This document shows, piece after piece, positions 1 to 41,785 of a stretch of 41,785 nt of DNA. The DNA comes from an uncultured Erysipelotrichaceae bacterium (lineage in GTDB: Bacteria > Bacillota_I > Bacilli_A > RFN20 > CAG-826), in contig CAMGZU010000004.1 in the NCBI GenBank assembly GCA_946183085.1, positions 1 through 41,785 on the forward strand, given 5' to 3'. Below the pieces are notes generated by a model, which had not been told where the DNA came from, did not search any database, and saw only the letters and a program-made list of their open reading frames with translations. A program made the position numbers and the translations under genes. Within the stretch, counting starts at the first letter, position 1, and each line of letters begins with the position of its first letter.

Positions 1-416
1 ATCTCTTCGCTGTGTTTTGTTTTCACTTTATCGAAAGAGGCAACAAACTCAAGGTTCTCTCTGGGCATCTGGAGATTGGACATGATCTTGCCATATACCT
101 TAAGAAGGGCGTCTTTCTCTGGGAAGTCTGGGCGAGACAAAATGTAGTTCAGAGACTGAGAAAGGACGCCTTTCTCCTCTTCTGACAGTTCTGCGGAAGG
201 GAGCATCGCATAACCCGTAAGGTAATATCCGCCTTCCTTGCCTGGCTTATAGTCAATGTAACAGCCTGTTTGAAATTCAAGTTTATTGATCTCCTTGCGG
301 TAGGCGATGATTCGGCGCGGGCTCGCCTCCAGTTGTTCGGCAAGTTCTAAAATCTTAAACCTCTTGCCCGTCGCAAGAAGCTGAAGCATATAAATACAAT
401 TAGCCGTCTTGTCCAT
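1..416 (-). CDS. HTH-domain transcriptional regulator, probably WYL/YafY-type; truncated by the window start
   Basis: Read by hand on the minus strand (absent from the ORF track because no stop lies in the window): MDKTANCIYMLQLLATGKRFKILELAEQLEASPRRIIAYRKEINKLEFQTGCYIDYKPGKEGGYYLTGYAMLPSAELSEEEKGVLSQSLNYIL..., an HTH_11-like N-terminus followed by the effector-domain lead-in typical of WYL regulators. Confidence 0.75.
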   Translation of the reverse strand, partial: MDKTANCIYMLQLLATGKRFKILELAEQLEASPRRIIAYRKEINKLEFQTGCYIDYKPGKEGGYYLTGYAMLPSAELSEEEKGVLSQSLNYILSRPDFPEKDALLKVYGKIMSNLQMPRENLEFVASFDKVKTKHSEE

Positions 417-588
417 CTTGTTATTAAAATAATAAGGCTTTAGCCCGATTTCACTAAGCTTACCTGTTCGGAAATGGGTGTGACCGCCAAATTGATAATC
501 GCGCAGGCGTTTGCCCTTGTGAGTTGACGCTTCGCCAATATACTATAAGCATCATTTAAAGAACGTTGTTGCGACAAAGGAGCCATAC

Positions 589-1173
589 ATGAATAAAGAA
601 AACCTTTTTGCCGGTGAGCCCTACGAGGCGTTTGTCAGTTTTGAAGGTTGCCGTTTGCAATTTGCTTTGGCGAGGAAATGCAGGCTATATCGCTTTGATA
701 AGCTCATCGGAATCGACATTGCCGTAAACTTCGAACACATCGACCGGGAACTCTTATATAAACTCCCCCTCATCGAAGAGCAAGAGGATGACGGCGGACC
801 TGACGATCTCTATTTGAGTGCCAAAATATGGGGATGGAATGTCGAAAGCAAGCAATTCGTGGATCTCGGCACCTATGATTTCCCGATCGTATCCAAAGAC
901 TGGGCAAAACAAGAATTACGTGTACCAACCGAATTCCTAAGCGAAAACTTCGAATTCACCATCGCCCTAGAATACAAACTTTGCAGAACCAGCCACATTG
1001 CGATGGGCCTCTTCAAAAAACATTACGTAAAGCACGTATACGCAACAAAAGATCCCAACAAAATTGAATTGACCACCCAAATAACTCGAGTTGGAGGAAC
1101 GAACATCGAGGAAGAGACGGGAGACGATGTCAATTCCGCGTTGGAGGACCTTCTTTCCAGCAGGGGCATTTGA
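589..1173 (+). CDS. Hypothetical protein (194 aa), likely beta-rich, no recognised family
   Basis: ORF with AAAGGAG (576-582) 6 nt before ATG; first gene of a three-gene co-directional unit. Confidence 0.75.
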   Translation: MNKENLFAGEPYEAFVSFEGCRLQFALARKCRLYRFDKLIGIDIAVNFEHIDRELLYKLPLIEEQEDDGGPDDLYLSAKIWGWNVESKQFVDLGTYDFPIVSKDWAKQELRVPTEFLSENFEFTIALEYKLCRTSHIAMGLFKKHYVKHVYATKDPNKIELTTQITRVGGTNIEEETGDDVNSALEDLLSSRGI

Positions 1174-1175
1174 CG

Positions 1176-2267
1176 ATGCACACAAACATTTTCAGAGATC
1201 TTAGTAAACTTGCCGAAGAATCTAACCAAAATGGTTATCAAGCCAATTTCGATAACGAAACCGTCCGAAAATTGAATGGTTCTCTTTCGAATCAGCCAAA
1301 GATCGATATTCGCAACACCTATACAGCGTTTTTCTATTTCGCGGCGATCAACTATCTGAACGCCGCCACCAAGCACAACAAAGCAATTGGCTATCGGTTC
1401 AAGTCCTGCCTTCCGCGCATCGTGACCGAATGCTATAAAAAGCGCATCCCAGATGTAAGGTTTTATTTAACGAAAGACGGAAAGGGCGAAGTTCTTTATT
1501 GCCTATTCGGGGAAAGTTTTACCTTTTCATTCCACTCTCCTTCGATTAATGAACCAACGCTGAAAACGGCGCTCGAGAGGGCTAAACCAATTCGTTTTGA
1601 CGGAATAAGGAAGCAGCTGTGTGCCGACCGAATACTCCAAAAAGCAGCCGACCTTCTAAAAGGGCCAACCCAAAAAGCCCAAACCGCAGTCTCCAAGCCT
1701 AGTGCGCGCGATCAAAGTACGTCTTATTCCAATCGAAATGGCAAAGCCTCTTCTGCTCCGACCAATTTTGAAATCTACTCAATCGGGAAAGTCATCGATG
1801 ATTTCCATCTCAATCGTTTGATTTCAAACCCGCAAACCCGAGAGAACGTTGCGGTTGTGATTTCCACACTCTATTTTTATGCGGATCTCATTAGGGAAAC
1901 CAACCTTCCACACCACATTCGGAAAGAATTTTTCCGAGAGATGGTCACTCAATCATTTAGCGTAGTTGAAGCGGTAGAAATCGATATCGGACGTTTAATT
2001 GCTAGGCGCAACGGCAAAGACCTTCCCTCCGACCACGGAAAAGATCCCAAAGAAGACCAACAGATCTGCGTCAATTTGTGCCACAAGGAATTCCCGATGG
2101 AACCATCGACATCCAGGCTATATACGGAATATAAGCAATTACGACACAACGTGCACCTATGTAAGGAACAACAAATTATCAATAGTAGTTATTACACAGA
2201 AGAGACGACAGAGGATTGGTTTGAATTTATGCACCAATATTTGAATTATCTCGCTAGCAACATATAA
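1176..2267 (+). CDS. Hypothetical protein (about 363 aa); helical C-terminus with a HEPN-like LRHNVH motif
   Basis: ORF track starts at TTG 1170; ATG 1176 is better placed behind AGGGG. C-terminus: LYTEYKQLRHNVHLCKEQQIINSSYYTEETTEDWFEFMHQYLNYLASNI. Confidence 0.75.
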   Translation: MHTNIFRDLSKLAEESNQNGYQANFDNETVRKLNGSLSNQPKIDIRNTYTAFFYFAAINYLNAATKHNKAIGYRFKSCLPRIVTECYKKRIPDVRFYLTKDGKGEVLYCLFGESFTFSFHSPSINEPTLKTALERAKPIRFDGIRKQLCADRILQKAADLLKGPTQKAQTAVSKPSARDQSTSYSNRNGKASSAPTNFEIYSIGKVIDDFHLNRLISNPQTRENVAVVISTLYFYADLIRETNLPHHIRKEFFREMVTQSFSVVEAVEIDIGRLIARRNGKDLPSDHGKDPKEDQQICVNLCHKEFPMEPSTSRLYTEYKQLRHNVHLCKEQQIINSSYYTEETTEDWFEFMHQYLNYLASNI

Positions 2268-2294
2268 TTACTAGAATTGCAGGAGAAAATTATC

Positions 2295-2774
2295 ATGGCG
2301 AAACCATTTAAATTATCACGCCGAGAGAGAGAACAAGCGAATAATCAAAGCGCCGGCCACCAAGACACCCGGGATAAATTCGGCGATAAAAAAGCAGAAT
2401 GGTCAACTGGTGAACCTCCTTTCGCTTTGGTGGCAAAAATAGAGAAAGGCGCTGGCGTCGTCGAAAAGGGCGTGTTTAATAAGAAAGAGGCTTATAACGC
2501 CAGTTTGGCTGTGAGAACCATCGGAAACGTCGCCTCCCTTACTGCTTTTTATGTAACAAAAGAAGCTACCGGGACTCGGAAAATTAAACTTGTCAAAAAG
2601 GCCGAGCAAAAGTATAGCGAAGACGCGATGGATACGTTATACGTTGGCGCTTTTGATGCCCCTCTTAATTTGATTCAAGGCAAATTCCTCATCGTTACAG
2701 TTCACTGCACATTTAAGGCGGGGTTTTTGAAGAGGAAACTCCAGAAAGTTACTGTGTATTTGCCAATACGATAG
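2295..2774 (+). CDS. Hypothetical protein (159 aa) with basic, probably disordered N-terminus and beta-rich C-terminus
   Basis: AGGAG (2281-2285) positioned for ATG 2295 (MAKPFKLSRREREQ...) rather than the track start at 2277. Confidence 0.7.
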   Translation: MAKPFKLSRREREQANNQSAGHQDTRDKFGDKKAEWSTGEPPFALVAKIEKGAGVVEKGVFNKKEAYNASLAVRTIGNVASLTAFYVTKEATGTRKIKLVKKAEQKYSEDAMDTLYVGAFDAPLNLIQGKFLIVTVHCTFKAGFLKRKLQKVTVYLPIR

Positions 2775-2812
2775 AGAACAACGGTGGCCGTTGGCCGTCC
2801 CTAAACTTGATT

Positions 2813-2840
2813 CCCGCCTAGTGAAAGGCGGGTTTCTTTG
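2813..2840 (+). terminator. Rho-independent terminator of the 589-2774 cassette
   Basis: CCCGCC-TAGTGAAA-GGCGGG followed by TTTCTTTG. Confidence 0.75.
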
Positions 2841-2931
2841 TTTACAGGACTGTTTATCAATCCGGCGATAGCCTATTTCAGAGAGAGCAAAGAAAGGCTC
2901 ATCGCAAACCAAGGGTCAATTCATTGATGTT

Positions 2932-3957
2932 TCAAACGTCGAAGGCTAAATCGTTCTTCTCGATGGTGGAGAGCCGTTCAACGTCAAGATTCGTCAGATC
3001 ATTCAAACGTCTTGCCTGACGGTAAACGCTGTCTTCGAACAGGTTTCGGGCGTCCCGCGCATTCGCATGATGGTTTCCCGTCTTGCGGAAATAAGTTTGC
3101 GCGTATGCCTTTGCGTCTTCGCTTAGGCAATAGTCGTTCTCCAAGAAGAACCCTTCGAAGATCGTGTAGAGATTCTCCCAGTCATAATCCTCGAAATGGA
3201 TGTTGGTCTTGAAGCGGGAAGCAAGGCCAGGGTTGGCCTCCAAGAAGCCTTTCATCCGCTCCTCGTAACCCGCGCAGATGACCACCAAGTCGTCGCGATG
3301 GTCCTCCATGAATTTGGTGATGGTATCGATTGCCTCCACGCCATATTCATCGCGGTCGCCATGATAAAGGGCATAGGCTTCGTCGATGAACAAGACGCCG
3401 CCAAGCGCCTTTTCTAAGACTTTTCTCGTCTTGATGGCGGTTTGCCCGGTATAGGCGGCGACGAGCTGGCTGCGGTCCGCCTCGACGAGGTGGCCTTTCG
3501 AGAGGATGCCGAGGGCGTTATAAAGCCGCGCGACGATCCTCGCCACCGTGGTCTTGCCCGTCCCCGGATTCCCTAGGAAAAGAAGATGCCTCGTCGTCGT
3601 TGGCACCTTTAGTCCCATCATCTTGCGGATGCGGGCGTTTTTTACCTGGCAAACGATGTCTTCGATCTGCGTCTTGACCCCAGCTAATCCCGTTAGGGCA
3701 GAGAGCTCATGAAGCGGGTCTTTCAAACGGGCGTTGATGGCGTTGATCTCTTCTTGACACTTCTCTTGTTTCCCCTTTTGAAGCATTTCGGGGTTCAAAA
3801 GGCGCAGTCCCCCTAAGTCAAAGGAGTCTTTGGTATAGGTTGCAATCCGCTCCTTAAAGCGGACGCGGATGGTGTTGGCGGGACCGATGGAGAGAATCTC
3901 CCCCTGCTCACCTTGTTTGTTTTCTACTGGCTGTCCGATGTAGGAATCGTCAATCAT
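2932..3957 (-). CDS. AAA+ ATPase, CbbX/SpoVK-type
   Basis: Walker A GNPGTGKTT, pore-loop-like YTGQTA, Walker B GVLFIDEAYAL, NPGLASRF; small N-terminal beta-domain. Confidence 0.9.
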   Translation of the reverse strand: MIDDSYIGQPVENKQGEQGEILSIGPANTIRVRFKERIATYTKDSFDLGGLRLLNPEMLQKGKQEKCQEEINAINARLKDPLHELSALTGLAGVKTQIEDIVCQVKNARIRKMMGLKVPTTTRHLLFLGNPGTGKTTVARIVARLYNALGILSKGHLVEADRSQLVAAYTGQTAIKTRKVLEKALGGVLFIDEAYALYHGDRDEYGVEAIDTITKFMEDHRDDLVVICAGYEERMKGFLEANPGLASRFKTNIHFEDYDWENLYTIFEGFFLENDYCLSEDAKAYAQTYFRKTGNHHANARDARNLFEDSVYRQARRLNDLTNLDVERLSTIEKNDLAFDV

Positions 3958-4095
3958 CCGTCTCTCCTTTCAGTTCTTCCATTTCGATGGCCTTTTTTGA
4001 AAAAGGCGTTTGTTTCATTGGGCCATAAGCGGGGAGGGGGAAGCCCCTCCGCCGCTTGGCCAGACGCTTGGATTTCCAATGGCATCCAAATTGGA

Positions 4096-4548
4096 TTAGG
4101 CAGAACGGCGATTGTTATGGGCTTCTTTCTCTCGTCGCACCAATCCCATGACGATTCCTTCGCGATGATCCAGCAATTCAAGGAAGGCTTCTACCGGGTC
4201 GCAGAATCCTTTTTTGATCTCCACTTGGAACCAGAGGCTGATGGAGCCATCCGGACAGCAAGTGCAGCCCTCAAAGGGATAATTGTTCCGATCCTTCAAG
4301 AACTCATAGATCACGCGCAGGTCGCTTCGCTTGCCTGGATGGAAGCAAACCGTGATCTCCGCCCGGTTCACCTCTCGTTTTTTGGAGAAGACCGGGTTGA
4401 AGTAATGACGGATCTGAATGACCTCGTCCCCTCGAGGGCGAGGGGCGAGGTAAGTGGTCTCATCGAATCCCCAATGCGGGAAGATGTCTCCCATCATCGG
4501 GAAGTAGCCTCTTTGTTGGAGGCCTTCGCTAAGCTGAGCGAATCTCAC
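4096..4548 (-). CDS. Hypothetical protein (150 aa) with CTCC motif
   Basis: GTG start overlaps the TGA of the upstream Ntn-hydrolase gene (GTGA). Confidence 0.7.
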   Translation of the reverse strand: MRFAQLSEGLQQRGYFPMMGDIFPHWGFDETTYLAPRPRGDEVIQIRHYFNPVFSKKREVNRAEITVCFHPGKRSDLRVIYEFLKDRNNYPFEGCTCCPDGSISLWFQVEIKKGFCDPVEAFLELLDHREGIVMGLVRREKEAHNNRRSA

Positions 4549-5192
4549 TGATGATTCGCCTCCTTAGCTTTTCCGGCCGGTTTCTCGATGTCCTCTTCGA
4601 AGCGATCCGTGATCACCTTGAATTCCATGGACTCGGAATCGGTGAGGATGATCGGGTAGTCGACGTAGATGTCGGAGGCGGCACCGGCCTTGATGGCCTT
4701 TATGATGCGGGCCTCTGGGTCTTCGCCCTCCGAGGAGAGGAGACTGCCAATCGCCTGGTCTTCCCCGCTTCCGATCGCGGCGTAGTCATCAATCTCGAGC
4801 ACACAGCCATCGGTATTGATGAGGAAGAGCTGGTCCTTGTAGATGAAGAGGTAACAGGATTCCGTGTGCTCCAGGTACTTATCATCTTTGAGATAGCCGG
4901 CTTCGCGGAGGGCCTTGACGATCTCGGGGACAACCCGTTTGACGACGTAGCGATATCCCACGCGGTTTTGGTAGACGTCGTAATCGGTCACCAAGTCGTC
5001 CATGAGGCGGACGATGTTGGCGTCCCTGACGTTACCCACATGGGCCATCAGGCACGCAGGCGTATTCCCGACCTGCCAGATCTTGTAGTTGTTGGGGTTT
5101 TTGAGGGTGGATCTCGTTCCGCCTTTCGTCACTTGGGAGTCTGCGCCAACGTAGACCTTCCCGTTTTCTTTAATTGCTACAACCAAACTCAT
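4545..5192 (-). CDS. HslV/20S-proteasome-beta-like Ntn hydrolase
   Basis: MSLVVAIKENGKVYVGADSQVTKGG...: after Met removal Ser1, with Asp at position 17 in a GxDxQ context as in HslV, and a Lys (about position 36) near the HslV Lys33 site; GGAGGT SD upstream. Confidence 0.75.
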   Translation of the reverse strand: MSLVVAIKENGKVYVGADSQVTKGGTRSTLKNPNNYKIWQVGNTPACLMAHVGNVRDANIVRLMDDLVTDYDVYQNRVGYRYVVKRVVPEIVKALREAGYLKDDKYLEHTESCYLFIYKDQLFLINTDGCVLEIDDYAAIGSGEDQAIGSLLSSEGEDPEARIIKAIKAGAASDIYVDYPIILTDSESMEFKVITDRFEEDIEKPAGKAKEANHQ

Positions 5193-5484
5193 CTCTTATT
5201 ACCTCCTGTTTGTTGTTCTTGGAGCGGCGCTTGCCGTCTTGATGTGGGGTTGCCGCCGGATCTTGGCGGCTTGGCCTTTTGCTGCTGGGCCCTTGGTGAT
5301 GGTTCTTTTGCTTTTCACCTCCTTGTTTTGGCCTGACCATTATTCGAGCCAATGTTCCATCATCCATGTAGCAATTCAAATTTCTTCTTTTTTCTTTTCC
5401 TTTCGCTCACTTTCTGGGGTTCCCCGGTTTTGGGCGAGGCCCCATATATAGGGAAAAGGAACGCGAAAGGGTGGGTGTTTATGC

Positions 5485-5523
5485 GAAAAAAGAGGCGTTT
5501 TCGAAACGGAACGCCATCTTTTT
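5485..5523. terminator. Bidirectional terminator-like hairpin in the long intergenic region
   Basis: GGCGTT (5494-5499) / AACGCC (5510-5515) with T-runs on both sides when read from each strand. Confidence 0.5.
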
Positions 5524-5784
5524 AATACTTAGTATTAGCTAGCAAAAAAGGCGGTTTTTTAAAATTTTTTTGCCCGCTTTCTTGGTTTTGTGCAACATGC
5601 ACAGGGTTTCTATATTTTCGGTTTTCAAGACTTGTTTTTCGATTATTGAAATGGGGCCGTCCCATCGAAAAACGAATCGCGATCGCGGATCTCAAAAACC
5701 TCGAGGATTGAGGCAAAAGAAAAAGCCCGCAACGGGGGCGAAAAATAATTTGATACTAATATTTTGCCCCAAACGAAAAACTAA

Positions 5785-5820
5785 CGCAAAAAATTGACCG
5801 CCATTTTTTTCGGCGGTCAA
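5785..5820 (-). terminator. Rho-independent terminator of the GH13 gene
   Basis: Minus strand TTGACCGCC...GGCGGTCAA followed by TTTTTTGCG. Confidence 0.8.
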
Positions 5821-5828
5821 TTTGCTTT

Positions 5829-7331
5829 CTATTTGAGGACGATTGCCGCGTGGCGTTTTAAGACGAGAGTTTTACCTTCTTCTTTGACGTCACCCAGCTG
5901 ATGGATGATCTTTTGTCCTTTCGGATCGACCTTCAGGTCGGTGTCCTTCAGGTTGAGGTAGACGCGGATCTTGCCACGGGAATAAGCAAGGGCTTCGTTC
6001 AAGTATTCGAAGTCATTGCTTCTAAGGTCTTCTTCTTGATTACGGAGCGCGACCAGTTTCTTGACTTCATTGAGGAGAGAGTTCGGATTCCTTTCCTCTT
6101 CCTCGACGGTTGGGTCGCCTTCGATCGTTGGAAGAAAGGTGTGGTCCGCTTTCGAGAAGCCGGCGTTCTTGGAAGAATCCCAGCGCATGGGCGTGCGGGA
6201 GCCGGTGCGTTGATAACCACCTTCAAAGGACGGGAGTTTGAGGTTGGTATGGGCGCCAAGCTCATCGCCAAAATAGAGATAAGGGACGCCTGGCATCGTG
6301 AAGAGGAAGAGATAGGCGAGGCGAAGCTCTTCGTCGTTGAGGTAATTCGCGATGCGCCACGTATCGTGGTTGCCCGAGATGATGGAAAGGCGTCCTCCCA
6401 AAGCCTTATAGGCTTTGACGCGGTCTAAGATGTCCTTAAGGCATTCTTGATAACGCTTCTCGTCGTATTTGTGAAGAAGAGGTGCAGGAGCATCGTCGTG
6501 GCTACGGAAGAGCATATGGGAGAAGTTGTCCCAATGATCCAAGACGAAGTCGGAGGAGAAGCCAGCTTTTAAAGACCGCCAGGGATTGCTCCATTCGGAA
6601 GTCATATAGAAATCTTTATAGCCATCCTTCTTGAGGTCTTTGAGGATCGTTTGCCAAAGCTCGATGGTCGCGACTTTCTCATCGTCGTTTTTGACGAGGG
6701 AATCCGCCATGTCGACGCGGAAGCCATCCACCCCATAATCGAGCCAGAACTTCATGATCTTCTCGAGATAATCTTTGCCCTTGGCTTCCTTATAGGGAAT
6801 CTGCCATTTGGGCTCGGTGATCTTGTAGAAGCCATAGTTGATGGCAGGCTGATGGACGAAGAAATTGACCATGTAGCAGGCGTGGCGGTCATAAAGCCCG
6901 CTCACCATGCGGTATCCTGGCGTCAAATCCCAAGGGTTCTCGTTCCAAATAAAGAGGTCATATTTGTCATTGCGGACCCCTTTGCCAGATTCCAAGAAGT
7001 CTTTGTTCTCCCAAGACATATGGCCGGGGACCAAATCCAAGAAGAGGCGCATCCCCAAAGAATGCATCTTCTCAACCAAGCCTTTGAGTTCTTCGTTGGT
7101 GCCAAAGCGGGGAGAGACCTTAAAAGGATCTCTCACGTCGTAGCCGCCATCTAGGAATGGCGAATCGTAGATCGGGTTGAGCCAAATGGCGTTGAAGCCA
7201 AGCCCTTTGATGTAAGGAAGCTTCTCTTCGATGCCTCTCAAATCGCCAAAGCCATCGCCGTTGGCGTCATAAAACGAGTTGGGGTAGATCTCATAGAAAA
7301 CGAGGTCTTTGAAGGCGGGGAGTTCGCTCAT
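5829..7331 (-). CDS. GH13 alpha-amylase-family glycosidase (alpha-glucosidase / oligo-1,6-glucosidase type)
   Basis: FYEIYPNSFYDANGDGFGDLRGIEEKLPYIKGLGFNAIWLNPIYDSP, GVDGFRVDMAD, ISGNHDTWR. Confidence 0.9.
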   Translation of the reverse strand: MSELPAFKDLVFYEIYPNSFYDANGDGFGDLRGIEEKLPYIKGLGFNAIWLNPIYDSPFLDGGYDVRDPFKVSPRFGTNEELKGLVEKMHSLGMRLFLDLVPGHMSWENKDFLESGKGVRNDKYDLFIWNENPWDLTPGYRMVSGLYDRHACYMVNFFVHQPAINYGFYKITEPKWQIPYKEAKGKDYLEKIMKFWLDYGVDGFRVDMADSLVKNDDEKVATIELWQTILKDLKKDGYKDFYMTSEWSNPWRSLKAGFSSDFVLDHWDNFSHMLFRSHDDAPAPLLHKYDEKRYQECLKDILDRVKAYKALGGRLSIISGNHDTWRIANYLNDEELRLAYLFLFTMPGVPYLYFGDELGAHTNLKLPSFEGGYQRTGSRTPMRWDSSKNAGFSKADHTFLPTIEGDPTVEEEERNPNSLLNEVKKLVALRNQEEDLRSNDFEYLNEALAYSRGKIRVYLNLKDTDLKVDPKGQKIIHQLGDVKEEGKTLVLKRHAAIVLK

Positions 7332-7342
7332 ATGTTTTCTCC

Positions 7343-8518
7343 TTATTTGCCGAGGCGCTTGTTCTCTTTCTCGGTCTCGGTTGGGTATTTTTTGATGAGG
7401 ATCTTGTTTTCAAACAAGAAATAGAGGGTGAGGATGATCGGCTCCAAGGCGAAGGTCACCAAGAAGACGATTGAGGTGAAGAGGTCATCGCGGATGCCAC
7501 GGAGAATCATCACGACGAAGATCACCGCGAAAGCGATGATCGCAAGAGTGTCGGTGATGACGATCTGCAACCTCAAATGGCCATTGTCCCAGAAGCGCTT
7601 CCTGGCGCGGTGCTGGAACAAAAAGGCGCCCGAGATCCCCGACCCCACAAGGCAAAGGAAGGTTACGGTGTAATGGATGGCAAAGGGGATCAATTCGCCA
7701 TTTTTCCAAATGCCATAGTAAAGGATGGCGGAGACGACCGCCAAAAGCATGGTTAGACAAGAAGCGACGAGCCAAAGGATCGTCTTCTGAACGGTCTTGG
7801 CCTCCACTTCTTCTTCCTTTAAGGCCTCTTTGACCGCTTCGCGGTAGCCTTGCCCGAACAAATCGGTGAGGAACATCGTGTTGGCGGTGTCGCGGAAGTC
7901 TGGCTTCACCTCTTCTTGCTCCACCGCTTGCGGCTCGGGCTTTAAGAACGTGTGGATGTTCGAAATGAAGGAGACGCCTTCGGGCTGAACCGCGAAAAGC
8001 TGGGGGGCGTAGCAATAAATTGGATAGGTTTTGAGGATCTTTGAGAGGAGGTCCACCGCCGTTTTGGCGAAGATCGTATCCGCGCCCGAAAGATCCAAGA
8101 CCAAGTAGTTGGGCTTGGCGCAGAGCTCGCTATAAACGCCTTCGATGAGGTGCAGGAAATTCAAATGCATCTCCTTGGGGAGCTCGCTTCCCGTCAAATA
8201 GCGGAGCGCGTTCTCCCTCGCTGGCGAATCGTCGATCACGCCGCCAAGCGGGACTTGGGAGCGGAGGACGTTAAAGGCGAGTGAGGTCGCCACGACCACC
8301 GAGATCGGATAACGGTCGCGGTTGGGATTGGCGATGTTGAGGTAGTCCGCGCCATTGACGCGGAAATAACCGATGTATTCGTCTTGGCCTTTTAGTTCCA
8401 GAAGGTCGATGACCGTCCTCGCGTTCGTTCCGCCAAGCAAAAGAAGACCGCTCTCATCGTTGTCGAAGGCGATCTTCGATTGGGGATTCCGTTTTGCGTA
8501 AAACGAGGCGGAGATCAT
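7343..8518 (-). CDS. Hypothetical protein with C-terminal multi-pass membrane region
   Basis: 391-aa ORF; several hydrophobic helices in the C-terminal half (LWLVASCLTMLLAVVSAILYYG, FAIHYTVTFLCLVGSGISGAFLF, LAIIAFAVIFVVMIL, FTSIVFLVTFALEPIILTLYFLF). Confidence 0.75.
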   Translation of the reverse strand: MISASFYAKRNPQSKIAFDNDESGLLLLGGTNARTVIDLLELKGQDEYIGYFRVNGADYLNIANPNRDRYPISVVVATSLAFNVLRSQVPLGGVIDDSPARENALRYLTGSELPKEMHLNFLHLIEGVYSELCAKPNYLVLDLSGADTIFAKTAVDLLSKILKTYPIYCYAPQLFAVQPEGVSFISNIHTFLKPEPQAVEQEEVKPDFRDTANTMFLTDLFGQGYREAVKEALKEEEVEAKTVQKTILWLVASCLTMLLAVVSAILYYGIWKNGELIPFAIHYTVTFLCLVGSGISGAFLFQHRARKRFWDNGHLRLQIVITDTLAIIAFAVIFVVMILRGIRDDLFTSIVFLVTFALEPIILTLYFLFENKILIKKYPTETEKENKRLGK

Positions 8519-9429
8519 TAGGCGAGTAAGAATTCTTTCAGGTCTTCCCAGACTTTCTCTTTGCCGTTTTCGTTGTGGATTTCGTGGCGCATGTTCTTGT
8601 AGAGGATGAGCGAGACGTCTTTGACGCCATGCTTCTTGTACATCTTCTCCAAGTCACGCGGGCCTTTGCCATTCGCACCGACCGGGTCTTCTTCGCCCGC
8701 CATGATGCGGATAGGGGTCTTTTTGTCAATTCGGGCGATGTTCTCTTTCTTATAGAGGGTCGCCAAACCGATGAAGAATTCGCGGAGGAAGCCGCCGGTG
8801 TTCACGTGGCCGCAATAAGGGTCAGCGATGTAAGCTCTGATGTTGTCTTCGTTATAGGAAAGCCAATCCAAGCCCTCAAATTCCGGATTGCGGTTTTTGA
8901 TGGCTTTGGTGAAGCCGCCGAGGGCGAGGTTGGAAAGGGTTTTGTTCGGTTTGTCCCAATTCTTTTTGGAGACGAGCATTTTGCCAAGCGCCTTGGCAAG
9001 GCCATAGATTTTGGTCGGGCCATTGGTGCCGAAGAGGACGACTTTGTCGGCAGTGCCCGGGTAGCGTTCCACATAGGACTGGGTCATGAAGGAGCCCATC
9101 GAATGGCCCATGATGATCGTGGGGAGGCCGGTCTCCTTCTTCACTTTCTCAAGCTGGAGATGCATCGCGTCGACGTTTTTGGCAAAGGCGCCTTCCGGCC
9201 ACCTTTCCTGCTCTTCGACGGAGGCGGCGTTTTCGCCTTGGCCAAAGGCATCGAGGATCCAAACGTTGATGCCGGCTTCGGTCAAATAGGTGGCCAAGCC
9301 ATCATAACGGGAAGCGTGTTCGTTCATGCCCGTCTGCATGACAAGGTTGCGGGTGGCTTTCTTCGCTTTCCAATGGCAGCCCTTCAAGGTTTCGCCTGTG
9401 GGCAAAGAAACTTCAAAGATTTCGTACAT
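8518..9429 (-). CDS. Alpha/beta hydrolase, lysophospholipase/monoacylglycerol-lipase-like
   Basis: Nucleophile elbow GHSMGS and early DAFGQGEN loop; AGEEDPVG acidic-residue motif. Confidence 0.85.
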   Translation of the reverse strand: MYEIFEVSLPTGETLKGCHWKAKKATRNLVMQTGMNEHASRYDGLATYLTEAGINVWILDAFGQGENAASVEEQERWPEGAFAKNVDAMHLQLEKVKKETGLPTIIMGHSMGSFMTQSYVERYPGTADKVVLFGTNGPTKIYGLAKALGKMLVSKKNWDKPNKTLSNLALGGFTKAIKNRNPEFEGLDWLSYNEDNIRAYIADPYCGHVNTGGFLREFFIGLATLYKKENIARIDKKTPIRIMAGEEDPVGANGKGPRDLEKMYKKHGVKDVSLILYKNMRHEIHNENGKEKVWEDLKEFLLA

Positions 9430-9479
9430 GATCTATCTCCTGGGTGTTCACCCATTAGTTTAGCACCTCCGTGCGCGGG

Positions 9480-9513
9480 GAAAAGAAAAACCAAGCAGGA
9501 TTTCCCCGCTTGG
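9480..9513 (-). terminator. Terminator downstream of galE
   Basis: Minus strand CCAAGC...GCTTGG followed by TTTTTCTTTT. Confidence 0.7.
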
Positions 9514-9521
9514 CATTCTTC

Positions 9522-10532
9522 TTATTTCGAGGCGCCGGTGGTTTGGAAACGATAAGCGTCGCGGCAGGCGTCTTCGACGTTGCGCTTGGCCTTCCAATGA
9601 AGTTCATGGAACGCCTTGTCGCAATTCGCGAAGTTGGCGGCGACGTCGCCAGGGCGGCGCGGATCCACCACAAAGGGGACCTTGACGCCGGTGGCCTTTT
9701 CAAAGGCGTTGATGAGCTCGAAGACGGACGTGCCTTTGCCTGTGCCGAGGTTATAGGCGACGACGCCCGGGTTCTCAACGATCTTGTTGAGGGCGGCGAC
9801 GTGGCCTTCGGCGAGGTCTAAGACGTGGATGTAATCGCGGATGCCCGTGCCATCGGGGGTCGGGTAGTCATCGCCAAAGACATGAAGGGTCTTAAGCTTG
9901 CCCGAGGCGACTTGGGAGATGTAAGGCATTATGTTGTTGGGGATGCCATTCGGATCTTCGCCAAGAAGGCCAGAGGGATGGGCGCCGATCGGGTTGAAGT
10001 AACGGAGCAAGATGACGTTGAGGGAAGGATCGGCTTTGTTGGCGTCTTCCAAGATCCTTTCGATCATGACTTTCGTCTCGCCATAGGGGTTGGTGGCGCC
10101 GCCGACGGGGTCGCTTTCGACAAGCGGCACGCGCTTTGGCACGCCATAGACGGTCGCGGAGGACGAGAAGATGATGTTATGGACGCCATATTCCTTCATC
10201 AAGCGGAGAAGGACGAGGGTCGAGAGGAGGTTGTTGGTGTAGTACTCAATCGGTTTGCGAGTGGATTCCCCGACCGCTTTTAAGCCGGCAAAGTGAATCA
10301 CGGCCTCGATGTTCTTCTCTTCCTCGAAGACTTTGCGGAAGCCTTCGTAATCGCAGCAATCCACTTTGTGGAAGTGCGGGCGTTTCCCGGAGATCTTCTC
10401 GATTTTGTCGAGGACGTCTTCCTTTGAGTTCGATAAGTTGTCGACTAAGATCGGCTCATGGCCATTCTCCATGAGGGCAAGCACGGTTTCCGAACCGATG
10501 AAGCCCATGCCGCCGGTGACTAAGACACGCAT
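9522..10532 (-). CDS. galE: UDP-glucose 4-epimerase
   Basis: MRVLVTGGMGFIGSETVLALMENGHEPILVDNLSNS..., YGETKVMIE, NPIGAHPSGLLGEDPNGIPNN. Confidence 0.95.
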   Translation of the reverse strand: MRVLVTGGMGFIGSETVLALMENGHEPILVDNLSNSKEDVLDKIEKISGKRPHFHKVDCCDYEGFRKVFEEEKNIEAVIHFAGLKAVGESTRKPIEYYTNNLLSTLVLLRLMKEYGVHNIIFSSSATVYGVPKRVPLVESDPVGGATNPYGETKVMIERILEDANKADPSLNVILLRYFNPIGAHPSGLLGEDPNGIPNNIMPYISQVASGKLKTLHVFGDDYPTPDGTGIRDYIHVLDLAEGHVAALNKIVENPGVVAYNLGTGKGTSVFELINAFEKATGVKVPFVVDPRRPGDVAANFANCDKAFHELHWKAKRNVEDACRDAYRFQTTGASK

Positions 10533-10533
10533 T

Positions 10534-11259
10534 CTATTTCTCCTTTTTCTTCTTTTTATTTGCCGCGGCTTTCTTGGAGGAGGCCAAACGCTTGGCTTCG
10601 TCCTTTTCGCTGCGGTAGTTCCTTTTTTCTTCCCGTTCCACGGGTTTGACGAGCGCCTTTTGGGGTTCGTCGTGCATTAATTTTCGCACTTCTTCGATCA
10701 AGCGGTCCGACAAAGTTTTCAAAACCTGGGCTTGGGTCGCCATGCGGAAGGCGATGAGGCCTAAGCCGGCCTCGAGATGCTCCCTGGCTTTTTCTTTGTT
10801 GGTCTTCTTCTCTTTCTCATAACGCCTTTCGATGTCGTCGACATGGCGTTTCATGAGGGTGGTGTGATTGCGGAGCGCGGTGCTTTCTTGGGTCTTGTAG
10901 AAGTCATAGAGGCGGCGTTTGTCGTCGGTGACGTATTTGTCCAATTCAAGAAGCAATGCCATATCGCCCATCGAGAGGGTCTGCTTCATCAAAGTGATAG
11001 CAAGGAGGTAGCCGATCTGCTCTTTGTCGTACTTCTTCTTGCTCGGCTCTTTGATGAGCTCGGCCTTCACGTAGTTGTTAACCATGAACGACGTGAGGAT
11101 CTTTTTGGGGTCGTCCGAGAAGACGGAGAGGGTCGTGTTGACGTAAGAAAGAACCTGCTCCATATAGAGGTCCACGTTGGGGAGCTCTTTGTAATTTGGA
11201 AGGGCGAAGGAGGAGACTTCCGCGATCCAAGATTGGAGGCTTTCAAGTTCTTTTGCCAT
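10534..11259 (-). CDS. DUF1836 family protein
   Basis: LPNVDLYMEQVLSYVN...ILTSFMVNNYVKAELI..PSKKKYDKEQIGYLLAITLMKQTLSMGDMALLL matches the remembered family pattern. Confidence 0.75.
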   Translation of the reverse strand: MAKELESLQSWIAEVSSFALPNYKELPNVDLYMEQVLSYVNTTLSVFSDDPKKILTSFMVNNYVKAELIKEPSKKKYDKEQIGYLLAITLMKQTLSMGDMALLLELDKYVTDDKRRLYDFYKTQESTALRNHTTLMKRHVDDIERRYEKEKKTNKEKAREHLEAGLGLIAFRMATQAQVLKTLSDRLIEEVRKLMHDEPQKALVKPVEREEKRNYRSEKDEAKRLASSKKAAANKKKKKEK

Positions 11260-11262
11260 CGC

Positions 11263-12690
11263 TTACCTCTTCTTGAGTTCCTCTTCCAAGACCTTGGCGA
11301 CCGCGGCAGGGTTGAGCTTGCCTTTGGAAGCCTTCATGACCTGGCCGACCAAGAAACCTTTCGCGCGGTCTTTGCCGTTTTTGAAGTCGGCGATCGACTG
11401 CGGGTTGGCGTCGAGGACGGCGGTGACGGCCTCAAGGACCGCGCCTTCATCGACGACCTGCTTCTGGATGTTGAGGGCTTTCTGAGCCTCTTCCGGAGTC
11501 ACGTTATTGGCCAAGCAATGGTTGAAGATATCCGCGCACTGCTTGTGGGTGAAGCCTTCTTCTTGGAGGTTGGCGATTTTGGCCAAATTCTCCGCAGAAA
11601 GCCCAAATTCATTGATGGAAATGCCGTTTTTGTTGAGATAACCATTCACCTCAACGATGACGAAGTTGGCGAGGCCTTTCGGGTTCTTGACAAGGCTGAG
11701 GCCCTTCTCGAAATAGGTGGCCATCGCCAAGTCGGAAAGGATGATCTCAGCATCGGTCTCCGACAAGCCTTTGGCGAGGTATTTCGCCTTCTTGGCGTCG
11801 TAGAGTTCCGGGCAGGTATCGATCGCGTTCTGGACGAATTCGTCGGAGAGGCGGATCGGGACGATGTTCGGCTCAGGGAAATATTTGTAGTCGACGGCGT
11901 CGGTCTTCACACGCATGAGGACCGTGCGTCCGGTCGCTTCGTCAAAACGCCTGGTCTCCTGCTGGACCTTTTGCCCAGAAAGGAGCAAGGAGTTCTGGCG
12001 GAGGATTTCATAATCCAAAGCCGCTTCGATGTTCTTCAAAGAATTGATGTTCTTAATCTCGACCTTGGTGCCGAAAGCCTTTTGGCCATAAGGACGGAGG
12101 GAAACGTTGACGTCGCAGCGGAGCGAGCCTTCTTCCATCTTGCCATCGCTCGTGAGCGAATAGACGACGATGTTGCGGATCGCTTCGACGTAGCGCATGG
12201 CCTCGGTGCCATTGCGGATGTCCGGACGGGAGACGATTTCCACGAGAGGAACGCCAGCGCGGTTATAGTCCAAGAGGGTGTAATCCAAAAGATGAAGCTG
12301 CTTGCAGGTATCTTCTTCCATGTGGATGCGCTCGATCTCGACGCGCTTGGTGCCGCCTTCGCGGGTTTTGATCTCGAGATAGCCATTGCTGCCGATCGGG
12401 CGGAACTGCTGGGTGATCTGGAAGCCTTTCGGAAGATCGCTGTAGAAATAGTTCTTACGGTCGAAACGGAGTTCGTGGTCGATCGTCATGTGCAAAGCGT
12501 TGGCGACGCGGATTGCGTTGATGACCGCTTGCTTGTTCACGACCGGCATCGTGCCGGGATAAGCCATATCCAAGAGGGCGACTTCGCTATTCGGCGTGCG
12601 CGAGAAAGAGTTCGGCGCAGCCGAGAACATCTTGGATTTCGTTTTCATCTCGACGTGGATTTCAAGACCGATGATCGCTTCAAAGTTCAT
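11263..12690 (-). CDS. gatB: Asp/Glu-tRNA amidotransferase subunit B
   Basis: EAIIGLEIHVEMKTKSKMFSAAPNSF, YFYSDLPKGFQITQQFRPIG; adjacent gatA and gatC. Confidence 0.97.
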   Translation of the reverse strand: MNFEAIIGLEIHVEMKTKSKMFSAAPNSFSRTPNSEVALLDMAYPGTMPVVNKQAVINAIRVANALHMTIDHELRFDRKNYFYSDLPKGFQITQQFRPIGSNGYLEIKTREGGTKRVEIERIHMEEDTCKQLHLLDYTLLDYNRAGVPLVEIVSRPDIRNGTEAMRYVEAIRNIVVYSLTSDGKMEEGSLRCDVNVSLRPYGQKAFGTKVEIKNINSLKNIEAALDYEILRQNSLLLSGQKVQQETRRFDEATGRTVLMRVKTDAVDYKYFPEPNIVPIRLSDEFVQNAIDTCPELYDAKKAKYLAKGLSETDAEIILSDLAMATYFEKGLSLVKNPKGLANFVIVEVNGYLNKNGISINEFGLSAENLAKIANLQEEGFTHKQCADIFNHCLANNVTPEEAQKALNIQKQVVDEGAVLEAVTAVLDANPQSIADFKNGKDRAKGFLVGQVMKASKGKLNPAAVAKVLEEELKKR

Positions 12691-14156
12691 AAGGTGCCCT
12701 CCTTCTTGTTGACGGCGCTTAGATTCTCAAGCCCCGTGATCTTCTCGATGGCGCGAGCGCCTTGAAAGAGTGATTTCTCTTCGAAGGCCCTGCCCATCAA
12801 ATTCACGCCAACGGGTAGCCCATTTTCCAAAAAGAGAGGGACCGTAATGGAGGGAAGTCCGGCGAAGTTGCCAAGGGCCAAATGGTTGTCGGCGATCAAA
12901 TATTCATTCGAAAGCTTGTCCGAGGTGGCACCAAATTCACGGGCAACGCTCGGGGCGGCGGGGACATAGATGTAATCGAAGTCCGCGAGGATCTCATTGG
13001 TGCGGGAGACGATCAGGCTGCGCGCCCTTTGCGCGCGGCGGAAGAGCTCGTCCTGGTTCTCCGCCATAAGGGAGAAGGAGCCGATGACAAAGCGGCGTTT
13101 GATGAGCTTGCTGAAACCTTTGGTTCTCGCATTCATCATGACTTCCTGATAGGACTTGCCGCCATAATAGGGGCCGAACTTGATGCCGTCCAAATTGGCG
13201 TCGTTGCTGGTCGCTTCGGCGCACGAGATCACGAAGTATGTGGCGTAAATGGATTCGAGGAGCCTTTCTCCAAAGGAAACGATCTCCACTTCCGCGCCTT
13301 CTTTCTTGAGGGCCTCTAAAGAAGCGTTGAACTTCGCTAAGACTTCTTTGTCCGAAGTCGAATCGATGATTTCTTTGATGACGGCGAACTTTTTGCCTTT
13401 GACGCCTTCTTCCAAAGAAGACTCATATGCTTCGACGGGGCGGAGCGAGGAAGTCGCGTCGCGTTCGTCGCGGCCAGCCAAAAGATTCAGGGCAAGGGCG
13501 CTGTCTTTGACGCTGCGGGTGAAATAGGCGACGTGGTCAAGAGACGGCGCAAAAGGGAAGAGACCATAACGGCTGATCCTGCCCCAAGTCGGCTTCATGC
13601 CAACAAGACCGTTCAACGAAGCGGGCTTGCGAACCGAGTCGCCGGTATCAGAACCAAGCGAGAAGGGAACGATGTTCGCGGCAACCGAGACGGCCGAGCC
13701 GCAGGAAGAACCGCCGCAAAGGCGGGTGTGCTTCGGATCCCAGGGGTTATAGGTGATGCCTTTATGACCGGTGGTTCCGGTGCCGCCCATCGCGAGTTCG
13801 TCCATGGTCGCTTTGGCGATCAAGACGGCTTTTTTCGCTTTGAGTCGCTCGATGACGGCGGCGTCAAATAGAGGCACGTAGCCTTTCAAAACGTTGGAAG
13901 AAGCCGTGGTCTCGATGCCTTTGGTCGAGAAATTGTCCTTCGCGACAAAAGGAATGCCCCAGAAGGGATTGTCCGCTTCCGGTTCGGTGAGGGTCGAAGC
14001 AAAAGCAAGCGCCTCATCTTCAAGGATGAGTTCAAAGGCGTTGTTGTTGTCAGCCTTCGCCCGGGCGAGCGCCTCTTGGGCGAGCTCAAGCGGGGTGACT
14101 TTCTTTGCGACGAGCGCTTCGTGGAGCTCGCTGATCGATAAATCCAAGTAACTCAT
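12687..14156 (-). CDS. gatA: Asp/Glu-tRNA amidotransferase subunit A
   Basis: Amidase signature GGSSCGSAVSVAANIVPFSLGSDTGDSVRKPAS; start taken as MSYLDL rather than the upstream in-frame Met. Confidence 0.97.
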   Translation of the reverse strand: MSYLDLSISELHEALVAKKVTPLELAQEALARAKADNNNAFELILEDEALAFASTLTEPEADNPFWGIPFVAKDNFSTKGIETTASSNVLKGYVPLFDAAVIERLKAKKAVLIAKATMDELAMGGTGTTGHKGITYNPWDPKHTRLCGGSSCGSAVSVAANIVPFSLGSDTGDSVRKPASLNGLVGMKPTWGRISRYGLFPFAPSLDHVAYFTRSVKDSALALNLLAGRDERDATSSLRPVEAYESSLEEGVKGKKFAVIKEIIDSTSDKEVLAKFNASLEALKKEGAEVEIVSFGERLLESIYATYFVISCAEATSNDANLDGIKFGPYYGGKSYQEVMMNARTKGFSKLIKRRFVIGSFSLMAENQDELFRRAQRARSLIVSRTNEILADFDYIYVPAAPSVAREFGATSDKLSNEYLIADNHLALGNFAGLPSITVPLFLENGLPVGVNLMGRAFEEKSLFQGARAIEKITGLENLSAVNKKEGTL

Positions 14157-14157
14157 C

Positions 14158-14454
14158 TTAGCCCACCACCTTCGGCAATTTGATTTGCCCATCTTGCACG
14201 TTGCCGGCGTTCTTTAACGCCTCATCGCGGTCCAAAGGCGTCTCGGCGACGTCTTCGCGCAGGAACGAATTCTCACAAGCGAAAGGGAAGGTCATGGGCT
14301 CTGCCTCATCCACCCCTTCGATCTTGCCGATCGTCTCCATTTGCTTCTTGAGCGTTTGGAACTCTTCGTAAAGAGTCTTTAATTCCTCGTCGGAAAGCTC
14401 GAACATCAGTCGATGCGCGGCATCCTGAAGAACTTCTAAGCTAATTTCTTTCAT
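14158..14454 (-). CDS. gatC: Asp/Glu-tRNA amidotransferase subunit C
   Basis: 98 aa, position upstream of gatA, VDEAEPMTFPF motif. Confidence 0.9.
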   Translation of the reverse strand: MKEISLEVLQDAAHRLMFELSDEELKTLYEEFQTLKKQMETIGKIEGVDEAEPMTFPFACENSFLREDVAETPLDRDEALKNAGNVQDGQIKLPKVVG

Positions 14455-14493
14455 ATCAGTTCACCATTCTAGTTTATCTAGAATCACTTTTCA

Positions 14494-18791
<4,298 letters not shown>

Positions 18792-18814
18792 TGCTTGCTA
18801 ATCTTACTACGTAT

Positions 18815-18855
18815 GCCCTTTCTTATAAATAAGAAAAGGGCACTTTTTCTTTGTG
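18815..18855 (+). terminator. Plus-strand terminator-like hairpin in the divergent pcrA / membrane-operon region
   Basis: GCCCTTTCTTAT..ATAAGAAAAGGGC (one bulged A) followed by ACTTTTTCTTTG on the plus strand only. Confidence 0.5.
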
Positions 18856-18927
18856 CATCGTCCAAGATTTTAAGCGACATCCGCTTGCTTACTTCATGGG
18901 ATTTTGCATTTGGACTAGAATAAGTAC

Positions 18928-19857
18928 ATGGCGCTCCTTTCCGAACGGAAAACGTTGACCCAAAACCTCACGTACATGGCTCTGATGGCGGCCGTGAACG
19001 TCGTTTTTTCTTTGTTGGCGGCTTTCTTCCCTTTCGGTGCCCTCTTCCTGATGATCTTCTTGCCGGCGGCAAGCGCGATCGTCACCTACTTCTGCAAACC
19101 CAAGTTCTATGTGATCTACATCGTCGGGGCGATCGCTTTGTCACTCCTCGTCACCCTCTGGGATTTCCAAAACACCCTTTTCTATACGATTCCCGCCATC
19201 ATCACCGGCTCGCTTTATGGTTTCTTGAAGCGCATCAAGCTCACGACCGGCGAGAACATCTTTTTGTGCGCCCTGCTCGGGGTCGCCTTCTCTTATCTTG
19301 CCATCTTGCTGATTCGGCTTTTCTATCAGGTCGACATGATCGCCTTCTTGCTTCAGCTTATTGGCGCGAAAGGTGATTTGGCCCTCCTCATCGTTCCCGC
19401 GGCGATCCTTGTTTATAACCTCATGCAAAAGAGCCTCGCAAACCTCTTCATCCAAGTGGTTTCCGAGACCTTCCGTATCGAGAACAAATACGCCGAAATC
19501 CATGAAAAACTATACCCCGGGTTCGCTCTTTTTCTCTTTTTGCTCGTTTTGATCTTTGGGTTTTTCTTCCCGGAAGGCGCTTATTTTTGCCTGGTCGGAG
19601 GACTCTATTGGACGACGTTTGCCATTGCTTTCCTCTACCCCAGAAAAACCAAGTGGCTCTATGCCCTGGATGGTGGTTTGGCCTTCGTGGGTTTGATCCT
19701 TTTCTATGTCTTTTATCTTCGTTTGGACGTCGCGACGAGGCTTCTCTTGCTCGCCCTGCCCTTCGCGGGTTTTGCATTATCCGCGGTTTTAACGAACCTT
19801 TGGTTGTTAAAAAAGGGCGCGACTTCTAAAATGAATCCGCAAGGAAACGACGAATGA
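18928..19857 (+). CDS. Polytopic membrane protein (DUF2232/YybS-like or ECF S-component-like)
   Basis: 309 aa, at least 8 hydrophobic segments; resemblance only at the level of topology. Confidence 0.7.
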   Translation: MALLSERKTLTQNLTYMALMAAVNVVFSLLAAFFPFGALFLMIFLPAASAIVTYFCKPKFYVIYIVGAIALSLLVTLWDFQNTLFYTIPAIITGSLYGFLKRIKLTTGENIFLCALLGVAFSYLAILLIRLFYQVDMIAFLLQLIGAKGDLALLIVPAAILVYNLMQKSLANLFIQVVSETFRIENKYAEIHEKLYPGFALFLFLLVLIFGFFFPEGAYFCLVGGLYWTTFAIAFLYPRKTKWLYALDGGLAFVGLILFYVFYLRLDVATRLLLLALPFAGFALSAVLTNLWLLKKGATSKMNPQGNDE

Positions 19858-20504
19858 AATTTCTGAAGAATTTCGGGCTTGGCCTCTTATACGCCCTCCT
19901 CTTCCCCGTCATCTTGGCGGCGGTCGCCGTTTTCGCCGTCTACGGCTTCTTGAGAGGCATCGTCTATTTCTTCATTTATCTCGTCCGCTTCTTCAAAGGC
20001 GAGAAGATCTTCGCCGCCTTCCCCGAGGACGAGAAAGCCAAAGAAATCATCGATCGGGCCCGCGGCCTCAAAAAGGAAGAGGCCCCCGCGCAGCAGCAAG
20101 CGCCCCAACAAAACATCTACGTGCAGCAGAATTACTATCCAAACCAAGGGCTCCCGCCGCAGGGGCAGCAACCCCAGCAGCCAGGCCTTCCAAACCCTGG
20201 TTATCCCCAACAAGGTTTGCCAAACCAAGGCTATCCTCAGCAAGGGATTCCTAGCCAAGGCTATCCCAACCAGCCTTCCTACGGTCAGCCGCTCCCGCCC
20301 TATGGCCAGCCACAGTATTATGGCGGCCAACCCTTTCAGCGCGATCAGCTGCCGCCCGGCTATGGCGAGCCAACTCCCGTTATTCCTCAACAGCCGGAGC
20401 AAGCCACTCCTCAGCCTGAAGCCATCACACTAAACCGCGAGGTTCCGCCCGTAGAACCCGCCATCGAGAACAAAGAAATGGAAGGAGACGAAGACGATGA
20501 TTGA
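19854..20504 (+). CDS. Membrane protein with long P/Q/G/Y-rich low-complexity C-terminal region
   Basis: N-terminal TM then degenerate GYPQQGLPNQGYPQQGIPSQGYPNQ repeats; 4-nt overlap with previous gene. Confidence 0.75.
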   Translation: MKFLKNFGLGLLYALLFPVILAAVAVFAVYGFLRGIVYFFIYLVRFFKGEKIFAAFPEDEKAKEIIDRARGLKKEEAPAQQQAPQQNIYVQQNYYPNQGLPPQGQQPQQPGLPNPGYPQQGLPNQGYPQQGIPSQGYPNQPSYGQPLPPYGQPQYYGGQPFQRDQLPPGYGEPTPVIPQQPEQATPQPEAITLNREVPPVEPAIENKEMEGDEDDD

Positions 20505-21198
20505 CGCATTGCTCTCTTTCTTCATCTCTGTAGAAATGAGCGACAACGATCGCCGGGCGCTTTTGATCTTGGTGATCATCCTCCTCGTCCTTTTGTTCAT
20601 CATCGGTTTGATCGGCATGGGGATCCGCTGGATCATCATGCGTCAGGCGGACAAAGCGGACGGTTTGATGTACGAAGTGACCGTCGCCCACGTCATCAAC
20701 AATCCGCGCGATTACCGCAAGATGGCGTCGAAAAAGAACTTCCGTCTCTTCTTCCAAAAGTCCCTGATTCCCCTCGGAGTCATCGCGCTCGGCGTTTTGA
20801 TCTGGGTCATCTATTCCGCCATCGTCGATGGCTGGAACCGCAACATCTTCGAAGAATTCCTCGATCTCTTCTTCTTATGGCATTACGAGGATCCCGACAA
20901 CTACGTGCAGATCTTCGGCATAACCTTCTTGGCGAAGTGGCCGGCGCCCTTTGAAGACCACCCCGCCTTCCACGTTGAGCATTTGGTCTCCTACATCGTC
21001 GTCCCGATCATCGTCGGCGGATCGCTCGCTTATCTCTACCAGGCGCAGGGTTATATGGTTCGCGCGCTCGTGTGCGTGAAGCGTTCCAACGAAGTCTTCA
21101 GAAAGTCCTTGAAGGGTTATAACGCCAACACGCTCGATCCGAATTCGGTTCCTTACGATCCAAGCCTGCACTCGGCAAACGATTCCAACAAGCTATAG
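20497..21198 (+). CDS. Hypothetical membrane protein (233 aa)
   Basis: Three or more TM helices; 8-nt overlap with previous gene. Confidence 0.75.
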   Translation: MIDALLSFFISVEMSDNDRRALLILVIILLVLLFIIGLIGMGIRWIIMRQADKADGLMYEVTVAHVINNPRDYRKMASKKNFRLFFQKSLIPLGVIALGVLIWVIYSAIVDGWNRNIFEEFLDLFFLWHYEDPDNYVQIFGITFLAKWPAPFEDHPAFHVEHLVSYIVVPIIVGGSLAYLYQAQGYMVRALVCVKRSNEVFRKSLKGYNANTLDPNSVPYDPSLHSANDSNKL

Positions 21199-21203
21199 AA
21201 GAA

Positions 21204-21227
21204 AACCTCGGCAGCGCCGAGGTTTTT
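21204..21227. terminator. Convergent terminator
   Basis: AACCTCGGC-AGC-GCCGAGGTT then TTT. Confidence 0.8.
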
Positions 21228-21696
21228 AATCTTCGAAGTAGTTTTTCGATATGTTCCAACCCAAGAAATAAAGGAGCGTTCCCAAATTGGCTATCACCAA
21301 GCCGATGATCGAGAGGACCGCATTATCCGGTCTGCGGAATATGGAGACAACCCCCGAGATTGTTTCGGCGAGGAAAACGATCAAAGAAACGAAGGCGAAG
21401 AGCCCAACGGCCTGCACCAACGCGGTCTTATGATTCGCATAAGAGAAGCCGGCGATGGCCGCGAGCATATCGAATAAGCCAATCGCGAAGAGGAAGATCA
21501 TCAAGAAGATGATTTCCGTCAAAGAGATGTTGAGGGTGTTGGCGTCCGGGGCTACCCAAAGAACAATCATCAGGGCCGATAACCCAAAAAAGCCAATGCC
21601 CGTAATGATCATGATCACCGAAGCGATCCGCATAAGGGAATAGCCAACACGAACTTTCTTCGGATAGAGGGATTCTTTTTCTTTTGCCTTTGCCAT
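21226..21696 (-). CDS. Small four-TM membrane protein
   Basis: Start placed at MAKAKEKESLYPKKVRVGYSL; four hydrophobic helices. Confidence 0.65.
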   Translation of the reverse strand: MAKAKEKESLYPKKVRVGYSLMRIASVIMIITGIGFFGLSALMIVLWVAPDANTLNISLTEIIFLMIFLFAIGLFDMLAAIAGFSYANHKTALVQAVGLFAFVSLIVFLAETISGVVSIFRRPDNAVLSIIGLVIANLGTLLYFLGWNISKNYFED

Positions 21697-21698
21697 AG

Positions 21699-21854
21699 TT
21701 AGAACACCTGTTCGATGATTGCCCAAACAACAAGGGCAAGCATGATGAAATCAAGCGCGAGAAGCACGAAGAAAATACGCCGTCTTGCAACTTTCTTCTC
21801 TTCGGGGAACATTTCGTCGTTCCGCAGGTTCTTTTCGCTCGTTTTCTCTGCCAT
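21699..21854 (-). CDS. 51-aa single-pass membrane microprotein (not in the supplied ORF track)
   Basis: Hand translation: MAEKTSEKNLRNDEMFPEEKKVARRRIFFVLLALDFIMLALVVWAIIEQVF*; start right after the asnS stop, stop right before the 21696 start. Confidence 0.6.
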   Translation of the reverse strand: MAEKTSEKNLRNDEMFPEEKKVARRRIFFVLLALDFIMLALVVWAIIEQVF

Positions 21855-21855
21855 A

Positions 21856-23241
21856 TCAGTATTTCAAGTTGCTGGAAGTGCGCGGATAGGGTTCGGTGTC
21901 ACGGATGTTGGCGACGCCGGTGATGTACATAAGGAGGCGGTCGAAGCCGATGCCGAAACCAGAATGGACGCAGCCGCCCCATTTGCGGAGGTTGAGATAC
22001 CATTCAAGGCCTTCGGTGTTGCCGAGTTTATCCATCTTGGCCTTCAAAACATCGTAGTTGTCTTCGCGCTGAGAGCCACCGATGATCTCGCCTTCGCCCG
22101 GAACCAAGCAGTCCGCGGCGGCGACGGTCTTTCCATCGGCGTTTTCCTTCATGTAGAAGGCTTTGATCTCTTTCGGGTAGTCGGTTAAGAACATCGGGCC
22201 CTTAACGACTTCCTCGGTAAGGTAACGCTCGTGCTCGGATTGAAGGTCCATGCCCCATTCGATGTTCTTGTTTTCGAAGGGATGGCCTTTCTTCACCGCT
22301 TCCTTAAGGCGTTCGATGCCTTCGGTATAGGACATGCGGACAAAGGGTTTCGCCAAGACGGCTTCGAGCTTCTCGATGGTGCCTTTGGCGATGAACGTGT
22401 CAAAGAATTTCATTTCGTCCGGGCAGTTGGCGAGGATGTAACGGATGCAGAATTTGATGGAGTCTTCCATGACGTCCATGTCGTCGCTTAAATCCGCGAA
22501 GGCAATCTCTGGCTCGATCATCCAGAATTCAGAGGCGTGACGGGTCGTGTTCGACTTTTCGGCGCGGAAGGTCGGGCCAAAGGTATAGACCTTTCCAAAG
22601 GAAAGGGCGAACGGCTCAACGTGAAGCTGGCCAGAGACGGTCAAACTGACCTTACGGCCATAGAAGTCGTTGATCGGATCTTTCGCGTCGGTGATGACGG
22701 TGAAGGTCTGGCCAGCGCCTTCGGCGTCATTGCTGGTGATTTCCGGGGTGTGGACGTAGACGAAGCCGTTGGACTGGAAGTATTCATGAACCGCGAGGGC
22801 AAGCTTGCTGCGGACGCGATAAAGCGCGTTGAACGTGTTGGTGCGCGGACGCATCGGGGCGATTTCGCGGAGATATTCAAGAGACATCCTCTTCTTCTGA
22901 AGCGGATAGTCTTCCGCGACGTCGCCAAGAAGCTCGACTTCGCTCGCGTGGAGTTCGAAGGGCTGCTTCATTTCCGGCGTCAAAACGATCTCGCCGCGAA
23001 CCGCAACGCAGGCGCCGGTCAAAATGTGGCCGACTTCCGCGAAATTGGCGAGTTTTTCATCATAAACAACTTGAATCGACTTAAAACACGAACCGTCATT
23101 CACTTCCAAAAAGCCGATGGCTTTGGAGGAACGGTTGGTGCGAACCCAGCCTTTTAAGAGGCACGGATTCTTTTTGGTAAGGTCTTCATTGGCCTTAAGG
23201 CTCTCAAAGAGAGACTGGATGGTTGTAGCTTTTTCTTGCAT
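21856..23241 (-). CDS. asnS: Asparaginyl-tRNA synthetase
   Basis: OB-fold LKGWVRTNRSSKAIGFLEVNDGS, class II motifs, GIGFDRLLMYITGVANIRDTEPYPRT; start taken at MQEKATT. Confidence 0.93.
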   Translation of the reverse strand: MQEKATTIQSLFESLKANEDLTKKNPCLLKGWVRTNRSSKAIGFLEVNDGSCFKSIQVVYDEKLANFAEVGHILTGACVAVRGEIVLTPEMKQPFELHASEVELLGDVAEDYPLQKKRMSLEYLREIAPMRPRTNTFNALYRVRSKLALAVHEYFQSNGFVYVHTPEITSNDAEGAGQTFTVITDAKDPINDFYGRKVSLTVSGQLHVEPFALSFGKVYTFGPTFRAEKSNTTRHASEFWMIEPEIAFADLSDDMDVMEDSIKFCIRYILANCPDEMKFFDTFIAKGTIEKLEAVLAKPFVRMSYTEGIERLKEAVKKGHPFENKNIEWGMDLQSEHERYLTEEVVKGPMFLTDYPKEIKAFYMKENADGKTVAAADCLVPGEGEIIGGSQREDNYDVLKAKMDKLGNTEGLEWYLNLRKWGGCVHSGFGIGFDRLLMYITGVANIRDTEPYPRTSSNLKY

Positions 23242-23340
23242 AGCCCAATAAGTATAGGCGTGATTTCGTCTCTTTCCTAGCAAGGGAAGAATAAAAAATA
23301 TTCTTCAGGCAAAAAGAAAGTCCGGTTTCCCGGGCGAATC

Positions 23341-24357
23341 TCATTCGAATTTGTCCCACTCGTCCAAGCGCCAGTTGGGATCGACGCCTAAGGTCAATGG
23401 GGCGAAAACCTTGCGCACGTAGAGCTTCTCCGCGACTTTGGCGATCATCGCCGCGTTGTCGGTCGTGCACCAAAGAGGCGGGATGATGAGCTCGATGGAC
23501 GTCCCCTTCACCTTCTTCTGCATCTGATCGCGGAGATAGGAGTTCGCGGAGACGCCGCCCGCCAGAACAATCTGCTTCACGCCATAGTTTTTGGCGGCGC
23601 GCATCGCGCGGTCGGTGATCATGCCGACGGCGACCCGCTGGAAGGAGCAAGCCATGTCATCGATGTTGACCACCTCACCCTTCATCTTCATGGTGTTGAC
23701 CATGTTGATGACCTGGGTTTTGATGCCCGAATAGGAGAAGTTATAGGTATCGTGCGGCATCTTCGGACGATGGATGGGATAAACCGGTTGGCCAAGCTTG
23801 GCGTGTTGGTCGATGGGGAGGCCGCCCGGATAAGGCAAGCCGAGGACGCGTGCCACCTTGTCGTAGCATTCGCCCACCGCATCGTCCAATGTCTCGCCGA
23901 TGATCTCGAAATCGAGTTCGCCCTTCATGATGACGAGTTCGGTGTTGCCGCCGCTTACGACGACGCAAAGCATCGGGTATTTGAATTCACCTACGTATTG
24001 GTTTGCGTAAATATGGCCCGCCAAATGGTGCACTGGGATCAATGGCTTCTTATAAAGCATCGCGAGGGTCTTCGCGGCCTGTAAGCCAACGTGGAGACAG
24101 CCGATGAGGCCAGGGCCGCGGGTCACGGCAAAAGCATCGATGTCTTCGAGTTTGCACTTCGCCTGACGCAAGGCCTCGGTCAGGCAAACGGTGATGTTTT
24201 CGGCATGGAGGCGCGAGGCGATCTCCGGCATGACGCCGCCATATTTCTCGTGAACCGAGATCTGCGTGGCGACGACATTGGCCAAAAGCTTTCCATCTTC
24301 GGTGATGGCGACTGCGGTTTCGTCGCAGCTGGATTCAATTGCTAAGATTCTAGTCAT
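23341..24357 (-). CDS. tsaD: tRNA threonylcarbamoyladenosine biosynthesis protein TsaD
   Basis: ILAIESSCDETAVAI, HHLAGHIYAN, VVSGGNTEL. Confidence 0.96.
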   Translation of the reverse strand: MTRILAIESSCDETAVAITEDGKLLANVVATQISVHEKYGGVMPEIASRLHAENITVCLTEALRQAKCKLEDIDAFAVTRGPGLIGCLHVGLQAAKTLAMLYKKPLIPVHHLAGHIYANQYVGEFKYPMLCVVVSGGNTELVIMKGELDFEIIGETLDDAVGECYDKVARVLGLPYPGGLPIDQHAKLGQPVYPIHRPKMPHDTYNFSYSGIKTQVINMVNTMKMKGEVVNIDDMACSFQRVAVGMITDRAMRAAKNYGVKQIVLAGGVSANSYLRDQMQKKVKGTSIELIIPPLWCTTDNAAMIAKVAEKLYVRKVFAPLTLGVDPNWRLDEWDKFE

Positions 24358-25408
24358 TGACGATGCTCCTCACCAGGTAGATGGCATCCTCGCCATCGTT
24401 GTAATACGCCTTCTTTTCCTGAATGGTTTCAAAGGCGTGTTTTTTGTAAAAACGCTGCGCATTCGTGTTGGATTTGCGGACTTCTAGAGTCAAAAAGGAC
24501 ACTTCGTCCGGTTGGGATTTCAAGAACTCGACGAGCTTGCCCATGAGCCTGGTTCCGACGCCTTTCTTGCGGAAGGATTCCTTGACGGCGATCTGGTTGA
24601 TCGTCGAGGAATCAAAGGTCACCATGAAGTCGACGAAGCCGACGACAAGGGAATCCACCGTGGCGACCAAAATGTGCCCAAAGGGATTCTCGTGAAGCTC
24701 GTAATGGAACTGCTCTTCGGTATAGGAATCGTTTGGGAAGCACTCCTTCTCGATGTCCATGACCTGAGACATATCCGCGGAAATCATCTCGCGAACGATG
24801 ATCTTCATCGTGGAGGAACCGGAGGAATCTTTGAGGTAAACGGGCTTTGCGCCAAGCGGCTCAGCCAAGTTGCGTTCCACGTTGGCCTTCGAAAGATTCG
24901 TAAGCACGTCGATGCTCTTTCCTTCTAGGCCTAAGTAGCCCAAGTCACCGGAAAGAACGTAATCCGGATGCTCCGCGATGTATTCCAGCAGAGCGGGATT
25001 ATCCATGATGCCATCTTCGCGGATGGTCGTTTCGCCTTGATAGACGCCGACATAGCTCCGTTTGCTCCTCGCATTGGAGATGCAGATGGTAGGCCGATCT
25101 TCGTCTTTCATGACCTCAAGTGAAGAGACCAAATAAAGCGGCACGTTCAACGCGAAAACAACGGTTTTGGCGATCGTTAACGCGATGCGGACGCCTGTAT
25201 AAGAACCCGGTCCTTTGGTAACCGCGACAAAGCCGATGTCTTCTTTGGAGATGTTGTTCTTTTCTAAGATCTTCGCGATTTCGTCGACCATCAGCTCCGA
25301 CTGGCGCTGATTGGCGGAATATTGGATCTCGTCAAGGAGTTTGCCATCTTGGCTAATGCCAACGGCCAAGGCGGAATTGGAGGAATCCAGCAATAAGCCA
25401 AACATCAT
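24350..25408 (-). CDS. tsaB-rimI: TsaB-RimI fusion (t6A dimerisation subunit plus GNAT N-acetyltransferase)
   Basis: N-terminal GPGSYTGVRIALTIAKT (TsaB); C-terminal ADMSQVMDIEKECFPNDSYTEEQF...INQIAVKESFRKKGVGTRLM (RimI GNAT) in one frame. Confidence 0.92.
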   Translation of the reverse strand: MMFGLLLDSSNSALAVGISQDGKLLDEIQYSANQRQSELMVDEIAKILEKNNISKEDIGFVAVTKGPGSYTGVRIALTIAKTVVFALNVPLYLVSSLEVMKDEDRPTICISNARSKRSYVGVYQGETTIREDGIMDNPALLEYIAEHPDYVLSGDLGYLGLEGKSIDVLTNLSKANVERNLAEPLGAKPVYLKDSSGSSTMKIIVREMISADMSQVMDIEKECFPNDSYTEEQFHYELHENPFGHILVATVDSLVVGFVDFMVTFDSSTINQIAVKESFRKKGVGTRLMGKLVEFLKSQPDEVSFLTLEVRKSNTNAQRFYKKHAFETIQEKKAYYNDGEDAIYLVRSIVND

Positions 25409-25866
25409 TTTGCCTCCTTTAGTTTTGCGATGAGGGCGTCAAAACGATCCCCATGCGCCTCGAAAGCGAGGCGGCGCTTATCCCCGCCCAAGTTGTTGAT
25501 GGTGATCTCAAGATAATCATCGGGAATGAGCTTTTCGATATACATCGGCCATTCGATCAAGCAGACGCCATCGCCTTCGATGTATTCGTCCAAACCGATC
25601 TCGATGTTTTGGTTTTCCAAGCGATAAGCGTCGATGTGATAAAGCGGGATCCTGCCTTTGAAATAGCACTTCATGATGTTGAAGGTCGGCGAAATGACTT
25701 TCTCGTCGATCGAGAGCCCTTCGGCCACGCCGCCGGTGAAGGTGGTTTTGCCCGCGCCAAGGTCACCCTTCAAAAGGACGACGTCGCCGCGCTCAAACAA
25801 GGGAGCAAGGCGCTTGCCGAGTTCCTTGGTTTCTTCTTTGCGTTCTGTAATGACTTCGTATTCCAT
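25405..25866 (-). CDS. tsaE: tRNA threonylcarbamoyladenosine biosynthesis ATPase TsaE
   Basis: LLKGDLGAGKTTFTGGVAEGL, SPTFNIMKCY, HIDAYRL. Confidence 0.95.
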   Translation of the reverse strand: MEYEVITERKEETKELGKRLAPLFERGDVVLLKGDLGAGKTTFTGGVAEGLSIDEKVISPTFNIMKCYFKGRIPLYHIDAYRLENQNIEIGLDEYIEGDGVCLIEWPMYIEKLIPDDYLEITINNLGGDKRRLAFEAHGDRFDALIAKLKEAK

Positions 25867-25911
25867 AGCCTTTAAGCGTGCCGATTATACCACCCTTAGG
25901 GTGAGGGAAAA

Positions 25912-25931
25912 CAAAAAGCGCGAATGCGCTT
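25912..25931 (-). terminator. Terminator of the DUF402 gene
   Basis: AAGCGC-ATTC-GCGCTT followed by TTTGTTTT on the minus strand. Confidence 0.7.
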
Positions 25932-25941
25932 CTTATTTTTC

Positions 25942-26487
25942 TTAGATTTGGGGCCGATTCCGATCTAAGAAAGTTTGGAAGAGGCGTTCGATCTCCGCGT
26001 TTTGGAAAGGGAAGGCGCGTTGATCGATCAGGCGCAGGACCTCATCTTTCGTTTTCTCGATCTTCTTGCGGAGCTCTGGGGAATAGCCATAGTGCTCCGC
26101 GTTATGGGCGAACTCCCTCTCGTCTAAGGTCTTCTCGACCATGTCGGGATAAAGCTTCACGTCCAAATCGTAATCGATGTATTTGAGGTAGCCTTGGTCA
26201 TCGATGGTCGGCGTCGCGATGTTGACGTAGTAGCAGATGCCGCCACTTTCTTTGAACATTGCGATGACATTCATCCACTTCTTCTTGAAAAGCAGGAAGA
26301 TGGCGGGCTCTTTGGTCATCCATCTGCGGCCATCGCTTTCGACGACGGCGGACATCCTCGAAGCAAGCGCCCAATACTCGTCGGTCTCTTCCACGAGGAA
26401 AGCCGGCGACCATTTGCGGTGCAGTTTGCCATCATGCTTGTACGCCTGGACCTGGCGCCAGTCTTTGAAACGATGATCGGTGTTCAT
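25942..26487 (-). CDS. DUF402 family protein, NtdP-like nucleoside tri-/diphosphate phosphatase
   Basis: WYVNI-like CYYVNIATPTIDDQGYLKYIDYDLDVKLYPD, typical of the Firmicutes DUF402/NtdP family. Confidence 0.75.
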   Translation of the reverse strand: MNTDHRFKDWRQVQAYKHDGKLHRKWSPAFLVEETDEYWALASRMSAVVESDGRRWMTKEPAIFLLFKKKWMNVIAMFKESGGICYYVNIATPTIDDQGYLKYIDYDLDVKLYPDMVEKTLDEREFAHNAEHYGYSPELRKKIEKTKDEVLRLIDQRAFPFQNAEIERLFQTFLDRNRPQI

Positions 26488-26563
26488 AAATACGTGCGGA
26501 GAAGGCTAAGCCTTCCTTTCTTCGCACCAATTGTAATGCACCAAGGGCAATTTGGGCATAGAA

Positions 26564-26586
26564 AAAAGGGGAACGCGTCCCCTTTT
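26564..26586. terminator. Terminator-like palindrome
   Basis: AAAAGGGGA-ACGCG-TCCCCTTTT. Confidence 0.7.
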
Positions 26587-26590
26587 GTGC

Positions 26591-27868
26591 TCATTTGTTG
26601 AAGAGCGTCGCGAGGTCTAAGACCTGATGGATGTTCGCCTTGAAGGTCTTGGTCGGGCCCGGATTGAACGGTTTTTCCATCGGAATGACCATCAAGGAAT
26701 CTTCATACCCCATCAAGAAGTGCGTGCGGCCTTCCTGGATGGAGATGGCGAGGTCGACCAAGACTTTGTCGGTCTCGATCTGTTTGAAGGCCTCCTTCAT
26801 CTCGTGGGTGATGTAGGAGCGTTCGCTTTCATCGCCCCAGATGGTGAAGCGCTTGTTGTCTTCGATGATGTGGATGTCGCCAAGAGCGGTCGGCGGAAGC
26901 GCGCGTTTGTTGCCCTTGAAGTAGACATAGATGCCACTGCCCTTATACGTGTTGGGCGTGCGGAGGTCTTTGCCGACGAAGGCGGTCTCTAAGGCCTTGG
27001 CGCCACGGACCTGGGCGGCGCAGTCAATGAGGGCGCAGTCCATGCCTTGGTAATTGAAGTTCACGCTGTAGCGGGAACCGATCTTGTAGACGTCTTTGTA
27101 AAGCTTATTGGCTTTGAATTCCTCTTCGGTGAGCTTCATCTTGAGGTCGCCATGGAAGCCGGTGACTTCGTCGTGATCGAAGACGTAGGCATAGACCTTG
27201 TCATAGAAGAAGTTGAAGTAATTGCGGATCCATTCCTCGCTCTTTTTGCGGAAGAGGATGGAATAGGTGAGAAGAGCGACGATCGCGACGCCCGAGCAGC
27301 CGAGGGCGATGGCGAGGGTATAGTTCTTCAAGGCCTCGACCAAGGTCGGGACGAGCCAACCGGCGAGCAACAAGATTAGCGCAGCGCCGCTGACGGCACC
27401 TTTGATCGTGTTGTGCTTGCGGTAGGTCTTCAAGAAGGTCTGACGGTGATCGTCGACTTCTTTCAAACCATCGGTCTCGTATTCGTAAGAAGCGGGCTCC
27501 GGCTCGGGTTCGGGCTCAGGTTCGGGTTCCGGCTCCGGCTCGGGTTCGGGCTCCGGCTCTGGCTGAACGGGCGAGACAAAGGGGGTTGCGTCGGCAAAGT
27601 CGTCATCGACTTCTTCGACGGGCTTGGCCTCTTCTTTGGGCTCGACGACCTCGAGTTTTTCCTCTTTGGGTTCTTCTTTGACTTCGAGGACCTCGACCTT
27701 TTCTTCCGGGGCGACCTCTTTTTGTTTCGCTGGCGCCTTCTTGGCGGCGGGCTTTTTGGCCGCGACTTTCTTGGCGGCGGGTTTCTTCGCGGCGGTTTCT
27801 TTCTTTTCCGCGGCGGGTTTCTTCGCGGTCTTCTTCGTTTCGGCCGCGGCGAGTTTCTTAGCTGGCAT
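26591..27868 (-). CDS. Membrane protein with Lys/Ala/Pro-rich (histone H1-like) N-terminus, (EP)n linker and DUF3137-like C-terminus
   Basis: KKPAAKKVAAKKPAAKKAPAK tail, PEPEPEP run, two TM helices, then FNFFYDKVYAYVFDHDEVTGFHGDL...; the DUF3137 assignment is by overall resemblance only. Confidence 0.7.
   Translation of the reverse strand: MPAKKLAAAETKKTAKKPAAEKKETAAKKPAAKKVAAKKPAAKKAPAKQKEVAPEEKVEVLEVKEEPKEEKLEVVEPKEEAKPVEEVDDDFADATPFVSPVQPEPEPEPEPEPEPEPEPEPEPEPASYEYETDGLKEVDDHRQTFLKTYRKHNTIKGAVSGAALILLLAGWLVPTLVEALKNYTLAIALGCSGVAIVALLTYSILFRKKSEEWIRNYFNFFYDKVYAYVFDHDEVTGFHGDLKMKLTEEEFKANKLYKDVYKIGSRYSVNFNYQGMDCALIDCAAQVRGAKALETAFVGKDLRTPNTYKGSGIYVYFKGNKRALPPTALGDIHIIEDNKRFTIWGDESERSYITHEMKEAFKQIETDKVLVDLAISIQEGRTHFLMGYEDSLMVIPMEKPFNPGPTKTFKANIHQVLDLATLFNK
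27494..27564 (-). repeat. Degenerate hexanucleotide run encoding (Glu-Pro)n
   Basis: Repeating ggctc(c/g)/ggttc(c/g) units on the plus strand = (GAR CCN)n on the minus strand. Confidence 0.85.
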
Positions 27869-27921
27869 GGTCTACCTCCATGTGTTCAATGAAATATAAC
27901 ACCTTTACAGGTGTAGACAAA

Positions 27922-27958
27922 CAAAAAGAGCGCTTCCCAGGGTTTGGGTTGCGCTCTT
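27922..27958 (-). terminator. Terminator of thiT
   Basis: AAGAGCGC...GCGCTCTT with TTTTTGTTTG on the minus strand. Confidence 0.75.
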
Positions 27959-27968
27959 AAGGACTCTT

Positions 27969-28970
27969 TTAACGACCTTGGGCAGGGAAACGGGCGTTGA
28001 TGTTCGCCAAGGGGCCATAGGCCGCCATGATGACGGCGAGAGCAATCGCGCCGGACACCGGGATGTAAATGGCGTTATAGGTAAGCGCCCCGACAAAGTC
28101 GACGCCATAGACGATCATCGAGGAAGCGGTCGAACCGATGAAGCGGATGAGCGTGGCGAGGATGCCGCCGACAAGAAGGAAGACCTCGCCTTTGAGGTTA
28201 TAGCTCTTCTGCCCCTCGCCAAAGATGAAGGAACGAAGGAAGCCAAGGACCATGACCGAGCCAAAGCCAATCAAGTAATCGAAGGGGTACGTGGCAAAGC
28301 CATAGCCATCCGTAAGGCAGGTGATGAGGCCATAGACAAGGCCGCCGCAGATAAGGCCATGCGCCGGTCCGCGGCGAAGCGCGATCAAGAAAAGCGGGAG
28401 CATCTGGAAGTTGATCGAGCCACCGCCAGTCGCAATCGGCAGCTTGATGAAGTTCAAGACGAAGGCCGCGGCGATCAAAACGCCATCTTCGGCCAAGTCA
28501 CGGACGGTGAACGGCTTTTTGGAGACGCTCGCCGAAATGGCAAAGGCGAAGCCAAAGGCCACGAAGACCATCGACAAGGCGTCGGCCCAACCGACTTTGA
28601 CGCTCTTGAAGCCATCGTTATAAGAGAAGAACTCCCTCGCAAGGACAAGCATCGTGAGCGCCAAAAGGAAAAGCATGGCGGACGCGACGTCGAAATTCTC
28701 GTTGATCTTGTGGAGCGCAGCGCACGCAATGGCGGCAACAAGCAAGCCAAGCGTGATGTACATGCTCCAGTTGTAGGCGTATCCGCTGCCGAAATAATCC
28801 CAAAGATGGATCTCCAATTTGGTACCGTCTTCGAGCTTGGCGGTGACGATCGTGCCAAGCAAAGCAAGGATGGCGATCACGCCGCATCCCGCGGCGATCG
28901 CCCAGCTGAATTGTTTTAAGAAACCGATAAATTGACCCTCAGGTTTCTTGGTTTGGGTTTCGTTGTCCAT
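27969..28970 (-). CDS. thiT: Thiamine ECF transporter S component ThiT-like, with extended N-terminus
   Basis: Six-TM C-terminal region with LLPLFLIALRRGPAHGLICGGLVYGLITCLTDGYGFATYPFDYLIGF; preceded by a TPP riboswitch. Confidence 0.85.
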   Translation of the reverse strand: MDNETQTKKPEGQFIGFLKQFSWAIAAGCGVIAILALLGTIVTAKLEDGTKLEIHLWDYFGSGYAYNWSMYITLGLLVAAIACAALHKINENFDVASAMLFLLALTMLVLAREFFSYNDGFKSVKVGWADALSMVFVAFGFAFAISASVSKKPFTVRDLAEDGVLIAAAFVLNFIKLPIATGGGSINFQMLPLFLIALRRGPAHGLICGGLVYGLITCLTDGYGFATYPFDYLIGFGSVMVLGFLRSFIFGEGQKSYNLKGEVFLLVGGILATLIRFIGSTASSMIVYGVDFVGALTYNAIYIPVSGAIALAVIMAAYGPLANINARFPAQGR

Positions 28971-29015
28971 AAAAATACCTCCAAGGACTACGCACCCGGA
29001 GGAAAACAGTTGGTT

Positions 29016-29110
29016 TTTCTACCTCCGCCAGCATTATCTGGATCAGGTGTGCCGTCGAGCTGGAACACAGCTCCTCTCAGCCGACTGTTGGTCAGCTCCG
29101 GATGTCATCA
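29016..29110 (-). ncRNA. TPP (thiamine pyrophosphate) riboswitch
   Basis: Minus strand ...GTCGGCTGAGAGG...ACACCTGATCCAGATAATGCTGGCGGAGGT: conserved CTGAGA and ACCTGATC.GATAATGC.GGCG.AGG elements. Confidence 0.93.
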
Positions 29111-29121
29111 ATTGTAGGATG

Positions 29122-29784
29122 TTAAATCCGCCAGTCAATCGCTTTTAAGCCTTGTCCGACGAGGATGGCGTTGCAGCGCGAAAAGAGATGCTCGCCAAAC
29201 CAACCACCGCGGTTGGCGGACAAAGGAGAAGGGTGCACCGCCTTCAAAACGCGGTGCTTCGGATTCTTCACAAAAGGAATGAATTTCTTCGCAAAACCGC
29301 CCCAAAGCATAAAAACAATGGGTTGATCCAAGGTGTCGAGATAGCGCATTACGTCGGCGATGAATAGGTCATATTCTTCCCGCTTATGAGAGAGGGGCGA
29401 ATGGGCTCTGACGGTCAAATAGGCGTTAAGCAACAAGACGCCTTGTTTGGCCCAAGGAGTCAAATCGCCGTTTTGAAAATCCATCTTGATGCCGAGGTCG
29501 CCTTCCAACTCTTTGTAGATGTTTTGGAGGGACGGCGGGAGCGGGGTTCCTTTGGGAACGGAAAAAGAAAGCCCCATCGCTTGGCCAGGCTCGTGGTAAG
29601 GGTCCTGGCCAATGATGACGACCTTCAAATCTTTGGGATCGGTGAGCTTAAAAGCGTTATAAACGAGGTCACGCGGCGGATAGATCGTCTGCGAAGCGTA
29701 TTCATGGTCAAGGAAAGAATGAAGCGTAGCCGAATAAGGCTCGCTCTTCACTTGATCAAAAAGCGGCTTCCAATTCGCGATCAT
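29122..29784 (-). CDS. ung: Uracil-DNA glycosylase
   Basis: VVIIGQDPYHEPGQAMGLSFSV, LLLNAYLTVRAHSPLSH, VLKAVHPSPLSANRG; start placed at MIANWKPLF. Confidence 0.96.
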   Translation of the reverse strand: MIANWKPLFDQVKSEPYSATLHSFLDHEYASQTIYPPRDLVYNAFKLTDPKDLKVVIIGQDPYHEPGQAMGLSFSVPKGTPLPPSLQNIYKELEGDLGIKMDFQNGDLTPWAKQGVLLLNAYLTVRAHSPLSHKREEYDLFIADVMRYLDTLDQPIVFMLWGGFAKKFIPFVKNPKHRVLKAVHPSPLSANRGGWFGEHLFSRCNAILVGQGLKAIDWRI

Positions 29785-30998
29785 TCGAGGGTGAGGGTGG
29801 CAAGCGCCTGATCGGCGAGCTCTTTGAGGTCCGCGAGCTGCTCTTCCTTGGCGACCGAACGAATGGTGAAGGTCTTCTCCAAGAACTTGTTGCCCGGAAG
29901 CGGATCGAGGATGGCGTGCATGCATTTGGCGGCCGCCGGCGACCAAGAGCCGTTCTCGACGATGCCGAAGGTGCGGTTCTTGATGAGGTGATTGGCCAAA
30001 TCGTGGAGATAGTCCTCCATTTTCTGGAAGACGCCGAGGTTATAAGTCGAGCTAAGCAAGAGGATCGTGCCAACGCGGAAGGCCTCGCCAACAAGGACGG
30101 AGGAATCCGTTTTGGAGACGTCATAAAGAGCAATGTTCTTCACGCCGCGGAGCGCGAGTTCTTTCGCCAAAACCTCCGCCGCATTGGCGGTTCCGCCATA
30201 GATGGAGCCATAGACGATCAAGACGCCGTCTTTGTCCTCTGGCTCATAAGCGGCCCATTTGGCGTAGACATCGATGATTTCGTCCAAATGCCCTTCATAA
30301 ACAGGCCCATGAAGCGGGGCGATGCGGGCGATGTCCAAGGTCGCGGCCTTCTTCAAAACACCCGTGACTTGGACGCCATATTTGCCGACGATGTTCGCAT
30401 AGTAACGACGCGCTTCGGCGAGGTGCTTCTTCACGAATTTGCAGCCGCATTCCACGACGTTGCCGCTTAAAGCGCCAAAGGTGCCAAAGGCATCCGCGCT
30501 GAACAGGGTCTTCGTGGTTTCTTCGTACGTCATGATGACTTCCGGCCAATGGACCATCGAAGCCGCGATGAAGCGGAACGTGCGCTTGCCGGTATTGAGC
30601 GTGTCGCCTTCTTTGACGACTTGGACGTTGCATTTGAGGTTCGGAAAGAAGTTCTTGAGGAACATCGAAGCCATCTGCGAAGTCACGATGGTGACGTTCG
30701 GATAGCGGAGCAAGAGGTCGCCGATGTTGGCGGCGTGGTCCGGCTCCATATGATCGACGATCAAATAATCAAGCGGGCGGCCCGCGAGGAGGAATTCAAG
30801 GTTCTCAAAGAAGACTTTGCTGACGGCTTCGTCAACGGTGTCCAAAAGGACCGTCTTTTCGTCTAAGAAAAGATAGGAGTTGAAAGAGGCGCCGTTCTCA
30901 AGGGGATAGATGTTCTCGAAAAGCGCCAAGCGGCGGTCGCTTCCACCAACGTAATAAAAGCCTTCGTCTAACGGAAATTCACAGTGCATAAATGTCAC
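29781..30998 (-). CDS. Flavodiiron protein (A-type flavoprotein, FprA-like)
   Basis: Metallo-beta-lactamase-like HMEPDHAANI, MVHWPEVIMTY, SADAFGTFGAL; C-terminal flavodoxin domain VLIVYGSIYGGTANAAEVLA. Confidence 0.92.
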   Translation of the reverse strand: MTFMHCEFPLDEGFYYVGGSDRRLALFENIYPLENGASFNSYLFLDEKTVLLDTVDEAVSKVFFENLEFLLAGRPLDYLIVDHMEPDHAANIGDLLLRYPNVTIVTSQMASMFLKNFFPNLKCNVQVVKEGDTLNTGKRTFRFIAASMVHWPEVIMTYEETTKTLFSADAFGTFGALSGNVVECGCKFVKKHLAEARRYYANIVGKYGVQVTGVLKKAATLDIARIAPLHGPVYEGHLDEIIDVYAKWAAYEPEDKDGVLIVYGSIYGGTANAAEVLAKELALRGVKNIALYDVSKTDSSVLVGEAFRVGTILLLSSTYNLGVFQKMEDYLHDLANHLIKNRTFGIVENGSWSPAAAKCMHAILDPLPGNKFLEKTFTIRSVAKEEQLADLKELADQALATLTLE

Positions 30999-31041
30999 TC
31001 CTTAACTTTGTTATTGTACCCCAAGAGAGGGGCTGGTTTCA

Positions 31042-31074
31042 CGAAAAGAAAAGAGGGCGATAGTTTCGCCCTCT
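31042..31074 (-). terminator. Terminator downstream of the 31084-32448 gene
   Basis: GAGGGCGA-AACTA-TCGCCCTC followed by TTTTCTTTTCG on the minus strand. Confidence 0.7.
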
Positions 31075-31083
31075 TCGGGATAC

Positions 31084-32448
31084 TTACTCTTCCTCGGGCG
31101 CGTCGCCTTTGGAACGGCCTTTCTTGGCCATGACGTCGTCGACGAGCTTCAAGGCGCGGCGGAAGGAGAGGCCGCTCTTGATCTTGAAGGTGAGCGGGAT
31201 GTCCGCAAACTTCTTCGAGTTGTTCGCGATGACCGGGATGGTCGTATCGGCGTAATCTTTCGGGTCCAACGCGTAATTGACGCGAAGATGCTTGCCCGTG
31301 ATCGTGATGAAGATATAGCGCTCGCGGTGGGCAGAGAAGGTGCAGCCCGGGATGGAAAGACGCGGGTTGAGGCCATAGGAAGCGATGTAGTCGCGGAGTT
31401 CGTTGTATTTGTCCTGAACTTCCTGCGGCGCGGCCTTCATCTTGTCTTCGAACGGAGTCTTATCTTTCTTGCCTTCGGTCGGATGGGAAGGGCCGTCGGT
31501 CGCTTCAGGGGCTTCGTCTTCTTCAACCTCTTCTTCCTTCGGTTCTTCGACGGGAACGATGACCGGCTTTTCTTCCGCCTTCATCGGCTCCGCTTCTTTG
31601 ACGACCGGCGCGGGTTCAGCTTTCTCTTCCACGACCGTCTGTGGTTTTTCCGGAGCGGCTTGCTGCACGACGGGCTTCGGTTCTTCTTTTACGGGAGCCG
31701 GCGCTGGCGCAGGCGTTGGGGCTGGCGCAGGCGCTGGAGCGGCTTGAGCAGCCTGTTCCGGCGGGAGCGTGACATAAACATTGGTTGGGCCAAGTTGGAG
31801 CTTAGCGAGCTCTTCGCGGATGATTTCGCGTAATCTTTCTTCGGTCATATCTTCGTCCTCCAAACCGTCGATGAGAATTTCATTCCCGCTTTCTTTGGGT
31901 GCGGGTTCCTTTATGGCAGGCTGCACAGCGGCAACCGGAGATGGGATGGTTTCGATCGGCTTTTCTTCCTTCGTCCGTTCGGGAATCAAACGGCGGATGA
32001 CACCGACCAAGGAGCAGACTAAGCCAAAGAGGCTTGCCACCAACAAAACGAAAACGAGGATGGTCGCAGCAATCTCCATTTTCGCCGAATAGCCAAGGGT
32101 ATAGAGAATCCCGCCAAAGGCGAGTGCGGCGGCACTCAACAAAAAGAAGAGCCCGCCAAGGATGGCATCAGGCTTCCTGCGAATCGCGGCGACGACCGCA
32201 ATCGCGATGAAACCAAGCGCGGCGGTCGCGCTGCCGATGGCAACGATCGCGCTGAGCGGCTCCAACGCATTTTGAAACGAATGGACATAAATCTCGTACG
32301 CGGCCTGATAGGAAAAATCCCCACTCACCGGAACAAGACCCATCAAATAACCGACAAAACCAGCCAAGACGGCGACGATCAAGCCAATGACGCCAAAAAT
32401 GACTCCCTGCTGTCCTGGAACTTTCTTATAAGTTTCCGAAAACGCCAT
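31084..32448 (-). CDS. Membrane protein with four TM helices, long acidic/Ala-Pro linker and a conserved-looking C-terminal domain
   Basis: Start placed at MAFSETYKK behind an AAGGAGGG SD; C-terminus FEDKMKAAPQEVQDKYNELRDYIASYGLNPRLSIPGCTFSAHRERYIFITITGKHLRVNYALDPKDYADTTIPV. Confidence 0.7.
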   Translation of the reverse strand: MAFSETYKKVPGQQGVIFGVIGLIVAVLAGFVGYLMGLVPVSGDFSYQAAYEIYVHSFQNALEPLSAIVAIGSATAALGFIAIAVVAAIRRKPDAILGGLFFLLSAAALAFGGILYTLGYSAKMEIAATILVFVLLVASLFGLVCSLVGVIRRLIPERTKEEKPIETIPSPVAAVQPAIKEPAPKESGNEILIDGLEDEDMTEERLREIIREELAKLQLGPTNVYVTLPPEQAAQAAPAPAPAPTPAPAPAPVKEEPKPVVQQAAPEKPQTVVEEKAEPAPVVKEAEPMKAEEKPVIVPVEEPKEEEVEEDEAPEATDGPSHPTEGKKDKTPFEDKMKAAPQEVQDKYNELRDYIASYGLNPRLSIPGCTFSAHRERYIFITITGKHLRVNYALDPKDYADTTIPVIANNSKKFADIPLTFKIKSGLSFRRALKLVDDVMAKKGRSKGDAPEEE

Positions 32449-32501
32449 TTGTCCCTCCTTTATTTGCAAAATAAATTGTAGTCCAATTCTGGAGCGAAAC
32501 A

Positions 32502-32530
32502 AGAAAAAGGGGGTACGTACCCCTTATTTT
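32502..32530. terminator. Terminator-like perfect palindrome
   Basis: GGGGTAC-GTACCCC flanked by A/T runs. Confidence 0.6.
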
Positions 32531-32544
32531 CTCAAAAACCCCTA

Positions 32545-33165
32545 TTAAAATTCCTTGGTTAAGGTTTCCGACAAGGCATCGATGGAGCGCTCGCCATCGA
32601 GCTTTCCATAACCATAGGCCGCATAGACGAAGGGGATGCCTGCCTTTTTGGCAGCTTCCCGATCCATGACGGTATCCCCGATGTAAATCGGGCTTTTTAA
32701 GCCATGTTTCTCGACGATCGCCTTGATGTTGTCCCATTTGCTTTTGCCATAACGATTGTCGAGGTAGTCCTCCACCTCTTCTCTCCCGCCATAACAGGAA
32801 AAGAAGGTGTCGATATAGCCCGCCATGCAGTTGGAGACGATGAAAAGGCGGTATTTCTTTGCGAGTTCCTTAAGAAAGGTTGGCCCGGGCAAGAAAGTGT
32901 CGTCCCAAGTCGCATGGGATGCGATATAGGCGGTTTCTTCCGTAGAGGCGATCGCGATTCTCCGGAACGATTCCTCGCCTGGAAGCTCGGGGAAGCAAAG
33001 CGCGCCGATCTCGGCCGTGGTATGGCCGGCATAGGTGCGGAAATCGTTCTCGTCGATGACGCGGTTCCAGCCATAGCGGGCGAACGTCTCATTCCAAGAA
33101 GCGGTAATCGGCTTCGCCCAGTCGACGAGCGTGCCATCCATGTCGAAAATCAATGCATCAACCAT
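32545..33165 (-). CDS. HAD-superfamily hydrolase (phosphoglycolate phosphatase-like)
   Basis: DALIFDMDGTLVDW, VSNC, IYIGDTVMDREAAKKAGIPFVYAAYGYG. Confidence 0.92.
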   Translation of the reverse strand: MVDALIFDMDGTLVDWAKPITASWNETFARYGWNRVIDENDFRTYAGHTTAEIGALCFPELPGEESFRRIAIASTEETAYIASHATWDDTFLPGPTFLKELAKKYRLFIVSNCMAGYIDTFFSCYGGREEVEDYLDNRYGKSKWDNIKAIVEKHGLKSPIYIGDTVMDREAAKKAGIPFVYAAYGYGKLDGERSIDALSETLTKEF

Positions 33166-33337
33166 ACGCGGAGATTTTAAGTCAGCCTCCTAGCACAAAC
33201 AATAAATGAGTTTTTGTCGAAATGTTCAAAAAATGCCGCCGTAGGCTTGAAAGAAAGCCCTTTTCATACTATATTCAATGAGCCGTCGCCCTTTACCCCC
33301 TTTAAGTGCGATGGTGGCGCACCACTTGGTTCGTCAT

Positions 33338-33380
33338 AAAAACCGCCAGACTCCCCCCTGATATCTGACGGTTTTCTTTT
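33338..33380. terminator. Terminator downstream of the degV-like gene
   Basis: AACCGCCAGA ... TCTGACGGTT with flanking T-rich runs on both strands. Confidence 0.6.
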
Positions 33381-33400
33381 TTTCTGTTTGATTTTGAGGC

Positions 33401-34303
33401 TTAGGCGTCGATGTCTTCGTCTGGACGGCGGATCGGCGTGTAGGTATAACCGGCAAGCCAAGGGCCAACGTGGCAGCCGGAGACCGGCGACATGATGACC
33501 GCCTCGTGATTGGGCGCAAAGCCAGCCTTCTTCTCCATCTCTTCCAAACGGTCGAGCGGCGTGGTCGTCGTATAGACGTGGGCAAGGACATAATCTTCCG
33601 GCTTACGATCGCCGACGATCTCGCGCATGATTTCCATCGTGCGCTTCAAGGCGTTGCGGATGCCCATCTTATTCTCCAACGCGACGATTTCGCCAGCGCG
33701 GTTGAAATGGAGGACCGGGCAGATGCCCATGAGCTTGCCAAGATAGGCTTTGCCGCCTTTTAAGCGACCGTTATAGATGAGGTAATCAAGTTTCTGGACG
33801 ACGCCGATGAATTCCTGGTGGCGGATCATCCAGTTGATTTCCTTCACGACGTCTTCGGTCTTATAGCCCTTCTCGAAGAACTCGACCGCTTTGGCGGCCA
33901 AGAAGCCTTCGGGCAGCGAGCAGATCTTCGAGTCGATGACCGTGATCTTGAGCTTTTCCTCGAATTCTTTGGCGACGAGGTTGATGAAGTTGTAGGTGCC
34001 GCCAAGATAGGAGTCGATGGCGATGATGAAGACTTCCTCTATCCCATCATCGATGGCCTTCTGGAAGTGCCTTGAAACTTCCTCGTAGGTCGGGACCGCG
34101 GTGGTCGGCAAATTGCCTTTGACGTCAATGACGCCGGCCAATTTGGCGTACATATCGACCGGATCAAGATCGAGGCCTTCCAAGTATTCTTTGCCTTCGA
34201 AGACAAGGCGGATGCGGATGATGTCGATGCCGAGTTTTTTATAACGCTCCGGCGCATATTCCAAGCAGCCGGTCGAGGTGCACATGACACGGATTTTTTT
34301 CAT
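33401..34303 (-). CDS. DegV family (fatty-acid-binding) protein
   Basis: STGCLEYAPERYKKLGIDIIRIRLVFEGKEYLEG.D...MYAKL...LPTTAVPTYEEV..., LDYLIYNGRLKGGKAYLGKLMGICPVL. Confidence 0.9.
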   Translation of the reverse strand: MKKIRVMCTSTGCLEYAPERYKKLGIDIIRIRLVFEGKEYLEGLDLDPVDMYAKLAGVIDVKGNLPTTAVPTYEEVSRHFQKAIDDGIEEVFIIAIDSYLGGTYNFINLVAKEFEEKLKITVIDSKICSLPEGFLAAKAVEFFEKGYKTEDVVKEINWMIRHQEFIGVVQKLDYLIYNGRLKGGKAYLGKLMGICPVLHFNRAGEIVALENKMGIRNALKRTMEIMREIVGDRKPEDYVLAHVYTTTTPLDRLEEMEKKAGFAPNHEAVIMSPVSGCHVGPWLAGYTYTPIRRPDEDIDA

Positions 34304-34388
34304 GGTTTCTCCTTAAGGGTAAAAAGGGCTAGCAACATTTAAGCACAAATAAGGCCCGCAGAAGTAGCAAACTCGCTAAAATTGTCTT

Positions 34389-34874
34389 ATGCCCACCGAC
34401 TACATCAAACAAATTCGCAAAACCATCGGACATGACCCGCTTCTCGGGGTTGGCCTTGGGGTTTTGATCTTCAACGAAAAAGAAGAGATTCTCTTAGAGA
34501 AAAGAACCGATAACGGCCTTTATTGCCTCGTTGGCGGAGGCGTCGACCTCGGCGAAAAAGTGATCGAAGGCGCCAAACGTGAGATCAAAGAAGAGACCGG
34601 CCTCGACATCGAGGAACTCCATTTCATGGGCGTAAAAAGCGGCGAAGAGCAAAAGCTTCTCTACCCCAATGGCGATCTCACCTACTACGTCGATTTCTAT
34701 TTTCATTGCCACATCGATAGCCGCAAGCAGACCCCAAAGATCAGCGATGGAGAATCCACCGAGCTTCGTTTCTATCCCTTAGACCAACTCCCGCCGGAAG
34801 AAAAGCTCCTCCGCGGCACGAAGGAGCCAATCGAATATTACCTAAGTGGCAAGAAAGAGCCTTTCATTGACTAA
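34389..34874 (+). CDS. NUDIX hydrolase
   Basis: Nudix box GGGVDLGEKVIEGAKREIKEETGLDIEEL. Confidence 0.93.
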   Translation: MPTDYIKQIRKTIGHDPLLGVGLGVLIFNEKEEILLEKRTDNGLYCLVGGGVDLGEKVIEGAKREIKEETGLDIEELHFMGVKSGEEQKLLYPNGDLTYYVDFYFHCHIDSRKQTPKISDGESTELRFYPLDQLPPEEKLLRGTKEPIEYYLSGKKEPFID

Positions 34875-36364
34875 ATCGAGGCCACGTTCCCCATATAAAT
34901 GGGGAGCCCATTCGAATCATAGATGCAATAAACAAACGGCTGATTGAGTTTCACTTGGTAAGTGCCGTTGACGGGAGCGGCTGAAGTCGCTCCATAGCCG
35001 GACGTCACCGTAACGGAAACGATCTCCGTGCCGTCTTCTTTGAAGGAGATGGCGTTTTTCTGCTTGCTGAAATCGAGCCAAAACGACTTGTCTTCGTTTT
35101 CGTTGAAGATGGCATCCATCGGATTCCCATAGGGGACAAACGCCGAAGGAAGGAATGTCTCTTTCAAACACTTCGTGAAGTCGGTTTCCGCCGTTGCGGT
35201 GAACTTCGGGACCGAAAGTTCCACCGCATAGGAATCCTTGAGGCGATGGCTTTCATCGTCATGGAGGAAATCCGCATCGCCCAGGAGGTCAAAGATGTTA
35301 TCTTGCGTCGATTTCGGAACGAGGTATTGGATCGACATCAAATTCGCGTAATAGTCCCGGACGGAGACATATTTGTCGTATTCATAAATCGCGCCGCGGT
35401 AAGTGTGCTGCATGTAGGTGACGTTCTCTTGAATCGTGCTTCCATAAAAGGACGCTCGGTAAGAATCGTTGGTGCTGAAAGCGCTCGCCCATTGGTTGTT
35501 GAAATACATGGTCGTCACGAATTGAAAGGCCGTCTCCGGCTTCACGTCAAGGAAACGGGCGTCAATGAAGCCATCGCGTCCGGCTTTGGCGTTCGCCCAG
35601 GAAGCAACGCGCGCCACATCCTCTGGGTTCTGGTAATCCAATTGATACGCCTCGCAATAACGGCGGCTCATTTCGGTGACGAAATCCGGATTGGGGGTAA
35701 GCTTGCCTAAATCAGGGCGGCCATCATCGAGGAAGACGCCATTATAGATTTGAAGCGTGCCTTGCTCTTGATAGAAATAGTCACTCAAATAGGCGCTTCG
35801 GAAGTTGGCGGCGCGGAGCGTATAATCACCGCCCAACAAGGCGTTAAACTCCTCCCGTACATTTTCTTTTTGGGTGCCCAAGGAGACCAAATCCAAATTC
35901 AGGTAGAGCGGAAGGGGCGCAAAGCCGAAGTTGCCCTTCTTCTTTGTTGCTTGGTAAATCTTGTTCGAAAAGCTCAGCACGCCCTCTTTATAGGCGTTAC
36001 TCACCTCTCTTCTCCGATATTGGGTGCCATCAGGGTAAGTAATGCTATTAAGGGATTTAAAACTCGAGGCTTCGATGTCCTTGGCTACGTTGGCGGAGAA
36101 GCTTTCGCTGTTCCGCCTGAAGCTCCGCTCGGTCTCGAAGGTCGTGCCAGTAACGAGCATCGCCCCTGCCACGACGATCCCGGTGACCAAAACGATTGGA
36201 ACGGCAATCAAAACGCCCTTGCTGATTCTTTTGCCAAGCATGCCGTCATGGGCTCGTTCCGGACGCTTCAAATCCACTTCCTCGACGTTAACGTGGGGTT
36301 CAGGCACTTCACGTGCCGCCTGGATCTTCTGGATGGATTCTTCTTGGAACGTATTCTTTTTCAT
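34871..36364 (-). CDS. Membrane-anchored serpin-family protein
   Basis: N-terminal TM VLIAVPIVLVTGIVVAGAMLV; serpin landmarks VTTMYFNNQWASAF, ELSVPKFTATAETDF, AISFKEDGTEIVSV...FVYCIYDSNGLPIYMGNV. Confidence 0.85.
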   Translation of the reverse strand: MKKNTFQEESIQKIQAAREVPEPHVNVEEVDLKRPERAHDGMLGKRISKGVLIAVPIVLVTGIVVAGAMLVTGTTFETERSFRRNSESFSANVAKDIEASSFKSLNSITYPDGTQYRRREVSNAYKEGVLSFSNKIYQATKKKGNFGFAPLPLYLNLDLVSLGTQKENVREEFNALLGGDYTLRAANFRSAYLSDYFYQEQGTLQIYNGVFLDDGRPDLGKLTPNPDFVTEMSRRYCEAYQLDYQNPEDVARVASWANAKAGRDGFIDARFLDVKPETAFQFVTTMYFNNQWASAFSTNDSYRASFYGSTIQENVTYMQHTYRGAIYEYDKYVSVRDYYANLMSIQYLVPKSTQDNIFDLLGDADFLHDDESHRLKDSYAVELSVPKFTATAETDFTKCLKETFLPSAFVPYGNPMDAIFNENEDKSFWLDFSKQKNAISFKEDGTEIVSVTVTSGYGATSAAPVNGTYQVKLNQPFVYCIYDSNGLPIYMGNVASI

Positions 36365-36861
36365 AACCTCACCCCATAGTGTTCGCGCGCCTTTTTCAGC
36401 GCGCCGTCATAGATCCTCTTTGCCGTCGAATGCGGGATGTTCGCGACTTCTTCGATTTCCTGAAAGGAGAATTCATAGACGACGTGGAGGACCATCACAA
36501 GGTTTTCCTTCTCGTCTAAGAAATCGTGAAGCTCCGCCAACAAGAACGTTTGCTTCTCTTCGACGCCAAGGCGCTCTGGTTCCAATAGTTCATCTTCCTT
36601 TTTCTTCCGCACGTATTCCAACGCGCTTCGCTTGGCGATGGTAAGAAGGTAGCTATGAAAGCCGGACGTCCTCTTTAAGAGGCAGATGTTCTCCAACATC
36701 TTCAAGAACGCATCCTGCGTCAAATCTTCGGCGACGGTTTCGTTCCCAACGATTTGGAGAATGAGGTAAAAGAGCAGGTTGTGATAGGCATAATAGACTT
36801 CGTTGAAGGCGTCTTTGTCCTTTTGACGAAGCCGTTTTACCGTCTTTTCTTCCACCAGCAT
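36361..36861 (-). CDS. ECF-type sigma-70 family RNA polymerase sigma factor
   Basis: AFNEVYYAYHNLLFYLILQIVGNETVAEDLTQDAFLKMLEN (region 2), FSFQEIEEVANIPHSTAKRIYDGALKKAREH (region 4). Confidence 0.9.
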   Translation of the reverse strand: MLVEEKTVKRLRQKDKDAFNEVYYAYHNLLFYLILQIVGNETVAEDLTQDAFLKMLENICLLKRTSGFHSYLLTIAKRSALEYVRKKKEDELLEPERLGVEEKQTFLLAELHDFLDEKENLVMVLHVVYEFSFQEIEEVANIPHSTAKRIYDGALKKAREHYGVRL

Positions 36862-37017
36862 CTTTCGCCCTCAACCATAGAGATGAATGACAAAAGGTTT
36901 TCATCCCAAACAAAACTAATTCTCTTTCTTTGGGGCCCGTTTTGAAAGGGCGTGATTGCGATTTGCCACCTTAAACACTAAACTTTAGTTGTTGTTTTTT
37001 CCTTATAGGAGATTTGA

Positions 37018-37950
37018 ATGAGCAGCTTCAAAAACCTCGAACCGAAGGACAATTTTTATCAGACGTCCCTCTTTTTCCCGATGCCGGTCGTCATGGTCGG
37101 CACCCTGGCTGAGAATGGCGAGACCAGCCTTGGCCCCTACTCCCTCCTCGCGCCTTATTACGTTGCGGGAAGAGAGTATTACGCGATGATCCTCAATTGC
37201 CGCAACTCCTCCAACACGGCCCAGAACATCCTTCGCACGGGAAAGTGCACCTTAAACTTCATCCCCGACGACAAAAAGCTCTTCAAGGAAGCGGTCCGCA
37301 TGGGCTGGCCTGGAGACACCACCGAAGAGAAGATGAAAGGATGCCTCTTTGAGCTCGAAGATGGCTTGATGGCCGAAGAGCATCCCAATGAGAAATTCCC
37401 AAAGGTCGTGAAGCAATCCTTTCAGGTCATTGAATGCACGTGGATGAGGGAGCTCGACCACGCGGAGAACGATAAGCCTGGCGAACTAAATGGCTACGAA
37501 GGCCCCTACCATGACTTCAATGGCATCACCTCGAAGTTCGGCGCGACCTTCATCCTCCGCATCGACAAGATCTTGATGAAGGAGAAACCCTATAACGCCA
37601 TCGTGAACGGCGTCACCAAAAGAGGCTATCCCCGCGTGCCGGTCGATTATGGCTACCGCGATTCCAAATACTTCTGGTGCTCGCGCTTCAAAGCCCCGCG
37701 TCCGGAGCTTCTTCCGATGCGTGAGACCAGCGTCGCCAGCGTCCGTTACGCCGCCGACCGCCTTCAGACCGACGTCAAATTCACCGACGAGGCTTTGGCG
37801 ATGCTCGTCAAGGTGCCGCGCGTCTTCCTGCCGCTCGTCCTAAAAGGCTGCGTCAAATGGGCGAATGAGAATAACTGCAAGCTCATCACTCCGAAAGAGA
37901 TGCAGATCATCAACGACAAGCGCGCCAAAGAAAAAGGCAAATCGAAATAA
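37018..37950 (+). CDS. Flavin reductase-like / FMN-binding split-barrel protein
   Basis: MPVVMVGTLAENGETSLGPYSLLAPYYVAGREYYAMILNCRNSSNTAQNILRTGKCTLNF. Confidence 0.8.
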   Translation: MSSFKNLEPKDNFYQTSLFFPMPVVMVGTLAENGETSLGPYSLLAPYYVAGREYYAMILNCRNSSNTAQNILRTGKCTLNFIPDDKKLFKEAVRMGWPGDTTEEKMKGCLFELEDGLMAEEHPNEKFPKVVKQSFQVIECTWMRELDHAENDKPGELNGYEGPYHDFNGITSKFGATFILRIDKILMKEKPYNAIVNGVTKRGYPRVPVDYGYRDSKYFWCSRFKAPRPELLPMRETSVASVRYAADRLQTDVKFTDEALAMLVKVPRVFLPLVLKGCVKWANENNCKLITPKEMQIINDKRAKEKGKSK

Positions 37951-37951
37951 G

Positions 37952-37989
37952 AAAAAAGAGGGAACGGGTTGCTCGTTTCCCTCTTTTTG
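37952..37989. terminator. Convergent bidirectional terminator
   Basis: AAAAAAGAGGGAACG-GGTTGCT-CGTTTCCCTCTTTTT. Confidence 0.8.
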
Positions 37990-38003
37990 TATCGACGGAT
38001 TAT

Positions 38004-39197
38004 TTATTTTTCGCGCGACAAGCGGAACTTGACGGCATTCTCCAAATACTCGAGGTATTCGTCGTCATCGCTCATCGTCTTGCCGGGCGCGTCGCTTAAT
38101 TTGGCGACGGGCTTGCCATTGACGTGCTGGAGTTTGATGACGATGTTTAACGGCTCGACGCCGGTGTCATTGGAAACGAAGGTTCCGATGCCGAAGGAGA
38201 CCTTCGCGCGGTCTTTGAAGTAGTCGTGAAGCTTCTGGGCTTTGTCGAAGTTCAAAGAATCGCTGAAGAGAAGAGTTTTCGTGCGGGAATCGACGCCGTA
38301 TTTGGCGTAATGCTTGATGATCTTCTCGCCCCATTCGTAAGGATCGCCTGAGTCATGACGGACGCCGGTGTAGTTGTTGACCATTGAGCGGTCGAAGTCT
38401 TTGAGGAAGAGGTCGGTGGTGATGGTGTCGGTTAAGGCCGTGCCATTGTCGCCGCGGTATTCGTCATACCAGTCCTGCATCGCGTAATGGTTGGTATAAG
38501 CAAGCGGGATCCAATCGATGCCTTGATACATCTGGACGAACTCGTGGGCATAGGTGCCGATCGGGGTCAGATGGTATTTCATGGCCAAATAGACGTTGGA
38601 GGTGCCCGCCATGTTCTTCGTCTCATGGGAGAAGCGGCGAACCACTTCGTCCTGCCATTCGCGGGAGAGCCTTCTGCGGCAGCCGAATTCGGCGAACTTG
38701 AAGGTGTATTTGCCATCCTGGAAGGCTTTGATCTTCTCGCTTAAACGCTTAGAGGCTTCTTTGCGAAGCTCCTCATAGTTGTATTTGAAGCGGAAATAGA
38801 CCTCGTTGACGATCTCAAGGAGATAGATTTCGAATTGCATCGCCGAGAAAAGCGGGCCATCGACAAAGAGAATCAATTCGCCTTTTTCGTTGAGCGAGGC
38901 GGACACATAGTCGCGGATCGGATGCCAAAGGCGGAGGAATTCAACGTAGTCAGGCTTGATGAAGCGGATGGAGCGGAGGTAATTGAGCTCATTGCTATGG
39001 AAGCGGAGGGTGCAAAGATGATCGATCTGCGCGTTGATTTCCTCCAGCATCTCCTCGGTGAAGACGACGTTCTTGTTGCGGCACTTAAAGTGATACTCCC
39101 CCATGAGGTCGGTGTGTTTGTGGAACATCACCTGATCCATGTTGAATTTGTAGAGGTCGGTATCAAGAAGCGACTGGATGATAGGTTCGAGTTTCAT
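38004..39197 (-). CDS. pncB: Nicotinate phosphoribosyltransferase
   Basis: LLDTDLYKFNMDQVMFHK, FAEFGCRRRLS, GTSNVYLA, GVRHDSGDPYEWGEKII. Confidence 0.95.
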   Translation of the reverse strand: MKLEPIIQSLLDTDLYKFNMDQVMFHKHTDLMGEYHFKCRNKNVVFTEEMLEEINAQIDHLCTLRFHSNELNYLRSIRFIKPDYVEFLRLWHPIRDYVSASLNEKGELILFVDGPLFSAMQFEIYLLEIVNEVYFRFKYNYEELRKEASKRLSEKIKAFQDGKYTFKFAEFGCRRRLSREWQDEVVRRFSHETKNMAGTSNVYLAMKYHLTPIGTYAHEFVQMYQGIDWIPLAYTNHYAMQDWYDEYRGDNGTALTDTITTDLFLKDFDRSMVNNYTGVRHDSGDPYEWGEKIIKHYAKYGVDSRTKTLLFSDSLNFDKAQKLHDYFKDRAKVSFGIGTFVSNDTGVEPLNIVIKLQHVNGKPVAKLSDAPGKTMSDDDEYLEYLENAVKFRLSREK

Positions 39198-39202
39198 AAG
39201 GC

Positions 39203-39934
39203 TTAGTTTTCCTTTTCGTATTTGGGCATCGGGAGCAGTTTATGAAGGTTGATCTTGTTGAGGTGGTCGATCCTCGCTTTCACGGCGGGATCCTCGCAAA
39301 CGCCCGTCCGGATGTAACGGTCAAGCACCTCATACGTGAAGCCGAGTTTCTCTTCGTCGGATTTCCCGCTCATGCCATCCTCGGGGATCTTATCGACGAA
39401 GATGGATGGGAGGCCAAGCTCACGGCCAAGTTCCCGGACTTCGGTCTTCGTAAACGAAGAGATGGGCGAGAAGTCGCCTGCGGCGTCCCCGAATTTCGTG
39501 CTATAGCCCACATAGTCTTCCGAAAGATTGCAGGTATTGGCGACGCGCCCACCCACTAAAGCGGAAACGCCATAAAGGACGCTCATACGGATGCGGGCTG
39601 GCGTGTTGGTCTTATAAGCGTCAACTTCATCGGGATCGCGGTCAAAGGCTTCCCCGACCAGGCGCTTTAAGGCGCTCACAGGCTCATCGATGTTGATCTC
39701 GTAATGCGGGATGCCGAGGTATTCGACCAGCTGATAGCTGACGTCGATGTCGTGCTGTTTGCCCCTTGGAAGCATAACGCCGATGACGTTTTCTTTCCCA
39801 AGGGCTTTCACGAGCAAAGCGGCGACCACCGAGGAATCTGTCCCCCCGGAGACGCCGATGACGGCTTTGCATCCTTTTCCGTTCTCCGCGAAGTAGTCGC
39901 GGATCCATTGAATCACCTTTTCCGATTCTTTCAT
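39203..39934 (-). CDS. nadE: NAD synthetase
   Basis: AVIGVSGGTDSSVVAALLVKALG, CNLSEDYVGYSTKFGDAAGDFSPI. Confidence 0.95.
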   Translation of the reverse strand: MKESEKVIQWIRDYFAENGKGCKAVIGVSGGTDSSVVAALLVKALGKENVIGVMLPRGKQHDIDVSYQLVEYLGIPHYEINIDEPVSALKRLVGEAFDRDPDEVDAYKTNTPARIRMSVLYGVSALVGGRVANTCNLSEDYVGYSTKFGDAAGDFSPISSFTKTEVRELGRELGLPSIFVDKIPEDGMSGKSDEEKLGFTYEVLDRYIRTGVCEDPAVKARIDHLNKINLHKLLPMPKYEKEN

Positions 39935-40042
39935 AAGCTACCTACCGGGGGCATTTTACTCCATTTGGTGCGAATGCTCATTCATTGACTTCGCGCGCAT
40001 TCTTTTTTATTTATTTTTTATAAAGAAAAACGAGGTAGCAAA

Positions 40043-40336
40043 ATGATCAAAATCTACGGCATGCCTTCCTGCCCCTATTGCGCGTATGTTGAAAAGCAAA
40101 TCGAAGGCAACCCAAACTTCCAATACATCGATATTGGAAAAGACGTCCATGACCTCCATGCCTTTTTGGAACTAAGGGACCATGATCCCGTTTTTCTTCC
40201 CTACAAAGAAGAAGGCGACGTCGGTATCCCCTGTTTCGTCTTGGAGGATGGGACGGTGAGCCTTGAACCGAAAGACGTCGGGCTTCACTCACTTAGCGAA
40301 GCAAACGCCTGCCGCGCTGATGGCAGCGGCTGCTAA
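40043..40336 (+). CDS. Glutaredoxin-like protein with C-terminal extension
   Basis: MIKIYGMPSCPYCAYVEKQIE (CPYC active site), GDVGIPCFVLEDG. Confidence 0.85.
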   Translation: MIKIYGMPSCPYCAYVEKQIEGNPNFQYIDIGKDVHDLHAFLELRDHDPVFLPYKEEGDVGIPCFVLEDGTVSLEPKDVGLHSLSEANACRADGSGC

Positions 40337-40344
40337 AGAAAAAA

Positions 40345-40375
40345 GCTGCGCGAGCAACGCGCAGCCTTTCTTTTT
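40345..40375 (+). terminator. Rho-independent terminator
   Basis: GCTGCGCG-AGCAA-CGCGCAGC then CTTTCTTTTT. Confidence 0.85.
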
Positions 40376-40383
40376 GAATGGAT

Positions 40384-41502
40384 TTATTCCTCTTCGGGGG
40401 TGGGGGTGATGTCCTTATAAGCCGACTTGTCAGTGACTTTGTTGACGGTGACGTCGTCGCCGGAGGTGAAGGTCAATTTGACGCCCGCATCCGAGGTGAG
40501 CGAAACGCTCTTGACCGGGTTGGGGAACTCTTCGGGAAGCTCGACGTTAGCGGAGGCGAATTCCGCGGTGGCGAAATTTTCCTTCAAGCCGATCGAGACG
40601 AGGCCTTTTTCCGAGAAGACAATAACGGTGTTGAGGGTGCCGGTGATCTTATCCATGCCCTCGACTTCCGGAAGGACGCCGAAGGTGCTGACGGTCTCCA
40701 TGATTTCGGAGGCGGTGAAGCCAGCGGTAAAGCCATAAGTGCCATCGGTGTACTTCTTGAAGGCCACGCTTTCGCCCGGGACCGTGGTGCCATCGGCTAG
40801 CCCATTCGCAACGCCGTCAAGCAGCGACCCAATCACATTTGGGAGGCTGGGGAGCAAGAAAGTGATAAGGCCCGGCTCCATAGCCACTTTGACTTTGGAG
40901 AAGATGTCGCTGGTATCGATTTCGATGCCGGCTCCAGCGGCAAAGCCAAGGAGGTCCGTGGCAAGATTGCCAAGGGGCTGTAAGCCAGTAAGATCGGCAT
41001 AGATGGTGTTCTCTTCGTAAGAAACGGTGGCAGAGAGCTCCGAATTCACGTTTTCGTGGACGTCTTTGGTGACGATGGCCTCTTCGGTGCTCTTTTCGCT
41101 ATCCGGAGTGAAGAGGTTGACGTCGGCGTTGAGCTTGCCTTTTAAATCGGCGCTCGCGGCAAATCCAGCCTGTAAGATGCCTTCATCGAAACGGGAAGCG
41201 AAGTTGGCTTCTAGGCCCGAAAGATCAAAGGTGCTCGTGTAAGATTCGCCATAGCCAGACATCCCTTCGGCAGCCTGGGTTTTGATGGTGAGCGAGGCTT
41301 TGGCATAGCCTTCCGCTTTGAAGCCAAGTCCTTTGGTCTCGCTAAGCGCTTTGGCGGCGTCTTTGATGACCGGGGCGGCCTCTTTGGCGGTCAGGGTCTT
41401 CTCGACGGTCGGCTCCGCGATCGGGTTAAAGCCGGCGTCTTCGCCGCAACCGGCGAGCACGAGCGGGGCGAGGGCAAGGAGTAAAAGTTTATTTTTCTTC
41501 AT
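40384..41502 (-). CDS. Hypothetical lipoprotein (372 aa)
   Basis: Signal peptide with lipobox LVLAGC; AAGGAAA SD. Confidence 0.8.
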   Translation of the reverse strand: MKKNKLLLLALAPLVLAGCGEDAGFNPIAEPTVEKTLTAKEAAPVIKDAAKALSETKGLGFKAEGYAKASLTIKTQAAEGMSGYGESYTSTFDLSGLEANFASRFDEGILQAGFAASADLKGKLNADVNLFTPDSEKSTEEAIVTKDVHENVNSELSATVSYEENTIYADLTGLQPLGNLATDLLGFAAGAGIEIDTSDIFSKVKVAMEPGLITFLLPSLPNVIGSLLDGVANGLADGTTVPGESVAFKKYTDGTYGFTAGFTASEIMETVSTFGVLPEVEGMDKITGTLNTVIVFSEKGLVSIGLKENFATAEFASANVELPEEFPNPVKSVSLTSDAGVKLTFTSGDDVTVNKVTDKSAYKDITPTPEEE

Positions 41503-41785
41503 GAATAAATTTCCTTTCTTTCTTCTTGTTACGCTTAAATCTTCCTTCTTTCGGGGTCAAAGTCAATCGTTTTCTTATAGAAAAACGTTTCTGACGAAAA
41601 ACGAAAAATCCTAAAAACCTCCATGTTCGTGGGAAGGTCTTCCACAAACTCTTTTTCTTTTTGGTGAATCTCGGCAAGAGAAAAATAAACCAAAAAAATG
41701 GGAGTTTTTTCAATCGCTTAATAATAAATTATAGGGCTTTTTTCATCTTTGTTCAAATTGTTTTTGATTATTAGGGCGCTCTGTT

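Follow-up and report, generated by a model that had tools for sequence, protein, structure and literature searches.

The window analysed here is a whole contig, 41,785 bases long, of a gut-type Bacilli genome assembled into 121 contigs (1.32 Mb). It opens with the N-terminal part of a regulator gene and, divergent from it, three co-directional open reading frames that end in a terminator (Table 1). The preliminary description had given this arrangement, with products of 194, 363 and 159 aa facing away from a helix-turn-helix (HTH) regulator, and re-examination confirms it in position as well as in order. Of 300 dinucleotide shuffles of positions 417-2840, none yielded an ORF of 363 aa or more and none a set of three in the same direction with 155 aa or more each; an ORF of 194 aa was reached in 3 of 300. 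Gene 2 starts 2 nt past the stop of gene 1. Good Shine-Dalgarno-like sites precede genes 1 (AAAGGAG) and 3 (AGGAG), and gene 2 is preceded by only a weak CAGGGG. The single terminator proposed earlier is present as a clean hairpin and T tract, although, taken together, the terminator-like sites near the cassette are at chance level (4 against 3.3 expected). Within the divergent intergenic region, one promoter-like site (517-544, + strand) and a palindrome spotted by eye (TTATTA-AAA-TAATAA, 421-435) are likewise not above chance.

Table 1. Features at the left end of the window (positions in the 41,785-base contig)
Feature	Position	Strand	Remarks
HTH/WYL-family regulator, N-terminal 138 aa	3-416	-	remainder off contig
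Divergent intergenic region	417-588		between regulator and gene 1
Gene 1 (P0001)	589-1173	+	194 aa ORF
Gene 2 (P0002)	1176-2267	+	363 aa ORF counted from ATG
Gene 3 (P0003)	2295-2774	+	159 aa ORF
Intrinsic terminator	2813-2832	+	hairpin CCCGCCT-AGTGAA-AGGCGGG, then T tract TTTCTTTGTT; ends cassette
AAA ATPase with AAA_lid_6 (CbxX/SpoVK type), 341 aa	2932-3957	-	accessory
150-aa protein	4096-4548	-	matches no family and no protein of the loci retrieved
Proteasome-like (Ntn) protein, 215 aa	4545-5192	-	Pfam Proteasome E 1.4e-9; 1.8 kb right of trio

Composition sets this end of the contig apart. The trio has 43.5-45.8% GC, against 53-55% in most genes to the right, and a third-position GC (GC3) of 0.46-0.53, against 0.68 +/- 0.07 in the other long ORFs of the window; the AT-richness remarked on earlier is thus borne out. 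The regulator fragment is low like the trio (GC3 0.54), with the neighbouring AAA, 150-aa and proteasome-like genes at 0.64-0.75; by composition, trio and regulator therefore look jointly foreign, and the trio was probably acquired horizontally. Beyond the accessory stretch, an alpha-amylase/glucosidase-type gene at 5829-7331 (- strand), recognised by reading the sequence, opens a part of the contig that looks ordinary.

The three products belong to no recognised family, as had been thought from inspection: searches of Pfam, NCBIfam, PADLOC and PHROGs returned no credible match for any of them, the PADLOC profiles for core proteins of known anti-phage systems included. Sequence searches of solved structures gave nothing beyond chance, and the trio matched no phage, plasmid or known defense system sequence. 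As a unit it was found only in the window's own genome, in searches that covered relatives, genomes of the order, a phylum sample, GTDB, plasmids and phages for one or more of its genes. The preliminary description had proposed a self-contained accessory module and had named a failure to co-occur elsewhere as the result that would count against it. Because the trio was found in a single genome, that is largely the outcome at the level of the trio, and the case for a new, conserved and self-contained system is not made by a trio that has been seen once; at the level of components the outcome is the opposite, for gene 3 recurs beside a WYL gene in another genus.

The gene 1 product is predicted to be all-beta, and no credible homologue was found in 194 relatives, about 280 genomes of the order, plasmids or phages. 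Weak matches among the order genomes (E 0.004-1, several with internal stops) were set down to chance. The predicted structure was too poor to use (pLDDT 46), its Foldseek matches being of generic beta-sandwich and arrestin-like kinds, and a comparison of genes 1 and 3 as possible paralogues was not significant.

Gene 2 has two domains, with a recurrent alpha/beta N-domain at about residues 45-160, a low-complexity linker (160-200) and a helical C-domain (about 203-362). Five relatives encode a match to the N-domain as a protein of its own, about 160-200 aa long. When GTDB genomes were scanned with a pattern from the gene 2 alignment, eight loci came back, at least three of them in same-genus genomes already found, and every match was limited to the N-domain; the others include a Prevotellaceae metagenome-assembled genome (MAG) and a Eubacteriales MAG with a 946-aa fusion. 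Eleven residues are invariant in eight sequences: N59, K66, F117, S118, H120, D142, G143, I144, K146, Q147 and A150. The 946-aa protein (L060:7854-10694), for which Pfam gave no match, joins the N-domain to a stretch that looks P-loop-like by eye and to a C-terminal RNKAAH. The stand-alone protein of three same-genus species (L056-L058, about 7866-8360; identical to L008-L010) is flanked by genes resembling an Ogt-type methyltransferase and an AlkA-type 3-methyladenine glycosylase, names read from sequence with no profile search behind them.

The C-domain of gene 2 had no relatives in the 194 genomes, in a phylum sample of 323 or in the GTDB pattern scan. It is predicted, from a model that for this domain draws on one sequence, to form a helical bundle of low confidence (pLDDT about 50-70; whole-model mean 60). 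The Foldseek matches of highest probability are HEPN toxins (8yuf, 8xdj and 8xeh; probability 0.54-0.87, E 0.56-1.6), and a search of BFVD with gene 2 gave no match. In the HEPN motif as published, R and H are separated by four to six residues (PMC3710099). Gene 2 resembles these RNases and toxins in its predicted bundle, its weak fold match and an R...H pair with a polar residue after the R; it differs in that R323-HNV-H327 is Rx3H and not the canonical Rx4-6H, that no Pfam family, HEPN or other, matches the domain, and that the C-domain has no Ex3[KR]. Comparison by hhalign with the HEPN-type sequences available for this analysis scored no better than shuffles. With toxin E values of 0.56 or more, this spacing and no sequence match beyond shuffles, the modelled domain weakly resembles HEPN toxins, and the likeness is a lead, not membership.

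Gene 3, which reads as beta-rich, supplies the one recurrence of a cassette component beside a WYL gene. Its homologue is the C-terminal half of a 307-aa protein of another genus (G255, locus L089), whose gene follows that of a WYL sibling after a gap of 17 nt. Identity is 28%, with a pairwise blastp E of 1e-9; hhalign gives a probability of 90.7% and E 1.2e-6, a score reached by none of 25 shuffles, and the residues kept include EKG.G...KG.FNKK...N. The following gene encodes LRNEIAHG, a canonical Rx4H, with a weak partial match to Pfam HEPN_RiboL-PSP (E 0.012), and WYL is preceded by a kinase gene truncated to 136 aa. The relative was detected among about 15 ORFs of this one locus, and the link between gene 3 and WYL is shaped by that route of discovery because the locus was fetched for its WYL gene; no relatives away from WYL were seen in 194 relatives, plasmids or phages.

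The regulator is visible as 138 N-terminal residues, its WYL domain lying outside the window because the contig begins at its own edge; the cassette sits at that extreme left edge, so sequence left of base 1 cannot be read. The missing half was found on no other contig of the genome with a sibling sequence as query. The family assignment made earlier is supported: the fragment has the N-terminal HTH of the WYL regulator family, matches PADLOC WYL at E 9e-9 (HTH_11 weakly, E 0.003) and shares 33-45% identity over about 115-138 aa with full-length siblings, two of which carry both WYL and WCX domains. Of 276 order genomes, 9 have a member of the family. For BrxR-type WYL regulators, a known defense system is nearby in 48% of cases (PMC9122601), and the regulator of the window shares with BrxR and CapW a WYL-family HTH protein divergent from an accessory operon, with siblings near defense-type genes; it differs in that its WYL domain is off the contig and that the long inverted repeat described for BrxR was not found in 417-588.

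The preliminary description noted that WYL regulators often sit divergent from phage-defense operons; the siblings in this family usually lie within signalling or defense modules. TerY-P-like genes for kinase, vWA and/or PP2C are present at six of its ten loci besides the window, two of the six being seen in part. Kinase, vWA and PP2C occur together in four (G000:C60, G030, G026:C79 and G257), most with toastrack/DUF4097-type proteins; G029 has vWA and PP2C at a contig end, and G255 a lone kinase fragment with the gene 3 relative. One locus (G148) lies beside Csm6 and RT-Cas1, and three (G007, on a 3-kb contig; G026:C72; G168) have none of these genes. At the G148 locus (L052/L053, G148:C3), the WYL sibling adjoins Csm6 (CARF-HEPN) and an RT-Cas1 fusion on one side; on the other lie a helicase, an FtsK-like ATPase, four small proteins of about 85-206 aa, a WHH-nuclease-type protein of 397 aa, a SUKH-type protein and an Ntn protein. 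The window's genome itself holds a second WYL locus on a contig of 7.2 kb (L043, G000:C60), where kinase, vWA and PP2C genes accompany it, and G030 has an apparent second kinase/phosphatase/vWA group (L054, G030:C16), from reading of the sequence.

To the right of the trio stand three genes absent from the preliminary description. The AAA ATPase is found in 11 of 276 order genomes and in no other member of the genus at E<=1e-25; it shares AAA and AAA_lid_6 domains with CbxX/SpoVK ATPases, whose relatives also occupy accessory-looking neighbourhoods (L076-L080), and differs from them in lying near a proteasome-like protein and the trio. The Ntn protein matches the Proteasome profile and has a putative N-terminal nucleophile: Ser2 after Met1, Asp (GADS) and Lys (NNYK) stand at proteasome-like positions and are kept in all four order-level homologues (window 4545-5192, - strand; L044:12169-12798; L052:13584-14222; L088:2984-3628). 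Such a gene occurs in 3 of 146 relatives (the window's genome, G030 and G148), and G257 was added later via its WYL gene. More distant homologues, at 30% identity, occur on Bacillus plasmids in a different setting near an AAA ATPase. In the plasmids of Bacillus licheniformis and B. paralicheniformis (L091, L092), the homologue is annotated as hypothetical, with an AAA ATPase, DUF1257 and DUF2997 a few genes away.

At all four order-level loci, a member of the WYL family lies within about 12 kb of the Ntn gene on the same strand. The order Ntn, cargo, WYL on one strand is shared by G030, G257 and the window and is reversed in G148. A rough estimate of chance proximity, which takes WYL to be in about 3% of genomes with a 24-kb target in 1.6 Mb and ignores shared ancestry, is about 6e-4 per genome and about 4e-7 for two independently found cases. 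In two relatives the interval is filled by kinase-vWA-vWA-PP2C; in the window it holds the 150-aa gene, the AAA ATPase and the inverted trio, divergent from WYL. A triad of kinase, vWA and PP2C is what the literature describes as TerY-P; such triads are linked to restriction and processing systems, and an antiphage role is reported for TerY-P-like modules (PMC11090510). With the TerY-P and kinase-ZnR + vWA + PP2C modules (PMC11090510, PMC7159879) the window shares its WYL family (G000:C60, G030, G026, G029 and G257) and its Ntn partner (G030 and G257), a pairing that serves as a TerY-P-type sign through the linkage found here and not as a published criterion. It differs from them in that sibling-sequence queries found no kinase, vWA or PP2C among its ORFs, on a contig that begins at base 1, and in what its Ntn-WYL interval holds.

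The reading we favour, tentatively and at somewhat less than an even chance, is that the trio came in by horizontal transfer and is swappable cargo of an accessory locus under WYL control, of the TerY-P/proteasome-like (Ntn) type. The anatomy of the genes, their distinct composition, the family of the regulator, the Ntn-WYL linkage and the return of gene 3 next to a WYL sibling are shown directly. For this reading speak the surroundings of most WYL siblings, that linkage, the low GC3 of trio and regulator, the gene 3 relative of L089 with an Rx4H protein after it, the RNKAAH at the end of the N-domain carrier L060 and the HEPN toxins among the fold matches of the gene 2 C-domain. Gene 3 turns up again next to such a regulator in another genus and therefore looks like a swappable part. 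It is better to take as the unit the WYL-Ntn locus, whose contents can be exchanged and here include the trio; the literature searched held no description of a locus type that combines WYL, a proteasome-like protein and exchangeable signalling or effector genes. Several observations count against such cargo. The HEPN likeness is weak in E value, motif spacing and sequence, and the window has no kinase, vWA or PP2C relative of the sibling modules. Trio and AAA/150-aa/Ntn genes differ in composition and strand, so that the trio may not work with them; two WYL siblings (L047, L090) have ordinary neighbours; and the gene 2 N-domain stands alone between the DNA-repair-like methyltransferase and glycosylase genes of the three same-genus species.

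A more specific proposal, which we regard as unlikely, makes the trio one form of an effector cassette, not described before, that slots into signalling loci bounded by WYL and Ntn, serves phage or stress defense and places the gene 3 domain beside a HEPN-like domain. Gene 3 and HEPN-like domains are separate genes here, and fused or adjacent in L089.

It is also unlikely that these are simply three fast-evolving, transferred and lineage-specific genes that came to rest by WYL with no common function and are perhaps decaying. The solitary gene 1, the uniqueness and foreign composition of the trio and the truncated kinase beside WYL in L089 are what such ORFan cargo would leave; all three ORFs, however, are intact, tightly spaced and terminated, and both gene 3 and the N-domain of gene 2 are met again in other places, the former by WYL once more. 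More doubtful still is a set of substrate-binding adaptors for regulated proteolysis by the AAA and proteasome-like proteins, with no nuclease involved. The nearness of these accessory genes, the retained Ser2/Asp/Lys of the Ntn protein and the beta-rich look of genes 1 (by prediction) and 3 (by eye) would suit adaptors; yet the trio lies on the opposite strand with a composition unlike that of AAA/Ntn, the other three order-level Ntn loci have neither the AAA of the window nor the trio, and the 14 kb covered around the gene 3 relative in L089 gave no match to Ntn or AAA.

A toxin-antitoxin-like unit, with gene 1 as antitoxin, gene 2 as HEPN-like toxin and gene 3 as accessory, seems improbable. 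The 2-nt spacing of genes 1 and 2 is consistent with one, as are the best-probability structural neighbours of gene 2, which are toxins of HEPN-MNT pairs; but gene 1 is predicted to be beta-rich and not a nucleotidyltransferase, no toxin-antitoxin or PADLOC profile matches the trio, and the gene 3 relative occurs without one of gene 1. Least probable is a DNA-damage response cassette in which the N-domain of gene 2 would serve alkylation repair, as its place between Ogt-type and AlkA-type lookalikes in the three same-genus species might suggest, for the N-domain loci L059, L060, L061 and L063 lack that context.

If the trio is indeed exchangeable cargo of a WYL-Ntn locus, a working scheme can be envisioned by analogy, the models being BrxR-type regulators and the sibling loci, from which WYL regulation, action of gene 2 on RNA and a role in defense are inferred. 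The WYL protein would repress the divergent promoter region until a ligand produced in infection or genome stress relieved it. Gene 2 is the likely effector of the cassette: its N-domain may sense or recruit, and its helical, HEPN-like C-domain may act on RNA. Genes 1 and 3 would be beta-rich partners that tether or restrain it, and the adjacent AAA/Ntn pair could remodel or degrade a partner.

Three unannotated proteins are now tied to a type of locus made up of WYL, a proteasome-like protein and exchangeable genes, and gene 3 offers a seed domain for finding more cassettes. Should the cargo idea be true, the Ntn-WYL interval would be a place to seek new defense and stress effectors in small-genome Bacilli.

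What the first reader, a model, noticed from the sequence alone, without database searches (positions are those of the whole stretch)
34871..36861. ECF sigma factor overlapping a membrane-anchored serpin in the anti-sigma position
Seen: ATGA overlap; the serpin-family protein has an N-terminal segment of roughly 45 residues, one TM, then the serpin body. Established: ECF sigma factors are commonly followed by a single-pass anti-sigma factor activated by proteolysis, and serpins undergo protease-triggered conformational change. Inference: an extracytoplasmic protease attacking the serpin loop might signal through the TM to release the sigma factor: a protease-sensing regulatory system not known to me.
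Basis: partly seen in the sequence, partly recalled or inferred. Interest (0 to 1): 0.7.

Follow-up and report, generated by a model that had tools for sequence, protein, structure and literature searches.

The report
Serpin as a sigma factor's sensor
In a group of uncultured gut and rumen bacteria, a protease-inhibitor (serpin) domain outside the cell is wired through the membrane to a gene-switching sigma factor inside it; the arrangement recurs in dozens of genomes and would make the serpin a likely built-in detector of attacking proteases.

Summary
An ECF sigma gene (36361-36861, minus strand) overlaps by ATGA a 497-aa single-pass serpin (34871-36364): about 50 cytoplasmic residues, one TM, a 60-residue linker, then a full serpin. 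The pairing is not a one-off. In 224 genomes of the same family, 56 Pfam-grade serpins in 53 genomes of 14 genera sit directly behind an ECF sigma gene and have a cytoplasmic tail plus TM. Nearly all unpaired serpins are lipoproteins without that tail. Pairs also occur in two other Bacilli families and in Clostridia. Sigma and serpin co-inherit (mirror-tree r = 0.87; 0.93 within the genus). The same sigma lineage and N-terminal segment occurs once with a beta-propeller instead of a serpin, so ectodomains are exchanged on an anti-sigma chassis. Relatives carry an ECF-type promoter motif found once per genome, in front of the sigma-serpin operon. I conclude, without binding data, that this is an anti-sigma factor with a serpin sensor. 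That the trigger is a protease attacking the reactive loop is plausible but unproven; the hinge is conserved but non-canonical (EDGTEIVSV). I found no paper describing such a system. It is a new variant of the ECF/anti-sigma kind.

The parts
36361..36861 (-). ECF sigma factor, 166 aa
   Evidence: ORF; Sigma70_r2 E=3.2e-13; TIGR02937 above cut-off; only ECF sigma found in the genome
36361..36364 (-). ATGA overlap of the sigma stop and serpin start codons (translational coupling)
   Evidence: sequence; -4 is the commonest spacing among the 56 pairs (24 of 56)
34871..36364 (-). membrane-anchored serpin, 497 aa, proposed anti-sigma factor
   Evidence: ORF
36215..36364 (-). N-terminal cytoplasmic segment, residues 1-50, proposed anti-sigma domain
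   Evidence: position before the TM; comparable segments in the paired serpins; helix 5-16 at low confidence in the AF2 model
36152..36214 (-). single transmembrane helix, about residues 51-71
   Evidence: hydropathy 2.66 peak at residue 51
35975..36151 (-). juxtamembrane linker, residues 72-130, with a conserved LN...Y motif (L105 N106 Y110)
   Evidence: alignment A1, columns 90% or more conserved
34877..35974 (-). serpin domain, residues 131-496
   Evidence: PF00079; AF2 and Foldseek
34955..35038 (-). hinge and reactive-centre loop, residues 443-470 (starts EDGTEIVSVTVTSGYGATSAAPVNG)
   Evidence: alignments; loop residues 458-468 disordered in the model
36862..37017 (-). upstream region; only a weak candidate for the ECF-type promoter seen in relatives (GATGAAAACCTTTTGTCATTCATCTCTATGG)
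   Evidence: sequence; motif; no sigma-70 promoter found

Best explanation
The two genes form an ECF sigma / anti-sigma module whose anti-sigma factor carries a serpin as its extracytoplasmic sensor. At rest the ~50-residue cytoplasmic segment holds the sigma factor at the membrane. An extracytoplasmic protease that attacks the reactive-centre loop is trapped by, or simply cleaves, the serpin. The irreversible conformational change of the serpin exposes the juxtamembrane linker to a site-1 protease, the site-2 protease then cuts the TM, and the freed sigma factor transcribes its own operon. Shown: gene order, architecture, fold, conservation, co-inheritance, exchange of ectodomains on one N-terminal segment, an autoregulation-type promoter in relatives, and a site-2 protease in the genome. 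Inferred: sigma binding, the protease signal, the conformational relay and the proteolytic cascade.
For: 56 Pfam-grade pairs in 53 genomes of 14 genera. Paired serpins have a cytoplasmic tail plus TM, while unpaired ones are nearly all lipoproteins. Mirror-tree r=0.868 against a permutation maximum of 0.148; within genus r=0.927. The serpin tree puts the window in a 43-member clade, 41 of them sigma-paired, SH-aLRT 100, with at least 4 label changes on the whole tree, so the arrangement probably arose repeatedly. The two unpaired members of the clade have lost the full tail: L079 is a lipoprotein and L104 has a shortened tail. Exchange of ectodomain: L053 has a beta-propeller (PF09826 E=6.6e-71) on an N-terminal segment matching the serpin type L052/L075 (E=2.8e-6), and its sigma is sister to that serpin group's sigmas (support 99). 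All 44 other sigma-linked proteins sampled have a TM behind a comparable tail. Pairs in other Bacilli families (L284-L286) and in Clostridia (L225, L229, L230, L235). Promoter ACGACAAAA-N13-TTGTTTTATT: one strict match per genome in 7 of 12 genomes, always in front of the sigma-serpin operon, reversed control 0. Site-2 protease PF02163 E=1.6e-47. Precedent for a ligand-binding anti-sigma factor: RsiV and lysozyme (PMC4183432).
Against: No binding or activity data. No known anti-sigma domain of Pfam is recognised in the tail. The window's own tail is not demonstrably homologous to the swapped N-termini, and its sigma is a lone long branch with no close relative. The hinge P12-P9 is IVSV instead of small residues, which may weaken or abolish trapping. 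No clear promoter motif in front of the window's own sigma gene.
Confidence: 0.62

Rival explanations
1. The protein is an anti-sigma factor, but the serpin domain is a non-inhibitory binding or stress-sensing platform; the signal is a ligand, polymer or envelope stress, not a protease on the loop.
For: Hinge P12-P9 of the main sigma-linked clade is non-canonical (V-K-S-V/I); other ectodomains on the same chassis are not protease inhibitors (beta-propeller L053); non-inhibitory serpins are known (general knowledge).
Against: P15 G is invariant and P14 T/S and P10 S/T hold in 40 of 41, with even (inward) positions P14, P12 and P10 never charged and P8 charged once while P11 is K/R in 33 of 41, which fits an inserting strand; other sigma-paired clades keep canonical hinges (GIEAAAYT, GFEAAAVT); a loop rich in small residues (SAAP) recurs.
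Confidence: 0.25
2. The serpin is only a sigma-controlled effector that shields the envelope from proteases, and the sigma factor is controlled by something else.
For: Serpins in these genomes are otherwise secreted lipoproteins that presumably inhibit proteases; the operon appears autoregulated in relatives.
Against: The full cytoplasmic tail goes with sigma pairing; co-inheritance; no other anti-sigma gene nearby; the same tail type occurs with a beta-propeller.
Confidence: 0.1
3. Chance neighbourhood of a sigma gene and a serpin gene.
For: None beyond the single case.
Against: 56 pairs in 53 genomes, recurrent ATGA overlap, and pairs in Clostridia.
Confidence: 0.01

Closest known systems
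sigma-V / RsiV (Bacillus subtilis, C. difficile, E. faecalis)
   Same: ECF sigma followed by a single-pass anti-sigma factor with a short cytoplasmic segment (RsiV TM 37-59); the ectodomain itself is the receptor for a host defence enzyme, lysozyme; regulated intramembrane proteolysis with RasP (PMC4183432)
   Different: RsiV ectodomain is DUF4163/DUF3298 and binds lysozyme; here it is a serpin, and any ligand would be a protease; no RsiV domain found
sigma-I / RsgI of Clostridium thermocellum
   Same: Several sigma / anti-sigma pairs in which anti-sigma factors of one family sense different extracellular substrates; RseP and ClpXP steps (PMC12203970)
   Different: Sigma-I is not an ECF of this type (general knowledge); RsgI ectodomains sense polysaccharide substrates, not proteases
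Bacterial serpins such as miropin, and the lipoprotein serpins of the same genomes
   Same: Serpin fold; miropin (5ncs) is the best PDB sequence match (E=1.3e-12)
   Different: They are secreted or lipid-anchored without a cytoplasmic tail or sigma partner, and the lipoproteins keep a canonical hinge. A survey of serpins noted membrane-anchored prokaryotic members but has no mention of sigma factors (PMC8233489)
sigma-W / RsiW and sigma-E / RseA
   Same: Proteolytic release of an ECF sigma from a membrane anti-sigma factor (general knowledge)
   Different: [quoted passage not shown] here the anti-sigma ectodomain would be, by direct attack

Membership tests
ECF (group 4) sigma factor | Sigma-70 region 2 | tested here: met
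   PF04542 E=3.2e-13, 49.7 bits against a cut-off of 24
ECF (group 4) sigma factor | Region 4, with region 3 absent (short protein) | tested here: inconclusive
   166 aa; PF04545 21.6 bits against a cut-off of 24.1, but TIGR02937 (ECF superfamily) 63.9 against 42.9
Transmembrane ECF anti-sigma factor | Gene directly downstream of, and coupled to, the sigma gene | tested here: met
   ATGA overlap; same arrangement in 56 pairs
Transmembrane ECF anti-sigma factor | Cytoplasmic N-terminus, one TM, extracytoplasmic domain | tested here: met
   Hydropathy and net charge of the tail; topology is predicted, not measured
Transmembrane ECF anti-sigma factor | Recognisable anti-sigma domain (Pfam, NCBIfam) | tested here: not met
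   Only Serpin is found by Pfam and nothing by NCBIfam; so it is not filed under a known anti-sigma domain family
Transmembrane ECF anti-sigma factor | Binds and inhibits the sigma factor | not testable with these tools
   No complex prediction or experiment available; co-inheritance r=0.87 is indirect
Transmembrane ECF anti-sigma factor | Autoregulated operon promoter | tested here: inconclusive
   Motif present in relatives, only a weak candidate in the window
Substrate of regulated intramembrane proteolysis | Site-2 protease present in the genome | tested here: met
   PF02163 E=1.6e-47 in G000; cleavage itself not testable
Serpin superfamily | Serpin sequence profile and fold | tested here: met
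   PF00079 E=3.8e-31; AF2 and Foldseek E=4.6e-26
Inhibitory serpin | Hinge P17-P9 ExGTEAAAA (motif as given in PMC8233489) | tested here: not met
   EDGTEIVSV: P17, P15, P14 and P13 fit, P12-P9 do not
Inhibitory serpin | Traps a protease covalently | not testable with these tools
   needs an assay

The most novel reading that the evidence does not exclude
A serpin's protease-triggered, irreversible stressed-to-relaxed transition is used as a transmembrane switch: the bait loop outside the cell reports protease attack to an ECF sigma factor inside, a one-shot protease receptor in gut Bacilli and Clostridia, with serpin ectodomains recruited onto anti-sigma chassis several times independently.
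Probability: 0.42. Interest if true: 0.86.

Novelty: new variant of a known kind. Interest (0 to 1): 0.72.

Why it matters
Bacteria in the gut and rumen are bathed in host and microbial proteases, and I know of no dedicated receptor for protease attack in Bacillota. This would be one, built from a domain whose mechanism is well understood. It would also give prokaryotic serpins, whose roles are largely unknown, a signalling function, and it offers a directly testable case of how a large conformational change outside a membrane is passed to an anti-sigma factor.

Tried and rejected
Chance pairing: rejected by conservation. A separate anti-sigma gene: none next to the operon. A known anti-sigma domain in the tail: none found. 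Regulon search with the promoter motif at 3 mismatches: extra hits are near background level (43 hits against 35 for the reversed pattern), apart from a few closer matches of which one, in G136, lies in front of a lipoprotein gene. A clear ECF promoter in front of the window's own sigma gene: not found. A group of divergent serpin-like ectodomains (L036, L041, L042, L044-L047, L050, L051, L054, L056) found by an iterated profile is left out of the 56: the three tested (L041, L042, L044) get no Pfam match and the AF2 model of L042 failed (mean pLDDT 38.5); L035 does pass Pfam (E=1.3e-8). One large ECF classification paper could not be read (not held), so an earlier mention in its tables cannot be excluded. 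Searches for papers joining serpins with ECF or anti-sigma factors found nothing relevant in titles, abstracts or counts.

Full report
WHAT IS THERE. On the minus strand an ECF sigma gene (36861 down to 36361, 166 aa) overlaps by four bases, ATGA, a gene of 497 aa (36364 down to 34871). The first protein has sigma-70 region 2 at E=3e-13 and passes the NCBIfam ECF superfamily model; region 4 is recognised below cut-off. The second has one Pfam domain, Serpin, E=3.8e-31 over residues 131-496, and its closest solved relative by sequence is miropin. Residues 1-50 precede a strong hydrophobic segment (peak at residue 51); residues 72-130 link it to the serpin. An AlphaFold2 model on 40 sequences has a serpin body with pLDDT mostly above 90 and a disordered loop at 458-468, and Foldseek finds serpins at the top, best E=4.6e-26, many of them latent or loop-cleaved forms. 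The flanking genes are a convergent NUDIX gene and a divergent flavin-reductase-like gene, the latter a weak Pfam match below its cut-off, so the operon is two genes and there is no other candidate anti-sigma gene. The assembly (about 88% complete) has a single serpin and, besides a housekeeping-sized sigma, a single sigma-70-type protein.

IS IT CONSERVED. Searching 224 genomes of the family for serpins and for the sigma factor and reading the DNA around the hits gave 56 Pfam-grade serpin genes directly behind an ECF sigma gene in 53 genomes and 14 genera; -4 is the commonest spacing (24 of 56). A further set of 58 serpins with complete 5' ends has no sigma gene. The two sets differ in build. 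Sigma-paired serpins have a cytoplasmic tail, one TM and a linker before the serpin. The unpaired ones are lipoproteins with a signal peptide and lipobox (48 by pattern, eight more by eye), L104 and L141 being the exceptions. A scan of GTDB genome contigs puts the relatives in uncultured Bacilli labelled Erysipelotrichales, Erysipelotrichaceae or Bacillales, many from rumen, omasum and other gut samples. Pairs also occur in two other families of the same class (L284, L285, L286) and in Clostridia (L224 and L225, L229, L230, L235).

EVIDENCE THAT THE SERPIN PROTEIN IS THE ANTI-SIGMA FACTOR. First, co-inheritance: distances between the sigma factors and between the serpin domains of 57 pairs correlate with r=0.868 (largest of 1000 permutations 0.148), and with r=0.927 for 17 pairs within the window's genus. 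Species relatedness contributes to such correlations; the within-genus value limits but does not remove that. Second, modularity: 44 sigma-linked proteins without a recognised serpin all have a TM behind a positively charged tail of similar length. One of them, L053, carries a beta-propeller (PF09826 E=6.6e-71). Its tail matches that of the serpin type L052/L075 (E=2.8e-6) and its sigma factor is sister to the sigma factors of that serpin group (support 99). So one sigma/tail lineage has carried two unrelated ectodomains. Third, co-loss: within the 43-member serpin clade that holds the window (support 100), the two members without a sigma gene have a lipoprotein anchor (L079) or a shortened tail (L104); they are sisters, so this may be one event. 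Fourth, the serpin tree needs at least four changes between paired and unpaired states, so the arrangement probably arose more than once.

PROMOTERS. In front of main-clade sigma genes there is a two-box motif, ACGACAAAA-N13-TTGTTTTATT. The strict form occurs once in each of 7 of 12 genomes tested, always in front of the sigma-serpin operon, with no hit for the reversed pattern. The pattern was derived from some of these sites, so its presence there is built in; its absence elsewhere in the genome is not. With three mismatches further hits are close to the level of the control (43 against 35), apart from a few closer matches, one of them in G136 19 bases in front of a lipoprotein gene. A variant, CGAACGTTTT, stands in front of sigma genes of the window's own genus (G008 and G027 among them). 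In the window only a weak candidate is seen. The operon is therefore probably autoregulated in relatives; the regulon beyond it is unknown.

THE SWITCH. In the main sigma-linked clade the hinge reads E-D-G-[TS]-x-[VAI]-K-S-[VIL]-[TS]. P15 G is invariant; P14 T/S and P10 S/T occur in 40 of 41; the inward positions P14, P12 and P10 are never charged and P8 once; P11 is K or R in 33 of 41. That alternation is what an inserting strand needs (general knowledge of serpins: even P positions face the core), so the loop probably can still insert. But P12-P9 differ from the small residues of the inhibitory consensus given in PMC8233489, and such changes are known to turn inhibitors into substrates (general knowledge). 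Lipoprotein serpins and some sigma-paired clades keep a canonical hinge (GIEGAAVT, GIEAAAYT, GFEAAAVT). A protease that cleaves or is trapped by the loop would flip the serpin irreversibly. I propose that this exposes the conserved linker to site-1 cleavage, followed by the site-2 protease present in the genome, and release of sigma. Every step of this paragraph after the sequence pattern is inference.

KNOWN SYSTEMS. It works most like sigma-V/RsiV, where the anti-sigma ectodomain is itself the receptor of a defence enzyme (PMC4183432), and like the RsgI proteins, which sense different extracellular substrates from one anti-sigma family (PMC12203970). It is not a member of the RsiV family, and no known anti-sigma domain is recognised in its tail. 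No paper found in the library joins serpins and anti-sigma factors; the main ECF classification paper was not held.

VERDICT.

Noticed in passing
L053:1973-3472 (G217): ECF-linked single-pass protein with a Beta_propel (PF09826) ectodomain on the same kind of N-terminal segment as a serpin type: an ectodomain swap.
   Followed up: yes
L310 (G136:C22:20149-20180): One-mismatch copy of the sigma-serpin promoter motif 19 bases in front of a 190-aa lipoprotein gene without a Pfam family; a possible second regulon member.
   Followed up: partly
L079 and L104 (also L206, L205): Members of the main sigma-linked serpin clade that have no sigma gene in the locus and lack the full cytoplasmic tail, one being a lipoprotein.
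   Followed up: partly
L117, L118, L080, L082, L096: Two or three lipoprotein serpin genes in tandem.
   Followed up: no
G409:C10, G451:C11, G459:C2, G520:C21, G547:C9 and C20: Serpin ORFs of 535-649 aa in which the serpin profile is matched in two pieces, apparently split by an insertion of about 100 residues or more.
   Followed up: no
L236, L237, L240, L243, L245, L248, L252, L253, L258, L262: Long serpin proteins of ~700-1200 aa in mostly Ruminococcus-labelled genomes with extra N-terminal sequence, in L252 a dockerin-like stretch.
   Followed up: no
L041, L042, L044-L047, L050, L051, L054, L056: Sigma-linked proteins with very divergent serpin-like ectodomains that Pfam does not recognise in the three tested (L041, L042, L044); the fold prediction of L042 failed.
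   Followed up: partly
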